DNA of 64,000 nt from contig NZ_CH672377.1 in assembly GCF_000153105.1 (NCBI RefSeq), forward strand, positions 1,458,405 to 1,522,404, in the 5' to 3' direction. This DNA is from Blastopirellula marina DSM 3645. Lineage in GTDB: Bacteria > Planctomycetota > Planctomycetia > Pirellulales > Pirellulaceae. The notes under the pieces were generated by a model. It was not told the DNA's origin. It worked only from the letters and a program-made list of their open reading frames with translations, and ran no database searches. The position numbers were made by a program, and so were the translations under genes. Shown here in pieces: positions 1 through 64,000 of the stretch; position 1 is the first letter of the stretch, and every line of letters begins with the position of its first letter.

Positions 1-414
1 TTCGCCAAAGAAGTCGATTTTATCAGCATTGGCACGAACGATCTGGTCCAATACACGTTGGCGGTCGATCGTAGCAACAAAGAAGTAGCGGCGCTGTACA
101 ACAATTGCGACCCTGCCGTCCTCCGTTTGATCGAAATGACGGTTCGTCTGGCGAAAGAAGCCGATATCAAGACGACCCTGTGCGGCCAAATGGGGGGAAA
201 TCCAATCTATGCCATGTTGCTGATTGGGCTTGGTTTGCGTAGCCTTAGTATCACGCCGAGCGCAATTCCCGAGATCAAGAAGGTGTGCCGGAGCGTTTCT
301 CTCGCCCAATGCGAAGAAGTCGCCCGCCGCGTACGGGAAATGGAAAACGCTCGAGAAATCAAACGCTACCTGCGTGAGGAAGTCCGCAGGGCGGTACCCG
401 AATTAATGATGTAA
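1..414 (+). CDS. ptsI: Phosphoenolpyruvate-protein phosphotransferase (PTS enzyme I), C-terminal part
   Basis: The reading frame is open from the first base, so only the last 137 codons are here. Enzyme I transfers phosphate from phosphoenolpyruvate to HPr in the cytoplasm. The visible part is the end of the PEP-binding TIM barrel: SIGTNDLVQYTLAVDR near the start, then LCGQMGGNP, which carries the conserved active-site Cys (usually CGEMAG), then a GLGLRSLSITPSAIPEIKK segment typical of the family C-terminus. Gln in place of Glu after Cys-Gly is a small departure from the usual motif. HPr and the rest of the gene would lie upstream of the window. The distantly related PEP synthase is less likely because of the SIGTNDL and CG.M.G context. 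Confidence 0.88.
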   Translation, partial: FAKEVDFISIGTNDLVQYTLAVDRSNKEVAALYNNCDPAVLRLIEMTVRLAKEADIKTTLCGQMGGNPIYAMLLIGLGLRSLSITPSAIPEIKKVCRSVSLAQCEEVARRVREMENAREIKRYLREEVRRAVPELMM

Positions 415-928
415 TGCGGAACAAAACTTCCGCGATAACCGAATACCACACTTAGTTTCACGACCATTCGACGCAGATACAGAGTAACGACGCAGCGGGA
501 AATAACGCACCGCCAGGCAGACCGACGCGACCCTTCGCGACTCTGGGCCCGTTCCACAAAATGGGCCCATCGATCATGACGCCAAACAGCCGATTCTGAG
601 ATCCATGCGACGCGCCAGCCCGGTTTCTGTAGATGAAACGCCGCTCAGCGCCGCGACCCGGCCTTTTGACGCCGCTTTGCAGTTGCTTACCGACAGAGAG
701 TCCCGCATAGAATTCGTCACAGTGCGACAGACACGGCCGCCCCATGCATGCAGATGCTAGCCGCCAGACCTGCCCGCCTAATAACGTTTCTTTTCCGCTA
801 ACGTCGCTACTGTTGCTGACTTGCTCGTCGCAGCCGGTTGCCGATTCTTTTCGGCAGAGTTCTGTGCGAGCTGTTCTCCCTGCGCGGAAGGTCGGTCGTG
901 AAACGCAACTCACGAAAGACCGAGCAAG
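415..928. other. Gene-free interval between ptsI and the RNase E/G gene
   Basis: About 510 bases with no convincing gene. A short perfect hairpin (GCGGAA...TTCCGC, 416-433) starts just after the ptsI stop but has no T-run. A second inverted pair (TGGGCCC...GGGCCCA) lies near 544-569. The stretch just before 929 should hold the promoter and leader of the RNase gene, but I could not pick a convincing -35/-10 pair. Short open frames here lack ribosome-binding sites and recognisable products. Confidence 0.5.
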
Positions 929-2695
929 ATGAAGAAGGAAATGCTGATCAACGTATCGCAGCCGGAAGAATGCCGGATTGCGATCGTCGAGGACGGAATC
1001 CTCGAAGAGTTCTATCTCGAACGAACTAGCCAAGACAATTACGTCGGCAACATCTACAAAGGCGTTGTCGTCAATCTCGAACCGAGCATTCAAGCGGCCT
1101 TCGTCGATTTTGGCGTCGGCAAGAACGGCTTTCTCCACATCAGCGATGTCGAGCCGCAGTACTTCCGCCAAGGGGGCTATGACCCGGCGGAGCAGCTGGA
1201 TGACGACTTTGGCGGCAGCTACGGCGGCGCCACCGCGGCCGACTTTAGCGATGACGACGAAGAAGAAATCAGCGACTCGTCCGGCGATGACGAAGAAGAC
1301 AAACCTGACGCCAATGACGATGGCGACGGCGATAGTGATGACGATGCCCCCCCCAAGCCGCCGCAAAGTCGTGGTCGCGGCCAACGACGTCCGCAGCAGC
1401 GCCGCCAACGCCCCGGCATGCGTCCCCGCGTCAAACCGCCGATCCAAGAGATCTTCAAACGCGGCGACGAAGTTCTGGTGCAGGTCATCAAAGAAGGCAT
1501 CGGCAGCAAAGGGCCGACCCTCTCGACCTACATCAGCATTCCCGGCCGTTACCTGGTGCTGATGCCGGCTCTGGGACGCGTCGGCGTTTCTCGCAAGATC
1601 GAAGACGATCAGGTCCGCCGCCGCTTGCGTTCGACCTTGCTCGAGCTGAGCCCGCCAAAAGGCCTGGGCTTTATCGTCCGCACCGCCGGCCAAGAACGGA
1701 ACAAAAAAGAACTGTCGCGCGATATGGCCTATCTGCTGCGACTGTGGAAGGTGATCGTCCGCCGGCTGAAAAACACGACCGGACCGTGCGACATCTACGA
1801 AGAAAGTGACATGATCATTCGGACGATTCGAGATATCTTCTCGTCCGATGTCGACTCGATTTACGTCGATAGCGAACCAGCCTACGAGCGAGCCAAAGAG
1901 TTCCTTCAGCTGGTCATGCCGCGGCACGTCAACCGCTTGAAGAAGTACGAGAGCAAAGACCCCCTCTTCCACAAGTATCACTTGGACGAAGAGATCGCCC
2001 GCATCAACCAGCGCGAAGTTCCGCTGCGTCGCGGCGGTTCGATCGTGATCGATCAGACCGAAGCCTTGGTCGCGATCGACGTCAACAGCGGCAATTTCCG
2101 CTATGACGGCACCGCCGAAGAAGCTGCCTACCAGCTCAACATGATGGCCGCCAAAGAAATCGCTCGCCAATTGCGGTTGCGAGATCTCGGCGGCGTGGTG
2201 GTCAACGACTTTATCGACATGCGTCGTGAAAAGCATCGTCGCAACGTCGAGCGGGCCCTCCGCGACTCGGTCAAACGCGACCGTGCTCGCACCAAAATCC
2301 TGAAAACCAGCCCGTTTGGCCTGATCGAGATGACCCGGCAACGGATTCGCCCCAGTCTGAAGCGGAGCGTTTTCAAGGATTGTCCCTGCTGCAAAGGGCG
2401 CGGCGTGGTCAAATCGGCCGAAAGCATGGCGATCGAAGTCGTCCGCATGCTGCTGGCGGCCGCTCATCACGACGGCGCGTCGCATGTGACGATTCGGGTC
2501 AACGACGAAGTCGCGACCTATCTGAACAACAAGAAACGCCGCGAATTGGCCCGGATCGAAGAAGACACGAATATCGTGGTTCAGATCTACGGCAGCGAAT
2601 CGTTCTACCCAGAACACCTGGAAGTCGAATGTGTCGACGCCGACGGCCGCCGGCTCCATTTTGACGATCGCCCGACCGGAAACGCCCGCCACTAG
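929..2695 (+). CDS. rng: Ribonuclease E/G family endoribonuclease with acidic/basic insert
   Basis: A 588-residue single-strand endoribonuclease of the RNase E/G family, expected in RNA decay and rRNA processing. The S1 domain begins at about residue 37 (NYVGNIYKGVVVNLEPSIQA). It is interrupted at about residues 85-170 by a very acidic run (Asp/Glu/Ser) followed by a basic Arg-Gly-Gln-rich stretch, and resumes at about 178 (GDEVLVQVIKEG). The catalytic magnesium ligands are visible as Asp384 (VAIDVNSG) and Asp427 (VNDFIDM). The zinc-link motif CPxC is at 485-488. There is no long C-terminal scaffold as in E. coli RNase E, so the protein is closer to RNase G in length. Next downstream is rplU; an rne/rng-rplU-rpmA order is common in bacteria. 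The family is certain, the E versus G name is not. Confidence 0.93.
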   Translation: MKKEMLINVSQPEECRIAIVEDGILEEFYLERTSQDNYVGNIYKGVVVNLEPSIQAAFVDFGVGKNGFLHISDVEPQYFRQGGYDPAEQLDDDFGGSYGGATAADFSDDDEEEISDSSGDDEEDKPDANDDGDGDSDDDAPPKPPQSRGRGQRRPQQRRQRPGMRPRVKPPIQEIFKRGDEVLVQVIKEGIGSKGPTLSTYISIPGRYLVLMPALGRVGVSRKIEDDQVRRRLRSTLLELSPPKGLGFIVRTAGQERNKKELSRDMAYLLRLWKVIVRRLKNTTGPCDIYEESDMIIRTIRDIFSSDVDSIYVDSEPAYERAKEFLQLVMPRHVNRLKKYESKDPLFHKYHLDEEIARINQREVPLRRGGSIVIDQTEALVAIDVNSGNFRYDGTAEEAAYQLNMMAAKEIARQLRLRDLGGVVVNDFIDMRREKHRRNVERALRDSVKRDRARTKILKTSPFGLIEMTRQRIRPSLKRSVFKDCPCCKGRGVVKSAESMAIEVVRMLLAAAHHDGASHVTIRVNDEVATYLNNKKRRELARIEEDTNIVVQIYGSESFYPEHLEVECVDADGRRLHFDDRPTGNARH

Positions 2696-2886
2696 ACGGA
2701 GGGGTTTTGGCGACTTGCCCCGCTCGTCACAGAATTTGACGCAGCGGGGCCGCTTAGGGTCTCGACAAGCGGCTCTGGTTTTCATATCTTTGAAGGTTTC
2801 CCCAAACGTGTCTGGCGTCTCTTGGTAGTCGCCGGCCCCGTAATCACCAGCAAATCACTGATTTGGCAAGTTCTCAGGTTCCGGCC

Positions 2887-3201
2887 ATGTACGCGATCAT
2901 CAAAGAAGACGGCAAGCAGATCAAAGTTGAAGAAGGCCAGGAACTGCGCCTCGACTACCGCGCCGACGCCGCAGCCGGTGACGAATTGACCTTTGGGTCG
3001 GTTCTGTGCATCTCTGGCGAAGACGGCGTAAAGCTGGGCAAGCCGGTCCTCGACGGCGCCTCGGTCACGGCCGAAGTGGTCGGCGTTGTCCAAGGCCCGA
3101 AGCTGGTCATCCAAAAGTTCCGCCGCCGCAAGAACTCGCGTCGCAAAACGGGCCATCGCCAGATGTACACGAAAGTGAAAATCGGCAAGATCACCGCCTA
3201 G
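2887..3201 (+). CDS. rplU: Large ribosomal subunit protein L21
   Basis: A 104-residue protein starting MYAIIKEDGKQ, the canonical L21 N-terminus. An in-frame TTG 24 bases upstream is a less likely start. It has the family's typical C-terminal basic motif KFRRRKNSRRKTGHRQ, which contacts 23S rRNA, followed by TKVKIGKITA. L21 is usually followed directly by rpmA (L27), but here a strong terminator and a gene-free region come next, so rpmA must be elsewhere. Expression is probably from the gap after the RNase gene or by read-through from it. Confidence 0.96.
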   Translation: MYAIIKEDGKQIKVEEGQELRLDYRADAAAGDELTFGSVLCISGEDGVKLGKPVLDGASVTAEVVGVVQGPKLVIQKFRRRKNSRRKTGHRQMYTKVKIGKITA

Positions 3202-3250
3202 CGGACGCTGTTCGCCAAAACTCAGGCGAGCAAAAATCTAAAACAATCTC

Positions 3251-3284
3251 AAAACGCCAAAGTCGCCTATGACTTTGGCGTTTT
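3251..3284 (+). terminator. Rho-independent terminator after rplU
   Basis: A perfect 14-bp inverted repeat (AAAACGCCAAAGTC / GACTTTGGCGTTTT) with a 6-base loop GCCTAT lies 50 bases after the L21 stop and ends in a T-run. The A-run and T-run flanks also make it work in reverse. Confidence 0.9.
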
Positions 3285-3668
3285 GCTTGCGCTAACTGCA
3301 GGTCAGGCCCTGACCTGACGAAGCACGACCGGCAAGGACCGGACCGCACCATCTTTTTTATTAAATTGCCTAGTCCTCTCCAGTGTCAGCTTAGGGGGCT
3401 TTTGCGCTGCGTCACTACGCCTAAACCGATTGGACCGGACCGCCTTGCTGGTCTTTTCGGCCAACGCGCGATTGTGATTTGATGGTTGATGCTCCGTCTG
3501 TAATCGAGCGGAAAACCGTGCGGATTGTCAACGGACAAATCTCGCGATTGGGCCAGGCTCCTCCACTTGCGCGATAGTGGCGAAAACTGCTTCCATCACT
3601 GAGTTGACTCCGGCTGCTGGCTCCTTGAAGATAGCCGCTGACTTTTCTGGCGAATCAGGAGACGGCGC
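3285..3668. other. Gene-free interval with short inverted repeats and array-like motifs
   Basis: No gene is seen. The interval holds a small hairpin (GGTCAGG...CCTGACC, near 3301-3317). Two segments, about 3337-3359 and 3430-3457, contain GGACCGGACCGC followed 3-9 bases later by a T-run. They resemble the minus-strand sequence of the 39-bp repeat unit at 38291-38890. Whether they share ancestry is an inference from short matches only. The promoter of the following flavodoxin gene should also lie here. Confidence 0.4.
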
Positions 3669-4229
3669 ATGAGTAAGATTCTTGTTCTCTACCACAGCAA
3701 CAGCGGCAACACGGCCAAGATGGCGACCGAGGTCGCCGCTGGCGCACAGGAAGTGCTCGATGCCGAGGTCCGTCTATTGTCGATCGATCAAGCGACCACC
3801 GCCGATCTCGACTGGTGCGAAGGGATCGCCGTGGGCAGTCCCACCAATTACGGCACCGTCAGTTGGCAAATGAAGCAGTGGTGGGACAACCAGCCGCTCG
3901 AGAACTGGGGCCAGCGCGATGGACGAATCGGCTGCGCGTTCAGTTCGGCGGCTTCGTGGGGCGGCGGCCAAGAACTGACCTGCATGACGCTGAACGCCAT
4001 CCTGATGAACTACGGCTATCTTGTCTTCGGCGTGACCGATCTGACCGGCCCGCAGCACACGCTGCACTATGGAGCGATCCAGGCCGGTTCGCCGCGTCAA
4101 GAGAAAGAGATCGCCGGCTGCCGACGACTGGGGCGACGTCTGGCCGAATGGGTCGCCGTTTATTTTCACGGCCGCCAAGAGCAACACCCGCTGCGGCAAG
4201 ACTATGCTCGCTTTGAACACTTGAAGTAG
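3669..4229 (+). CDS. Flavodoxin-like/WrbA-like NAD(P)H oxidoreductase
   Basis: A 186-residue cytoplasmic flavoprotein of the flavodoxin fold. The N-terminal phosphate-binding loop for FMN is clear (YHSNSGNTAKMA, residues 8-19). A second FMN loop is at about 56-73 (GSPTNYGTVSWQMKQWWD), and a WrbA-like SSAASWGGGQELT segment lies near the middle. The family commonly reduces quinones with two electrons. Length is close to WrbA (about 198). A ribosome-binding site (CAGGAGAC, near 3656) precedes the ATG. The YcxB-like gene follows 10 bases later, so the two may be cotranscribed, although no functional link is obvious. Confidence 0.85.
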   Translation: MSKILVLYHSNSGNTAKMATEVAAGAQEVLDAEVRLLSIDQATTADLDWCEGIAVGSPTNYGTVSWQMKQWWDNQPLENWGQRDGRIGCAFSSAASWGGGQELTCMTLNAILMNYGYLVFGVTDLTGPQHTLHYGAIQAGSPRQEKEIAGCRRLGRRLAEWVAVYFHGRQEQHPLRQDYARFEHLK

Positions 4230-4239
4230 AGCTACGCCG

Positions 4240-5397
4240 ATGAATCACCCTGCCAGTGACAATCCGTTTCAATCGCCGCCGGCGCCGCCAAGCGACATGC
4301 TTCCGACCGATGAGGTGATCACGGTCGAAGGAGTCTTGTCCCCAAAGGATCTGGCCGCCGCCTACAAGTTGTATTGCATTAATGGACGGACCATCGGTTG
4401 GATGGTCGCAGTGACGATCGCTGGATTTTTCCTCTATCGAGCGGCAAAGCTTGAAGTGTGGGGAATGCTGCTCCTTTTGATTCTGGCCAGCAGCATCACG
4501 ATCTTCTGGTTGGGCATGTACTGGCTGTCCTATTTTCTAAATCCATTTTGGCGAGCCAAACGTCTGCTTCTCCAGGAAGTGCCCCAGCGCAGCCAAATCG
4601 TCTTCTCGGAATCCGGCGTCCAGTTCGATTCGTCTGCGAAGACGGTTCTTTACGTCTGGTCGCAATTTTCACAACTGCTTGCCGGGCGAAAAATGCTTGT
4701 GCTGATACTCAAGACAGGCGAGCTTCTCATGATTCCCTCCCACTTCTCCACCAGCGAGGCCGACTTTCGCCAAATGCGAAAAAAGATCGCCGCTCGCCTA
4801 AGCTTGTCAGAAGACTTTGACGCGAAAATATCTCCGGATGACCAGAAAGAGATCTCTTTCGCGACGAGTGATTCAGGAGAGATCGCTGGCGAAGGATACT
4901 TGCAACCCAACGAATATTTCATCGCTCAAAGGCAGGTTTTTCAAAACCAATTTTTGTTGACCGTGAGCTTTGGCGTAGCAGCGTGCGGCGCTGGCGCCTA
5001 CTTTCTTTGGGTCGCTTTTTTTGTCCTGCCATACCAAGGGGTTGGGATCTTCAACCCGCAGCCTGAGACATCCGTGGTCGGCGCAGGGGTCAGCTTTCTG
5101 CTGGCCATCGCCTCGTTTTTTTTACTGCGACATCGGATCGGTCAAAGTCGCCGAGTCTATCAAGATGAATTTTGCGGTCGCTTGATCCGCTGGTTATTCA
5201 ACGAGCAAAGCTTGACTTGCAGAACTAATCATTCTCGCCAAACTTATGACTGGAAGAATATCACCGGGGCCATTGAGAAGGGGAATCAACTTATCTTGAT
5301 CCACTTGAACCATCACCCGCTTTCGCTTCCACGACGTTTCTTCGCCTCGGACGAAGATTGGCGGCAAGTGGTTGAATGGGCTCAGCGAAGTGAATGA
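4240..5397 (+). CDS. Membrane protein with two YcxB-like modules
   Basis: A 385-residue protein of unknown function. It appears to be an internal duplication. Each half has a pair of transmembrane segments (about 52-100, then 235-300) followed by a soluble YcxB-like domain. The first runs about 115-190 (FSESGVQF...VYVWSQFSQL...ILKTGELLMIPSHF) and the second about 310-382 (EQSLTCRT...YDWKNITGAIEKGNQLILIH, ending in PRRFFASDEDW). The pattern of Trp-x-x-I, then a hydrophobic strand, then Ile/Leu-Pro-x-x-x-F is typical of YcxB C-terminal domains. The short proline-rich N-terminus has no signal peptide. It likely sits in the inner membrane. Confidence 0.7.
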   Translation: MNHPASDNPFQSPPAPPSDMLPTDEVITVEGVLSPKDLAAAYKLYCINGRTIGWMVAVTIAGFFLYRAAKLEVWGMLLLLILASSITIFWLGMYWLSYFLNPFWRAKRLLLQEVPQRSQIVFSESGVQFDSSAKTVLYVWSQFSQLLAGRKMLVLILKTGELLMIPSHFSTSEADFRQMRKKIAARLSLSEDFDAKISPDDQKEISFATSDSGEIAGEGYLQPNEYFIAQRQVFQNQFLLTVSFGVAACGAGAYFLWVAFFVLPYQGVGIFNPQPETSVVGAGVSFLLAIASFFLLRHRIGQSRRVYQDEFCGRLIRWLFNEQSLTCRTNHSRQTYDWKNITGAIEKGNQLILIHLNHHPLSLPRRFFASDEDWRQVVEWAQRSE

Positions 5398-5411
5398 TCT
5401 TTCGCCGCATA

Positions 5412-5526
5412 GAAAACGCCACATTAACCAGAGACGCGAGCCGATGGAATGCAGCTGGCCACTTCAATCCAAGCTGGGATCGCCGACCACATTCCATCGG
5501 CTTGCGCCTCTGGCTGGCGTTCATTT
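5412..5526 (+). repeat. Dispersed inverted-repeat element, copy A
   Basis: An imperfect palindrome. The left arm (about 5413-5450) reads ACGCCACATTAACCAGAGAC and then CGAGCCGATGGAAT. The right arm (about 5491-5522) returns ATTCCATCGGCTTGCGCCTC and then TGGCTGGCGTT. Between the arms is a core (5446-5484) GGAATGCAGCTGGCC, then CTTCAATCC, then GGGATCGCC. The core is nearly identical to the opposite strand of a second element at 15787-15892, so this is a dispersed family rather than a simple terminator. Confidence 0.7.
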
Positions 5527-5626
5527 GGCAAATGTACCGCCGCTTAAAAATGCGTGTCGCTGGCTCGTGCGCAGTCAGACGGCGAATCTGGCTGGGCGGC
5601 ATGCGGAATGACTGATCGCCGCGCGT

Positions 5627-5666
5627 AAAAAAAGCTGGCCGCAAGATTTCTCTCGCGGCCAGCTTT
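5627..5666 (-). terminator. Terminator of glnN
   Basis: A perfect 12-bp stem (AAAGCTGGCCGC / GCGGCCAGCTTT) with a 12-base loop lies 30 bases past the glnN stop on the minus strand. The A-run at 5627-5633 becomes the T-run of the minus-strand transcript. Confidence 0.9.
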
Positions 5667-5696
5667 GGATTCATCTGCAAGGAAGCGAAGCTTCGC

Positions 5697-7940
5697 TTAT
5701 TTGACGAACAACATTTCCTGGTAGGTCGGCAGCGGCCAGATATCGTCGGCCACGATGCCTTCCAGTTCGTCCGCGGCGGTGCGAACGGCCAGCATCGCCG
5801 GCAATACGCTGTCGCAGAGGTAGCGCGATTCCTCTTTGAGGTCTGCAAAACCGTGCTTCGCCATTTTGGTTTCCAGGTCGGCGGTGCCGTCTTGCAAGTC
5901 TTTGACCAAGCTCGTGACCTTGTCCAACGTGTTGGTGTCGAAGTCGTAACCCAACATCTTCAAGTTGGCGCAAGTCGAAGCGAGTTCGCCTTGATAACGG
6001 ACGGCCGCGGGGAAGATCAGCGTCCGAGCGATCTCGACCATCAGCGCGGCTTCGACGGCGATCGTCTTGCAGTACTGCTCTAGATAGGTCTCCATCCGGC
6101 TTTCCAGCTCACGTTCGCTCAGAACGTTGTACTTGGAAAACAGGGCTTTGACTTCCGGAGCTTCCAGGCCCGGCAAAGCGTCGGCCGAGGTCTTGCGATT
6201 GATGAGACCGCGTTTCTCGGCTTCGGCGTGCCATTCTTCCGAGTAACCGTCGCCGTTGAAGACGACCGCGCCATGCTCGGTGATGATGTCTGTCAGCAGC
6301 TTCTGCAAAGCGGCGTTCAGTTTCGCCGGATCGCCGCCGGTCGCTTCTTCCAACTGCGTAGCACAGTAGTCGAGCGAATCGGCCACGATCGTGTTCATCG
6401 CGACCAACGGGCCGGCAATCGATTGCCCCGATCCGACCGCACGGAATTCAAACCGGTTGCCGGTAAAGGCGAACGGGCTAGTGCGGTTGCGGTCGCCAGC
6501 GTCTTTCGGCAACGGCGGCAAAGTATCGACGCCGACGGTCAACGTCCCCTTCGGAATCGAACTGCTGGCGCCACCCTGTTTGATCTGATCAAAGACATCC
6601 ATCAGCTGATCGCCGAGGAAGATCGAGATGATCGCCGGAGGAGCTTCGTTGGCGCCCAAGCGGTGATCATTTCCGGCAGTCGCGACGACCGCACGCAGCA
6701 GACCCTGATACTTGTGTACGCCGCGGATCACGGCCGCACAGAACAACAGGAACTTGGCGTTCTCGTGCGGGGTATCGCCCGGGTCGAGCAGATTGCCTTG
6801 CGTTTTGCTGCCCATCGACCAGTTGACGTGCTTGCCAGAACCGTTGACGCCGGCGAACGGCTTCTCGTGCATCAAGCAGGTCATGCCGTACTTCTCAGCA
6901 ACGCGACGCATCATCGTCATCGTCAATTGCTGATGGTCGGTCGCGACGTTGGCGAACTCAAACATCGGCGCGATTTCGTACTGCGACGGCGCGACTTCGT
7001 TATGACGAGTTTTGACCGGCACGCCGAGCTTGAACAGTTCGCGTTCGACTTCCAACATGAAGGCGAGCACGCGATCCGGAATGGCGCCAAAGTAATGATC
7101 GTCAAACTCTTGGCCCTTCGGCGGCTTGGCGCCAAAGAGAGTGCGACCAGCGTTGAGCAGGTCAGGACGAGCAAAGAAGAAGTTGCGATCGATCAGGAAG
7201 TATTCCTGCTCGGGACCGGCCGTCGACGAGACCAGAGCTCCATCTTCGTAACCGAACAGCTTCAGAACGCGCTGAGCTTGGACGTTCAGGGCCTGCATCG
7301 AACGCAGAACCGGCGTCTTCTTGTCGAGCGCTTCGCCGGTCCAAGAGACAAACGCGGTCGGAATGCAGAGCGTCGTACCGTTGTCATTCTCCAGAATGTA
7401 AGCCGGGCTGGTGACGTCCCAGATGGTGTAACCGCGGGCTTCAAACGTGGCGCGAATACCGCCGGTCGGGAAGCTCGAACCGTCTGGTTCGCCCTGGATC
7501 AGCTGAGCGCCGCTGAATTCGGCGACGGCGCTCCCTTCGCCGTCCGGCGTCAGAAAACTATCGTGCTTTTCGGCCGTAGCGCCGGTCAACGGATAAAAGA
7601 CGTGGGCGTAGTGAGTCGCGCCCTTCTCGATCGCCCAATCCTTCATCGCCGAAGCGACGATGTCCGCGGCTGTCGGATCCAGCTTTTGACCCGCTTCCAT
7701 CGTTTTCATCACCGATTTGAAAACCGGCTTCGGCAACCGGGCTTTCATTTCCGATTTGCCAAAAACGTTCGCGCCGTAGAGATCTTGGGTAGTCGTCTCG
7801 ATGAAGTTCATCGGGGGATTGGCGGGCTTGTAATTGGTGACCGCCGAGATCGCCGCCATACGGGGCGAACCACCGATCGTCACCGAGCTGCCCGAGACGG
7901 CGTAACTGCCGCTCGCTTTTTCTTTTGACGTGCTGCTCAC
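5697..7940 (-). CDS. glnN: Glutamine synthetase type III
   Basis: A 747-residue enzyme of the large GSIII class (usual length about 700-730), making glutamine from glutamate, ammonia and ATP in the cytoplasm. Class features visible are [10 protein letters not shown] (242-251), [10 protein letters not shown] (313-322) and [10 protein letters not shown] (366-375), the ammonia/glutamate and metal-binding core. The start is a GTG at 7940 with AAGG nine bases upstream. The first 26 residues are Ser/Gly-rich and a later ATG (residue 28) is possible. It has its own terminator at 5627-5666 and a sigma-54-like promoter about 150 bases upstream, which would fit nitrogen control. The neighbours are not nitrogen genes. 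Identification is firm. Confidence 0.96.
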
Positions 7941-8088
7941 TACAAATAGCCTTAAATTAGAGAGAGAGGGTTGGGGCTAGGCGAAAACGAAAGAGGGCGC
8001 CCCACAGTCGATTTTGCCAAAACTTTAATCCGACACAAACCTGCTCGTCGAGCAGGGACCCGCCGGAATCTTTAAGTCGCCAAGAAAC

Positions 8089-8104
8089 AGCAAATTTTGC
8101 GCCA
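8089..8104 (-). promoter_or_regulatory. Candidate sigma-54 promoter of glnN
   Basis: On the minus strand the sequence is TGGCGC-AAAAT-TTGCT. This matches the -24/-12 consensus TGGCAC-N5-TTGC(A/T) at every fixed position but one, with exact spacing. It lies about 148 bases upstream of the GTG of a nitrogen-assimilation gene. A 17-base palindrome (CCTGCTC GTC GAGCAGG, 8040-8056) sits in the predicted leader. No activator site was identified. Confidence 0.5.
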
Positions 8105-8202
8105 GAGCTAGCAGGTCGTTTTTTTCCGAGATTCGGGCAAAGCGGCCCAATACAACGCCGAATTCGCGCGCAACGAGTGCCTAGAAAAACCGCATTTGTC
8201 GC

Positions 8203-9057
8203 CTACCGCGTATAGCTCCAGCGGCTACCGCCAAATCGATATTCGATCCCGGTAGTAAACGAGAAATTGTGCGTCGTCGAGACGTCGGCCGAACCAAACG
8301 CAATGTTGTCCATCAATTCGCAGCGAAAAGCGAGCCAAGGACGAAAATAATGCTTCAAACCAATCCCGATAGGTAAAGAAAAGTTGGTTTGATCACGATT
8401 AACGCCGTTCACATCGTCATAGCCATAGTAGGTAGCGCCCAGTCCCAACGCCGCGTAAGGGCGCCAAGTCGAGTCTCCCCATGGGTAATACAGCAGATTC
8501 GTGTCAAACATCATCAGCTGGGCGCTGCCGTCGAGCAGCGGATCGGACGCATAGCTGAGCTTGGCGTCACCAAAGGCGAAGCGAATTTCGGTTCCCCAGT
8601 AGTGATCAAAATCGTAGCCCAGGCGAATCCCTTGAATCATCGTGCTGCGGAGCAAGATCTCATTCCGCTCAAGATCGTTGGTCTCGACCACCCCAAAAAA
8701 ATAGTCGAAGTGATAGGGGCGATTTCGCCAACTTGTCCCATAGAGCGGCTGTCCCACGCCTTGATGCCGCGCGGGATCGTCGGGATTTGCGTGATAAAAT
8801 CCAAATCTCTCGTAGATCGCTTGACGGGGAACTTCGCCGTCATGAATCCAAGCTGGCGCGGCGACTTCGGCTTCGCCGGATGGGGCCTGAAAACTGCCGA
8901 ATTGGGAGAAATCGTGTCCCGCAGGCTCTAATTTCGGCGCACTTGTGGGAACCGGCGCAGCGGCGGAAACCGCTTCCTGTGCGCATGAAATGGCCGTGAT
9001 CACGAAAAAAGTCGCAATCGCTAGCGTCAGAACGACAAACTGGGAGCTTCGGCGCAT
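8203..9057 (-). CDS. Outer-membrane beta-barrel protein with signal peptide
   Basis: A 284-residue exported protein. The start is chosen at the ATG that gives a signal peptide (MRRSSQFVVLTLAIATFFVI, cleavage probably after ISCA, about residue 26). An upstream in-frame extension to 9354 runs through the clpP promoter and is not protein-like. After a Pro-rich linker (about 30-70), the rest alternates aromatic and polar residues in amphipathic strands (GIRLGYDFDHYWGTEIRFAF, YRPYAALGLG-type turns). It ends in a terminal strand FSFTTGIEYRFG followed by a short tail, as in small OmpW/OmpA-type barrels. It may be structural or a small porin. It is transcribed divergently from clpP. Confidence 0.72.
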   Translation of the reverse strand: MRRSSQFVVLTLAIATFFVITAISCAQEAVSAAAPVPTSAPKLEPAGHDFSQFGSFQAPSGEAEVAAPAWIHDGEVPRQAIYERFGFYHANPDDPARHQGVGQPLYGTSWRNRPYHFDYFFGVVETNDLERNEILLRSTMIQGIRLGYDFDHYWGTEIRFAFGDAKLSYASDPLLDGSAQLMMFDTNLLYYPWGDSTWRPYAALGLGATYYGYDDVNGVNRDQTNFSLPIGIGLKHYFRPWLAFRCELMDNIAFGSADVSTTHNFSFTTGIEYRFGGSRWSYTR

Positions 9058-9314
9058 AGAGTTCGTTTCTTCACCAAAAGGGCGGCGGATTGTGATAATT
9101 TCGCCGGCCTGCGTCAAGATGAAGTAGGTAGCGCGGCTACGAAAAGAGTGCCGGTTACGCCGACCATCGCTGTGAAAATGCGCAAGCTGACGGCGTGCTT
9201 GGGGAGATCCCACGGTTGTCTTACGACGCGACTTCGAGAAAATAGAAAACAGCCCCGCGACGCTCGTGTCGATCGGCGGGGAGCGACCCGTCTCTAGAGA
9301 AGGATCTTTGTGCA

Positions 9315-9950
9315 ATGAACACGCCGTTTTCGGATTTTCGCTCCCCATCGGCAATGGCTTACGCCGAGTACCAACGTCAGCGTCAAATGACGCTAGGCGA
9401 CATGTTGCTAGAAAATCGGATCGTCTTTCTGCAAGGCGAAATCTACGACGGCAACGCCAACGAACTGGTGATGAAGCTTTTGTATCTGCAAAGCGAGAAT
9501 CGCCGGAAGCCGATTAACTTTTACATCAACTCGCCAGGCGGCAGCGTCACTGCGACGATGGCCATCTACGACACGATGAAAGTGATCTCTTGCCCGGTCT
9601 CGACCTACTGCGTAGGTTTGGCCGCATCGGGCGGAGCGGTGCTGTTGGCCGGCGGCGAAGCAGGCAAACGCTTCATTCTGCCGCACGCCAAAGTGATGAT
9701 TCACCAGCCGCATGGCGGTGTCGGCGGTCAGGTTTCGGATATCGAAATCCAGGCCGACGAAATTCTCAAGACCCGTGATGTACTGAATCAGGTCTTGGCC
9801 GATCACTGCAATCAGCCGGTCGAAAAAATTGCGAAAGACACCGACCGTGACTTTTACCTAGACGCCAACGCCGCCAAGGCATACGGCATCGTCGACGAAA
9901 TTTTGACCAAGCCGCTAGGCGAACCAGGCGACGAAGACGACGACAAGTAA
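9315..9950 (+). CDS. clpP: ATP-dependent Clp protease proteolytic subunit (first copy)
   Basis: A 211-residue serine protease subunit that forms the ClpP barrel with a ClpX or ClpA/C unfoldase. The catalytic triad is Ser105 (AASGGAVLL), His130 (MIHQPHGG) and Asp179 (DTDRDFYL). The oxyanion loop SPGGSVTA is at 73-80. The residue after the catalytic Ser is Gly instead of the usual Met (AASMGA), and the C-terminus has an acidic tail (GDEDDDK). These features mark it as the more divergent of the two tandem copies. The second clpP starts 51 bases downstream, so a mixed ClpP1P2 barrel is plausible. Confidence 0.95.
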   Translation: MNTPFSDFRSPSAMAYAEYQRQRQMTLGDMLLENRIVFLQGEIYDGNANELVMKLLYLQSENRRKPINFYINSPGGSVTATMAIYDTMKVISCPVSTYCVGLAASGGAVLLAGGEAGKRFILPHAKVMIHQPHGGVGGQVSDIEIQADEILKTRDVLNQVLADHCNQPVEKIAKDTDRDFYLDANAAKAYGIVDEILTKPLGEPGDEDDDK

Positions 9951-10001
9951 TCGCAATCGCCGCGGCTTTTATCCAGTCATCCCGAACGGAGTTTCCCTAC
10001 G

Positions 10002-10592
10002 ATGCCTTTGATTCCTTACGTCGTTGAAAAGAGCGGACGCGAAGAACGCGTCTACGACATTTATAGCCGGCTGCTGAAAGACCGAATCATCTTCCTGGGC
10101 ACCCAGGTCAACGATGAAATGGCCAACTGCATTGTCGCCCAGATGTTGTTCCTGCAGTCCGAAGATCCGGCGGCAGACATCCATTTGTACGTCAACTCGC
10201 CAGGCGGCAGCGTCAGCGCCGGCATGGCGATTTACGACACAATGCAGTTTATCACCTGCGATGTGGCGACCTACTGCATCGGTCAGGCCGCGTCGATGGG
10301 CGCCGTGCTTTTGACAGCTGGCGCAGCCGGCAAGCGTCACGCATTGCCCAATGCTCGCGTCATGATTCACCAACCGTTGGCCGGCATGCAGGGGACCGCG
10401 GAAGAAATCTTGATCCATGCGACCGAGTTCAAGCGGATCAAACATCGCCTGAATGAAATCTTGATCAAGCATACCGGTCACACGATCGACCGCATTGAGA
10501 AAGATACCGATCGCGATCGTTTCATGTCGGCTGAAGAGTCGTGTGAATATGGTCTGATCGATCATGTCATCGAAAAGATGCCGGGCAAATAG
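10002..10592 (+). CDS. clpP: ATP-dependent Clp protease proteolytic subunit (second copy)
   Basis: A 196-residue ClpP of standard length. The triad is Ser98 (AASMGAVLL), His123 (MIHQP) and Asp172 (DTDRDRFM), spaced as in E. coli ClpP. The N-terminal [20 protein letters not shown] is the typical mature-type axial-loop region. It shares about half its residues with the copy just upstream and is closer to the general bacterial consensus. No clpX follows. The next gene is the BRCT-MerR-TPR protein. Confidence 0.97.
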
Positions 10593-10642
10593 GCCTGGCG
10601 TTTGCCTTGGAAAATGGCCGTGACGGCCGACTTAGTCAAGCT

Positions 10643-11809
10643 ATGACGCAATTGCACGACACCGCGGCGACGTTTTCTGGTCGCCGCGTGGCGTTTCTTG
10701 GCAAGTTGGCCGGAATGTCACGCAAAGACGCTTCCGCCTTGCTGGCCGCCGCCGGCGCCAAAGCGGTGGAGCGTCCGACTGTCGATATTGACTTGCTGGT
10801 GATCGGCGAAAACGACTTGCCGATCTTCGGCGAAATTGATTTTCCCTCCGCCGCGATCCAACAGGCCGCGGCGGATGGACGGATCGAGATCATCCAAGAG
10901 ACGACCCTCTGGGAGCGGCTGGGCCTACTCGAAACGCAGCAGCGCATCCAACGTCTTTATACGCCGGCGATGTTGGCAGATCTGCTCGGCGTCTCCAAAG
11001 CGATCATCCGCCGTTGGCAACGTCGCGGACTGATCCAGCCGGTCCGCGAAGTTCGCAAACTCCCCTATTTCGACATCCGCGAAGTCGCCACAGCGCAGCG
11101 GCTCGCCCAACTGCTCGCCGCAGGCACTTCGGCCGATCATATCGAACGACAACTCGCGTCGCTGCAAAGCTTGTCGAGTTGCGTCGATCGTCCGCTGGAG
11201 CAACTTTCGATCATCGTCGAAGGGCGCAGCGTTCTGCTTCGCCAAGGAGAAGGACTGATCGAGCCGGGGGGACAAATGCGGATCGATTTTGAAAAGCTAG
11301 AGCCCGATTGGCTTCCGGAATTGACCGAAAACGCCGTCTCGGCGCCCCGGCGGACGCCTGCGGCTCTTGTGGATCTGGCGGCCGAGTATGAAGACGCTGG
11401 TCGCTTTGACGCGGCCGTCGAAGCTTTGGAAGCCGCAGCCGCGGACATGGAAGAATCGTCCGAACTCTACTTTCAACTGGCCGAACTCTACTACCGGAGC
11501 GGCAAGGCCGAACTTGCGGTCGAACGATACGCGGCCGCGATCGACTTGGAGCCGGACTTCGTCGAAGCGCGCAGCAATCTGGCCTGCACGTTGGTCGAAT
11601 TGGGCAAACTCGATGAAGCGACGACCCAATTTCAGGCCGCAATTGCGATTTATCCCGATTATTTCGACGCGCAGTATCATCTGGCCCGCTTGCTGGACCA
11701 GAGCGGACGCGGGGACGAAGCGACCGCCCATTGGGAAGCTTGCCGCTTTTTGGCGCCCGACGACGCGCTGCAGGACGAAGCGGCCGAGCGACTTGCCGCG
11801 CGGCGGTAG
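10643..11809 (+). CDS. BRCT-like/MerR-type HTH/TPR fusion protein
   Basis: A 388-residue protein with an unusual domain chain. Residues about 9-95 resemble a BRCT domain (FSGRRVAFLGKLAGMSRKDA, then LLAAAGAKAVE...DLLVIGE), as in NAD-dependent ligase or RFC1-type BRCTs. Residues about 106-152 are a MerR-type DNA-binding helix-turn-helix (YTPAMLADLLGVSKAIIRRW, then RRGLIQP...YFDIREV). Residues about 240-375 hold at least three TPR repeats (ALVDLAAEYEDAGRFDAAVE, YFQLAELYYRSGKAELAVE, ARSNLACTLVELGKLDEATT). The chosen start is the ATG at 10643; a TTG at 10607 is possible. The chain suggests a DNA-bound scaffold or regulator, but the function is unknown. It lies between clpP and a protein kinase gene. 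Confidence 0.75.
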   Translation: MTQLHDTAATFSGRRVAFLGKLAGMSRKDASALLAAAGAKAVERPTVDIDLLVIGENDLPIFGEIDFPSAAIQQAAADGRIEIIQETTLWERLGLLETQQRIQRLYTPAMLADLLGVSKAIIRRWQRRGLIQPVREVRKLPYFDIREVATAQRLAQLLAAGTSADHIERQLASLQSLSSCVDRPLEQLSIIVEGRSVLLRQGEGLIEPGGQMRIDFEKLEPDWLPELTENAVSAPRRTPAALVDLAAEYEDAGRFDAAVEALEAAAADMEESSELYFQLAELYYRSGKAELAVERYAAAIDLEPDFVEARSNLACTLVELGKLDEATTQFQAAIAIYPDYFDAQYHLARLLDQSGRGDEATAHWEACRFLAPDDALQDEAAERLAARR

Positions 11810-11944
11810 CGTCTCAATCTTGCCCCCGGGTCGTTCCCCACTTAAAGTGGTAAATGGAACAGACAACAGGCGCACGGCGACCAAGCCAGCGGTCGCAAAT
11901 CCCGGGCGCTGCTATACCTTTCGCCGCTCTTAGGCATTGCCCTC

Positions 11945-12823
11945 ATGAAGCTACTCGACAAGTTGGCTGCGTTCTTCAAGTCGAACCGACTCGATATTCC
12001 TGCTCGTTTTGAGCGAATTCGCGAGTCGATAACCGGCACGATGAGCGAGTTTATGGTGGTGCGCGAACACTCGACTGGTCGCGTCTACGGCCTGAAAATT
12101 CTCGACAAAGAGAAGCAGGAATTCTTCGACTCCCGTTTTGCAGGGCTCAAACGCCCTTGTGAAGGGGAAATTGCCTGTAGCATGAAACATCCCAACGTCG
12201 CCGAGGCCTACGAACATGGCCTGCTGGTCAACGGCCAGCAGTACGTGCTGATGGAAATGGTCGAGGGCCGTGGGCTGCAGGCGATGTGCAACGATCATGA
12301 TCCGCACTTGGAAGGGGAACAGCTGAATCTGCTGCGGCAAATGGCGGAATCGTTGGCCTACGTTCACGATCAGGGATATATTCACCGCGATATTTGTTCC
12401 CGCAATTTCATCGTTTCTCGCGACGGAAAAACGGTGAAACTGATTGATTTTGGCCTCAGCTTGCCGGCCAAGCCCGAGTTCATGACCGCAGGCAACCGTA
12501 CCGGCACCCCCAACTACATGTCGCCCGAGATCGTCCGCCGCCGACCGACCGATCAAAGATCCGATATTTTTGCTTTTGGCGTAACCGCTTACCGTCTATG
12601 CGGTTACGAGCTTCCGTGGATCGCCCAAACCGGCACCGGAAAAGATGCGCTGCAGCACGATACGATAGCGCCGCGCGATATTAAGGCGTTTCGCCCTTAC
12701 ATTGACCCTCGGTTGGCGAAAGCGATTCATAGCTGCATTCAGGTCAATCCGAAGGATCGCCCCCAGACGATGCGTGACTTTTTGACGTTGATCATGGGGA
12801 TCAAAGAGATCGATACCCGGTAG
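11945..12823 (+). CDS. Small Hanks-type protein kinase with atypical catalytic loop
   Basis: A 292-residue, kinase-domain-only protein with no transmembrane or sensor region. Visible kinase elements are Lys51 (YGLKIL), a C-helix Glu at about 73-75, the catalytic loop HRDICSRN (147-154), DFG at 168-170 and SPE in place of APE at 193-195. The glycine-rich loop is degenerate (ESITGTMSEFMVV, no GxGxxG). The Lys two residues after the catalytic Asp, found in Ser/Thr kinases, is replaced by Cys151. Arg153 lies four after the Asp, as in the HRDLAARN loop of tyrosine kinases. Probably an active cytoplasmic kinase, but its specificity is open. Confidence 0.85.
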   Translation: MKLLDKLAAFFKSNRLDIPARFERIRESITGTMSEFMVVREHSTGRVYGLKILDKEKQEFFDSRFAGLKRPCEGEIACSMKHPNVAEAYEHGLLVNGQQYVLMEMVEGRGLQAMCNDHDPHLEGEQLNLLRQMAESLAYVHDQGYIHRDICSRNFIVSRDGKTVKLIDFGLSLPAKPEFMTAGNRTGTPNYMSPEIVRRRPTDQRSDIFAFGVTAYRLCGYELPWIAQTGTGKDALQHDTIAPRDIKAFRPYIDPRLAKAIHSCIQVNPKDRPQTMRDFLTLIMGIKEIDTR

Positions 12824-12955
12824 TTTCCGTAGAGGAACTGCCGCGATTGGCCCTTGTCGCGGTCGTGGAAATCGATAAACTGGGAAGTTTCCATGCGACC
12901 AATTGACGGCTCTAGAAGATGATTCGGGCCGTTTCCCAATACCGGAGATAGAACC

Positions 12956-13153
12956 GTGACCATCGACAAAAGCTTGAAAGTGAAGCGCGGCGGCATTTCG
13001 TCTCGCAGCGTTTTGACCCGTGTTGAACGCCTTGAACAGATGCGTAAAGCCGGCAAATTCAATCCCGAGACTGACTCGCCGATCGGTATTCCGAAGACGC
13101 GCGTCATCAAGATCTCGATGAAAAAGAAGAAGAAGAAGGAAGAAGCGACCTAG
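12956..13153 (+). CDS. PVC-type small basic protein
   Basis: A 65-residue, highly basic protein starting with GTG behind CCGGAGATA. It ends in a poly-Lys run (MKKKKKKEEAT). It matches the pattern of the small basic protein family conserved in planctomycetes, verrucomicrobia and chlamydiae: SLKVKRGGISSRSVLTRVER, then a Gly-Lys-Phe segment, then IGIPKTRVIKI. The family function is not established; an RNA- or ribosome-associated role has been suspected because of its charge. It is a single-gene unit closed by a terminator at 13181-13214. Confidence 0.82.
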   Translation: MTIDKSLKVKRGGISSRSVLTRVERLEQMRKAGKFNPETDSPIGIPKTRVIKISMKKKKKKEEAT

Positions 13154-13180
13154 TCGTTATCCTTCTGCAATCGCACATTC

Positions 13181-13214
13181 AAAAAAGCCTGGGCCGCCGC
13201 GTCCAGGCTTTTTT
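13181..13214 (+). terminator. Rho-independent terminator after the small basic protein
   Basis: A 12-bp stem AAAAAAGCCTGG / CCAGGCTTTTTT with a 10-base loop, ending in a long T-run, 27 bases past the stop codon. Confidence 0.92.
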
Positions 13215-13286
13215 GTGCGCCCAGCGAATAGTGGTAGAATTCAACTTCTCCCTATTTCTCGATCCCGCCCCAGGATAGTGCCCCGC

Positions 13287-14558
13287 ATGAAGGTCAAGTT
13301 GGAGTATGGTCGCAACGGCCTGGTCGCAGAGATCCCCGATAACGGCAATGTTCGCACGCTCGCTTACAAAGACGCTCCGCCGCTGGCCGATCCCAACGCG
13401 TCGCTACGAAAAGTCCTGACGCAACCTCATGGGACTGCGCCTCTGGCCGAACTGGCCCAAGGAAAACAGGACGCCTGCATCGTGATCTGCGACATCACGC
13501 GTCCCGTTCCCAACGAAATCATCTTGCGGCCGACGCTGGAGATCTTAGAAGCGGCCGGCATCCCTCGCGACAAGATTGTCATCCTCAACGCGACCGGGCT
13601 TCATCGTCCCAATCACGGCGAAGAACTGGTCGAGATGGTCGGGCAACACATCGTCGACAACTACCGGATCGAAAACCATTACGGCGAGAATCGGGACGAA
13701 CATGCCTATCTCGGCGAAAGCCCCCACGGCGTGCCGATCTGGATCGACCGGCGCTATGTCGAAGCCGATCTAAAGATCACCGTTGGATTGATCGAGCCCC
13801 ACTTCATGGCCGGTTTCTCCGGCGGGCGCAAATTGATCTGCCCCGGCATCGCCCATATCGACACGATCCGCGCCTGGCACTCGCCCCGCTTTCTGGAACA
13901 TGAAAACGCGACGATGGGTTGCCTGATCGACAATCCGGTTCACATTGAGAATACCTCGATCGCCCAAACCGCTGGCTGCGACTTTATCATCAACGTGGTG
14001 ATTGACGCGCATCGTCGCCCCCTAAAATTTGTCGCCGGCGACATGATCGCCGCGTTTGAAGAAGGGGTCGAGTTCGTTCGCGACGTCGTCGTCGATACGC
14101 TCGACCAAGCGGCCGACATCGTCGTCACCAGCAGCGCCGGCTATCCGTTGGATACGACCTTCTATCAGTCGGTCAAAGCGATGGTCGCCGCCGCCAAAGT
14201 GGTGAAGAAAGGGGGCACGATCATCGTCGCCGCGAGCCTTACCGAAGGGATCGGAAGTCCGCCGTTTACCTCCCTCTTCAGCCAGTACGACAGTCTCGAC
14301 GCATTCATGACGGCGATCCTCGATCCTGATTGCTTTGTGATGGATCAATGGCAACTCGAAGAGTTGGCCAAAGCGGCTCGTCAGGCGAAGATTGTGATGG
14401 TTTCCGACGGCATCCCAGCCGAGCGGCTGAGTCAACTGTTTGTTGAGCCGGCGACCAGTGTCGAATCGGCGCTAGAAAGTGCACTGGCCCAACACGGCGA
14501 CGACGCGTCGATTGCGGTGATTCCGAAAGGGCCTTATGTGCTGGCGCAATTGACTTAA
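13287..14558 (+). CDS. larA: Nickel-pincer lactate racemase family protein (LarA)
   Basis: A 423-residue LarA-family enzyme. The start is the ATG giving MKVKLEYGRNG; in-frame sequence upstream is not conserved-looking. Residues matching those described for Lactobacillus plantarum LarA are all present with a constant offset of two: His106 (TGLHR), His172 (EPHFMAG), Lys182 (SGGRK, the pincer cofactor attachment Lys) and His198. The DITRP motif (69-73) carries the substrate Arg. The enzyme interconverts D- and L-lactate or a related 2-hydroxy acid using a nickel-pincer nucleotide. The cofactor genes larB, larC and larE are not in the window. The substrate could differ from lactate, as the family is broad. 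Confidence 0.88.
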   Translation: MKVKLEYGRNGLVAEIPDNGNVRTLAYKDAPPLADPNASLRKVLTQPHGTAPLAELAQGKQDACIVICDITRPVPNEIILRPTLEILEAAGIPRDKIVILNATGLHRPNHGEELVEMVGQHIVDNYRIENHYGENRDEHAYLGESPHGVPIWIDRRYVEADLKITVGLIEPHFMAGFSGGRKLICPGIAHIDTIRAWHSPRFLEHENATMGCLIDNPVHIENTSIAQTAGCDFIINVVIDAHRRPLKFVAGDMIAAFEEGVEFVRDVVVDTLDQAADIVVTSSAGYPLDTTFYQSVKAMVAAAKVVKKGGTIIVAASLTEGIGSPPFTSLFSQYDSLDAFMTAILDPDCFVMDQWQLEELAKAARQAKIVMVSDGIPAERLSQLFVEPATSVESALESALAQHGDDASIAVIPKGPYVLAQLT

Positions 14559-14565
14559 CAAGTTG

Positions 14566-14733
14566 CGTAGTGGGGGTGCAGCAAAAACCGCGTTTGATTT
14601 CACCATCGCCAATCGACGTAACCGGTTTGCGCAACCCACCGGAATCTGCTTGAGCGCCCGGTATTGGTGGGTTGCGCAAGCGGTGATGTTGTTCAAAATT
14701 GGTTGCTGAAAATCGCCTCTTCACCCACCCTAC
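14566..14733. repeat. Nested inverted repeat (MITE-like) between larA and epmA
   Basis: The centre is a perfect 14-bp inverted repeat TTGCGCAACCCACC (14627-14640) / GGTGGGTTGCGCAA (14666-14679) around a 25-base loop. Further out are weaker paired arms (TTCACCATCGCC near 14599 with GCGGTGATG near 14680). At the ends are GTAGTGGGGGTG (14566) and CACCCACCCTAC (14722). The nesting over about 170 bp suggests a folded-back mobile or repeat element. A TA or other target duplication was not clear. Confidence 0.55.
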
Positions 14734-14744
14734 ACGCCATTAGA

Positions 14745-15740
14745 ATGCCTGACGATTTCTCAACTCCTGAAACTTGGCGCCCCACCTGCTCGCTTGAGAA
14801 GCTCCATGCGCGAAGCGAGCTGTTGCAGCAGGTTCGCGCGTTTTTTCTGTCGCGTGAATTTCTAGAAGTCGAAACGCCGTTGCTTTCGCACGATAGCGTG
14901 ATCGATCGTCACTTGGATCCGCTCAGCGTGACGCTATTCCCCGATCCCCGTCGTCCTGAGGAAGGGAAAAAACTGTGGCTGCAAACGTCGCCCGAGTTTG
15001 GGATGAAGCGGCTGTTGGCGGCTGGCGCGACTTCGATCTTTCAAATCGGCAAAGCGTTTCGCGGCGCGGAAATGGGTGAGCGGCACAATGTCGAATTCAC
15101 GATGCTCGAATGGTATCGCGTCGGCGATGGCTACGCGGCCGGACGCAAACTGCTGGCCGACTTGGCCGGCGAAGTCTTGGGCGACAAAGTCGAGATGCTG
15201 ACCTATGCCGAAGCGTTCCAACAGCAGTTGGGAGTCGACCCGCATCGCGCCAGCGGCAACGAGTTACTATCGGTCGCACTGCAGAACCAAGTGCCAACGC
15301 CGGACTCGTACGACGGCTCGGATTGCGACCTGTTGCGCGAACTGTTGCTAACCGAACTGATTGAGCCCCATTTGGGCGCGACGGCCCCGACGATCTTGTA
15401 CGACTATCCCGCGTCACAAGCCGCTTTGGCGCAAGTCAGCACCGACGATCCACCGATCGCCGAAAGATTTGAGCTGTATGTGCAAGGCGTAGAGCTTGCC
15501 AATGGCTATCATGAATTGCTTGACGCCGAACTTTTGCGACAGCGCAATCAGACCAACAACCAAGCTCGCGGTGAGGATGGAAAATATCGATTGCCAGAAG
15601 CAAGTCGCTTGCTGGAAGCGATGGAGTTTGGCCTGCCTGCGTGTAGCGGCACGGCGCTGGGCATGGATCGCTTATTGATGGTCAAGACCGGCGCACGGTC
15701 GCTCGCGGAAGTGTTGTCCTTTCCGATCGATCGTGCGTAA
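14745..15740 (+). CDS. epmA: EF-P-(R)-beta-lysine ligase (EpmA/GenX/PoxA)
   Basis: A 331-residue class II aminoacyl-tRNA-synthetase paralogue matching only the catalytic core of lysyl-tRNA synthetase, with no anticodon-binding domain (family length about 325). Motif 2 is visible as IFQIGKAFRGAEMGERHNVEFT, written here in parts: IFQIGKAFRG then HNVEFTMLEW. Motif 3 is GTALGMDRLLM near the C-terminus, and VQGVELANGYHEL is the typical substrate segment. It activates beta-lysine (or lysine) and attaches it to a conserved Lys of elongation factor P. Neither efp nor epmB is in the window. The ATG start at 14745 lies just past the inverted-repeat element. Confidence 0.92.
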   Translation: MPDDFSTPETWRPTCSLEKLHARSELLQQVRAFFLSREFLEVETPLLSHDSVIDRHLDPLSVTLFPDPRRPEEGKKLWLQTSPEFGMKRLLAAGATSIFQIGKAFRGAEMGERHNVEFTMLEWYRVGDGYAAGRKLLADLAGEVLGDKVEMLTYAEAFQQQLGVDPHRASGNELLSVALQNQVPTPDSYDGSDCDLLRELLLTELIEPHLGATAPTILYDYPASQAALAQVSTDDPPIAERFELYVQGVELANGYHELLDAELLRQRNQTNNQARGEDGKYRLPEASRLLEAMEFGLPACSGTALGMDRLLMVKTGARSLAEVLSFPIDRA

Positions 15741-15786
15741 ACGTCTGGCTGCGCGCCATTTGAATTTGCGATTTTTCGAACTAATG

Positions 15787-15892
15787 GAACACTAGCCCGC
15801 AGCGCGAGCGAGGGAAAAGGGCTGGCGATCCTAACACGGATGGAAGCGGCCAGCCGCATTCCCTCGCCGGCGGACTAGTGTCGTGATTTTTG
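15787..15892 (-). repeat. Dispersed inverted-repeat element, copy B
   Basis: Ends pair as ACACTAG (15789-15795) and CTAGTGT (15875-15881), with further arm pairing GCGAGCGAGGGA / CCCTCGCC. On the minus strand the core reads GGAATGCGGCTGGCC, then CTTCCATCC, then GGATCGCC. This aligns with the core of copy A at 5446-5484 with only a few changes. It lies in the gap between epmA and the CYTH-like gene. Confidence 0.7.
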
Positions 15893-15990
15893 AATTGATT
15901 TCGACGGTGTTTTTCCGTCTCAAATCCGTGGCTTCGCCGTGCTCCATTCTTGTTGTTGATCAATAAACCAAGCGTCAATGGGTCGCTCCG

Positions 15991-16842
15991 ATGAAAAAGA
16001 TTCCGATCGTCTCTCGCGAATACAAAGTGATGCTCGAACCAAAAAAGTTCGCGGATCTTGATGAGGCCGTGACTCAGTTCTGGGTGGACCTTTGCTTTTT
16101 CGCGCACGGCAACTCGCGCGACGCCGTGCAAACGTCGGCGCTGCAATTGACGAAAGAACGGGAGATCATCTTTCTCGATTCGCCGGACCATGAACTGCGG
16201 TTGCTGCATGGACATGTGCTTCGCCGACGGCAAACGTGCGGCGGCAAGATCGCCGAGTACACGCTCAAGATGCGCGGCGTCGATCGGTATGTCGCCGCTG
16301 GCGCCGATGTTGCGGCGGCGAAGAAAGTGAAGCACGAGCAAAAGTTAGAAGAAGATCTCCTGTTGCTCTCAAACGACCACGGCAGGTCGCTGATCCAACA
16401 TAGTCGCTTTTCGCACAGCGGCGTCGCGATTGTCAAAAGCAGTCGCAATACGCCGACCGACGTCTCTGCGGCGGCACGGTTGTTCCCCGGGCTCAAGCAG
16501 CTTCCATGGAGCGAAAAAAAGCGGAAGCAGATTCCCCTCTGCGTGGTGAATGACTTTCGTCCTCATGAACGCGTCTATCGCGGCGCCGAGTTTGTCTTTG
16601 GCGAAAATAAGGGGGAACGCGTCATCGCGGAAGTCGCCGTGATCGTGTGGACCGCCGGCAGAGCAGGGGAGGTCATCGCCGCCGAATTTTCGTTCCGCTA
16701 CGGCAATTCTCGCGAACGCTATCCGGCCGCAGCCGCGGAAATGGCGAAAGATTTTTTTGAAGCGACGGCCCAACTTTCAGCTTGGGTCCGCCCTGCCGCT
16801 CCCACCAAAACGGCGATCGCCTATGGGGCCGGCGAGAAGTAG
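15991..16842 (+). CDS. CYTH-like domain protein
   Basis: A 283-residue soluble protein. Several stretches fit the CYTH/triphosphate-tunnel fold. An early strand EYKVMLEPKKF stands where the ExExK strand would be. FLDSPDHELRLLHGHVLRRR (61-80) resembles the family's Y-F-D-T-x-x-x-x-L...L-R-R-R pattern. EYTLKMRG (89-96) resembles T-L-K-x-R, and a late strand reads IAAEFSFRYG-like. The tunnel acidic and basic residues are only partly evident, so activity on triphosphates or polyphosphate is uncertain. No signal peptide is present. There is no informative neighbour: epmA lies upstream and fumarase 138 bases downstream. Confidence 0.5.
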   Translation: MKKIPIVSREYKVMLEPKKFADLDEAVTQFWVDLCFFAHGNSRDAVQTSALQLTKEREIIFLDSPDHELRLLHGHVLRRRQTCGGKIAEYTLKMRGVDRYVAAGADVAAAKKVKHEQKLEEDLLLLSNDHGRSLIQHSRFSHSGVAIVKSSRNTPTDVSAAARLFPGLKQLPWSEKKRKQIPLCVVNDFRPHERVYRGAEFVFGENKGERVIAEVAVIVWTAGRAGEVIAAEFSFRYGNSRERYPAAAAEMAKDFFEATAQLSAWVRPAAPTKTAIAYGAGEK

Positions 16843-16980
16843 CCCGCCACACGCGGCAGGGGAGATTTGCGTCGCCGCCGGTTTTCGGTTCCCGTCGCCA
16901 AAGGTAAGATGACGGCTATCAGGCCGAGTTTTTCTGTCGCCTGGCGATTCAGCATCCCCATCTCTTGGAAATCCGCCATC

Positions 16981-18405
16981 ATGTCCGAATATCGCATCGA
17001 AAAAGACTCGATGGGAGACGTCAAGGTCCCCGCGAAGGCATACTACGGCGCCCAAACGCAACGGGCCGTCGAGAATTTTCCGATCTCGGGCTGGACGTTG
17101 CCGCCGGCGTTGATTCACGCGATGGGCTGGGTCAAACATGCCTGCGCCGTCGCCAATCGCGACTTGGGAAAATTGACCGGCACCGGCAAAAACCCGCTCT
17201 CCGATCCGCAGGTCAAAGCGCTGTTGGACGCCGCGATTGAAGTCCGCGAAGGAAAGCTCGACTGCGAGTTTCCGATCGACGTCTTCCAGACCGGTTCCGG
17301 CACTTCCAGCAACATGAACGTCAACGAGGTGATCTCAAATCGCGCGATCGAGATCCTCGGCGGAGACCGCTTTGTGCAGCAGAAGCCGGTTCATCCCAAT
17401 GACCATGTAAACATGGGCCAAAGCACCAACGATACGTTCCCCACCGCGATCCATGTCGCCGTCGCGATGCAGATCGAAAATCATCTGCTGCCGGCGCTCG
17501 AAAATCTGCATGAATCGCTCTCTAAAAAAGCGATGGAGTGGGACAAGATCATCAAGATCGGCCGCACCCACTTGATGGACGCGACGCCGCTGCGACTGGG
17601 GCAAGAGTTCGGCGGATTCGCTCGACAGATCGAGTTGTCGATCGAACGCGCCCGCGTAGCGCAAGACGCCGTCTTGGAGCTTCCCGTCGGCGGTACGGCG
17701 GTCGGCACCGGCATCAATACGCATCCTGAATTCTCGAAACGCGTCGCCGCCGAACTAGCGACCGGCACGGGCATTCCCTTTGTCGAAGCGGTCAATCACT
17801 TTGAAGCCAACGCACAGCGTGACGGCCTGGTGCAATGCCACGGCATCTTGAAGACGATCGCCAACACGCTGTTCAACGTCTCCAACAATATCCGTTGGCT
17901 CGGCAGCGGCCCGCGCTGCGGATTTTTTGAAGTCGTGCTCCCCGATCGTCAGCCCGGCAGTTCGATCATGCCCGGCAAGGTGAACCCTGTGATGTGCGAA
18001 AGCATGATGCAGGTTTGTGCTCGGGTGATCGGCAATGACGGCACGATCACCATGAGCGGCGCCACCGGCGGTAATTTCCAATTGAACATCATGATGCCGG
18101 TCATGGGGCAGACAACGCTGGAAAGCATTCGCTTGTTGGCCTCCTCGTGCGACGCCTTTGTGGAGTTCTGCAGCGACGGACTCGAAGCGAACGAAGAAGC
18201 GTGCAACGCATCGGTCGAGCAAAGCCTGTCGATGTGCACCAGCTTGAACCCGTTGATCGGCTACGACAAAGCGGCCGCCATGGCGAAAGAAGCGTTTAAA
18301 TCAGGCAAGACGATTCGCGAACTCGCGCAGGAGCAGGGCGAAATCGCCGAAACCGATCTGACCAAGGCGCTCGACCCCTGGCGCATGACCTTCCCACACG
18401 AATAA
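16981..18405 (+). CDS. fumC: Class II fumarate hydratase
   Basis: A 474-residue, iron-independent fumarase of the TCA cycle (fumarate + water to malate). Start MSEYRIEKDSMG at 16981; an in-frame extension to 16867 lacks family similarity. Signature GSSIMPGKVNP is at 326-336 with the catalytic Ser in the SS loop. The active-site TGSGTSSNMN (104-113) and RTHLMDA (195-201, with the catalytic His) are all intact. Length matches the family (about 465). A hairpin with a T-run follows 28 bases after the stop. Confidence 0.97.
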   Translation: MSEYRIEKDSMGDVKVPAKAYYGAQTQRAVENFPISGWTLPPALIHAMGWVKHACAVANRDLGKLTGTGKNPLSDPQVKALLDAAIEVREGKLDCEFPIDVFQTGSGTSSNMNVNEVISNRAIEILGGDRFVQQKPVHPNDHVNMGQSTNDTFPTAIHVAVAMQIENHLLPALENLHESLSKKAMEWDKIIKIGRTHLMDATPLRLGQEFGGFARQIELSIERARVAQDAVLELPVGGTAVGTGINTHPEFSKRVAAELATGTGIPFVEAVNHFEANAQRDGLVQCHGILKTIANTLFNVSNNIRWLGSGPRCGFFEVVLPDRQPGSSIMPGKVNPVMCESMMQVCARVIGNDGTITMSGATGGNFQLNIMMPVMGQTTLESIRLLASSCDAFVEFCSDGLEANEEACNASVEQSLSMCTSLNPLIGYDKAAAMAKEAFKSGKTIRELAQEQGEIAETDLTKALDPWRMTFPHE

Positions 18406-18432
18406 TCGTTAGCCAGCTGGTTTTACCGAACC

Positions 18433-18490
18433 AAACGTCCCGACATACGGTAAAGAGTCATGTAACTCGACCGATTCGGGACGTTTTTTT
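18433..18490 (+). terminator. Terminator of fumC abutting the next start codon
   Basis: An 11-bp stem AAACGTCCCGA (18433-18443) / TCGGGACGTTT (18476-18486) with a smaller internal hairpin and seven Ts. The T-run ends at base 18490 and the ATG of the next gene is 18491. The right arm holds GGGA, the only Shine-Dalgarno-like sequence for that gene. Confidence 0.8.
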
Positions 18491-19237
18491 ATGCCGCTGC
18501 TGCGACAACTTGCCGTCATCTTGACGCTATTGCTAGCGGCGGCGCCGGTCTACGCAGAGCCTAGTCCGTTTTTGTCCGGCGTCGCGAAGTGGATCGCCCT
18601 GGAAAATATTCCCCCGAGCTACAGCGACGAGCGAAAATGGGGCGGTCAAAAGGATTTCACCCAAGGGGTGAAGTTCCGCGGCAGCTTTAAAGACTTTCGG
18701 GTCGAGCGCCGCAAGAAGCCGGAGAATCACGGCACTTGGAAACGGTATCACGTCCAGATCATCCATCCATCGGACGATATCCAAGTCGAAGTCGATTCGC
18801 TCGACGTCCAAGGGGACAAGATCATCACGCGACTTCGCGTCATCGTGAAAGTGACCGCCGAAGCCGAACTGCAAGAGTGGAACCGCGGCGTGCGCCTGAT
18901 GGGGGTCTCGGCCGTCGCCGACGCGACGATCCGCATGACGCTCGACTGCGAAACCAAGGTCCACTGGAACACGCTCGGGCTGCTGATCTCAGGCGAGTTA
19001 CAGCCGCAAGTCACCGCCGCCGATCTGACCATGCTGCAATTTGAACTCCAGCGCGTCGGTTTGGCCAATGGCCAATTGATCGAAAAGCTCGGACACGAAC
19101 TCAAGGACGAAGTCGCCGCGAAGATCAAAGGCTACGAGCCCAAACTGGTCGAAAAAGCGAACCAGGCGCTCAACAAGGAGATCGCCAAAGGGCGTTTGAA
19201 GTTCGATCTAGAACAATGGGTCCGCGCGCAGTTTTAA
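18491..19237 (+). CDS. Exported protein of unknown function
   Basis: A 248-residue protein with a clear signal peptide (MPLLRQLAVILTLLLAAAPV, cleavage after VYA at about 22). No family is recognised. The mature part has beta-rich segments (WKRYHVQIIHPSDDIQVEVD, LRVIVKVTAEAELQEW, TIRMTLDCETKVHW) and a Lys/Glu-rich amphipathic helix at the C-terminus (about 195-240). It may be a periplasmic lipid- or polymer-binding protein, but nothing shows this directly. The start codon directly follows the fumC terminator. The 3' end overlaps the stop of the converging gene by four bases. Confidence 0.7.
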   Translation: MPLLRQLAVILTLLLAAAPVYAEPSPFLSGVAKWIALENIPPSYSDERKWGGQKDFTQGVKFRGSFKDFRVERRKKPENHGTWKRYHVQIIHPSDDIQVEVDSLDVQGDKIITRLRVIVKVTAEAELQEWNRGVRLMGVSAVADATIRMTLDCETKVHWNTLGLLISGELQPQVTAADLTMLQFELQRVGLANGQLIEKLGHELKDEVAAKIKGYEPKLVEKANQALNKEIAKGRLKFDLEQWVRAQF

Positions 19238-19683
19238 GCCGACTCAGTCGCCTCTACCGTCTTCGCGTCTGGTTGCTTAACCAGGCTGGCTCCCAGCGCC
19301 GCGAGCGGCAGATACAGCAGCAAATCGAGATAGCCAAACCAAGCGGGATGCGGGATGTCTTGCAGATTCATATACCCGGCCGCCAGAGTCAGTAACCCAA
19401 CCAGCAAAGCGGCCGAATAGCGAAAGGGGCGAGCAATTGCAGCGGCGATCCAACCCGCGACCAAACTGTGAGCGCCATGGGCCGCCAAGGCGAACAGAAA
19501 CGCTCCCAGCGGCAATCCGCCGATGAACTGGGCGACGGCGGCCTGATCATTCCAGTCCAGCCCGTCCGGCGGAACATAGAACAGCAGCGACGCCAGCACG
19601 ATCATCATGTTGACCAAAGAGCCGATCAAAAATCCGGCGAAGACGCCGATAATGATCCAGAAAATCGTCTTTCCATTGAGCAT
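19234..19683 (-). CDS. Small integral membrane protein
   Basis: A 149-residue protein with four predicted membrane segments (about 5-35, 57-78, 83-105 and 118-135). Family not recognised. The start is taken at the ATG giving MLNGKTIFWIIIGVFAGFLI, which falls 10 bases after the stop of the upstream DUF423 gene, so the two are probably one transcript. An upstream in-frame start would overlap that gene. The composition (Gly/Ala-rich helices, short loops) is that of a small inner-membrane protein. Confidence 0.7.
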   Translation of the reverse strand: MLNGKTIFWIIIGVFAGFLIGSLVNMMIVLASLLFYVPPDGLDWNDQAAVAQFIGGLPLGAFLFALAAHGAHSLVAGWIAAAIARPFRYSAALLVGLLTLAAGYMNLQDIPHPAWFGYLDLLLYLPLAALGASLVKQPDAKTVEATESA

Positions 19684-19693
19684 CGCAAACTCA

Positions 19694-20116
19694 CTATTCT
19701 GCGTCGGAGCCATGCGGGCGAGCTTGCAGCCCTGCGACGATCAAAGCTCCCCAGCCGATCAAATAGGCCATGCCGCCAAACGGTACGATCATCGCCAGCG
19801 ATTCGTTTTGGGTGAACGCCAACGCGTATAGCGTACCGGAAAAGGCCAGAATACCGGCGACAAAACACAGCGCAGAGAAGAGTGCGGCGAACCGGCCGCG
19901 ATCGCTGGCCAACAGCAGCACGCCGACGCCGATCAGCGCCGTCGCATGAAACATCTGATAACGCACGCCGATTTGCAATCGTTCGCGTGGTTTCTCGACG
20001 TCGGTGATTTTCTTTGATTCGAGATGCGTCTGCAGCGAGTGATCGCCGAGTGCGCCGGCCGCGACGCCGGTCAGACCGCAGAGCGCCGCTAATACGAGAA
20101 CAAACTTCGCCATCAT
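19694..20116 (-). CDS. DUF423 (YgdD-like) membrane protein
   Basis: A 140-residue inner-membrane protein of the DUF423 family. Visible family features are an N-terminal helix followed by GALGDHSLQTHL (about 21-32), RLQIGVRYQMFHATALIGVG (about 46-65) and a C-terminal FGGMAYLIGWGALI. Four helices are predicted. The function of the family is not established. Two consecutive ATGs (20116 and 20113) are both possible starts. Confidence 0.85.
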   Translation of the reverse strand: MMAKFVLVLAALCGLTGVAAGALGDHSLQTHLESKKITDVEKPRERLQIGVRYQMFHATALIGVGVLLLASDRGRFAALFSALCFVAGILAFSGTLYALAFTQNESLAMIVPFGGMAYLIGWGALIVAGLQARPHGSDAE

Positions 20117-20174
20117 TCCGCCCTTTAAAGAGGTAAACTGCCTGGGCTCTAGTTTACACGAAATGGGAGGGGCG

Positions 20175-20222
20175 CAAAAAGACGCCGCCGTAGTCGGACT
20201 ACAAGAGTACGACTACGGCGGC
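20175..20222 (-). terminator. Terminator of the secretin gene
   Basis: A perfect 13-bp stem GCCGCCGTAGTCG (20184-20196) / CGACTACGGCGGC (20210-20222) with a 13-base loop. On the minus strand it is followed by a T-run (As at 20176-20180). It lies 32 bases past the secretin stop codon. Confidence 0.85.
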
Positions 20223-20253
20223 CGGAGGTCACGCTTCTTACAATTTCTGTCGG

Positions 20254-23200
20254 CTAGCCGCCAATGTCGCCTAAGCCGAGTTTTTCTTCTTCTTCTTCCT
20301 GAATGATGATTCGCGGAGTCACCATCATCATCAAGCTTTGCGTCGAGCGACCGATACCAACGTTGCGGAACAAGCGGTTGATGTAAGGCAGCTTGCTCAC
20401 AATCGGCACGCCCGCTTCGCGACGTTCTTCGCTCAAGCGTTTGATACCGCCCAACAGCACCGTACCGCCGTCAGGAACGCTGACCGTGGTGGTCACCGTG
20501 ATAATCGAGAACTCCGGTTGTTGAACCGTCGTACCGGTCATCTGTTCTTCTTCGTTGTCGGTGGTCGTGCCGCCGTCAGCCGCATCCGGGTCTTCCACCG
20601 TCGAATCGGCTCGCGAGGAGCTCGTTCCCTCAAAGGTGAACGTGTCCACTTCGCCGATCTGACTGAACATCGGAACCAGCGTCAAGCGTACAAAGCGACG
20701 ATCGGCGGAAACAACCGCTTGGACCGTTAGCGAAGTACCTTCGTTGAGCACCACGATCACCGGCTGTTGAGCCGCCGCAAAGTCGCCCACCACCGGTGTA
20801 ACGCTGGTGACGAACGGACGCTGCGTCGAGTCGGTGACGAACGCCGTTTGACCGTTGAACAACGTGACCTTCGGAGCTTGCATCACGTTCGACCGCAAGT
20901 CGCTTTGTGCGGCCTGCATGACGAAGAACGCTTCAATGTCGCTCAACATGGCGAAGCCGAAGCTGCCGCCGATCGAACCTGCCGCAGCACCGAGACCGCC
21001 GATGGCAGGCACCGTATTGCCGAAGCTGTTCTGTGCGAATGACAAGTCAAGGTCGGAGGTCGGGTTACCCGTTTGATCCAAACCGATCGTAATACTCGGG
21101 CTACCGTCGCTACCACGGTTGGTGCCGATGCCGGAGGTGTTGTCTTTGATGTCGAGATCGAAGTCGATGCCGATACGTTCAAAGAAGTTGTCGTTCAACG
21201 TGATGAAGCGAACTTCGATCGTCACCTGCAAGTCTTGCAGACGTCGCAGTTGCTCCAGCAAGTCGGCGATCTTGTCATGAACCTCCTGCGTCTGGCTAAC
21301 CACCAGGCTCAAGTTGGTCGCGAAAGGTGAGACGGCGCCGGGGCCGCCCAATTCTTCCCACGATTCCGGTTCGATCGTCGTGGTGATCAGCTGAATCAGC
21401 GAGTCAAAGTCGGGCTGAACGCCGCCGCCCAGACCGCCAGGACCGCCCATGCCGGGAAGCCCAAAGCTGCCCCCTTGCGGCGTGCCTGACTGAACCTGAC
21501 CGCTGCCCATACCAACGCCAGGGATAAGTCCCGGCGGCAAGTTTTGCCCCAGAACTCCGCCGTTGGTATTACCGCCGCCGGCGAAGGTTCCCATGCCGTT
21601 GGCCGCCGGCAGCGATTGAACGCCGCCGTAGCCGATCGTTTCGTAGGCCGATTTCAAGGCGCCAGCCAAACCAAGGTTGTAGCTAGGCATGAAGTTCGGA
21701 ATCGGAATCACAAGGTCCGCAACCTGATAAGTCTGTTGAATCATCTTGCGGCTGCGGAACGACTCGCCGGTGATTTTCAGGGCTTCCCCTTCGATCACAT
21801 AAGCCAGGCGAAGCGGTTGCAGGATATGCAACAAGGCGCTTTCCAGGCGAACCGGCGTGTTCATGTTAATCGTGATTTCATGGCTCGGGGTCACCCCTTC
21901 GCTGCGCAGACCGGCTTCATCAATGATGATGTTGATCCCGACGACGCTGGCCAGCGTGTCAACGACCGTTTGCAGCGGCTGCTTGTTGAACTTCAGGTCG
22001 ACCGGAGCTTTGAGAGCTTTGCGAATGCGAATCTCATCGTCGGTCATCTGAGCCGTACGAGCGTCATACTTCTTACGCGACGCGGTCAGTTCTTTCCATT
22101 GCTGAGCATCGGAGAAGGTGATCGGATTTCGGTCATCGTAAGGAATGGCCGATTCTTCAACACTCATCATCGTGTTGATAAAGCCCGATTCCTTCTTGTC
22201 CGCCAAAATCATGTTGTTGTGCATCCGACGAGCCGTCTTCGCTTTCCACAACATGTTTTGCACGATCGGTTCGTTCGGAGCAATTTCGCGAGCCTGACGC
22301 GCCAGAACTTCCGCTTCTTCCCAACGCAACTGATCCATCAGTTCGTTAAACTGATCCGTAATCTTGACCAAGCGTCCTTCAATTTCGACCTTGATTTGGC
22401 GGTTCTCGCTAATCGATTCGTCGATCGCGCGATTTTGCTCATCCAGTTCGATTTGAGCTCGGTTGATCTCGATATAGTTCTTCAGCCCTTCCGAGCTGCG
22501 ATCGATGCGAGCCAGCAACTGGTCTTTCACCTTGGAATCGACCGCCGAATCGGCGACCCGTTGACGCACTTGCACCAACAACTCCAATGCGCCCTTCGGA
22601 TTGCTTTCACGCATGCGGTCGGCGTTCGACTGTTCGCGAGTCACCTCTGCGAACAACTGACGCTGCAGAACTTGCTGTTCGGCGTCGACAGCTTCCAGCG
22701 GCGAAGGAGCGCTGCTGGTCTGCTGAACTTCTCGGCCAAGCGGCTGCGTGCTGTAGCGTAAGTAGTCTTGCAAACGCTGACGGCTTTGCGGATCGAGCGA
22801 ATCTTTATGCTTCCAGGCCGCCTCAAACATTTGGCGAGCACGAACCTTGTCTCCCATCTTCAGAGCGAGTTCGCCGTCTCCCATCAATTGGAAGCCCGGG
22901 TTTTCGCCGCCTGCGTTCCATTCGGCGTTCATGTTGGCGCCGGCGGGAACGTTGCGAGATTCGTCAAATTCAGGTTGATAGATGCTTTGCGAACCGGCGA
23001 ATCCGGCGGTCGCTTCGCCCGAAGCCTGGCGAACGCCGCCGCGGGCGCGATCCAGCTCCATCATCATAATTTCAGGACGCAGATCGCCTGCGACATATTC
23101 GCGAGGATTAACCCGAATGCCTTTGGACTGTTCAAAGTACATTTCGGCGGCGGCCAGGTTGCCCCCGTCCATCGCAGCTTTGGCCTGCGCCAAAACGGCT

Positions 23201-24261
23201 TGCTGTTGATCGTGAGCCGAAGCACCGGCCGGCACATTGGCGGGCGGAAGGTTTCGCATTGGAGCGGCGCCGACGTTCTGCGAACGACGCGCAATTTCGC
23301 TCTTCAACTGATCCGGCGTAAAGCGAGCTTCGCTGTAGTCGCCTCCCAACTGTTCGGCCTGGCGAATCAATCGCTCGGCGTCACCCATTTGATCGTAAGC
23401 GATCAGACCGGCCGCTTGCTCCAGCATGACGGCCGAGAACATCTTGCCTGCCTGCGGTCCCGGAGGATTTCGGAAAACCGTTTCGGTGCGATGAATCAGC
23501 TCGTCAATCTTCTCCGGAGAATCTTGACCAGCCGGGAAGATCACTCCCAGGCTGCGAGCCTGATCAACCAGGCGGCGTGCGACCGCCATGTTGCTGCGAG
23601 CGAGTTCGAGTCGTGCATCCAACATCAACTTTTTCGCGGCGTCTGGGCCGGACGATTGAAAGCTGCTGGGGCCAAACTGATTGGCGTAAGGATTGTCAAC
23701 CGAAGAGGGCGCGGCGACCGGCGGAGTTCGCGTTGGTGCGCTTTGCGGCATGAGCATGCTCGGCTGAATGCCGGCGGTGATCAGGTCTTCGCGAAGACGC
23801 TCGGTGTCGTAGGCGCCGGGAGCGAACTTGAAGTCCAGCTTGGCGGCCTTGTGGTACAGTTCGACCGCGGCCAGCGATTGGCCATTGGCCAAAGCGGTGC
23901 GAGCCTGACCGATCAAGGTCTCCGCTTCCAATTGAGGATTGCCTCGCATGGCGGCGGTTAGCTCGTTTTGCCCCGGCAGTTTTGCGAAGCGTAACTCCTC
24001 CAGCGCGGCTTTCGCCTTCGCAGGAGTGTCGCGAAACTTGTCATACAGAGGATCGTTCGGCGTCTGGAACTGCGAAGCGCCGTTAATTAACGACTCCGCT
24101 TGATCCAAGTCGCCGTGCCGCATCGCCTGACGAGCATCGCGAAGCATTTCTTGCTGTTTTCGCAGGTCGACTTGATTGCCGAAATCCTGCGCCATGGCGT
24201 TGGACCACATTAAAGCGGTCACGACCAGGCAATACGTCAACGATTTCACGGCGGAATTCAA
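20254..24261 (-). CDS. Giant secretin (GspD/PilQ superfamily) with N-terminal helical repeats
   Basis: A 1335-residue protein, about twice the length of a typical GspD. The start is taken as TTG at 24261 because AAGGAGAG lies five bases upstream, and the protein then opens with a good signal peptide (NSAVKSLTYCLVVTALMWSN, cleavage after AMA). A long helical region with TPR-like repeats (about 30-740) is followed by an STN-like domain at about 750-840 (DLKFNKQPLQTVVDTLASVV), then a Gly-rich stretch at about 890-955. The secretin core runs from about 1010 (VTIEVRFITLNDNFFERIG) and includes VPDGGTVLLGGIKR near 1257. An acidic tail ends the protein. It would form an outer-membrane ring. No other type II, type III or pilus gene lies nearby. 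Confidence 0.85.
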   Translation of the reverse strand: MNSAVKSLTYCLVVTALMWSNAMAQDFGNQVDLRKQQEMLRDARQAMRHGDLDQAESLINGASQFQTPNDPLYDKFRDTPAKAKAALEELRFAKLPGQNELTAAMRGNPQLEAETLIGQARTALANGQSLAAVELYHKAAKLDFKFAPGAYDTERLREDLITAGIQPSMLMPQSAPTRTPPVAAPSSVDNPYANQFGPSSFQSSGPDAAKKLMLDARLELARSNMAVARRLVDQARSLGVIFPAGQDSPEKIDELIHRTETVFRNPPGPQAGKMFSAVMLEQAAGLIAYDQMGDAERLIRQAEQLGGDYSEARFTPDQLKSEIARRSQNVGAAPMRNLPPANVPAGASAHDQQQAVLAQAKAAMDGGNLAAAEMYFEQSKGIRVNPREYVAGDLRPEIMMMELDRARGGVRQASGEATAGFAGSQSIYQPEFDESRNVPAGANMNAEWNAGGENPGFQLMGDGELALKMGDKVRARQMFEAAWKHKDSLDPQSRQRLQDYLRYSTQPLGREVQQTSSAPSPLEAVDAEQQVLQRQLFAEVTREQSNADRMRESNPKGALELLVQVRQRVADSAVDSKVKDQLLARIDRSSEGLKNYIEINRAQIELDEQNRAIDESISENRQIKVEIEGRLVKITDQFNELMDQLRWEEAEVLARQAREIAPNEPIVQNMLWKAKTARRMHNNMILADKKESGFINTMMSVEESAIPYDDRNPITFSDAQQWKELTASRKKYDARTAQMTDDEIRIRKALKAPVDLKFNKQPLQTVVDTLASVVGINIIIDEAGLRSEGVTPSHEITINMNTPVRLESALLHILQPLRLAYVIEGEALKITGESFRSRKMIQQTYQVADLVIPIPNFMPSYNLGLAGALKSAYETIGYGGVQSLPAANGMGTFAGGGNTNGGVLGQNLPPGLIPGVGMGSGQVQSGTPQGGSFGLPGMGGPGGLGGGVQPDFDSLIQLITTTIEPESWEELGGPGAVSPFATNLSLVVSQTQEVHDKIADLLEQLRRLQDLQVTIEVRFITLNDNFFERIGIDFDLDIKDNTSGIGTNRGSDGSPSITIGLDQTGNPTSDLDLSFAQNSFGNTVPAIGGLGAAAGSIGGSFGFAMLSDIEAFFVMQAAQSDLRSNVMQAPKVTLFNGQTAFVTDSTQRPFVTSVTPVVGDFAAAQQPVIVVLNEGTSLTVQAVVSADRRFVRLTLVPMFSQIGEVDTFTFEGTSSSRADSTVEDPDAADGGTTTDNEEEQMTGTTVQQPEFSIITVTTTVSVPDGGTVLLGGIKRLSEERREAGVPIVSKLPYINRLFRNVGIGRSTQSLMMMVTPRIIIQEEEEEKLGLGDIGG

Positions 24262-24266
24262 CGCGA

Positions 24267-24274
24267 CTCTCCTT
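24267..24274 (-). promoter_or_regulatory. Ribosome-binding site that sets the secretin start
   Basis: AAGGAGAG on the minus strand, five bases before a TTG codon. The ATG codons further upstream (24339 and 24318) have no comparable site and would put about 26 extra residues before the signal peptide. Confidence 0.75.
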
Positions 24275-24789
24275 GTCTGATTGAAATGATTGTGGCGTTC
24301 AACCGCCCGCCAAATCATCTGAGGAATTCCATTTTCCATCTGTTTATCTCACGCCCCCAAGTGCGACTTGCTTTCCGTCCCGCAACATCCGGCAAATCGG
24401 CCCATTTCCCACCGTCGCAGATCCACGCGGATCTCGACGACCGACGGAACGTTTCCGTACGGGTCCTGGTAGCGGTGGGGTTAAATACGGATTATCTCCA
24501 ACCACGTCAAGCTCAACTTCTGCGCAATCGGTACAAATTCCCGCGCAGTTGACGACGAGGTTGCTAGCAAATATCTGGGCCCATTTCCGGCGCCCAGCAT
24601 TCGCCGCAGGTAAATACCGGCGATCCGCAATACAGCACAAGGGCAGTTTCCTCGATTTTTGCGTTGGCTGATCGCGGCGATGATTTCCAGGCATGCGGAA
24701 GGTTCGCTCCGTTTGAAGCGAATTGCGGCGATGACTACAATGATCGTTTGAATGTTTCTTTGTCACGCGACCGCCTAGAGTCTCTCCTT
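24275..24789. other. Divergent promoter region between secretin and transglutaminase-like genes
   Basis: About 515 bases with no convincing gene once the secretin start is placed at 24261. In-frame open sequence runs on both sides but lacks protein-like character. Both promoters should lie here. I could not identify a clear -35/-10 pair or an operator. Confidence 0.45.
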
Positions 24790-25950
24790 ATGCGGAATTT
24801 CATCTTTCTATTCACGCTGGTCTTCTCTCTGGTTTCCGCCGCCGCGGCGGCGGAGCCAACTCCATCTCGCGTCGCTCTCGATCCCGCCCAGCCGTATCAA
24901 GCCGATCGTCGTGAACCGGTGGAGTACGATGTCGATTTTTCGATCGTCGTGACTCCGCCGTATCACACGCACAAGTTGAAGGTCTGGGTTCCGATTCCAC
25001 CGACAAACAACGGTCAAAAAGTTGGAACAAGCGACTGGTCCACCTTTCCGTTAGAAGTCGCTCCGACGATCCACGTCGAACCGAAATATGGCAACAAGTT
25101 CGCCTACTTTGAATTCGATGATCCTCACGGCGCCCAAATCATTCGCCATCGCTTCCACGCCCAGGTTTGGCAATTGGACTGGAAGATCAATCCGCAACAG
25201 ATACGCTCGATCGACACTTGGCCGGATGCTTTCACGCGTTATCGCAGCGGTGAAACTCAGGCGGTTGTCGTTGATCCGCGATTCAATCAGCTCGTTACGC
25301 AAATTCTTCCGACTCCCGGCAATCCGTTGGAGAACATGGGAACGGTGATGGACTACGTGATTCGTGACTTTCAGTACGACCACGTTAACGCTTCCCTCCA
25401 GGCAAGTTCGCTACACGCACTGGCCCATCACCACGGTCACTGCAGCGACTATCACGGCTTCTGCGCCTCGCTGGGCAGGGCGCTTGGCTATCCGACGCGC
25501 GTCACCTATGGGATTTCGCTCTTCCCGAAGAATTCGCCGTCGCATTGCAAGCTCGAAACTTATCTGCCTCCGTATGGCTGGGTTAGTTTCGATGTTTCGG
25601 AAACGCAGAAGTTGCTCGCTGCGATCAAGCAAGACGAAACGTTAAGCGTGGAGGGACGAGATCAATTGCTCGCTGCGGCCAAATCACGACTGATGAGCGG
25701 GTTTCGTGAGAATACGTGGCTAATGCAAACCCAAGGAACGGACTACGAATTGGCGCCAAAGGGAATTGGCCGCGTCCCAGTCGTTCGCACCGCCTATGTC
25801 GAAGCGGACGGCGTTGCGCTGCCGGAGCCGGATCCGGCGAATCGCGAAAAGCGGGAGTTTGCTTGGATGACGGCTCACAAGTATCGCGCGGACCGCTCGA
25901 TCACCAATGCGTTCAAAGATCGGGAAACGCTGAACGCCTACATCAAGTAG
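24790..25950 (+). CDS. Exported transglutaminase-like cysteine protease superfamily protein
   Basis: A 386-residue secreted protein with a signal peptide (MRNFIFLFTLVFSLVSAAAA, about 1-21). An N-terminal beta domain (about 45-125) precedes a transglutaminase-like core. The catalytic triad is visible as Cys218 (GHCSDYHGF), His252 (SHCKLETYL) and Asp268 (WVSFDVSE). Family members act as peptidases, amidases or cross-linkers; the substrate here is unknown. The ATG at 24790 is chosen for the signal peptide, although the upstream Shine-Dalgarno match is weak. A sulfatase follows 81 bases downstream on the same strand. Confidence 0.87.
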   Translation: MRNFIFLFTLVFSLVSAAAAAEPTPSRVALDPAQPYQADRREPVEYDVDFSIVVTPPYHTHKLKVWVPIPPTNNGQKVGTSDWSTFPLEVAPTIHVEPKYGNKFAYFEFDDPHGAQIIRHRFHAQVWQLDWKINPQQIRSIDTWPDAFTRYRSGETQAVVVDPRFNQLVTQILPTPGNPLENMGTVMDYVIRDFQYDHVNASLQASSLHALAHHHGHCSDYHGFCASLGRALGYPTRVTYGISLFPKNSPSHCKLETYLPPYGWVSFDVSETQKLLAAIKQDETLSVEGRDQLLAAAKSRLMSGFRENTWLMQTQGTDYELAPKGIGRVPVVRTAYVEADGVALPEPDPANREKREFAWMTAHKYRADRSITNAFKDRETLNAYIK

Positions 25951-26031
25951 CGAAGCGGCGGTGCGTGCAATGGCGTTTCTTTCTGGGTAAACTAGACATA
26001 AATTCCCCGCCTCCATTTCGATCGACGCCTT

Positions 26032-27795
26032 ATGAACGCCCGCCTCATTTTCGCGACGCTGTCTCTCTTACTCACCCTTACTTCGTGGAGCCAGGCGGAG
26101 CGGCGTCCGAACGTCGTCGTCTTTCTGGCCGACGATCAAGGCTGGGGAGACCTGAGCTATCAGGGCAATCAGAATCTGGCGACCCCCAACATCGACGCGA
26201 TCGCCCAGCAAGGCGCCTCGTTCGATTGGTTCTACGTTTGCAGCTTATGCGCACCGACGCGCGCCGAGTTTTTGACGGCGCGATTTCATGCCCGCGGCGG
26301 CGTTCGCGGCGTTTCGACCGGTCAAGAACGTCTGAACGTGGATGAACAAACGTTTGTCGAAGCGTTTCGAGATGCTGGTTACGCGACCGCTGCATTTGGC
26401 AAATGGCACAATGGAACGCAGTTTCCCTATCATCCGAACGCGCGAGGATTTGATGAGTTCTGCGGGTTTTGCTCTGGACATTGGGGCAACTACTTTGATC
26501 CGTTGCTCGAGCACAATAACCAACTGATCCGCGGCGAGGGGTTTATCGTCGATGATCTGACCAATCGCGCCATCCAGTTCATCGAGCGCCATCAAGACGA
26601 ACCGTTCTTGTGTTACGTGCCGTTTAATACGCCTCACTCGCCGATGCAGGTTCCCGACAAGTTTTACGACAAATTCGCCGACGTCGACTTCGAGATGAAA
26701 AATCGTGATCCCCAGAAAGAAGACCTGGCGATGACCCGCGCCGCTCTGGCGATGTGCGAAAACATCGATTGGAATGTCGGCCGCGTCTTGCAGAAGCTCG
26801 ATGACCTAAAACTGACCGACGACACCATCGTGGTCTATTTCTCGGACAATGGTCCCAACAGCTGGCGCTGGAACGGCGGGATGAAGGGGCGCAAGGGTTC
26901 GACCGATGAAGGAGGCGTTCGCTCTCCTCTCTTCATTCGCTGGCCCAAGCACATCTCCGCCGGACTCAAGATTGAGCAAGTCGCCGGAGCCATCGATCTG
27001 GGACCAACCCTGGCCGACCTGGCAGGCGTCAAGTTTCAGCCCCAGAAGCGGCTCGATGGTCGTAGTCTCTCGCCGCTGCTGTTGGATCAGCAGCAAGAAT
27101 TGCCCGAACGTCTCCTGTTTTCGATCCCCATTAAGAAATGGAAAAACGTCAGCGTCCGCTCTCAGCGATTTCGGCTTGATGCGGCAGGCCGTCTCTACGA
27201 GATCGCCAATGATATCGGCCAACGGACGGATGTCGCCGCGCAATACCCAGACGCGGTTCGCGAATTAACGAAGGCCGCTGCGCAGTTCCGCAGCGAAATC
27301 GCGGCGCAGATGGACGCCGAAACGCGACCGTTTACTGTCGGTTTTGCGCAGCTTACGCAGTTGCCAGCCAGAGACGGCAAACCGCACGGAAATATTCGTC
27401 GCAGCGCACCAGCGCCCAATTGTTCGTACTTTACCGGTTGGAAGAATGCGGACGATAAAATGACTTGGGATATTGAGATCGGTCAAGCCGGCAAATACGA
27501 GCCGATTGTCTACTACGCCGCCCCCAAGAGCGTCGTAGGCACGACGCTGCAATTAAGCTTCGTAGGACAAACTTCGACCGGCGAGATCCGTGCGCCGCAT
27601 GATCCGCCTGCCTATGGCCCCGAACTGGATCGCGCATCGCGCGGCAGTGAATCTCCAGTAAAAGACTTCACTCCGCTCTCGTTAGGGATCCTAGAACTGC
27701 CGGCAGGGACCGGCGAGCTGACCCTTTCGGCGCCGGAACTGACCTCCAGCCAAGGGCCCGAAATCCGAATGCTGTTGCTGCGCCGAATTCCCTGA
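26032..27795 (+). CDS. Exported sulfatase with C-terminal extra domain
   Basis: A 587-residue sulfatase with a signal peptide (about 1-22, ending SQAE). The metal site begins with Asp34-Asp35 (FLADDQGWGD). The sulfatase signature CAPTR is at 73-77, so Cys73 should be converted to formylglycine. FSDNGPN near residue 267 supplies further metal ligands, and GGMKGRKGSTDEGGVRSP follows as in arylsulfatases. About 115 C-terminal residues form an additional domain with mostly beta character (DMTWDIEIGQAGKYEPIVYY-like strands). Planctomycetes carry many such enzymes for sulfated polysaccharides. The substrate is not known and no maturation enzyme is in view. Confidence 0.93.
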   Translation: MNARLIFATLSLLLTLTSWSQAERRPNVVVFLADDQGWGDLSYQGNQNLATPNIDAIAQQGASFDWFYVCSLCAPTRAEFLTARFHARGGVRGVSTGQERLNVDEQTFVEAFRDAGYATAAFGKWHNGTQFPYHPNARGFDEFCGFCSGHWGNYFDPLLEHNNQLIRGEGFIVDDLTNRAIQFIERHQDEPFLCYVPFNTPHSPMQVPDKFYDKFADVDFEMKNRDPQKEDLAMTRAALAMCENIDWNVGRVLQKLDDLKLTDDTIVVYFSDNGPNSWRWNGGMKGRKGSTDEGGVRSPLFIRWPKHISAGLKIEQVAGAIDLGPTLADLAGVKFQPQKRLDGRSLSPLLLDQQQELPERLLFSIPIKKWKNVSVRSQRFRLDAAGRLYEIANDIGQRTDVAAQYPDAVRELTKAAAQFRSEIAAQMDAETRPFTVGFAQLTQLPARDGKPHGNIRRSAPAPNCSYFTGWKNADDKMTWDIEIGQAGKYEPIVYYAAPKSVVGTTLQLSFVGQTSTGEIRAPHDPPAYGPELDRASRGSESPVKDFTPLSLGILELPAGTGELTLSAPELTSSQGPEIRMLLLRRIP

Positions 27796-28005
27796 TCTTC
27801 GCAAAGTCCCGCGAACTTCAGCTTTCTCCTGATCGCATGCGCGATCCCCACGGTCGGACGAATCACTACGACCGAATGCCCTTGCGCGAATTCCCTGACC
27901 AGCTCGTGCGTTGCAAGTTGAAAACCAAGTTCTATATTTCCCGAGCCTCGATAACCGAGCTGACGGCGGGACTTCGCACCAGGGGCAAAATCGCGGTGAA
28001 ATGGC

Positions 28006-28944
28006 ATGAACGCAAACGACCAACGCATCCTACATATCGACGATGATCCGGCGATCACGCGGGTGATGCAGGCGCGTCTAGCGCAGCATGGCTACGCCGT
28101 CGATGAATTGCATGACCCGACCTGCTGGCGCGGCGCGCTGGTGAACGGCGGATATCGCGTTGTCATTCTCGACATCGAAATGCCGCAACTCAGCGGTCTC
28201 GAAGTCCTGCAACAAATCAAACAATTCGATATCGGCGTCGCTGTCATCATTTTGACCGGCCAGGTGAAGATGAACCTGGTGTTTGAGGCGCTGGGCTACG
28301 GCGCAGAATTCTGCTTGTTCAAACCGGCGAACGAATTGCGCCAGATTCTTGAGGCGCTCGAAGCCTCCTTCTCTCGAATCGATCATTGGCGATCGGCTGC
28401 GGCTCACGCCGCTCGCCAGATACGAATCCAGAAGAAGACTTCAGAAATCAAATCCAAATTGAAAGCGAACGTCACCGTTTCGCCGTCCCTCGTCGGACAG
28501 TTGCCAGGCAGTTTTGAGTGGAGCAAGTTCGAGGACTATCTCGTTTCGCGCGGCGCTATAACGCTGGAGAAGCTGAAGATCGCACGCACCGCTTACGCTC
28601 GATCGGTCAAGCCAATCGGCCAGATCGCTTTGCAAAACCGCTATCTCGGAGTCGCCGGACTGATGCAAGTTCTCGAACGACAAGCCGATACGCAGGCAAT
28701 GTTCGGAGAAACGGCGATTGAACTCAAATTGCTGACGCACGAACAGGTCGAAGACTTGTTGGAAAAGCAGAAGCATCTTTCTACGACCCCGCAAGATGCG
28801 ATTTTTACGGTCGGCGCGATGACGCCGGTCAACTTGAATCGCTATCTCGCGGAATACCTACGAGAAATGGAAGCGTCTTCTTCCTGGGCGGTTCCATCGC
28901 CGGAGACGACCGACCATCCCCACCAAGTCACGGCGACTCTGTAG
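28006..28944 (+). CDS. Response regulator with MshEN/GspE-N-like C-terminal region
   Basis: A 312-residue protein opening the chemosensory operon. Residues 5-125 form a receiver domain: acidic pocket IDDD (11-14), phospho-acceptor Asp56 (VVILDIEMPQ), Thr84 and Lys106 (CLFKPAN). The C-terminal half (about 165-285) has no DNA-binding helix-turn-helix. It contains two stretches, LVSRGAITLEKLKIARTAYA and ETAIELKLLTHEQVEDLLEK, each followed or preceded by a Gly at the start of a helix. These resemble the GspE N-terminal (MshEN) fold, which in some proteins binds c-di-GMP; that link is my inference. CheA follows after 28 bases. Confidence 0.8.
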   Translation: MNANDQRILHIDDDPAITRVMQARLAQHGYAVDELHDPTCWRGALVNGGYRVVILDIEMPQLSGLEVLQQIKQFDIGVAVIILTGQVKMNLVFEALGYGAEFCLFKPANELRQILEALEASFSRIDHWRSAAAHAARQIRIQKKTSEIKSKLKANVTVSPSLVGQLPGSFEWSKFEDYLVSRGAITLEKLKIARTAYARSVKPIGQIALQNRYLGVAGLMQVLERQADTQAMFGETAIELKLLTHEQVEDLLEKQKHLSTTPQDAIFTVGAMTPVNLNRYLAEYLREMEASSSWAVPSPETTDHPHQVTATL

Positions 28945-28972
28945 TCCCCCACGGTTCAGGAGCACAGGTTTG

Positions 28973-31657
28973 ATGATGTACGAAGACAATGAGCTAGTCG
29001 CAGAGTTCGTAATCGAATCGAACGAGCATCTCGCGAACGTCGAGTCGCAGCTGCTCGCGATCGAAGCCGGCGGAGCCAGCGTCGACGTCGATCTAGTGAA
29101 CACGGTCTTTCGTGCGATCCATTCGATCAAAGGCGCCGCCGGTTTTTTGGGGCTGCGCAACATCAATGACTTGTCGCACAGTCTGGAAAACGTGCTCAAC
29201 AAGCTCCGCAATCTAGAGCTCGTTCCCAACTCGGCGATGACCGATGTCATGCTTCGCGCATCGGATCAGCTGCGATCGATGATCAACGACATCGACAACT
29301 CGAACAACATGCCGATCGCCGATTTCGTCGAACAGCTTGACCAGATCGCAGTCGGCGGTGCGCCGACCGCCGCAGCAACGGTCACAGAAACCGTAGCCAC
29401 GACAGCGGCTGTCGACGAAGCTGCGCCCATCGAAATCGCACCGCCCACGCCGGTCGCCGAGACGCCCCCGGTTGTCGCCGAACCGGCCCCGATCGCGAAA
29501 GCGGCGAGCGAAGAACATCGCCCGGAAGTTTCGGCCAATGTGGAAGCGAACATTCGTGTTCCGGTTAGCGTGCTTGATCGGCTGATGAATCTGACCGGCG
29601 AACTCGTTCTTTGCCGCAACCAGGTGATTCAAGCGATCTCCTGCCGGAACGACTCTGGCCTCGAAGCCGTCGCATCGGGTCTCGATCAGGTCACCAGCGA
29701 ACTGCAAGACGCCGTGATGCAAACGCGGATGCAGCCGATTGGTTCGGTCTTCAATCGCTTTATCCGAGTCGTTCGCGATCTGGGCGCCAAACTTGGCAAA
29801 GAATGCAATCTGCAGATCGACGGCAAAGAAGTTGAAGTCGACAAGTCGATTATCGAAGCGATCGGCGATCCGATGACCCACTTGATCCGTAACTCGATGG
29901 ATCATGGGCTGGAAACCCCGCAAAAACGAGTCGCAGCCGACAAAAGCCCGAGCGGGCAAATCAACCTTCGCGCCTACCATCAAGCAGGCAAGGTCCGCAT
30001 CGAGATCGAAGATGACGGCCAAGGCATCAACCCAGCGATCCTGAAAGAAAAAGCGGTCAGTAAAGGCGTAATCACGCAAGACCAGGCCGATCAGATGAGC
30101 GATCGCGATGCGGTTCGCTTGATCTTCCACGCCGGCTTTTCGACCGCAGAAAAGTTGACCGATGTCAGCGGACGCGGCGTCGGCATGGATGTCGTTCGCA
30201 GCAACATCGAGAAACTCGGCGGCACGGTAGACGTCGAATCGACGATCGGCCGCGGAACCAACATCTTGATCACGTTGCCGCTGACGCTGGCGATCATCCC
30301 GTCGCTGATTGTGGAGTCTTGCGGCAATCGATTCGCGATTCCGCAAGCCAATATTTCGGAACTGGTTCGCATTCGATCCGACGACGAGCATCGCTTGACT
30401 CGCGTCAAAGGGGTCGAAATGCTCCGACTTCGCGGTTCGTTGCTGCCGATCGTCCGCATGAAGCAGATTTTGAACTTAGCGAACGAAGAAGCGGTGACCA
30501 CTTCGAGCAGCATCATCGTCGTTGAGACAGGACGCGCCCGCTACGGCTTAGCGGTCGATGGTCTGCACGATTCGGAAGAAATCGTCGTCAAACCGCTGGG
30601 TCGTCACTTGCGTAGTTGCAAATGTCTTTCCGGCGCTACGATCCTGGGCGATGGGCACATCGCGTTGATCCTGGACGTTTCCGGCATCGGCGCCGAGGCG
30701 AAACTCGATCTGACCGATCAAAGTGATCTCGAAGCGAAACGGATCCAGGAAGACCTGCACGCCGGCGAAGAATCGCAAACGTTGTTGATGTTCACGAATC
30801 ATCCGCAAGAACACTTCGCCATCCCGATGGGCGTCGTTCTTCGCGTCGAACGGATTCGAGCCGATCAGATCGATACGGTCGGCGGCCTAGAAGTGTTGCA
30901 ATATCGCGGCGCATCGCTGCCGGTCATGCGATTGGAAGACAATATCAACGCCCAACCGGCGCCTACCGATCTGAAAAGCGTGTTCGTCGTGATCTTCGAT
31001 ATCAATGGTTACGAGGTCGGCTTGATCGCGCCGCAACTGAAGGACATTCAAAACGTCTCGATGCACATCGATGCGACGACCTTCCGCGAAACGGGCGTCT
31101 GCGGCTCGTTCGTGCTCGAAGACCAGGCGATTCGGTTGCTCGACGTCTTCAAGATTGTCGAGAAGCATCGCCCTGAATGGTTCGAGCATCATAAGGTCGC
31201 GGCCGAAACTCGCTCGCACGATCCGCTGGTCCTGCTGGCCGAAGACTCCGACTTCTTCCGACGTCAAGTGAAGAGCTCCCTGGAAGACGCCGGCTTCCAA
31301 GTAGTCGACGCCGAAGATGGTCAAGCCGCTTGGGACACGTTGCAACGAGGCGAATTCGCCTTTGACTTGATCGTCACCGACATCGAAATGCCGCGCATGA
31401 ACGGCTTTGAGTTTTCTCGCAAGGTCCGCAACTCGGAAAAGTGGAAGGACATGCCGATCATCGCTCTGACTTCGCTCGCCTCTGACGAACATCGGCGCGA
31501 AGGTGAAGCAGCCGGCATCAACGATTATCAAATCAAGATGGATCGCGAACGCCTGTTGTCATCGGTCTCTCGACTGACGCAGACCGACGTGGAGACGCTT
31601 CGCCGTCAAGCGATGCGTGAGGGTACTACTCGAGAACTGTCAACCGCGGGAGTCTAA
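28973..31657 (+). CDS. cheA: Hybrid chemotaxis-type histidine kinase CheA with fused receiver
   Basis: An 894-residue kinase. The HPt domain (1-110) has phospho-acceptor His50 (AIHSIKGAAGFLG). An Ala/Pro-rich linker follows (about 118-180), with no evident P2 (CheY/CheB docking) domain. The dimerisation helices start at about 190 (VSVLDRLMNLTGELVLCRNQ). The ATPase boxes are HLIRNSMDHGLE, DDGQGI and GRGVGMDVV. Two CheW-like domains then occur in tandem (about 445-585 and 600-740), where a standard CheA has one. A receiver domain is at the C-terminus (about 755-875, VTDIEMPRMNGFEF). A TCAGGAG site precedes the ATG. The fused receiver may act as a phosphate sink. The adjacent genes are cheW, cheB and cheR. 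Confidence 0.93.
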   Translation: MMYEDNELVAEFVIESNEHLANVESQLLAIEAGGASVDVDLVNTVFRAIHSIKGAAGFLGLRNINDLSHSLENVLNKLRNLELVPNSAMTDVMLRASDQLRSMINDIDNSNNMPIADFVEQLDQIAVGGAPTAAATVTETVATTAAVDEAAPIEIAPPTPVAETPPVVAEPAPIAKAASEEHRPEVSANVEANIRVPVSVLDRLMNLTGELVLCRNQVIQAISCRNDSGLEAVASGLDQVTSELQDAVMQTRMQPIGSVFNRFIRVVRDLGAKLGKECNLQIDGKEVEVDKSIIEAIGDPMTHLIRNSMDHGLETPQKRVAADKSPSGQINLRAYHQAGKVRIEIEDDGQGINPAILKEKAVSKGVITQDQADQMSDRDAVRLIFHAGFSTAEKLTDVSGRGVGMDVVRSNIEKLGGTVDVESTIGRGTNILITLPLTLAIIPSLIVESCGNRFAIPQANISELVRIRSDDEHRLTRVKGVEMLRLRGSLLPIVRMKQILNLANEEAVTTSSSIIVVETGRARYGLAVDGLHDSEEIVVKPLGRHLRSCKCLSGATILGDGHIALILDVSGIGAEAKLDLTDQSDLEAKRIQEDLHAGEESQTLLMFTNHPQEHFAIPMGVVLRVERIRADQIDTVGGLEVLQYRGASLPVMRLEDNINAQPAPTDLKSVFVVIFDINGYEVGLIAPQLKDIQNVSMHIDATTFRETGVCGSFVLEDQAIRLLDVFKIVEKHRPEWFEHHKVAAETRSHDPLVLLAEDSDFFRRQVKSSLEDAGFQVVDAEDGQAAWDTLQRGEFAFDLIVTDIEMPRMNGFEFSRKVRNSEKWKDMPIIALTSLASDEHRREGEAAGINDYQIKMDRERLLSSVSRLTQTDVETLRRQAMREGTTRELSTAGV

Positions 31658-32136
31658 TGATGACCAACAACGAAAAAAAGAGCATTATCGACGGGGAGCA
31701 ACAGTTCGTCACGTTCTACCTGGGCGACGTGCTGCTGGCGATCCCAATCGGCTGCGTCCAAGAGATCAACCGCCAATTGGAATGCACGCCGGTGCCGCAA
31801 GCTCCGCCGTACGTCTGCGGCTGCGTCAACCTGCGCGGCGAAGTCGTCACGGTGGTCAATCCGCGGCAGATCCTGAAACTCGAACCGGCGGACGAGACGC
31901 GTGAGAGTCGCAACCTGATCATCAACTCGCAAGGCGAAGCGGTCGGACTGATCGTCGATAAAGTATCAGACATCCTGACGCTCAAAGCAGACGACGTCTC
32001 CCCGCCGCCAGCGAACCTGAAAGGGGTCGAAGGCCGCTTTTTCGTCGGCGTCCATCAACGTGAAGAGGACGTCGTCGTGTTGCTCAATATTGATGAGATG
32101 TTGAACGACACGAACGAGTACGCATCGCTAGCCTAG
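31657..32136 (+). CDS. cheW: Chemotaxis coupling protein CheW
   Basis: A 159-residue single CheW domain that couples receptors to CheA. Recognisable stretches are FVTFYLGDVLLAIPIGCVQE (about 17-36), APPYVCGCVNLRGEVVTVVN (about 48-67) and AVGLIVDKVSDIL, with the conserved N-L-R-G at the heart of the family. Its ATG overlaps the last base of the cheA stop (TAATG), so translation is likely coupled. Confidence 0.95.
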   Translation: MMTNNEKKSIIDGEQQFVTFYLGDVLLAIPIGCVQEINRQLECTPVPQAPPYVCGCVNLRGEVVTVVNPRQILKLEPADETRESRNLIINSQGEAVGLIVDKVSDILTLKADDVSPPPANLKGVEGRFFVGVHQREEDVVVLLNIDEMLNDTNEYASLA

Positions 32137-32214
32137 TCGGCCTCGCCGATCCGTTCGGGCCACGGATTGCGGCCTGAATCCAGTTGGCGACCAGGAGGAG
32201 CGGAGTAGGAATTC

Positions 32215-33345
32215 ATGAGCGATGAAGATCGGATTCGCGTCCTCGTTGTCGACGACTCGGCTCTGTACCGTAAGTTAGTCCGAGATGTTCTCGCCCAAAT
32301 CCCGCAGCTCGAGGTCGTCGGCGTCGCGGCCGATGGACGCATCGCCCTCGACAAAATTGAATACCTGCGTCCCGACCTGATCACGTTGGATGTCGAAATG
32401 CCGACGATCGACGGACTTGGCGTTCTCAAAGAACTAAAACGCTTTCCGCACCCGCCCGGCGTGATCATGCTGAGCGCGCTGACCGGCGCCGGCGCCGAAG
32501 CGACCATGGCGGCGCTGCAGTTGGGCGCTTTCGACTTCGTGCTAAAACCAAACGGCGCTAACGTCGAAGCGAGTACCGCCGCGTTGTCAGAGACCTTGAA
32601 ACAGCGGGTCGACGCTTACTTGCGGCGCGTCGTGCGGACGCCCAAATTGGTCGCCGCTGGAACAACGCATCATCCAACCGAAGCCCCGCCCAAAGCGCGC
32701 GAAGAGCCGAAGCCGCCGCATCCCGCAGCGCTGAAATCGGCGCTCGATCTCTCCTTTCGATTTCCGATCGAAGCCGTTGCGCTGGGGATTTCGACCGGGG
32801 GACCGCCGGCGCTCACCGCTCAGTTGCCATCGATCCCCAAGGACTTTCCGGTTCCCATTTTCGTCGTCCAACATATGCCGCCGATTTTCACCAAGTCGCT
32901 TGCCGATGATCTCAATCGCCGCTGCCAGGCCGAAGTGGTCGAAGCCGCCGATGGCGATGAGGTTCGCCCCGGAACGATCTATATCGCCCCCGGCGGTCAC
33001 CAGATGAAAGTCGAACGGGACGGCGTGCGAACGCGCATTCGCGTTAATAACGATCCTCACGAACGAAATTGCCGCCCTTCGGTCGATTACCTGTTCCGCT
33101 CCATCTCCCACGTCTACGGAGGTTCCGCCCTCGGCGTGATCATGACCGGAATGGGAGACGACGGCACGGTCGGCTGCAAATTGCTCAAGCGTCAGGGGGC
33201 GAACATCCTCGCCCAAAATGAAGCAAGCTCTGTTGTCTACGGGATGCCGCGGAGCATCGTCGAGGCCGATTTGGCCGATTTGATTTGTCCACTACACGAC
33301 GTCGGACGGGAAATCGTCAATTGCGTCAAACGGAGCCGAGTTTAG
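32215..33345 (+). CDS. cheB: Chemotaxis response regulator protein-glutamate methylesterase CheB
   Basis: A 376-residue two-domain enzyme. The receiver has phospho-acceptor Asp59 (LITLDVEMP) and spans about 6-125. A Pro-rich linker leads to the methylesterase domain (about 183-370). Its catalytic Ser193 (GISTGGPPAL), His220 (VVQHMPP) and Asp315 (TGMGDDG) are all present. It removes methyl groups from, and deamidates, receptor glutamates. An AGGAGGAG-rich leader precedes the start and cheR begins four bases after its stop. Its presence with cheR implies methylated chemoreceptors elsewhere in the genome. Confidence 0.96.
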   Translation: MSDEDRIRVLVVDDSALYRKLVRDVLAQIPQLEVVGVAADGRIALDKIEYLRPDLITLDVEMPTIDGLGVLKELKRFPHPPGVIMLSALTGAGAEATMAALQLGAFDFVLKPNGANVEASTAALSETLKQRVDAYLRRVVRTPKLVAAGTTHHPTEAPPKAREEPKPPHPAALKSALDLSFRFPIEAVALGISTGGPPALTAQLPSIPKDFPVPIFVVQHMPPIFTKSLADDLNRRCQAEVVEAADGDEVRPGTIYIAPGGHQMKVERDGVRTRIRVNNDPHERNCRPSVDYLFRSISHVYGGSALGVIMTGMGDDGTVGCKLLKRQGANILAQNEASSVVYGMPRSIVEADLADLICPLHDVGREIVNCVKRSRV

Positions 33346-33349
33346 AAAC

Positions 33350-34240
33350 ATGACGCCTCAAGATATTGACGCGATTTGCGGTCTGGTCTACGACCTCTGC
33401 GGAATCGCACTCGATAGCTCGAAAGACTATTTGATCGAGAGTCGTCTCGCCGAACTCGTCAAACGAGAAGGTTGCGCCAACTACGTCGACTTCGCAGTTC
33501 GCGCTCGCAACTCAAGCGACAATTTGAAACGCGACGTGGTCAATGCGATCACGACGCGCGAAACCCTGTTCTTTCGTGACAAGTCTCCCTTCGAAGCGCT
33601 GATGTTCAAAGCGATTCCGGAGCTTGTCGACGAGAAATCGAAATCGGCGTACGACAAGCGAATCCGCATCTGGTCCGCGGCCTGCAGCACCGGACAAGAG
33701 CCGTACAGCATTGCGATGACGCTGATGGAAACGCTGCCCGATTTTCGCAACTGGAATATCTCGATTCTCGCGACCGATATCTCCGACGATGCGATCGACC
33801 GCGCCAGCCGTGGGCTTTATCCGCCGCTAGAAACGTCACGCGGGCTCGAATCGCGTTACCTCAACAAATACTTCACGCCGCAAGACGGCGGACATCGCAT
33901 CAAAGACGAAGTTCGTGCGATGGTCTCGTTTGAGAAGGTCAACCTGCTGCAAAGCTTCGTTCACCTGGGACGGTTTGACATCGTCTTTTGCCGCAACGCG
34001 ATCATCTATTTCAATGCCGAAGACCGCCGCCGGACCTATCTGAACCTGGCGAACCAAGTGACCGACAATGGATATCTGTTTGTCGGCTCGTCAGAATCGT
34101 TGATCGATCTGGGACCGAAGTTCCAGCCGCAACATCACTGCAAGTCGGTCTTCTATCAACCCAATCGCCAATTGCCTGATTTTATTTTGGCGAACAAAGT
34201 GGGCCCCGCTGTGACTCCTGCGACCCCAGTCGTCCGGTAG
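33350..34240 (+). CDS. cheR: Chemotaxis protein methyltransferase CheR
   Basis: A 296-residue SAM-dependent methyltransferase that methylates receptor glutamates. The N-terminal helical domain is at about 1-75. TTRETLFFRD (68-77) is the family signature before the catalytic domain. The SAM-binding motif is SAACSTGQEPYS (109-120), and FDIVFCRNAIIYFN is the typical late motif. It is the last gene of the operon. No TPR extension is present. Confidence 0.96.
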   Translation: MTPQDIDAICGLVYDLCGIALDSSKDYLIESRLAELVKREGCANYVDFAVRARNSSDNLKRDVVNAITTRETLFFRDKSPFEALMFKAIPELVDEKSKSAYDKRIRIWSAACSTGQEPYSIAMTLMETLPDFRNWNISILATDISDDAIDRASRGLYPPLETSRGLESRYLNKYFTPQDGGHRIKDEVRAMVSFEKVNLLQSFVHLGRFDIVFCRNAIIYFNAEDRRRTYLNLANQVTDNGYLFVGSSESLIDLGPKFQPQHHCKSVFYQPNRQLPDFILANKVGPAVTPATPVVR

Positions 34241-34376
34241 TGTTTTCATCAAGCTGAACGAAACCAATAGTCCCCTTTGGCAAGACCGCTCTCGACCGCA
34301 TTCGATCTTTTGTCATTGGGCTGCTGCGCGTAAAATTTGGGGAAATGGAATTTCCCCAGCTACGGAAGGATCCGTC

Positions 34377-34853
34377 ATGCGCATCGCATCAATTGCTAGC
34401 ACCCTGCTTTTTCTCGCTTTGCTGCTGACCGCATCGACGGCCGAAGAGCCGGTTTCCACTCCGCAGCCAACCGAAGCAGAGTTGGCGGAGATATCGAAGA
34501 TTCGCACCGCTTTGGGGCCCGAGTTTCAAGTCGCGTCGCAAATGTTTGGCGCCGATCTTCCCTCGTCGGCGCCCATCTCCGACAAATCGGCGCTCGAAAC
34601 CGATGTGATCGACGCCAATTCGCCTGCCGGCAATTTCTATCTGCAGACGACGAAGCCCTCGCTCGAACGTGCGATCCGCTTCCTCTCCATCGCAGAATCT
34701 GACCTGAAAGCCCTTTCCACGCCGAGCCGCAACGACAAAACGGCCCATGAGGCCCAGCAACTGCGAGAAGCCGCCCAAAAGTGCAAGCAGCTAGCCGACC
34801 AGCTGGAAGAGATGGCGAAGTTACGGGCGCCGAAAGCGACGCAACTGCGTTAA
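34377..34853 (+). CDS. Small exported protein, helical, unknown function
   Basis: A 158-residue protein with a signal peptide (MRIASIASTLLFLALLLTAS, cleavage near TA-EE at about 22). A GAAGGA ribosome-binding site lies 8-9 bases upstream. The mature protein is mostly helical and charged, with a likely coiled coil at about 95-150 (SLERAIRFLSIAESDLKAL, then QQLREAAQKCKQLADQLEEM). No family is recognised. It lies alone between the chemosensory operon and cysD. Confidence 0.65.
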   Translation: MRIASIASTLLFLALLLTASTAEEPVSTPQPTEAELAEISKIRTALGPEFQVASQMFGADLPSSAPISDKSALETDVIDANSPAGNFYLQTTKPSLERAIRFLSIAESDLKALSTPSRNDKTAHEAQQLREAAQKCKQLADQLEEMAKLRAPKATQLR

Positions 34854-34999
34854 TTCCCCGGGTTTAGGCCACATCCGGGCGATCCCGGCCGCCGAGCGGC
34901 ATTGTTCGTATAGCCGACTGGCGCTATAATCCGGAATTCGTAACTATTTACGATCGTTCTCTTTGTGACGATTCTAGCGTCTTACGAGCAATCGAGGGT

Positions 35000-35908
35000 A
35001 TGTCGGGCTACAACATAACTCACTTACGACAGTTGGAAGCGGAAAGTATTCACGTCTTGCGTGAGGTCGCCGCTGAGTTCGAAAACCCGGTCATGCTCTA
35101 TTCGGTCGGCAAAGATTCGTCGGTCATGGTGCAGCTCGCCTTGAAGGCGTTCTATCCGGCGAAGCCGCCGTTTCCGCTGATGCATGTCGACACGACCTGG
35201 AAATTCCGCGAAATGATCCAATTTCGCGAAGATTACGCCCGCAAAGAACTCGGGCTCGACCTGATCGTGCACATCAACGAGGAAGGCCGCGCCGCCGGGA
35301 TCGATCCGTTTGAAGACAGCGTTCGTCACACCGACCTGATGAAGACCGATGGTCTAAAGCAGGCGCTCAACAAGCACAAGTTTGACGCGGCCTTCGGCGG
35401 CGCTCGCCGCGACGAAGAGAAGTCACGCGCCAAAGAGCGGATCTTCTCGTTCCGCGACAAAAACCATCGCTGGGACCCGAAAAACCAGCGGCCAGAGCTC
35501 TGGAATCTGTTCAATACCCGGGTCAATAAAGGGGAAAGCATTCGTGTTTTCCCGCTGTCGAACTGGACCGAACTCGACGTTTGGCAATACATCCATCTCG
35601 AACAAATCCCGATCGTTCCCCTCTATTACTCGGCCCTGCGGCCGGTTGTCTGGCGGAATGACATGTGGATCTTGGTCGACGATGATCGCTTTGTGCTGGC
35701 TCCCGGCGAAAAGGTCGAAGAGAAGATGGTCCGCTTCCGGACGCTCGGCTGTTATCCGCTGACCGGCGCCGTCGAATCGAGTGCGACCACGCTTCCCGAC
35801 ATCATTCAAGAAATGTTGTTAACCACGACCTCCGAACGTCAGGGGCGCGCGATCGACAAAGATCAGGGCGCTTCGATGGAAAAGAAGAAGATCGAAGGTT
35901 ACTTCTAA
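35000..35908 (+). CDS. cysD: Sulfate adenylyltransferase small subunit
   Basis: A 302-residue subunit of the ATP-sulfurylase complex that makes adenylyl sulfate (APS) from sulfate and ATP. The PP-loop motif is SVGKDSSVM (about 36-44), [18 protein letters not shown] and the family-typical [20 protein letters not shown], given here in part as [15 protein letters not shown], are clear. The length equals that of E. coli CysD (302). Its GTPase partner, fused to APS kinase, starts 99 bases downstream. Confidence 0.97.
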
Positions 35909-36007
35909 CGCGGCTCGGCGCCAAAACGCTCTGCTGCGATTCTTACCGCCACACGCCGGAACGCCATTGGCGGCTCCGGTTTTGTCGACTAGCCCAACGC
36001 AACATCC

Positions 36008-37936
36008 ATGTCGCACCAATCCGACCTGATCGCCACCGACATCAACGCTTATCTCGCTCAACACGAGCGAAAAGAGCTGCTCCGCTTTATCACCTGCGGC
36101 AGCGTCGATGACGGAAAAAGTACGCTCATCGGCAAGTTGCTGATCGAAGCCAAAGCGACCTTCGAAGATCAGCTCGCCGCGATCGAACGCGATTCGGCCA
36201 CGCACGGCACCGTCGGCGGAGAGCTCGACCCGGCCCTGCTGATGGACGGGCTCAAAGACGAACGTGAACAAGGGATCACGATCGACGTCGCGTATCGCTA
36301 TTTCTCGACGGCGAAGCGCAAATTCATCATCGCCGACACGCCGGGGCACGAGCAATATACCCGCAACATGGCGACCGGAGCGTCGACCGCCGACCTGGCG
36401 ATCATTTTGATCGACGCGCGGCATGGAGTGATGACGCAAACCAAGCGGCACAGCTTCATCACCTCGCTGTTGGGGATCAAGCATATCGTCGTCGCGATCA
36501 ACAAGATGGATCTGGTTGATTTCAGCCAAGAGCGGTTCGAGCAAATCAAAGCGGACTACGTCGAATTCGCCGCGAAAATGGCGGCCGACGACGTGCACTT
36601 TATTCCGCTCTCGGCCCTTAAGGGAGACAACCTGGTCACGGCGAGCCCGAACATGCCGTGGTACGACGGCAGCACGCTGATGCACTTGCTCGAAAACGTC
36701 TACATCGCGTCGGACCGTAACCTGCAAGACTTCCGCTTTCCGGTGCAACTGGTCAATCGTCCGCACCTCAATTTCCGCGGATTTTGCGGAACGATCGCTT
36801 CGGGGACGATTCGTCCCGGCGAAGAAATCATGGCGCTGCCGTCGAAGAAAACGAGCCGCGTCAAAGCGATCGTCACGATGGACGGCGATCAGGAAGAAGC
36901 CTGTCCGCCGTTGGCCGTGACAATTACGCTGGAAGACGAAATTGACGTCAGCCGTGGCGATATGCTGGTTCGTCCCGGCAATCAACCGCTGGTCGACGAT
37001 CGTTTCGATGCGATGGTCGTCTGGATGGACGAAGACCCGATGGTTCCCGGCAAATCCTATTTGGTGAAGCATACGACGACCCTCACGCCGGGTACGATCT
37101 CGACGCTGCGCTACCAAATCGATGTGAATACGCTCCATCGCAAAGATGCGCCAACGCTGGCGCTCAATGAAATCGGCCGCTGCGAGGTTCGCCTGAATCG
37201 CCCGATCGCGTTTGATCCCTATCCCAAAAATCGCACGACCGGCGCGTTTATCGTGATCGACCGGATGACCAATCGTACGGTCGCCGCCGGCATGATCATC
37301 GACCGTAAAGAGAAGAAGGTCGCCCACTGGGATGACGAGCCGACCTCGGGTCCCGCGAGCGAAGGAGTGACCAGCGTCACCGCCGAGCAGCGCGAAGCCC
37401 GGTTTGGCCAACAACCGACCACGCTGCTGCTGACCGGCTTGACCGGCGCCGGCAAAACAACCATCGCCTACGCCCTAGAACGCCGTCTGTTTGACGAAGG
37501 CCGCGCCTGCGTGGTTCTCGATGGACAAAATCTACGCAGCGGCGTCAGCAAGGATCTTGGCTTCACCGCCGACGAACGGTCCGAGAATCTCCGCCGCGGC
37601 AGCGAGATCGCCGCGCTGATGAACGGCGCCGGCATGATCTGCATCTGTGCTTTCACCGCACCGAACGAAGATGTACGGCAAAAAGCGGCCGAAGTGGTTG
37701 GCAAAGACCGCTTTATCGTCGTTCATCTCTCGGCGCCGATCGAAGTCTGTCGCGATCGCGATGATAGCGGCTTGTACGAGAAAGCGGACTCCGGCGAGAT
37801 CGCCAACTTCCCCGGCGTCAGCTATGAGTTTGAACCGCCGACCAATCCTGATCTGGTGCTGCCGACCCACGAGTTGGAAGTCAGCGAATCGGTCGACAAG
37901 ATTGTGGCGCTGCTGAAAGAGCGAAAAGTGATTTAG
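36008..37936 (+). CDS. cysNC: Bifunctional sulfate adenylyltransferase large subunit/APS kinase
   Basis: A 642-residue fusion. Residues about 20-435 are the EF-Tu-like GTPase CysN that drives APS synthesis: P-loop GSVDDGKS (31-38), DTPGH (110-114) and NKMD (165-168). Residues about 468-642 are the APS kinase CysC: P-loop GLTGAGKT (477-484, usually GLSGSGKS), then [15 protein letters not shown] and the lid region. APS kinase phosphorylates APS to PAPS for sulfonation or assimilation. With cysD this forms a compact sulfate-activation operon ending at a terminator. Confidence 0.96.
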
Positions 37937-37963
37937 TCACCAAAACGGTCAATGCAATTCAGC

Positions 37964-37992
37964 AAGAGACGCCTTGAGGGCGTCTCTTTTTT
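37964..37992 (+). terminator. Terminator of the cysD-cysNC operon
   Basis: A 9-bp stem AGAGACGCC / GGCGTCTCT with a 5-base loop and eight Ts, 28 bases past the cysNC stop. Roughly 300 bases of gene-free sequence then lead to the 39-bp array; nothing else was recognised in that stretch. Confidence 0.9.
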
Positions 37993-38290
37993 TTGCGCAT
38001 TTCTCGGCGCACCAAGTCGGGAACAGGGCGATGATCCACGCTTGCAATCCGCCAAGAATTGTCTGTTGACAAAGAGAACGGAGTTGGGGTCGATTGCAGA
38101 TTAAGTCTCAAAAATCGAATCACGTTCATCCGTCGGCCGAACAGGCGGACGCGGGGGGGGGAGATTCTCTGCACTTTGGCGATTCGACTGTTTGACACCG
38201 TGAAGTTCCCTCTTTGGCGACAGATCCTGTCTGCCGAGCCTGGCGGGGATACGCGCAGTTGCGAGACCACTGAACTCGCCTACGTATGCT

Positions 38291-38890
38291 GGTCCAGTCC
38301 AACCTGCCGGACAAAAAACAATGCGGTCCGGTCCAGTCCAACCTGCCGGACAAAAAACAATGCGATCCGGTCCAGTCCAACCTGCCGGACAAAAAAACCC
38401 TGCCGGACAAAAAACAATGCGATCCGGTCCAGTCCAACCTGCCGGACAAAAAACTATGCGGTCCGGTCCAGTCCAACCTGCCGGACAAAAAACAATGCGG
38501 TCCGGTCCAGTCCAACCTGCCGGACAAAAAACTATGCGGTCCGGTCCAGTCCAACCTGCCGGACAAAAAACAATGCGGTCCGGTCCAGTCCAACCTGCCG
38601 GACAAAAAACAATGCGATCCGGTCCAGTCCAACCTGCCGGACAAAAAACAATGCGGTCCGGTCCAGTCCAACCTGCCGGACAAAAAACCATGCGGTCCGG
38701 TCCAGTCCAACCTGCCGGACAAAAAACAATGCGATCCGGTCCAGTCCAACCTGCCGGACAAAAAAACAATGCGATCCGGTCCAGTCCAACCTGCCGGACA
38801 AAAAAACAATGCGGTCCGGTCCAGTCCAACCTGCCGGACAAAAAAACAATGCGGTCCGGTCCGGTCCAACCTGCTGGGCAAAAAAAACGC
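38291..38890. repeat. Tandem repeat array, 39-bp unit, 15 copies
   Basis: The unit on the plus strand is GGTCCAGTCCAACCTGCCGG then ACAAAAAACAATGCGGTCC. Fifteen copies are counted by the CCAACCTGC word. Variation is limited to CAATG/CTATG/CCATG, GCGG/GCGA and six versus seven As. Copy 3 carries a small internal duplication (CCTGCCGGACAAAAAA) and the last copy is degenerate. Because 39 is a multiple of three, several frames stay open on both strands, but none has a ribosome-binding site or resembles a protein. On the minus strand each unit gives GTCCGG-CAG...CTG-GA-CCGGAC, a hairpin, then CGCATTG and a run of six Ts. The array ends eight bases from the stop codon of the neighbouring minus-strand gene. 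Confidence 0.93.
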
Positions 38891-38897
38891 AAGCTTC

Positions 38898-39362
38898 CTA
38901 TTTCGCTTTGACTTCCGGCAGTTTCGCGACCACCACAATTCCAATTGTCGAAAGACTCGCGATCGCCGCCATCACCACCGGCGACGGTTGCATCAGCATC
39001 ATCGTCAACGTCACGCAGATACCGACCAGCAGCATCGCTTTGATCTTCACATTGCGCCGGACGCCGCGATGCTCGTTCCAGTCGCGGAGGATTGGGCCGA
39101 TCAGGCGATTGCGGAGGATCGCCGCGTTCAGTCGCGGCGAACTACGAGCCGCAAAGTAGCTGGCCAACAGCAGAAACGGCGTGCAGGGGAGGACCGGCAA
39201 AATGGCCCCCAAAACGCCGATCGCCAAAAAGAAGAAGGCGCCCGCGATAAACAACAAGCGGCGTAGCCCAACCGCAGCAACGACCGGCGACTCTTTCACC
39301 ACCGCGGGTGAGGAGCCGTGAACTCTTAAGCGACGTTTGGTTGTTGTCTTGATCGTATCCAT
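38898..39362 (-). CDS. YbaN/DUF454 family membrane protein
   Basis: A 154-residue inner-membrane protein. The family core is clear: LGAILPVLPCTPFLLLASYF, then AARSSPRLNAAIL and a segment GPILRDWNEHRGV before the last two membrane segments. The function of the family is unknown. The ATG at 39362 follows a GGGGT-like site; in-frame starts further upstream (39461 or 39479) would add an unconserved-looking leader of up to 39 residues. Its transcript runs directly into the 39-bp array, which may serve as its 3' end. Confidence 0.85.
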   Translation of the reverse strand: MDTIKTTTKRRLRVHGSSPAVVKESPVVAAVGLRRLLFIAGAFFFLAIGVLGAILPVLPCTPFLLLASYFAARSSPRLNAAILRNRLIGPILRDWNEHRGVRRNVKIKAMLLVGICVTLTMMLMQPSPVVMAAIASLSTIGIVVVAKLPEVKAK

Positions 39363-39608
39363 GCCCAAACCCCGTAAGGTCGACGCTGCTCGAATCGAGC
39401 GCCGCCTATTGCCAATGTACGTCAGCAATTCAGAAAGCGGCATTATCTGGCTATCGTCCATTCCCTGGGAAACCTGCACCGGTTAGCGAAAACAAATCGG
39501 CTGCTAGCATTATTCCAAATAGTCACCCCCAAAAAGCACCTCCTCTCCAGCAGGGGGAACGATATTCTAGGTCGTGCAGATTTCTTCCAATCGAAAAGGA
39601 GCTTGTCG

Positions 39609-39812
39609 ATGCTTGGAATCATCCTCGGAATTGTCTCGATCGGGCTCGGCTTAAAAGGATTCACCCCGAGTGGGCTGCCTTTGACTCGCAAAAAAAACAT
39701 CACCGGCGTGACTGCGATTGTCATTGGGGTTTTCTGCTGCTTGCTCGGAGCGTTCCTGATTCTTGAAGGCGCTTTCGGGATTTTTGTAGTGGCAAATTCC
39801 TTCAACCGCTAG
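39609..39812 (+). CDS. Small two-helix membrane protein (first paralogue)
   Basis: A 67-residue protein with two membrane segments (about 1-17 and 32-58) and a short polar loop with TRKKNITG. AAGGAGC six bases before the ATG supports this start. The segment LGLKGFTPSGLPLT, then IVIGVFCCLLGAFLI, is repeated with changes in the next gene on the same strand, so these are tandem paralogues. The family is not recognised. Confidence 0.7.
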   Translation: MLGIILGIVSIGLGLKGFTPSGLPLTRKKNITGVTAIVIGVFCCLLGAFLILEGAFGIFVVANSFNR

Positions 39813-39944
39813 TTATCGATCCAACCGATGAAATGATTTCGTTACCAACCGGTAATCTGGGCGAATTGCAATTTGTGAAGCATTTGTCTGAACAGAGGAA
39901 TTACGGATATTCTGCAAAACTGCAATCACCAATTGGGCCGGCGC

Positions 39945-40172
39945 ATGTTTGTCATCTTGCTCGGCGTTCTCTGCCTCTTTCTGGGACTCCGGGGATTCTC
40001 GAAAGCAGGACTGCCCATCACTCACAACAGAAGCGTCAGCGGTATTCCTGACAAGCTGATCGCTGTTTTTTGTTGCCTGTTGGGCGGCGTGCTAATTGCC
40101 TTCGTGTTCTATGCAAACCTGTCGGCGGCTCGCGAAGCGACATGGATGATCGAGGAAATCGAACATCGGTAG
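39945..40172 (+). CDS. Small two-helix membrane protein (second paralogue)
   Basis: A 75-residue protein closely resembling the preceding one: LGLRGFSKAGLPIT, then LIAVFCCLLGGVLI, with a charged C-terminal tail (ATWMIEEIEHR) that the first lacks. The shared FCCLLG motif with adjacent cysteines is notable. A TTG at 39933 would add four residues. The ribosome-binding site is weak. It may be a recently duplicated gene. Confidence 0.6.
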   Translation: MFVILLGVLCLFLGLRGFSKAGLPITHNRSVSGIPDKLIAVFCCLLGGVLIAFVFYANLSAAREATWMIEEIEHR

Positions 40173-40210
40173 AATGCCCTCCCCCCAGTTCCCCGCAAAC
40201 TTCAGGTAAA

Positions 40211-40222
40211 TGTTACGTAACA
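40211..40222. promoter_or_regulatory. Perfect 12-bp palindrome upstream of btaA
   Basis: TGTTACGTAACA, a perfect dyad about 170 bases upstream of btaA in the gap after the small membrane protein genes. It is a candidate operator by symmetry and location only. No Pho-box-like direct repeats were seen. Confidence 0.3.
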
Positions 40223-40390
40223 AGCGGGAATTCTGGGCGGTTTGCGGCGTCTCGTGGCTTGTGACCGTTGTCTGCTCTCCGCTAGAATAAGGCGTCATTT
40301 TGAAGCGCCATTCCCCTCTTTAGGGAACTTCTGCCGCACCAGCGGTAGCTGCAATCGGCGGATTGGGCGGCATCTCGCACGGAAAAAATC

Positions 40391-41587
40391 ATGGCGCTCT
40401 TGAATTGGGTCCGGGGACGCGTTTTCAACCTGGTCCATCAAAATAACCTTGTTTACAACACCTGCTGGGAAGATCCGCGACTTGATCGCGTCGCTCTCGA
40501 GCTCGAGCCGCACCACAACGTGATGGTGATCACGTCCGCTGGTTGCAACGCGCTCGACTATGCGTTGGCAGGCGCCAATCACGTGTACGCGGTCGACATG
40601 AACCCGCGTCAAAACGCGCTGCTCGACCTGAAAAAGGCGGCGATTCGCGAACTGGAATATGAAGACTTCTTCCAAATGTTCGGCACCGGCCGCTTGCCGA
40701 ACTTCCAGCAGGTTTACGAACAAAAGCTTCGCCATGCTTTGCCGGAATGGTCGCAGTCGTACTGGAATCGCAAGATCCGCTATTTCCGCCCCCGCAAAAA
40801 GCGGAGTTTCTACTTCCGCGGCACTTCGGGCTCGTTCGCCCGCATGATGAATATTTACGTCGATCGGGTGCTTCGCCTAAGGCCGCTGGTGCTGGAATTG
40901 CTGGATGCGGCCAACATCGAAGAGCAGAAAGAAATCTACGAAAAGGTGCACAAACGCCTGTGGACCAAGTCGCTGAAGTTCGCGATGAGCCGCGACACGA
41001 CTTGGTCGCTGGTCGGCGTCCCCCGCGCCCAACGCGAATATCTAGAACAACACTACGAAAACGGCATCGTCGACTTCGTCCAAGAGAACATGCGGGCCGT
41101 TTTCGCCGAACTGCCGATTCAAGACAACTATTTCTGGCGGGTCTACATCACCGGCGAATATACGCCGAAATGCTGTCCCGAGTATCTGAAGCCGGAGAAT
41201 TTCCAGCGGCTGAAGGACGATGTCATCCATCGCGTCAGCACGCACACCGATTCGGTCGAGCACTTCCTGCGAAAGCATGACGGCACGGCGATTCACCGCT
41301 TGGTGCTGTTGGATCACATGGACTGGCTGACCGGTTCGCTCCATCCGTATCTCGTCTCCGAATGGCAGGCGATCATGGATACGACCCGCGAACATGGCGC
41401 TCGGATCCTGTGGCGCAGCGGTGGGATGGATACGCAATTTGTAAATGAGGTCCCGGTGACTGTCGACGGTCAAAAGCGGGAAGTGGGCGATATGCTGCAG
41501 TACCACGACGAAACCGCCGACAGCCTTCATCCGAAGGATCGAGTTCACACATACGGCGCCTTCCGCATTGCCGAGTTGGCCGCCTAG
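40391..41587 (+). CDS. btaA: BtaA-like SAM:diacylglycerol 3-amino-3-carboxypropyltransferase
   Basis: A 398-residue protein of the DUF3419/BtaA family. It transfers the 3-amino-3-carboxypropyl group of SAM to diacylglycerol, the first step to the betaine lipid DGTS. Family features are [13 protein letters not shown] (21-33), the SAM-binding motif [11 protein letters not shown] (47-57) and AVDMNPRQ (67-74). Late in the protein, VLLDHMDWL and RILWRSGG are also typical. It is a soluble or membrane-associated enzyme without transmembrane segments. The methyltransferase btaB follows 83 bases downstream, which strongly supports the assignment. Confidence 0.88.
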
Positions 41588-41670
41588 AACCTGTTCCCTT
41601 CGATTTTCCCGTACGCACGATCGCTACTTTTATTGAGAGCGGTCGCACAGCCATTTTCGACGCAGAGCCA

Positions 41671-42408
41671 ATGGGCATCGCCTCCGATCTGAAAGTTCTT
41701 TATCACCTAGCGGTCAAACCGGTCCGCGGCGAAAACCACGCCGAGCGGCTGGAAAGCTTCTACGGCGGCCAGGCCGAAGCGTACGACGACTTTCGCAAGC
41801 GCCTGCTGCAAGGTCGCCAAGAGATGTACGCGTCGCTAGATCTGCCTGAGGGGGGCGTCTGGGTCGATATGGGCGGAGGCACAGGGTCGAACCTCGAATA
41901 TCGCGGCGATGACATCCCCAAGATGAAAAGCGTCTACGTCGTCGATCTCGCTTCGTCGCTCCTCAAAGTCTGCGACGAGCGGATCCAGGCCCGCGGCTGG
42001 GAAACCTCGGCCAAGACGGTCGAAGCCGACGCGACCAAGTTCACCCCCGAGGAAGGACTGGCCGACGTCGTCACGTTTTCTTACTCGCTGACGATGATCC
42101 CCGACTGGTTCGCCGCGATGGATAACGCACTGCGAATCCTTAAGCCCGGAGGCTTGATCGGCGTCGTTGACTTCTATGTTTCGCGAAAGTATCCGCACGA
42201 AGGCCGCACGCAACACGGCTGGTTCAATCGCAACTTTTGGCCGGTCTGGTTCTCGTCGGACAACGTCCATCCGTCCGCCGACCATTTGCCTTACCTGCAG
42301 CGGCAGTTTGAGACGGTCACGCTCGAAGAACGTCGAGCCAAGGTCCCTTATCTGCCGCTGGTCCGCACGCCGTACTACTACTTCGTCGGCCGCAAACCGG
42401 CGGCGTAG
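41671..42408 (+). CDS. btaB: BtaB-like SAM-dependent N-methyltransferase
   Basis: A 245-residue class I methyltransferase. The SAM-binding glycine motif is [10 protein letters not shown] (65-74), and a [11 protein letters not shown] strand and helix follow. The post-motif region reads [20 protein letters not shown], as in BtaB and PmtA-like enzymes. The C-terminus [11 protein letters not shown] is family-like. With BtaA it would methylate the homoserine amino group three times to give diacylglyceryl-trimethylhomoserine. A phospholipid N-methyltransferase role is the main alternative, but the btaA neighbour makes DGTS synthesis most likely. Confidence 0.86.
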
Positions 42409-42453
42409 TCGCCTGGTTGTTGGACCGCATTGCGGACCCTACCAGAACCCGCG

Positions 42454-43233
42454 TTAGCTGGGTGGGCCGGTTAGAATCTCGACGCCATCAGAAGTTAGCG
42501 CCAATGTGTGCTCAAAGTGGGCGCTCAGAGAGCCGTCGCAGGTGACGACCGTCCAGTGATCTTTGGTCACCTTCGCTTCTCGTTTGCCGACGTTGACCAT
42601 CGGTTCGACCGCCAACACCAGACCGGTTCGAAGCGGGAAGTCCCCTTCTTTCAGGAACCGCTTGGAGAAGTAGTTGGGCACCTGCGGGGACTCGTGCATT
42701 TCGCGGCCGATGCCATGACCGACGAATTCGGTCACCACCGAAAAATCGGCCGCTTCAACATACTCTTGCATCTCGCGAGCAACTTCGCTCCAGCGACTTT
42801 TCCGCGACATCTGATCGATGGCGATCTGCAACGAGCCTTGCGTGATCTCCAGCAGTTTGGCGGCGATCGGCGAAACGGTCCCTACCGCATGCGTCACTGC
42901 TGCGTCGCCACACCAACCGTTCACTTTGCAGCCGGTATCGAGACTGACGATGTCCCCTTCAACCAACTGCCGTGAGCCCGGCATCCCATGGACCACTTCT
43001 TCATTGATCGAGACGCAAGTCGCGGCGGGAAAAGGAGTCACGCCGGGCACGCCTTTGAAGAGCGGGATCGCGTCGTGCTGAATAAAGACGTTCTCAATCG
43101 CCGCGTCGATTTCGGCGGTCGTCGCGCCCGGGCGAACCAATTGAGCAGCGGCCTGATGAGCTTCCCAGACCACAAGTCCCGCACTTCGCATCAAAGCGAT
43201 CTCGCGGGAAGATTTCAACGTTATAGAAGGCAT
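42454..43233 (-). CDS. map: Type I methionine aminopeptidase
   Basis: A 259-residue enzyme that removes the initiator Met in the cytoplasm. All five metal ligands are present: Asp99, Asp110, His173, Glu210 and Glu241, close to E. coli D97, D108, H171, E204 and E235. No N-terminal zinc-finger extension is present. It lies 12 bases after adk, the classical secY-adk-map order. It is the last gene of the long minus-strand ribosomal cluster and converges on btaB. A hairpin-like GGACCGCATTGCGGACC lies between the two stops (42422-42438). Confidence 0.96.
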   Translation of the reverse strand: MPSITLKSSREIALMRSAGLVVWEAHQAAAQLVRPGATTAEIDAAIENVFIQHDAIPLFKGVPGVTPFPAATCVSINEEVVHGMPGSRQLVEGDIVSLDTGCKVNGWCGDAAVTHAVGTVSPIAAKLLEITQGSLQIAIDQMSRKSRWSEVAREMQEYVEAADFSVVTEFVGHGIGREMHESPQVPNYFSKRFLKEGDFPLRTGLVLAVEPMVNVGKREAKVTKDHWTVVTCDGSLSAHFEHTLALTSDGVEILTGPPS

Positions 43234-43245
43234 GTCCGAGTCGTG

Positions 43246-43833
43246 TTAGTCGCCGCGCAGGTCTTTACCAACGCCGTCGACGATGGCCTTGATTCGTGTG
43301 AAGACTTCGGCTGGGGTTCCCATGCCGTCGACGTTTCGCAAGATCCCTTTTTCCTGGTAATAGTCGAGCAGCGGAGATGTTCGCTCTTGATAGATCCGCA
43401 TTCGCTTGCGAATCGTCTCAGGCGTATCGTCAACGCGACCTTCTTTCACGGAGCGATCCAGCAGTCGACGAAACAGTTCTTCCTGATTGACATCCAACGT
43501 CAGCACGAGGTCGAGATCTTTGTTTTGCTGATGCAGATAATCATCGAGCGCTTTGGCCTGGCCGATGGTGCGAGGAAAGCCGTCGAGTAAGCAGCCGCGC
43601 TGGCAGTCGGATCGGTCGAGTCGCTCACCCACGATTTGCACCACAATCGGATCAGGCACCAATTGGCCGTGATCCATGTGTAAAGAGGCGAGCTTCCCCA
43701 GTTCGGTCCCACGCTTCTTGGCGTCTCGCAGCATATCCCCCGTAGCGACGTGGGGGATATTCAAGTATTCGACCAGGTTCTGAGACTGGGTGCCTTTGCC
43801 AACGCCAGGAGGTCCAATAAAGATTAACCGCAT
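43246..43833 (-). CDS. adk: Adenylate kinase
   Basis: A 195-residue kinase interconverting ATP, AMP and ADP. The P-loop is GPPGVGKGTQ (7-16). TGDMLRDAKKRGTELG is the AMP-binding region, LLDGFPRTIGQA is the family signature, and RVDDTPETIRKR is the short lid. The lid has no zinc-binding Cys insertion, so this is the short form. The start MRLIFIGPPG is chosen over an in-frame leader of 28 residues, as it matches the family N-terminus. Confidence 0.96.
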   Translation of the reverse strand: MRLIFIGPPGVGKGTQSQNLVEYLNIPHVATGDMLRDAKKRGTELGKLASLHMDHGQLVPDPIVVQIVGERLDRSDCQRGCLLDGFPRTIGQAKALDDYLHQQNKDLDLVLTLDVNQEELFRRLLDRSVKEGRVDDTPETIRKRMRIYQERTSPLLDYYQEKGILRNVDGMGTPAEVFTRIKAIVDGVGKDLRGD

Positions 43834-43935
43834 TATTGCATCATTGACGTGATCGACTCGATGGCGGGCCGGGCAAGGCGCGGCGTAATAGGAAGGCGAT
43901 TTGTTGGGCCCGGCCAAAGCCGATTTGGCCCAACG

Positions 43936-45306
43936 TTACGCTTCCAACAAGCCCTTATAGTTCCTCATGACGAGGTGGCTGTCAATCTTTTGCACAAGAT
44001 CAAACGCGACGCTCACCGCAATAAGGAGCCCGGTGCCGCCGTAGAAACTCGCAACCATTGGACTGACGCCCATCCCCGAGGAGATAAGCGTGGGAATAAT
44101 CGCAATCACAACCAGGAAGCTGGCGCCGACATAAGTGATGCGAACCATCACCTTTTCCAGGTATTCCGCAGTTCGACGTCCTGGACGATAGCCCGGGATA
44201 AACGAACCGAAGTTACGCAGATTATCGGAAACGTCTTTCGGATTGAAAGTAATCGCAGTCCAAAAGTAGCAGAAGAAGTAAATCATCACGATGTAGCAGA
44301 GATTGTAGAGGAACGACGACCCCTGGCCAAAACTACGGGCTAGTTCGTCAAACATCGAATTCCCCGTCCAGCTGGCAAGTCCCTGGAAAATGATCTGCGG
44401 GAACATCAACAAGCTGCTCGCGAAAATGATCGGCATCACGCCCGCCTGATTGATCCGGAGCGGGAGGAACTGCTTCGTGCCGCCGTAAACCTTGCGACCG
44501 CGAACGTGTTTCGCGCTTTGGGTCGGAATTTTGCGCTGGGCCTGGGTGATAAAGACCACCCCGGCGACGACGGCGACAAACAGCACGACCAGCGTAATGA
44601 TCGTCTCTAAACCGTATTTCTCGGGCGAGAAGTTGTTCAGCTCAAAAGTCGAGTTTTGCAACAGGTCGAGCCCGGCCATCGGCATTTGGGCCACGATACC
44701 GGCCATGATCAACAAGCTAATCCCGTTGCCGATCCCGTATTCGTCAATCTGCTCACCCAACCACATCAGGAAGATCGTGCCGCAGGTCATGATCATGACC
44801 GCGACAAATTGCCAGCCTAAGGTGAGTGTTGGATTGTCTGGACTCGTCCAGAAGGCGGAATTCACAATGGTGTCACCATCGGCGCCTGGCAGCAGCATCA
44901 TCCGGACATAGACGAAGCTTTGTATCAAACAGAGCACGACCGTTGCGTAGCGCGTGTATTCGTTGATCTTCTTTCGCCCGGTCTCTCCTTCCTTCTGCAG
45001 GTCCTCGATCGGTTTATAGACCGTTCCGAGCAGCTGGAAGATAATCGACGCCGAAATGTACGGCATGATTCCCAGACCAAAGATCGTCATCTGTTGCAGG
45101 CTGCTAGCGCTGAAAACCGACACCTGTTGCAGAAACTGCGAAAAGGTGTCGTTTTGCTCAGCGCTCTGCCGTGCGATCGCTTCAGCGTCGACCATCGGCA
45201 ACGTGATCTGCCACCCGACGCGATAAATCGCGAGCAAGAAGAGGGTGAGCAGAATTCGCTTGCGAAGTTCCGGAACGGTGAATATGACGCGGATCTTTTC
45301 CCACAT
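43936..45306 (-). CDS. secY: Protein translocase channel subunit SecY
   Basis: A 456-residue inner-membrane protein with ten membrane segments, the core of the Sec channel. Signature stretches are GIMPYISASIIFQLLG (about 79-94), the loop YGGTKQFLPLRINQAGVMPIIFA, given here in part as FLPLRINQAGVMPIIFA, and GYRPGRRTAEYLEKVMVRIT in the cytoplasmic ribosome-binding loop. The N-terminal amphipathic part FTVPELRKRILLTL is typical. It lies between rplO and adk, as in the spc operon. Confidence 0.97.
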   Translation of the reverse strand: MWEKIRVIFTVPELRKRILLTLFLLAIYRVGWQITLPMVDAEAIARQSAEQNDTFSQFLQQVSVFSASSLQQMTIFGLGIMPYISASIIFQLLGTVYKPIEDLQKEGETGRKKINEYTRYATVVLCLIQSFVYVRMMLLPGADGDTIVNSAFWTSPDNPTLTLGWQFVAVMIMTCGTIFLMWLGEQIDEYGIGNGISLLIMAGIVAQMPMAGLDLLQNSTFELNNFSPEKYGLETIITLVVLFVAVVAGVVFITQAQRKIPTQSAKHVRGRKVYGGTKQFLPLRINQAGVMPIIFASSLLMFPQIIFQGLASWTGNSMFDELARSFGQGSSFLYNLCYIVMIYFFCYFWTAITFNPKDVSDNLRNFGSFIPGYRPGRRTAEYLEKVMVRITYVGASFLVVIAIIPTLISSGMGVSPMVASFYGGTGLLIAVSVAFDLVQKIDSHLVMRNYKGLLEA

Positions 45307-45426
45307 TGTTCCGTATCCATTTCGACGGAACCATGATCGGGAAAATGCGTTTTCCGCCGTAGTTCCGTGCGATGCTATTGCAATGAAAGACAGCAGTATA
45401 AGTCACCGACTCGCATCGGCGATAGG

Positions 45427-45930
45427 TTACTTCTTCGCTTTCGCTTCGCGAGCCGCTTTCTTCTTATCTTCCACCGGCGTTTTGCCAGGGATGATAACGC
45501 ACGAGCCGCCAGCGGCTTCGATCTTTTCTTTGGCCGAGGCGCTGAAGCGATGAGCCGACACCGTCAGCTTCTTCGTCAGTTCACCAGTGCCCAAGATCTT
45601 CAATTCGTCATAACGACGCTTGGCCAAGCCTTTAGCGCGAAGCGACTCTAGCGTAACTTCTTCGCCGGCGCTGAATTCGCGTTCGAGGTCCGTGATGTTG
45701 ATCGCGGCGACCGTGATGGCGAACTTGTTAAAGAAGCCCCGTTTCGGCACCCGACGAACCAACGGCATCGTACCGCCCTGGAAGATCGGATTGCGCGAGT
45801 AACCGGCACGGCTCTTGGCGCCCTTGTGACCACGTCCCGAGGTCTTACCGTGACCGGAACCTGGTCCACGACCAATACGCTTGCGTTTGCGGTTCTTTTG
45901 GATACCGCTGTGTACTTCGTTGAATTCCAT
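45427..45930 (-). CDS. rplO: Large ribosomal subunit protein L15
   Basis: A 167-residue protein with the usual Gly/Arg/Lys-rich N-terminal tail ([20 protein letters not shown]) and family core [14 protein letters not shown], then a C-terminal domain about 15-20 residues longer than E. coli L15. The tail ends in a Lys/Ala-rich run. Its ATG overlaps the rpsE stop (TAATG). The gene rpmD (L30), which usually separates rpsE and rplO, is absent. Confidence 0.97.
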
Positions 45931-46436
45931 TAGAGGGCGACTCCTCGCAGGCGTTGAATGTCGTCTCGAGTGCGCAACTGCTTCAGACCTTCGATCGTGG
46001 CTTTCACCAGAATGACCGGGTTGGTCGAGCCGAAGCTTTTGGTCAATACGTCGTGGATTCCGACCGCTTCACAAACGGCGCGAACCGATGCGCCCGCGAT
46101 GATACCGGTACCCGGACGAGCCGGAACCATGACCACCTTGCCGGCGCCGTAGCGGCCAATCACCTTGTGAGGGATCGAGCCGTTGACAATGTTCACCGCC
46201 GCGAGCGAACGTTCGGCTTGTTTAACAGCCTTTTCCACGCTCGGCGGAACTTCATTGGCCTTGCCGTAACCGCAACCGACTTTGCCTTTACCGTCGCCAC
46301 ACACAACCATGGCGGCGAAGCTAAAGCGGCGACCACCCTTCACCACGGCGGCACAGCGCTTGATCTTTACGACCTTTTCCACAAAGGCGCTTTGTCGGCC
46401 GCCCTTATCTCCGCCGCGTCGATTGTCTTTCGCCAC
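45930..46436 (-). CDS. rpsE: Small ribosomal subunit protein S5
   Basis: A 168-residue protein. The GTG start at 46436 follows AAGGAG at good spacing and gives the usual Lys/Arg-rich short leader; an in-frame ATG upstream (46481) lacks such a site. The S5 N-terminal double-stranded-RNA-binding domain reads [20 protein letters not shown], then [13 protein letters not shown], and the C-terminal domain [14 protein letters not shown] is intact. Translation is probably coupled to rplO. Confidence 0.97.
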
Positions 46437-46494
46437 GTTTGGCTCCTTTTCGCCCCTGGGTTTTCCCCGGGACTCGATCAATATCTAGTATGTA

Positions 46495-46860
46495 TTAGAA
46501 CTGCAGGCCAGCTTCACGCGCGGCGTCGGCCAGCGCGGCCAAGCGGCCGATGTATCGAAAATGTCCGCGATCAAAGCAAACCTGAGTCACGCCAGCGGCG
46601 GCGGCTCGTCCGGCGATCGCTTTGCCCACGGTTGCGGCGGCGGCGCAGTTGCTGCCCGACGCGTCGCTACGCAATTCGGTATCGCGAGTCGAAGCCGAGG
46701 CCAGCGTCACGCCACGCTCATCGTCAATCAGCTGACAATAGATGTGCATGTTACTGCGAAAAACCATCAGACGGGGGCGTTCAGCCGTACCGCGGACTTT
46801 TTTTCGGTTATGACGACGACGACGAAGTCGCTGCTTATTGATGAATTTTTCGTGATTCAC
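46495..46860 (-). CDS. rplR: Large ribosomal subunit protein L18
   Basis: A 121-residue 5S-rRNA-binding protein. It has the basic N-terminus [20 protein letters not shown], then [20 protein letters not shown] and the C-terminal motif [20 protein letters not shown]. The start codon is GTG behind GAGGAGAG. Confidence 0.97.
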
Positions 46861-46923
46861 GTTACGTTTCTCTCCTCGCTGGGATGAACCCTGTGATTCG
46901 CCATGCGATCATAAACGCGTTAA

Positions 46924-47469
46924 TTATTTGGATGCAGCCTTGCCAGGCTTCAACTTGATCAATTCGCCTTGGTATCGCACGCCCTTGCCTTTGTACGGCT
47001 CTGGCTTGCGCGCCGAGCGGCATTCGGCGGCGAACTGCCCAACGCGCTGTTTGTCGATCCCTTTGATCAGCACATGCGTCTGATCCGGGCACGTCACGGT
47101 CAAATCAGCCGGGATCTTTTTATGGATCTCGTTCGCATAGCCAACCCGCATTTGCAGGATGTCGCCAGCGATCGCCGCCAAGTAGCCGACGCCCACGATT
47201 TCGAGACGCTTCTCGTAACCTTTGGAAACGCCTTCTAGCATGTTCGAGACCAAGGCGCGAGTCAGACCATGAAAGGCCTTCGACTCCCGCGAATCGCTCG
47301 CAGCGGCGACAACAACTTCGTTGCTGTCGGAATTGACCGTAACAGACACCTCTGGGCGATGCTCATACGAGAGCTTCCCCAAAGGGCCTTCTACGTTGAT
47401 TACACCGTTAGTAACCGAGATGGTTACTTTTTCGGGAATCGCAACTGGTTTTTTGCCGAGTCGTGACAT
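46924..47469 (-). CDS. rplF: Large ribosomal subunit protein L6
   Basis: A 181-residue two-domain protein beginning MSRLGKKPVAIPEKV, typical of L6. The second domain ends with the family signature RKPEPYKGKGVRYQGELIKL and a short Lys-rich tail. It lies in the spc order between S8 and L18. Confidence 0.97.
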   Translation of the reverse strand: MSRLGKKPVAIPEKVTISVTNGVINVEGPLGKLSYEHRPEVSVTVNSDSNEVVVAAASDSRESKAFHGLTRALVSNMLEGVSKGYEKRLEIVGVGYLAAIAGDILQMRVGYANEIHKKIPADLTVTCPDQTHVLIKGIDKQRVGQFAAECRSARKPEPYKGKGVRYQGELIKLKPGKAASK

Positions 47470-47537
47470 CGGAAGGATAATCCTGTTTCGTCAGTGAGCC
47501 CGCTTTGCAATTGGGCCCTGAAGCGGTAGCGCGACGC

Positions 47538-47933
47538 TTACCAAATCTCACATAAAATTTCGCCGCCGACGTTCTTTTGTCGGGCTTCGCGATCGCTAAT
47601 TACGCCATGGCTCGTGCTGATCACACTGATGCCCAGGCCGTCGAGGACCGGTCGTAGGTCGCGGCTTTTGGTGTAAATACGACGTCCCGGCTTACTGATG
47701 CGACGGATCGTTTGGATCACGCGCTCACCGTTCGGACCGTATTTTAACTCTAACCGGATTTGATTGGCCGGTTCAGCCTCAACCTCTTCCCAGTCCCAGA
47801 TGTAGCCCTCGCGCTTCAGCACGTCGGCTACGCCTTGTTTGACCTTCGAAGAAGGCATTTCGACGTGCGGGTGTTCAACGCGAACCGCATTGCGGATACG
47901 TGTTAGCATGTCGGCGATCGGGTCAGTCATCAT
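47538..47933 (-). CDS. rpsH: Small ribosomal subunit protein S8
   Basis: A 131-residue protein starting (M)MTDPIADMLTRIRNAV, with the C-terminal signature VISTSHGVISDREARQKNVG and GEILCEIW. An AAGGGGA site precedes two adjacent ATGs, either of which may be used. Confidence 0.97.
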   Translation of the reverse strand: MMTDPIADMLTRIRNAVRVEHPHVEMPSSKVKQGVADVLKREGYIWDWEEVEAEPANQIRLELKYGPNGERVIQTIRRISKPGRRIYTKSRDLRPVLDGLGISVISTSHGVISDREARQKNVGGEILCEIW

Positions 47934-47949
47934 CGTCTATGGGTCCCCT

Positions 47950-48135
47950 TTACCAGCTCGCCTTGCGGAGTCCAGGAATCAAGCCGCGGTCGGCCAATTT
48001 GCGGATGCAAATACGGCAGACCCCAAACTTGCGATAGACGGCGCGCGGCCGGCCGCACAGATTGCAACGCCGTTCGCTACGCGAGGAGAACTTCGGCTCC
48101 CGCTTCGCTTTTGCGATTTTGGATTTGCTCGCCAC
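47950..48135 (-). CDS. rpsN: Small ribosomal subunit protein S14, zinc-binding type
   Basis: A 61-residue protein of the short, zinc-containing S14 class. The four zinc ligands are Cys24, Cys27, Cys40 and Cys43 ([20 protein letters not shown]). The C-terminus [11 protein letters not shown] is diagnostic. The long zinc-free form is not present here. Confidence 0.97.
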
Positions 48136-48186
48136 GGTACTCTACCTGTGTGGATGAAAAAAAGCTTTTCGATTGGAAGCGTTGCG

Positions 48187-48777
48187 TTAGCGACGAGCGC
48201 CGGGCTTCGACTTCTTCTTGACTTTACGCTTCGCATCTTTCGAGAATGGAAGTCCCAAGAGCGATAGCAGCTCCAGCGATTCTTCATCGCTCTTCGTCGA
48301 ACAGACGAAGGTGATGTCCATTCCTTGCGGACGCGTGTACTTGTCCGGGTTCAATTCCGGGAACACCAGCTGTTCGCTGATGCCCATCGTGTAGTTTCCG
48401 TTGCCGTCAAAGCATTTCGGGCTGATGCCGCGAAAGTCGCGAACCTGCGGAAGCGCCAGTGAAATCAGGCGATCCAGAAATTCGTACATTCGTTGGCGTC
48501 GCAAGGTAACCTTGCAACCGATCGGCATTCCTTCGCGTAGGCGAAAGTTTGCGATGCTTTTGCGAGCGCGGCAGATCAATGGACGCTGACCGGTAAATTC
48601 GGCCATCGCCGAGACTGCCTCGTCGACGTGCTTCTTTTCCGAGACGGCAGTACCGACGCCCATATTGACGACGATCTTCTGCAATCGAGGAAGCGACAGT
48701 CGATTGGTGCGACCGAGCTTCTCCGCAAGTGCGGTGAGCACTTCGTTCTCGAACTTTTCTTGTAAACGGGGTTTCAT
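48187..48777 (-). CDS. rplE: Large ribosomal subunit protein L5
   Basis: A 196-residue 5S-rRNA-binding protein. Family stretches are LQKIVVNMGVGTAVSEKKHV, TGQRPLICRARKSIANFRLR and the C-terminal MDITFVCSTKSDEE. The last 15 residues form a basic tail (KDAKRKVKKKSKPGARR) longer than in E. coli L5. Confidence 0.97.
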   Translation of the reverse strand: MKPRLQEKFENEVLTALAEKLGRTNRLSLPRLQKIVVNMGVGTAVSEKKHVDEAVSAMAEFTGQRPLICRARKSIANFRLREGMPIGCKVTLRRQRMYEFLDRLISLALPQVRDFRGISPKCFDGNGNYTMGISEQLVFPELNPDKYTRPQGMDITFVCSTKSDEESLELLSLLGLPFSKDAKRKVKKKSKPGARR

Positions 48778-48835
48778 CGTTTACTCTTTCCCTTCGCGGC
48801 TGCGAAGGCACATGTATCAGTGGATGAATTTACGA

Positions 48836-49204
48836 CTAACTAGCAGGTTTCCGGGCCGGGGCGATTTCGCCCTGGTCGGCGTTACACTTCTTGCAGAAGC
48901 GAACTTTGACGCCGGAATCAAGCTGCTTGACTCCCAAACGCGAACGTTGACCGCAAGCGTTGCAAACGTACATGACGTTCGACATTTGAATCGGGGCTTC
49001 CCGAATCAAGCGTCCGCCTTGCGGATTTCGCTGCGAAGGCTTCACGTGCTTGTACATTTTGTTGACCCCTTCGACGACTACTTTGCCAGTCGACGGAATC
49101 ACTTTGAGCACTTTGCCTTGAACAACCTTGTCAGCTCCCTTGGCGGGGCGAGAGCGGTATTCGCCGGCGATGATCTCAACTCGATCATTCACTTTAATAA
49201 GCAT
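48836..49204 (-). CDS. rplX: Large ribosomal subunit protein L24 with Cys-pair C-terminus
   Basis: A 122-residue assembly-initiator protein with a KOW motif at the N-terminus (VNDRVEIIAGEYRSRPAKGA) and VEGVNKMYKHVKPSQRNPQG. The C-terminal part carries two Cys pairs, Cys81/Cys84 and Cys104/Cys107, consistent with a zinc ribbon found in some bacterial L24 proteins. Its start overlaps the rplN stop by one base. Confidence 0.96.
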   Translation of the reverse strand: MLIKVNDRVEIIAGEYRSRPAKGADKVVQGKVLKVIPSTGKVVVEGVNKMYKHVKPSQRNPQGGRLIREAPIQMSNVMYVCNACGQRSRLGVKQLDSGVKVRFCKKCNADQGEIAPARKPAS

Positions 49205-49572
49205 TACAGCACCTCGTTGGCCAAGCTGACAATTCGCATGAATTTCTTCTCTCGCAGTTCGCGAGCAACCGCTCCGAAGATGCGAGTGCCACGCGGGTTG
49301 CCGTCTTTGTCGACGATGACCACTGCGTTGCTATCAAAACGGATGTAGCTGCCGTCAGCTCGACGCGTCGGTTTTTTGACGCGGACGATGACGGCTCGCA
49401 CGACCGCTTTTTTCTTTACGTCGGCGCCGGCAATCACTTCCTTCACCGAGCAAATGATGACGTCGCCCAGGCCGGCGGTTCGCTTGCGCGTTCCGCCCAG
49501 AACCTTGATGCACATCACTTGCTTGGCGCCGGTATTGTCAGCGACAGAAAGTCTGGTTTCTTGTTGGATCAT
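49204..49572 (-). CDS. rplN: Large ribosomal subunit protein L14
   Basis: A 122-residue protein of standard length starting [20 protein letters not shown]. It carries the signature [20 protein letters not shown] and the ending [10 protein letters not shown]. It lies between S17 and L24 as in the E. coli spc operon start. Confidence 0.98.
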
Positions 49573-49614
49573 GACTGTTTCGTCCTACTACCCGCAATGT
49601 GCAGGAGCTATGCC

Positions 49615-49926
49615 TTACGATTCGCTCGCCAGATTCTCGGCCGCCTGATCGCGGGCAGCCTTGAGGGCGGCGACATCGACTTCACGGCTCTTTTCTACGA
49701 TACGAACGAGCGCCCAACGCTTTGTCTTCGACAGCGGTCGGCTCTCGATAATTTCCACCATGTCGCCCTGGCCCGACTCGTTAGACTCGTCGTGAACGTG
49801 GCAGACCATGCGGCGGGAGTAGTACTTACCGTACAACGGATGACGCAAGCGACGGGTGATTTCGACGCGACGCGTCTTATCCATCTTGTCGCTGGTCACT
49901 TTCCCGACCAATACTTTCTTGGGCAT
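49615..49926 (-). CDS. rpsQ: Small ribosomal subunit protein S17
   Basis: A 103-residue OB-fold rRNA-binding protein. Recognisable are [31 protein letters not shown] and [21 protein letters not shown] helical C-terminal extension of about 20 residues ([20 protein letters not shown]) exceeds the E. coli length (84). Confidence 0.96.
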
Positions 49927-49966
49927 CGTATCTAATTCCGAAGCTGAATGGTTAGCGAATCGACCG

Positions 49967-50173
49967 CTAGTTCGCCGTTGCGGCGGCTCGCGTTCGTTCG
50001 TTTTGAATCGTTTTAATACGGGCGATCAGGCGACGACGACGAAGCAGCTCGGTAGGAGCGTCAAGTCGTTCGGTCTGAGCCTGCATCTTTAAGCGAAAGA
50101 TCGATTCGGCGGCGTCCTTCAAGGTCGCAACCAATTGATCGTCGCTCATTTCCCGCAGTTCGTTCGCTTTCAT
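49967..50173 (-). CDS. rpmC: Large ribosomal subunit protein L29
   Basis: A 68-residue two-helix protein starting [14 protein letters not shown], with [20 protein letters not shown] and the family's [14 protein letters not shown]. It lies between rplP and rpsQ as usual. Confidence 0.95.
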
Positions 50174-50208
50174 CGTTCTCTACTCTGCTGACTTGAGCTG
50201 GAGCCAAA

Positions 50209-50649
50209 TTACGCGTCGCCGGCGGCGGTCGTCAGGTCAGGACGCTTACGTACGAAGCGACAACGAACCGGCATCTTGTGAGCTACACGAGCTAAACAAA
50301 TACGTGCTTGCTCTTCAGTTACGCCTGACAACTCGTACAAGACGGTGCCTGGCTTTACGACGGCAGCCCAGTAATCCACTTCGCCTTTACCCTTACCCAT
50401 GCGGGTTTCGAGCGGCGTCGAGGTTACCGACTTTTGCGGAAAAATCCGAATAAACAAGCGACCGATTCCGCGGACATATTGTTGAGCGGCGATACGACCG
50501 GCTTCGATCGTGGCTGCTTTAATATATCCAGCTTGCGTCGTTTGAAGACCGTAATCGCCTAGCTCCACGGTGTTACCGCGGGTAGCGTTACCTCTTATAC
50601 GCCTTCTTTGACTTTTTCGGTGCTTGACCCTCCGCGGCATTCGCGACAT
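50209..50649 (-). CDS. rplP: Large ribosomal subunit protein L16
   Basis: A 146-residue protein near the peptidyl-transferase centre. It starts MSRMPRRVKHRKSQRRRIRG and contains RLFIRIFPQKSVTSTPLETR and MGKGKGEVDYWAAVVKPGTV, the L16 signatures. The chosen ATG lies ten bases after GAGGAG; ATGs nine bases on either side are less well placed. The start lies inside rpsC, an overlap of 62 bases, so translation is likely coupled. Confidence 0.94.
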   Translation of the reverse strand: MSRMPRRVKHRKSQRRRIRGNATRGNTVELGDYGLQTTQAGYIKAATIEAGRIAAQQYVRGIGRLFIRIFPQKSVTSTPLETRMGKGKGEVDYWAAVVKPGTVLYELSGVTEEQARICLARVAHKMPVRCRFVRKRPDLTTAAGDA

Positions 50650-51310
50650 CGGATTCATTCTCCTCGTAAAAACCGTTGTTTATCCAAACCTGGACCCCGA
50701 TGTGTCCCTGCGCTGTTTTCGCTTCGGTGAAGCCATAGTCGATCTTCGCACGGATCGTCGACAACGGAATCGAGCCTTGAATCGCTTTTTCGCGACGAGC
50801 CATTTCGGCCCCGCCCAAACGACCAGCCAGCTGCACCTTGATGCCGCGGGCGCCAGCTTCCATCGTCGATTCCAAAGCACGTTTCATCGTGCGGCGGAAG
50901 CTCGAACGCTTCGCAAGCTGATCGGCTATATCTTCCGCCACCAATTGAGCACGCAGCTCGGGGCGACCGATTTCCTCGATCTTCATGTTGATGCGGCGGC
51001 CGACGAGGTTCTGCAGTTCTTCCTGCAGTTTCTCGACTTCTTGACCCTTCTGACCAATGATCAGACCAGGTCGCGCCACGAACAACGTTACCTTGACTTC
51101 GTCGCGAGTACGGTCGATCTCGATGCGATCGATACCGGCGTTGCGATACTTCTGTCGAATTTTTTCGTCCGGATGTCCGCCGATGAACTTGCGAATCCGC
51201 TGATCTTCAAACAGCAGATCGGCGTAGTCCTTCTTCGACGCGAACCAGCGGCTTTTCCACCCCTGCATCACGCCTGTACGGAAAGCGATCGGATTAACTT
51301 TTTGACCCAT
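50588..51310 (-). CDS. rpsC: Small ribosomal subunit protein S3
   Basis: A 240-residue mRNA-entry protein. It starts MGQKVNPIAFRTGVMQGWKS. A KH domain follows, with VARPGLIIGQKGQEVEKLQE, and the C-terminal domain has GRLGGAEMARREKAIQGSIP. The last 30 residues form a variable basic tail. The rplP coding region begins within its 3' end. Confidence 0.97.
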   Translation of the reverse strand: MGQKVNPIAFRTGVMQGWKSRWFASKKDYADLLFEDQRIRKFIGGHPDEKIRQKYRNAGIDRIEIDRTRDEVKVTLFVARPGLIIGQKGQEVEKLQEELQNLVGRRINMKIEEIGRPELRAQLVAEDIADQLAKRSSFRRTMKRALESTMEAGARGIKVQLAGRLGGAEMARREKAIQGSIPLSTIRAKIDYGFTEAKTAQGHIGVQVWINNGFYEENESDVANAAEGQAPKKSKKAYKR

Positions 51311-51348
51311 GCGTCAATATCCTGGTCGAATCATAAACGGCGAACCGC

Positions 51349-51702
51349 TTATACTTCGATCTCCTCCAAGGTGACGTGAATATGACTGGTACGCTTCAGA
51401 ATCGGGTAAGCGGTGCCGCGTGCCCGAGGGCGAAAGCGTTTGATAATCGGTCCGCCGTCGACTCGCGCCTCGGCGATGACCAAATTATCTTGCTTCAACG
51501 ACTGTCCGCGACTCTGACTGACGTCCTGAGCGTTACCCAGGGCGCTTTGAATCACCTTCTCGAGCATCCGTGCGCCGCGGTGCGGCTGAAAACGCAGGAT
51601 GTCGAGCGCCTCATCGGCAAACTTGCCCCGCACCAGGTCCGCGAGCGGACGCACCTTGCGGGCGCTGATGCGAGCCAGCCGGTGGGATGCTTTAAATGCC
51701 AT
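51349..51702 (-). CDS. rplV: Large ribosomal subunit protein L22
   Basis: A 117-residue exit-tunnel protein. It starts MAFKASHRLARISARKVRPL, has LADLVRGKFADEALDILRFQ and the loop motif IKRFRPRARGTAYPILKRTS near the C-terminus. Standard length. Confidence 0.97.
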   Translation of the reverse strand: MAFKASHRLARISARKVRPLADLVRGKFADEALDILRFQPHRGARMLEKVIQSALGNAQDVSQSRGQSLKQDNLVIAEARVDGGPIIKRFRPRARGTAYPILKRTSHIHVTLEEIEV

Positions 51703-51754
51703 GACGATTCTCCGAAAAACCTTCGCCTTCGCGAAGTTTGCACTGGGCTACGTG

Positions 51755-52027
51755 TTATTTCTTCTTCTTGTCAGATCCGTGACCACGGAAAGTACGCGTC
51801 GGGCTGAATTCGCCCAATTTGTGCCCGACCATGTCTTCTGTCACGTATACCTTCAAGTGCGCTTTGCCGTTGTGAACCATGAACGTGTGCCCAATGAATT
51901 CCGGCACAATCGTGCAGGCGCGGGCCCAGGTCTTGATGGGGTCTTTGCGGCCGGTGTCTTCCATCTTCTGCACTTTGAAGTACAGCTTCGGTTCGACGTA
52001 CGGCCCTTTTTTTTGTGATCGACTCAT
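51755..52027 (-). CDS. rpsS: Small ribosomal subunit protein S19
   Basis: A 90-residue protein with [40 protein letters not shown] and the C-terminal [20 protein letters not shown]. All are typical of S19. It lies between L2 and L22. Confidence 0.97.
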
Positions 52028-52072
52028 ATGTAGGTCTCGTTAGGCGATATCTGCTTTCGCATTCTGGGCGGC

Positions 52073-52933
52073 TTACTTGATCAGTTTCAAGACGCCGTAC
52101 CGACGAGAACGACGGCGACGAATAATCGCCTTGTTCGAAGCCTTTTTCTTGTGACGCGTGTGGCCGCCCTTGGTTGGCTTGCCTTGCGGCGTCACCGGGT
52201 GACGTCCACCCTTGGTTCGACCTTCACCACCACCATGCGGGTGATCGACCGGGTTCATCGCAGTACCGCGAACATGCGGACGACGACCCAACCAACGCTT
52301 ACGGCCAGCTTTACCGAGCACGACTTTCTCGTGTTCCGGGTTGCTAACTTTCCCGATCGTGGCGCGGCAACGGGCCGGAACGCGACGAATTTCACCGCTG
52401 GGCAAAGACAACTGAGCCCAGTCAGCTTCGCACGCCATCAAAGTGGCGCTGGAACCGGCGCTTCGGCACATCGTGCCTCCGCTTCCCGGCGCCAATTCGA
52501 TATTGTGAACCGTCGTACCAGCCGGAATCTTGTTCAACGGCAAGCAGTTGCCAACTACCGGCGGCGCTTCAGGCCCGCTCATCACCATTTGGCCAGCGAC
52601 CAAACCATCAGGAGCGAGGATGTAACGCTTTTCGCCATCGATGTAGTGCAACAGGGCGATGCGGCCAGAGCGATTCGGATCGTATTGAACCGAATCAACC
52701 TTCGCAGCGACGCCATCTTTGGAACGACGGAAGTCAATCACGCGGTAACGGCGTTTATGACCGCCGCCGCGATGACGAACCGTAATTTTACCTTGATTGT
52801 TGCGACCGCCATTCTTCGTGATTTTACGAAGCAGGCTCTTCTCCGGCTGAGCGCCCTTCGTCAATTCGGCGAAGTCACTGACCGACGCGTTTCGGCGTCC
52901 AGCGGAGGTCGGCTTGTATTTGCGAATTCCCAT
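52073..52933 (-). CDS. rplB: Large ribosomal subunit protein L2
   Basis: A 286-residue core protein. It starts [20 protein letters not shown] and has [20 protein letters not shown] in the RNA-binding domain. The conserved [20 protein letters not shown] region holds the His needed near the peptidyl-transferase centre. Length is close to the usual 275, with an Arg-rich end (IIRRRRSRR). Confidence 0.98.
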
Positions 52934-52994
52934 TGTCTTTTATCTCGTTGGCTGAACAGGCTGAAGAGCCATGTCGCTCGTCATGATGAACGGT

Positions 52995-53306
52995 TTAGAA
53001 GAAGTCGATGCGATGTTCGGCGTCGAGCGTCACCAATGCCTTCTTCCAGGCCTTCGTCATGCCGTTACGAAATTTGTAACGGCGAGTCTTCCCTTTTCGC
53101 GTTTGCGTGCGAACTTTGGCGACCTTCACTTCGAAGAGCGTTTCGACGGCGCGTCGAACGTCTTCTTTGGTCGCTTGCGGACTCACTTCAAATGCGTATT
53201 GATTCTGTTCCGTCGAACGCTCCACACCTTTTTCGGTGACAAGCGGACGGACGAGGACCTGATGAGGGTCCAGCGTTAGTTTTGAATTGTTCGTGGTCGT
53301 AGCCAT
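52995..53306 (-). CDS. rplW: Large ribosomal subunit protein L23
   Basis: A 103-residue exit-site protein that docks trigger factor and SRP. It shows VLVRPLVTEKGVERSTEQNQ, YAFEVSPQATKEDVRRAVET and VRTQTRKGKTRRYKFRNGMT. A short Thr/Asn-rich leader precedes the family core. Confidence 0.96.
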   Translation of the reverse strand: MATTTNNSKLTLDPHQVLVRPLVTEKGVERSTEQNQYAFEVSPQATKEDVRRAVETLFEVKVAKVRTQTRKGKTRRYKFRNGMTKAWKKALVTLDAEHRIDFF

Positions 53307-53340
53307 TGCGGCCTCTACGTGCTAACGAAGCTGATTCGCG

Positions 53341-54009
53341 TTACTCGGCGGTATCGCCTGACGGCGCCTTGGCGGACTTCGCCTGAGCAGCCTTCTCTTT
53401 GATCGCATCCATCGCCGACTTGGTGACGACCAAGCGTTTGGGGGACAGGATCTTCAGTGCGTTCAGCTCCGAAACCGGGCTGACCGTGACTTTTTCGATG
53501 TTGCGGGCGCTCTTGTAGACTTTGTCGTCCAAGCTCGCGATCGTGATCAACGTCGAACCGCCGTAAACCTTCAAGGCCTTCAGCGTGTTGGCGACTGCCT
53601 TGGTTTTCACTTCGGCGAGAGCCAGTTCGTTCAGGATGACCACTTGGCCGCTCTGAATCTTCGAGGCGAAGGCCATGCGAGTGGCCAACTGCAACGCTTT
53701 GCGATTCAAACGATACGAATAGTCGCGAGGACGCTTCGCATGAATATGACCGCCGCCGCGACGCACGCCGCTACGCTTGTGACCAGCACGAGCGTTACCA
53801 GTTCCCTTTTGACGATACATCTTCTTCGTCGAACCGGCGACTTCACCGCGAGCTTTCGTGCGGTGCGTACCTTGTCGCAGGTTCGCCTGGTACATAACGA
53901 CCGCGTCGTGCAGCAATTGCTTGCTGATTCGCGGGGCGATATCGGTTAGCTCGATGTCGTAGCTACCGACTTTCTCGCCAGTGGTATCAAATATGGGCAA
54001 ACTGGGCAT
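53341..54009 (-). CDS. rplD: Large ribosomal subunit protein L4
   Basis: A 222-residue protein with the extended loop lining the exit tunnel: GTHRTKARGEVAGSTKKMYR, then QKGTGNARAGHKRSGVRRGG. The C-terminal Rossmann-like part ends in an Ala/Lys tail. In E. coli L4 regulates the S10 operon; whether it does here cannot be told from sequence. Confidence 0.97.
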   Translation of the reverse strand: MPSLPIFDTTGEKVGSYDIELTDIAPRISKQLLHDAVVMYQANLRQGTHRTKARGEVAGSTKKMYRQKGTGNARAGHKRSGVRRGGGHIHAKRPRDYSYRLNRKALQLATRMAFASKIQSGQVVILNELALAEVKTKAVANTLKALKVYGGSTLITIASLDDKVYKSARNIEKVTVSPVSELNALKILSPKRLVVTKSAMDAIKEKAAQAKSAKAPSGDTAE

Positions 54010-54062
54010 GTCTCGTGACTCTTCTAGGTTTCGCTGGATCTCGCTCGACGCGCGACCGGAAA

Positions 54063-54749
54063 CTAAACCATGTTCGTTGCTTTGACGACGACAAAACCGC
54101 CGTTCGGACCAGGCGCCGCACCGTAGACGAGAATCAGATTATTCTCCTCGTCCACCTTCACGACTTTCACGTTCCGCTGCGTCACTTTCGCATTGCCATA
54201 CTGACCCGACATGTTCAAACCTTTGAACGTGCGGCTCGGATAGGCGGAGCAACCGGTGCCGCCCGTGTGACGATGAACTTTTTTCACGCCGTGCGTGGCT
54301 CGCTGACCTGCAAAGTTGTGACGTTTCATCACACCTGCATAACCGCGACCTTTGCTGGTGCCAACGATATCGACGGCCTTCACATCGGACAGGACGCCAA
54401 CACTGACTTCTTGACCGATTTCAAACCCTTCGGTCGAACCACGCAATTCGCGAACGAATCGCTTGGGCTCGCAATCCGGCTTGGCGGAAGCTTCGACACC
54501 GGCGGCGGCGAGCTTCTTAGCGCGTTTACTGGAGAGAGGGGCGACTTGACCACGTTCGCTACGATTGGCCAGGCGGCGAGGCTTATCATCAAAACCCAAC
54601 TGCACTGCTTCGTAGCCGTCGCGCTCCTGCGACTTCAGCTGGAGCACGTGACACGGACCTGCTTCGATGACCGTAACCGGGATGATGTTGCCAGATTCGT
54701 CAAAAACCTGGGTCATCCCGACCTTGCGGCCGAGTATGCCTTTTGTCAT
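54063..54749 (-). CDS. rplC: Large ribosomal subunit protein L3
   Basis: A 228-residue protein starting MTKGILGRKVGMTQVFDESG. The signature GRGYAGVMKRHNFAGQRATH and the loop HRHTGGTGCSAYPSRTFKGL are typical. In between is a region rich in Lys and Arg (about 55-85). Confidence 0.97.
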   Translation of the reverse strand: MTKGILGRKVGMTQVFDESGNIIPVTVIEAGPCHVLQLKSQERDGYEAVQLGFDDKPRRLANRSERGQVAPLSSKRAKKLAAAGVEASAKPDCEPKRFVRELRGSTEGFEIGQEVSVGVLSDVKAVDIVGTSKGRGYAGVMKRHNFAGQRATHGVKKVHRHTGGTGCSAYPSRTFKGLNMSGQYGNAKVTQRNVKVVKVDEENNLILVYGAAPGPNGGFVVVKATNMV

Positions 54750-54871
54750 TTTTCGTATCTCTGTGTGGTCTGTCGCCTTGCCTGCCAGGATCGACCTGTC
54801 GGTCGATTACCCGAGAGGCTTCCAGCCATGCAGATACATCCGGGTAAAAAAATGAATGGGAACCATCGCGA

Positions 54872-55189
54872 CTATCGCGAGGTAGCCTTGATCTTGATAT
54901 CGACGCCAGCCGGCAGATTGAGCTTGTTCAAAGCTTCAATCGTCTTGGCGGTCGCCTGCACAATGTCGATCAGACGCTTGTGCGTACGAATCTCGAACTG
55001 CTGCCGAGCCTTCTTATCAACGTGCGGGCCCGACAGAACGGTGTAACGCTCAATGCGGGTCGGCAACGGAATCGGGCCATGGACTTCGGAATGCGTTCGC
55101 TTGGCGGTATCTACGATTTCTAGAGCACTCTGATCCAGGATCGAGTGGTCGTAGGCTTCCATCCGAATGCGAATAACTTCTTGGGCCAC
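54872..55189 (-). CDS. rpsJ: Small ribosomal subunit protein S10
   Basis: A 105-residue protein, also NusE in antitermination. The start is GTG. Clear stretches are [40 protein letters not shown] and [20 protein letters not shown]. It leads the S10-spc cluster. A small hairpin (CTCGAC...GTCGAG, 55214-55229) lies just upstream in the leader. Confidence 0.97.
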
Positions 55190-55414
55190 GGAACCATTTC
55201 CTTCGCTGCAAAGCTCGACTCTCGTCGAGTGAATCTCTCTTTAAGCATCCCAGCGAGTAACTGGGAAACCGCCAATCTTAAAAATTGCGGGGCCCGTCGT
55301 CAATGGGCCGCGAGTGGTTTGGCGATGAATTTCATCCGAAAAGCGAAAACTCACACCGGACCTGGGGAAATCTCGTCGCTAGCGACGACCAGGCCTGCCC
55401 CAATGGGACGATTA

Positions 55415-57496
55415 CTACATCAAAAACGTGTTCGCGATTTCCTGCGGAGCGGCGGCATATTTCAGCGGTTCCATCGAGGAACTAGCCCTTCCCTGGCTTA
55501 AACTCCGCATGGCGCTGGAATATCCGAACAATTCGGCCAACGGCGCATGGGCCTCGATCAGCGCCTCTCCGCTACGGTGTTCCGTTTTCGCGATTTCACC
55601 GCGGCGTTTCATGATGTCGCCGACAAAATCCCCCAGATTCTCTTCTGGAGTAATGATTTGCAGCTTCATAATCGGCTCCAACAGGACCGGTTTGGCCGCT
55701 CTCATCGCTTTTTCAAAGGCATCGCCCGCCGCAATGGCGAACGCGGTCTCGGTCGAGCCGACTTCCGCGGCCTCGACGTCGAGCACTGTAATCCGGATGT
55801 CGCCAAGCGGAAAACCGCCGATAATACCGCCCCCGGCGCCCCGTTGCCGTAACTCTTCCATGGCGGCCTCGACCATGCTGAACGGCACATTGTCGGGACT
55901 GCTCTTGGTGATCACGGTGATCGGCTGCGAAGGATTGTCGACATGCTCCAGCTGAATTGTCACCTTCGCGAACAACTGCTGGCCGCCGACCATGCGATGA
56001 CATTCGCCAGTCACCTTCGCCGATCCGCCGACGGTCTCGCGATAACTGACACGCGGTTTATGAACCTTCACATTCAGCTTGAAATCACGCAGCAAGCGAT
56101 GGCGAATCACCTCCAAATGCAGCTCGCCCATGCCGCTGATAATCGTTTGTCCCGTGTCGGCGCTCTCCGTCGCGCGGAACGTCGGATCCTGACGTTTCAT
56201 CATTTCCAACGTATCGTGCAGCTTGTCACGCTCGGCCGAAGACTCAGGCTCGATCGCCATCGCGATCACCGTCTCGGGAAACTCGATCGACTCGAGCAAA
56301 ATGGGCGATTTCGTATCGCACAGCGTATCGCCGGTCACCGAGTGACGCAGGCCGATCACGCCGACGATGTCCCCTGCTCCTGCAGACTCGACCTGGTCTT
56401 TGCGGGACGCCTGGATGTGCCACAGTTGGGCGCAGTTTTCTTTGAGATTTTGCCCCGGATTGAGCAAACGCGAGTTTTGCCGGAGCGTGCCAGAATAAAT
56501 CCGCACCCACGTCATATCCCCATGCTTGGCGGGCAATATCTTGAACACCAGGCCGCAGAACGGCTCATCTGGGTCAGGTTTTCGCGACTCCTTCGCATCC
56601 TTTTTGCTTGGATTCGTGCCCTCGACCGGCGGAACATCTTGCGGACTGGGCAGATAGTACGTCACCGCGTCGAGCACCGGCTGCACGCCGATTCCATCGA
56701 GCGCCGAGCCGCACAAAACCGGCTGTATTTGATGCGACAAAGTCGCCTGACGCAGGGTTTTGCGAATCAGATCGCCCGGGATCGGCTCTTCGGCCAGACT
56801 CAACTCCATTAGCTCTTCGCTAAGGTCGTAGAGCGGCTCTAGCATCTTCTCACGCCATTCTTGTGCGCGTTCGGCCTGATCTTCCGGTATCTCCGCCAGC
56901 TTCACCTGCGGCGGCGAGACGCTGTTGTCAAACGTCAGCAGCTTCATCTGCACCAGATCGATCACTCCGCTAAAGGCATTCGCCAAATGAGGCGGACCGC
57001 TGCCGATCGGAATCTGAATCGCCACGGGATTGGCTTTTAGGCGATTTCGAATATCGGCCAGAGTCCCTTCGAAATTAGCGCCCTCGCGGTCCATCTTGTT
57101 GATAAATGCGAACCGGGGAACCTTGTAGCGATTCGCTTGGCGCCAGACGGTTTCGCTTTGAGCTTCCACCCCTTCTCGCGCACTAAAGACGACCACGCCT
57201 CCGTCCAGCACGCGCAAGCAGCGCTCTACCTCGGCCGTGAAGTCGACGTGCCCAGGAGTGTCGATCAAGTTGACGACGTGCCCGCTCCATTGAAACGTGA
57301 CGCACGCCGAGTAGATCGTGATTCCACGTTCACGCTCTTCTTCGTCAAAGTCGGTCTCAGTCGTGCCTTTGTCGACGGCGCCGACGCGATGCGACGTGCC
57401 GGAGTAATAAAGCATCCGCTCGGTTACGGTCGTCTTGCCGGCATCGATATGGGCGATCACCCCGATGTTGCGAATTGTCTCAAGCTTACGGTTCAT
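55415..57496 (-). CDS. fusA: Elongation factor G, resembling the mitochondrial EFG2/spdEFG2 subgroup
   Basis: A 693-residue five-domain translational GTPase. G motifs are AHIDAGKT (15-22), RGIT (57-60), DTPGH (79-83) and NKMD (133-136). Its switch region reads TETDFDEEERERGITIYSAC, and the next stretches are EVERCLRVLDGGVVVFSARE and GVEAQSETVWRQANRYKVPR. From recall, these track mitochondrial EFG2 (a ribosome-recycling GTPase) better than canonical EF-G or EFG1. Planctomycetes and spirochaetes are known to carry such spdEFG1/spdEFG2 pairs. It sits in the usual fusA position but is separated from rpsG by a terminator, and no tuf follows. EF-G family is certain, subgroup likely. Confidence 0.93.
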   Translation of the reverse strand: MNRKLETIRNIGVIAHIDAGKTTVTERMLYYSGTSHRVGAVDKGTTETDFDEEERERGITIYSACVTFQWSGHVVNLIDTPGHVDFTAEVERCLRVLDGGVVVFSAREGVEAQSETVWRQANRYKVPRFAFINKMDREGANFEGTLADIRNRLKANPVAIQIPIGSGPPHLANAFSGVIDLVQMKLLTFDNSVSPPQVKLAEIPEDQAERAQEWREKMLEPLYDLSEELMELSLAEEPIPGDLIRKTLRQATLSHQIQPVLCGSALDGIGVQPVLDAVTYYLPSPQDVPPVEGTNPSKKDAKESRKPDPDEPFCGLVFKILPAKHGDMTWVRIYSGTLRQNSRLLNPGQNLKENCAQLWHIQASRKDQVESAGAGDIVGVIGLRHSVTGDTLCDTKSPILLESIEFPETVIAMAIEPESSAERDKLHDTLEMMKRQDPTFRATESADTGQTIISGMGELHLEVIRHRLLRDFKLNVKVHKPRVSYRETVGGSAKVTGECHRMVGGQQLFAKVTIQLEHVDNPSQPITVITKSSPDNVPFSMVEAAMEELRQRGAGGGIIGGFPLGDIRITVLDVEAAEVGSTETAFAIAAGDAFEKAMRAAKPVLLEPIMKLQIITPEENLGDFVGDIMKRRGEIAKTEHRSGEALIEAHAPLAELFGYSSAMRSLSQGRASSSMEPLKYAAAPQEIANTFLM

Positions 57497-57606
57497 TTCT
57501 CGTGTCTCTGGCCAGCACGTACTCTTAGGGAATCATTCATTTTCGGCTTCGCGACGACGGACGGCTACCCCCTTCGAAACGGACGCGAAAGGTTCGCTGA
57601 GCGCAT

Positions 57607-57639
57607 AAAAAAACCGCACCGACATAAACCGGTGCGGTT
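57607..57639 (-). terminator. Terminator of rpsL-rpsG
   Basis: A perfect 10-bp stem AACCGCACCG (57612-57621) / CGGTGCGGTT (57630-57639) with an 8-base loop, 18 bases past the rpsG stop on the minus strand. The A-run at 57607-57613 gives the T-run of the transcript. It separates rpsL-rpsG from fusA. Confidence 0.92.
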
Positions 57640-57657
57640 CCTTTTGATTTGTCGCAA

Positions 57658-58128
57658 CTACCAAGCGAAGTGGGCGAAAGCCTTATTCGCGTCGGCCATG
57701 CGGTGAACGTTCTCGCGACGCGTAACAGCGGCGCCTTCACGGTTGAATGCGGCGAACAGTTCGTCGGCCAACTTCAAGTGAGTCGGACGCCCCTTTTTGT
57801 CGCGAACGGCGAGCAGCAACCAGCGAATCGCCAGCGATTGCTGACGCGTGCGGTTGACCTGCATCGGCACCTGATAGGCGGCGCCGCCGACGCGCTTCGA
57901 GCGAACCTCGATATGCGGTTTCACATTCTCGATCGCCTGCGTGAAGACATCGAGCGGCTCCACATCAGGAGCCTTCTTCTTCAGTTCATCAAGAGCATTG
58001 TAGAAGACGTTTTGAGCGACCGTCTTCTTGCCGTCGTGCATCAAGCAATTGATGAACTTGCTGACCAGCAGCGACCCGTATCGTGGATCGGGCTTCAATG
58101 TTTCGCGGCTGGCGGTAATCCGGGCCAT
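57658..58128 (-). CDS. rpsG: Small ribosomal subunit protein S7
   Basis: A 156-residue protein that nucleates 30S head assembly. It shows [33 protein letters not shown]-like helices and [20 protein letters not shown], the S7 signature. Length equals the family. It is followed by a terminator rather than running into fusA. Confidence 0.97.
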
Positions 58129-58166
58129 GTTTCTTTCCTAAGCGTTTGTTCGGGGTTGCGAGCGCG

Positions 58167-58535
58167 TTAGCTCTTCTTGGCGCCGTAACGGCTGCGAGAC
58201 TGCTTACGACCGTTCACGCCGAGGGCGTCGAGCGAGCCGCGGACAACTTGATAGCGAACGCCCGGCAGATCGCGAACGCGGCCGCCGCGCACCAGCACGA
58301 TCGAGTGTTCCTGCAGGCTGTGACCTTCGCCCGGGATGTACACGGTGACTTCTTTGCCGTTCGACAAGCGAACGCGACAAATCTTACGAAGAGCCGAGTT
58401 CGGCTTCTTCGGGGTCATCGTGCGAACCTGAAGGCAAACGCCGCGCTTTTGCGGGCACTTCTCTAGGACCGGCGACTTCGAGAATTTGCGTTTCTTCTTA
58501 CGCGGCCGCCGAATCAACTGGTTAATCGTGGGCAT
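58167..58535 (-). CDS. rpsL: Small ribosomal subunit protein S12
   Basis: A 122-residue decoding-centre protein. [20 protein letters not shown], then [20 protein letters not shown] carries the usual streptomycin-site Lys in [28 protein letters not shown] is also typical. No mutation at the classical resistance sites is evident by eye. Confidence 0.98.
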
Positions 58536-58763
58536 CGAAAGTCCGTATGGCTGCTACTATTGGAGCAATTGAGTGCAGTGGAAACCAATCAAAATACCGG
58601 ATCGGCGGCGGCTGTCAAGCCGTAATAGCCCGCTGGGACCGGTCAAAAAAGCAAAGGCATGCGATCTTAGAGGAAAATCTAGGAGCACGCCGAGCTGATT
58701 ATTTCTGCTGATCGGCAAAATGGGAAAACCGCAACGTGCGATTTCCCCCTCGAATATCTTCTG

Positions 58764-58792
58764 CGTGATCCGCAAGCAATCTGCGGATCACG
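58764..58792. other. Strong hairpin in the gap between rpoC and rpsL
   Basis: An 11-bp perfect stem CGTGATCCGCA / TGCGGATCACG with a 7-base loop lies 29 bases past the rpoC stop. The T-run lies on the plus-strand side (58793-58799), so for the minus-strand rpoC transcript it is a hairpin preceded by As rather than a standard terminator. It may mark the RNA 3' end or block transcription from the plus direction. Confidence 0.6.
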
Positions 58793-58820
58793 TGTTTTTT
58801 ACATAAGGTTCGCAGCCGAA

Positions 58821-63257
<4,437 letters not shown>

Positions 63258-63315
63258 GTGCCTGTGCTCCTTGATGTGATCGCCGTAAGCGGCGCTGGAT
63301 AATTCAGGGGAGGGG

Positions 63316-63343
63316 AGGCCGCTGCGGCGATTCGCAGCGGCCT
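63316..63343 (-). other. Intercistronic hairpin between rpoB and rpoC
   Basis: An 11-bp perfect stem AGGCCGCTGCG / CGCAGCGGCCT with a 6-base loop, followed on the minus strand by a C-rich run (CCCCTCCCC) and no T-run. It is not a standard terminator. An RNA-processing or attenuator role is possible. Confidence 0.55.
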
Positions 63344-63357
63344 TCGACCGGACGCCA

Positions 63358-64000
<643 letters not shown>

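Follow-up and report, generated by a model that had tools for sequence, protein, structure and literature searches.

A tandem array in Blastopirellula marina as the probable right end of a genus-specific dispersed element with helicase-bearing and gene-less copies

The array of 15 tandem units described here is most likely the right end, amplified in tandem, of a dispersed element that is specific to the genus and that carries no gene in this copy. It was found in the window, the whole stretch of 64,000 nucleotides of Blastopirellula marina DSM 3645 that was analyzed (contig NZ_CH672377.1, positions 1,458,405 to 1,522,404). The core of the unit recurs throughout the genus in clusters of one orientation, each cluster typically paired with a promoter-like box on its A-run side, and some copies of the family carry a gene for a putative DnaB-like helicase between box and motif. 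We consider it highly probable that the array is a right-end array of this dispersed family. The following features were recognized in the window (coordinates, strand, description):

36008..37936, plus: cysNC-like gene, convergent left neighbor (named by reading the translation)
37964..37995, plus: ordinary-looking intrinsic terminator of the upstream cysNC (terminator scan; context, outside the element)
38054..38103, plus: probable left end with the promoter-like box AAGAATTGTCTG-TTGACAAAGAGAACGGAGTTGGGGTCGATTG and its -35-like TTGACA, common to sister loci
38104..38290, plus: gene-less element body, weakly conserved among sister copies
38291..38890, plus: probable right end, a 15-unit tandem array with the core GGTCC(G/A)GTCC and A-runs (TRF, direct reading)
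38381..38398, plus: 18-bp partial unit CCTGCCGGACAAAAAAAC, which creates the sole 57-bp unit (38369-38425), a 39-mer plus partial copy
38898..39479, minus: DUF454 (YbaN-type) gene, convergent right neighbor (PF04304)
3336..3531, minus: second, small or minimal family element in the window, with a box at 3501-3531 (minus strand, 23/28) and one strict motif at 3336-3359 (T-run on the plus strand)

Both TRF and direct reading confirmed the 15 units at 38291-38890, and the substitutions among them are few, in agreement with the near-identical copies of the earlier sequence-only reading. The larger part of the array has a TRF score of 877, which corresponds to a strong tandem repeat. Ten units are 39 bp long, three are 40 bp, one is 57 bp and the final one is 33 bp. 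Owing to the 40-bp units, the array does not keep throughout to a period divisible by three, as the earlier reading had it, and the gap between the YbaN-type gene (stop at 38898) and the array is seven bases rather than eight. Two other assignments were rejected. Several frames are open across the array, as a coding repeat would have them, but the 40-bp units break the frame on reading and the periods of sister arrays (15-261 bp) keep no single frame. The units are contiguous and near-identical with no unique spacers, which does not fit a CRISPR array.

The repeat family and its two-ended copies

A second, nearly identical array is located in the same genome at about C1:1885440-1886110, together with diverged arrays, and the unit also recurs in the three other genomes of the genus. 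A search with the pattern A5-N(2-12)-GTCCRGTCC yielded 568, 321, 320 and 286 rows, respectively, for the four members of the genus, where the A-run-side strand counts each site several times. Outside the genus, none of the remaining 94 of 98 relatives exceeded 4 rows on a strand, and none of the remaining 237 of 241 family genomes exceeded 8 rows, with reversed-pattern controls of the same order. The repeat family is confined to one genus, where it occurs in all four genomes, and is at background level in the 237 other family genomes. A simple minisatellite, one of the options of the sequence-only reading, overlooks this genus-wide family around the window array: the proposed search of related genomes shows the core many times in all four members of the genus. 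A profile of 412 distinct motif instances, all from motif-selected loci, places GCGGTCCnGTCC after the A-run and reveals species dialects. Searches of IMG/VR and GTDB 220 contigs returned no relatives of the motif or of the helicase, an absence of little weight because near records may be left out, and none of the titles and abstract openings listed in literature searches mentions the repeat described here.

The architecture of the copies was analyzed in a motif-selected sample of 124 clusters, located in 119 of 120 loci. Sixty loci were derived from unit matches (15 per genus genome) and 60 from pattern matches (35 in G003, 25 in G000). Genes were called by a custom caller that penalizes ORFs over motifs, and clusters that lay close to the end of a locus, or were not flanked by called genes on both sides, were excluded without being counted. 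None of the 108 clusters with at least two motifs is of mixed orientation. The gap to the next gene is longer on the A-run side in 106 of 119 clusters (median 443 vs 163), and on this side the box AAnaTTGTCnnTTGACAAAGCGCACGGAnTtgnGGTCGATTg reaches a score of at least 19 of 28 in 86 of the 124 clusters, as opposed to a single cluster on the opposite strand; the remaining 38 have no box at score 19. On median, the box precedes the first motif by 199 bp (89 clusters at score of at least 17). The window box matches 26 of 28 consensus positions (38066-38096), and the array starts about 225 bp after the box start. Like the motif, the box is genus-restricted, with 35-71 matches per genus genome (at most 2 mismatches in 17) and 0-5 elsewhere, as in the control.

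The pairing is also evident when one starts from the box. Twenty boxes outside the sampled clusters were picked, eight in G000 for having no motif listed nearby and 12 in G001 and G002 from exact boxes; one of them, L222, scored 18 and was excluded. Downstream of 15 of the 19 remaining boxes, strict motifs form an array that starts after 112-268 bp, is on the strand of the box and has no opposite motif in the cluster. Among the four boxes without a strict motif, three (L226, L228 and L236) have loose matches only, while L224 has not even a loose motif nearby and an opposite strict motif about 2.4 kb away. The loose motifs downstream of the good box at L226 (G000:C2:3398100-3401100) are 13 bp apart, the shortest spacing seen.

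Most sampled copies have no helicase gene. A plus-strand partner was found for 60 of 78 gene-less bodies (95 plus vs 4 minus pairs), and an alignment of 61 bodies shows weak conservation. Their origin as simple deletions of the helicase gene is not supported, as 13 of the 78 match the nine helicase elements compared, mostly over short stretches.

Altogether, 850 kb of motif-selected loci contain 54 TRF arrays in cluster zones (68 kb) and 15 in the approximately 782 kb outside, the latter including a motif array whose cluster had been excluded (L088) and a tandem-box array (L110). The core is present in 52 of the 54 zone arrays, which have periods of 15-261 bp and otherwise different units. Since the motif is found in spite of these differing periods and bodies, it seems to nucleate array amplification. 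Slippage on arbitrary sequence does not predict a shared motif. The finding points to the motif as the place at which replication or strand transfer is restarted or comes to an end.

Several further observations were made at the sampled loci. REP-like palindromes (GTAGGGTSCG.., TAGCCCGAGGCGCGAGCCGAGGGAAT..) are abundant between motifs in the intergenic regions of all four genomes and form mosaics. By eye, motif doublets about 30-40 nt apart at three G002 loci (L074, L081 and L083) have flanks that can pair (e.g., GCTGC/GCAGC), with GGTCCAGTCC in the bulge and the A-run in the loop; the sequence of the stem seems variable. At L149:2827-5691 in G000, a transposase-like frame (by eye) is found among 11 motif copies of the same orientation, and the right-hand array of this locus has a 261-bp period. 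The orientation of clusters on the G003 chromosome looks uneven, with mostly one strand represented from about 3.4 to 6.0 Mb (by eye, among the matches listed).

Helicase-bearing copies and turnover between sister genomes

At some loci, a gene of about 430-600 codons occupies the region between box and motif. The numbers of helicase match rows in G000 to G003 were 13, 16, 20 and 11, respectively, and merging of split rows resulted in 13, 16, 14 and 11 copies, or 54 in total. Judged from domain matches and a structure model, the product is probably a DnaB-like replicative helicase composed of a DnaB N-domain and an AAA_25 motor, and its C-terminal part was read as winged-helix-like. For the protein P0001, Pfam reports PF13481 (AAA_25) at 6.2e-17 and PF00772 (DnaB N) at 5.5e-6, above the cut-off, and there are weak matches to DnaB and primase-helicase PHROGs; the DnaB N-domain of P0002 appears only below the Pfam cut-off. 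A sequence search of solved structures (PDB) with P0001 gave no match. Its predicted fold (mean pLDDT 77.7, pTM 0.56) has DnaB chains as the best PDB matches in Foldseek, in alignments with TM of 0.29-0.35 and rmsd of 14-28 A, and these values together with the pTM make the placement of domains unsure. In Pfam, PHROGs and NCBIfam, P0001 and P0002 matched helicase, primase-helicase or ATPase families and no HUH Rep. No recombinase or nuclease was recognized in the helicase protein, and a defense system was rejected, with no PADLOC match for either protein.

With a loose pattern, 48 of the 54 copies have the core close to the stop codon of the helicase, usually inside the reading frame, compared to a hand-estimated chance expectation of about 8; the matches at L176 and L195 look accidental, and the remaining six copies have no motif in this position. 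Of the 54 copies, 15 have the box upstream. Among the 39 without it, 16 carry a promoter-like sequence of another kind (TTGCAA-17-TATACT/ACACT or TTGACC-18-TATAAA type) that scores at least 24 of 31, and the remainder have a weak one or none. Tandem boxes about 239 bp apart, separated by a REP-like palindromic insert, were noted upstream of helicase copies at L110:1773-2493, L134, L181 and G000:C2:2608373-2609101.

In a tree of 53 helicase proteins, the species label changes 13 times, compared to 29.4 times after shuffling, a degree of clustering that near-copies alone yield. The helicase genes form several subfamilies that have expanded within each species. G003 has three 97% identical copies whose identity begins just before the box and stops at the motif. 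Among the matches listed, the identity between near-copies in G003 often extends from the box to a motif, and many near-identical pairs in G001 and G002 break at REP-like palindromes. Distant homologs from other genomes (25-34% identity) were found in settings that by eye look like those of phages, satellites or integrated elements, one of them (L158) beside a gene that was named integrase-like by eye.

Sister genomes differ in the presence of individual copies. The gap between cysNC and DUF454 contains the element in G000. In G001 and G002 the order of the genes is the same, with neither box nor motif between them, and in G003 five copies of a different unit make up a homologous array that adjoins DUF454. 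Upstream of this array, at L089:900-1290, an IS3-like transposase frame (by eye) is located where one would expect the left end by comparison with the orthologous element of the window. The site upstream of polX is empty in G001 and G002, filled by box, helicase and motif in G000, and filled in G003 by a gene-less copy that consists of a box and an 18-bp unit, devoid of A-runs, that is repeated 15 times. Both fillings end in GGTCC, located 5 (G000) and 0 (G003) bases before the shared host sequence GGGGTGTTGATC. The empty and filled polX sites thus characterize the elements as units of gain and loss. Thirteen pairs of G000 and G003 clusters have both flanks in common (involving 12 of 42 sampled G000 clusters), which indicates that many copies are inherited or old and that the arrays turn over; current activity of the element may be low. 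Among the characteristics of bacterial transposons, defined ends and an empty site were seen, no recombinase was recognized and no target-site duplication came to notice.

Alternative readings of the array

The sequence-only reading had interpreted the units as hairpin-plus-T-run elements, from which one could envisage that transcription of the DUF454 gene on the minus strand meets a barrier or a series of intrinsic terminators. The geometry itself is present as described (minus-strand GTCCGG-CAG..CTG-(GA)-CCGGAC, then 7 nt, then T6), the array lies immediately downstream of the DUF454 gene, and clusters are common in convergent gaps (51 of 119 intergenic clusters), all of which a terminator role would accommodate. 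The T-run, however, is 7 nt away from the hairpin, and the stability of the hairpin is at shuffle level (z = -1.21, with 30 of 200 shuffles equally or more stable; the shuffles were true dinucleotide ones for this hairpin and 2-base-block ones for the analysis of sister arrays). A terminator scan of 37800-39600 lists no site within the array and three in the region vs 3.6 expected, one of which is a plausible cysNC terminator (37964-37988). Of the 31 array rows with a period of 34-41, three have the GTCCGG/CCGGAC stem; they represent the window locus and its near-twin, and the stem is partly present in the L044 array as well. Between tandem gene pairs, the T-run strand is co-directional with the genes in 25 clusters and opposite in 27, and the conserved promoter-like box is oriented along the A-run strand, against the terminator direction. 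With the hairpin at shuffle level, the stem mostly lost and no orientation bias, serial terminators are not supported. Moreover, among the matches listed, sister arrays have other sequence in place of the CCTGCCGGAC half of the window unit, and the hairpin is thus not the conserved feature. The array does not look like a row of terminators, and we regard this role as extremely improbable. Caution is advisable with similar cases, as arrays of the hairpin-plus-T-run type may not be terminators.

Domesticated non-coding transcription units are another conceivable identity of the family, with the box as a promoter, an array-encoded repetitive RNA or a regulatory decoy that the host retains, and mobility confined to the past. 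The promoter-like box kept in gene-less copies, the weakly conserved bodies and the 13 cluster pairs common to G000 and G003 are consistent with such units. Nevertheless, bodies and units are strongly divergent between loci (among the matches listed), some loci are absent from sister species, the -10 region of the G000 and G003 box is far from TATAAT, and Rfam gave no match at E<=1 within 37900-39000 of the window; on this evidence we find the proposal unlikely. Replication slippage on decayed repeat copies, in which the motif has no special role, would produce an ordinary neutral minisatellite and correctly predicts both the near-identical units within arrays and the free differences between orthologous arrays. 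It leaves unexplained why the motif accompanies almost every zone array in spite of the range of periods and bodies, and why arrays are so few in the far longer sequence outside the zones, and it appears quite improbable. The highly conserved core with A-runs, the many copies per genome and the one orientation per cluster would also suit dispersed protein-binding or nucleoid/segregation sites that are not ends of a mobile element. Such sites are very unlikely given the motif at the 3' end of a multicopy gene and the existence of empty sites. A protein-binding array in itself, one of the options of the sequence-only reading, is conceivable.

Proposed mechanism and comparison with known systems

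As the amplified right end of a gene-less copy, the array is most likely a cis-acting terminus that resembles an origin or a transposon end, where both the movement of copies and the role of the array are what we infer. A full copy would extend from the left end with its promoter-like box through the DnaB-like helicase gene to the right end with A-run and GGTCCnGTCC, the motif usually lying already within the 3' end of the gene. The helicase would act at the motif, and in trans for gene-less copies, in a manner comparable to initiators on the iterons of plasmids or to the proteins of rolling-circle transposons on the transposon terminus. Whenever replication restarts at the motif or fails to terminate there, the sequence between two motif copies would be duplicated, and arrays could grow and homogenize in this way locus by locus. 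Taken by itself, this helicase-linked mechanism is a tentative proposal that we judge somewhat less than even; the statement that joins it to the right-end array of a dispersed family is one toward which we lean modestly. A further extension is speculative and rather doubtful as a whole: the family may represent a new class of bacterial mobile elements with a DnaB-like helicase as the sole protein, derived from a replicon whose promoter fires through the iteron-like right end (a transcription-activated origin). Local replication driven by the helicase would spread copies and amplify the sequence between motifs, and the gene-less promoter-plus-array satellites would be parasitic.

To our knowledge, dispersed repeats of bacteria are moved by transposases wherever the mover is known (RAYT, IS). 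In the present family, a homolog of replicative helicases is the only partner protein that was found recurrently, and a single short motif is the center around which units unrelated to each other form tandem arrays. Should the helicase be responsible for both spread and amplification, the family would be the bacterial equivalent of rolling-circle transposons that carry satellites, and the birth of tandem arrays could be studied in a natural setting.

Among known repeats, the GTAG-class REP/BIME elements, reported in Planctomycetes in the section of PMC3733652 used here, are likewise short, dispersed and of high copy number. These are palindromic, in contrast to the direct, non-palindromic GGTCC motif, and REP-like palindromes sit between the motif copies; membership in this class was rejected, as the GGTCCnGTCC core is direct and has no palindromic unit tagged with GTAG or CGTC. 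Satellite IncQ plasmids without replication genes, as presented in part of PMC6925257, are similar in being gene-less derivatives that live off full copies, but they are extrachromosomal. Helentron-type HINEs, in the passages of PMC7492417 and PMC4067079 considered, also combine gene-less copies moved by helicase-bearing partners with tandem arrays of unrelated units inside dispersed elements, and their tandem element arrays are ascribed there to a bypassed termination signal. They differ in being eukaryotic, in having a Rep/helicase with nuclease, and in their terminal palindromes and subTIRs. Gene-less and helicase-bearing copies of the present family share ends as in Helentrons and Helitrons (the right end widely, the left box in 15 of 54), whereas P0001 and P0002 have no recognizable HUH Rep nuclease. 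The HINEs serve as a second working model, for which neither homology nor membership is claimed.

Direct repeats of the kind found at iteron-type plasmid origins are present in the family arrays, and close parallels come from the replication module of the IncU plasmid RA3 (repB, DR2 repeats and oriV), as far as described in the sections of PMC9455977 drawn on here. The repeats in the RA3 arrays (38, 42 and 60 bp) have a stretch of only 11-16 bp in common, and one of them is located with 25 bp of its length in the 3' end of the gene for replication; the module also includes an AT-rich stretch, and its oriV is reported as transcription-activated from the far side of the repeats. The likeness thus extends to the short-core repeats, their partial location in the 3' end of a replication gene, the AT-rich stretch and, for the proposed mechanism, a transcription-activated origin. 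RA3, however, is a plasmid with a RepB initiator whose activating promoter lies on the far side of the repeats, while the copies described here are dispersed in the chromosome and, when full, encode a putative DnaB-like helicase; without any claim of homology, RA3 serves as our working model (PMC9455977, same sections).
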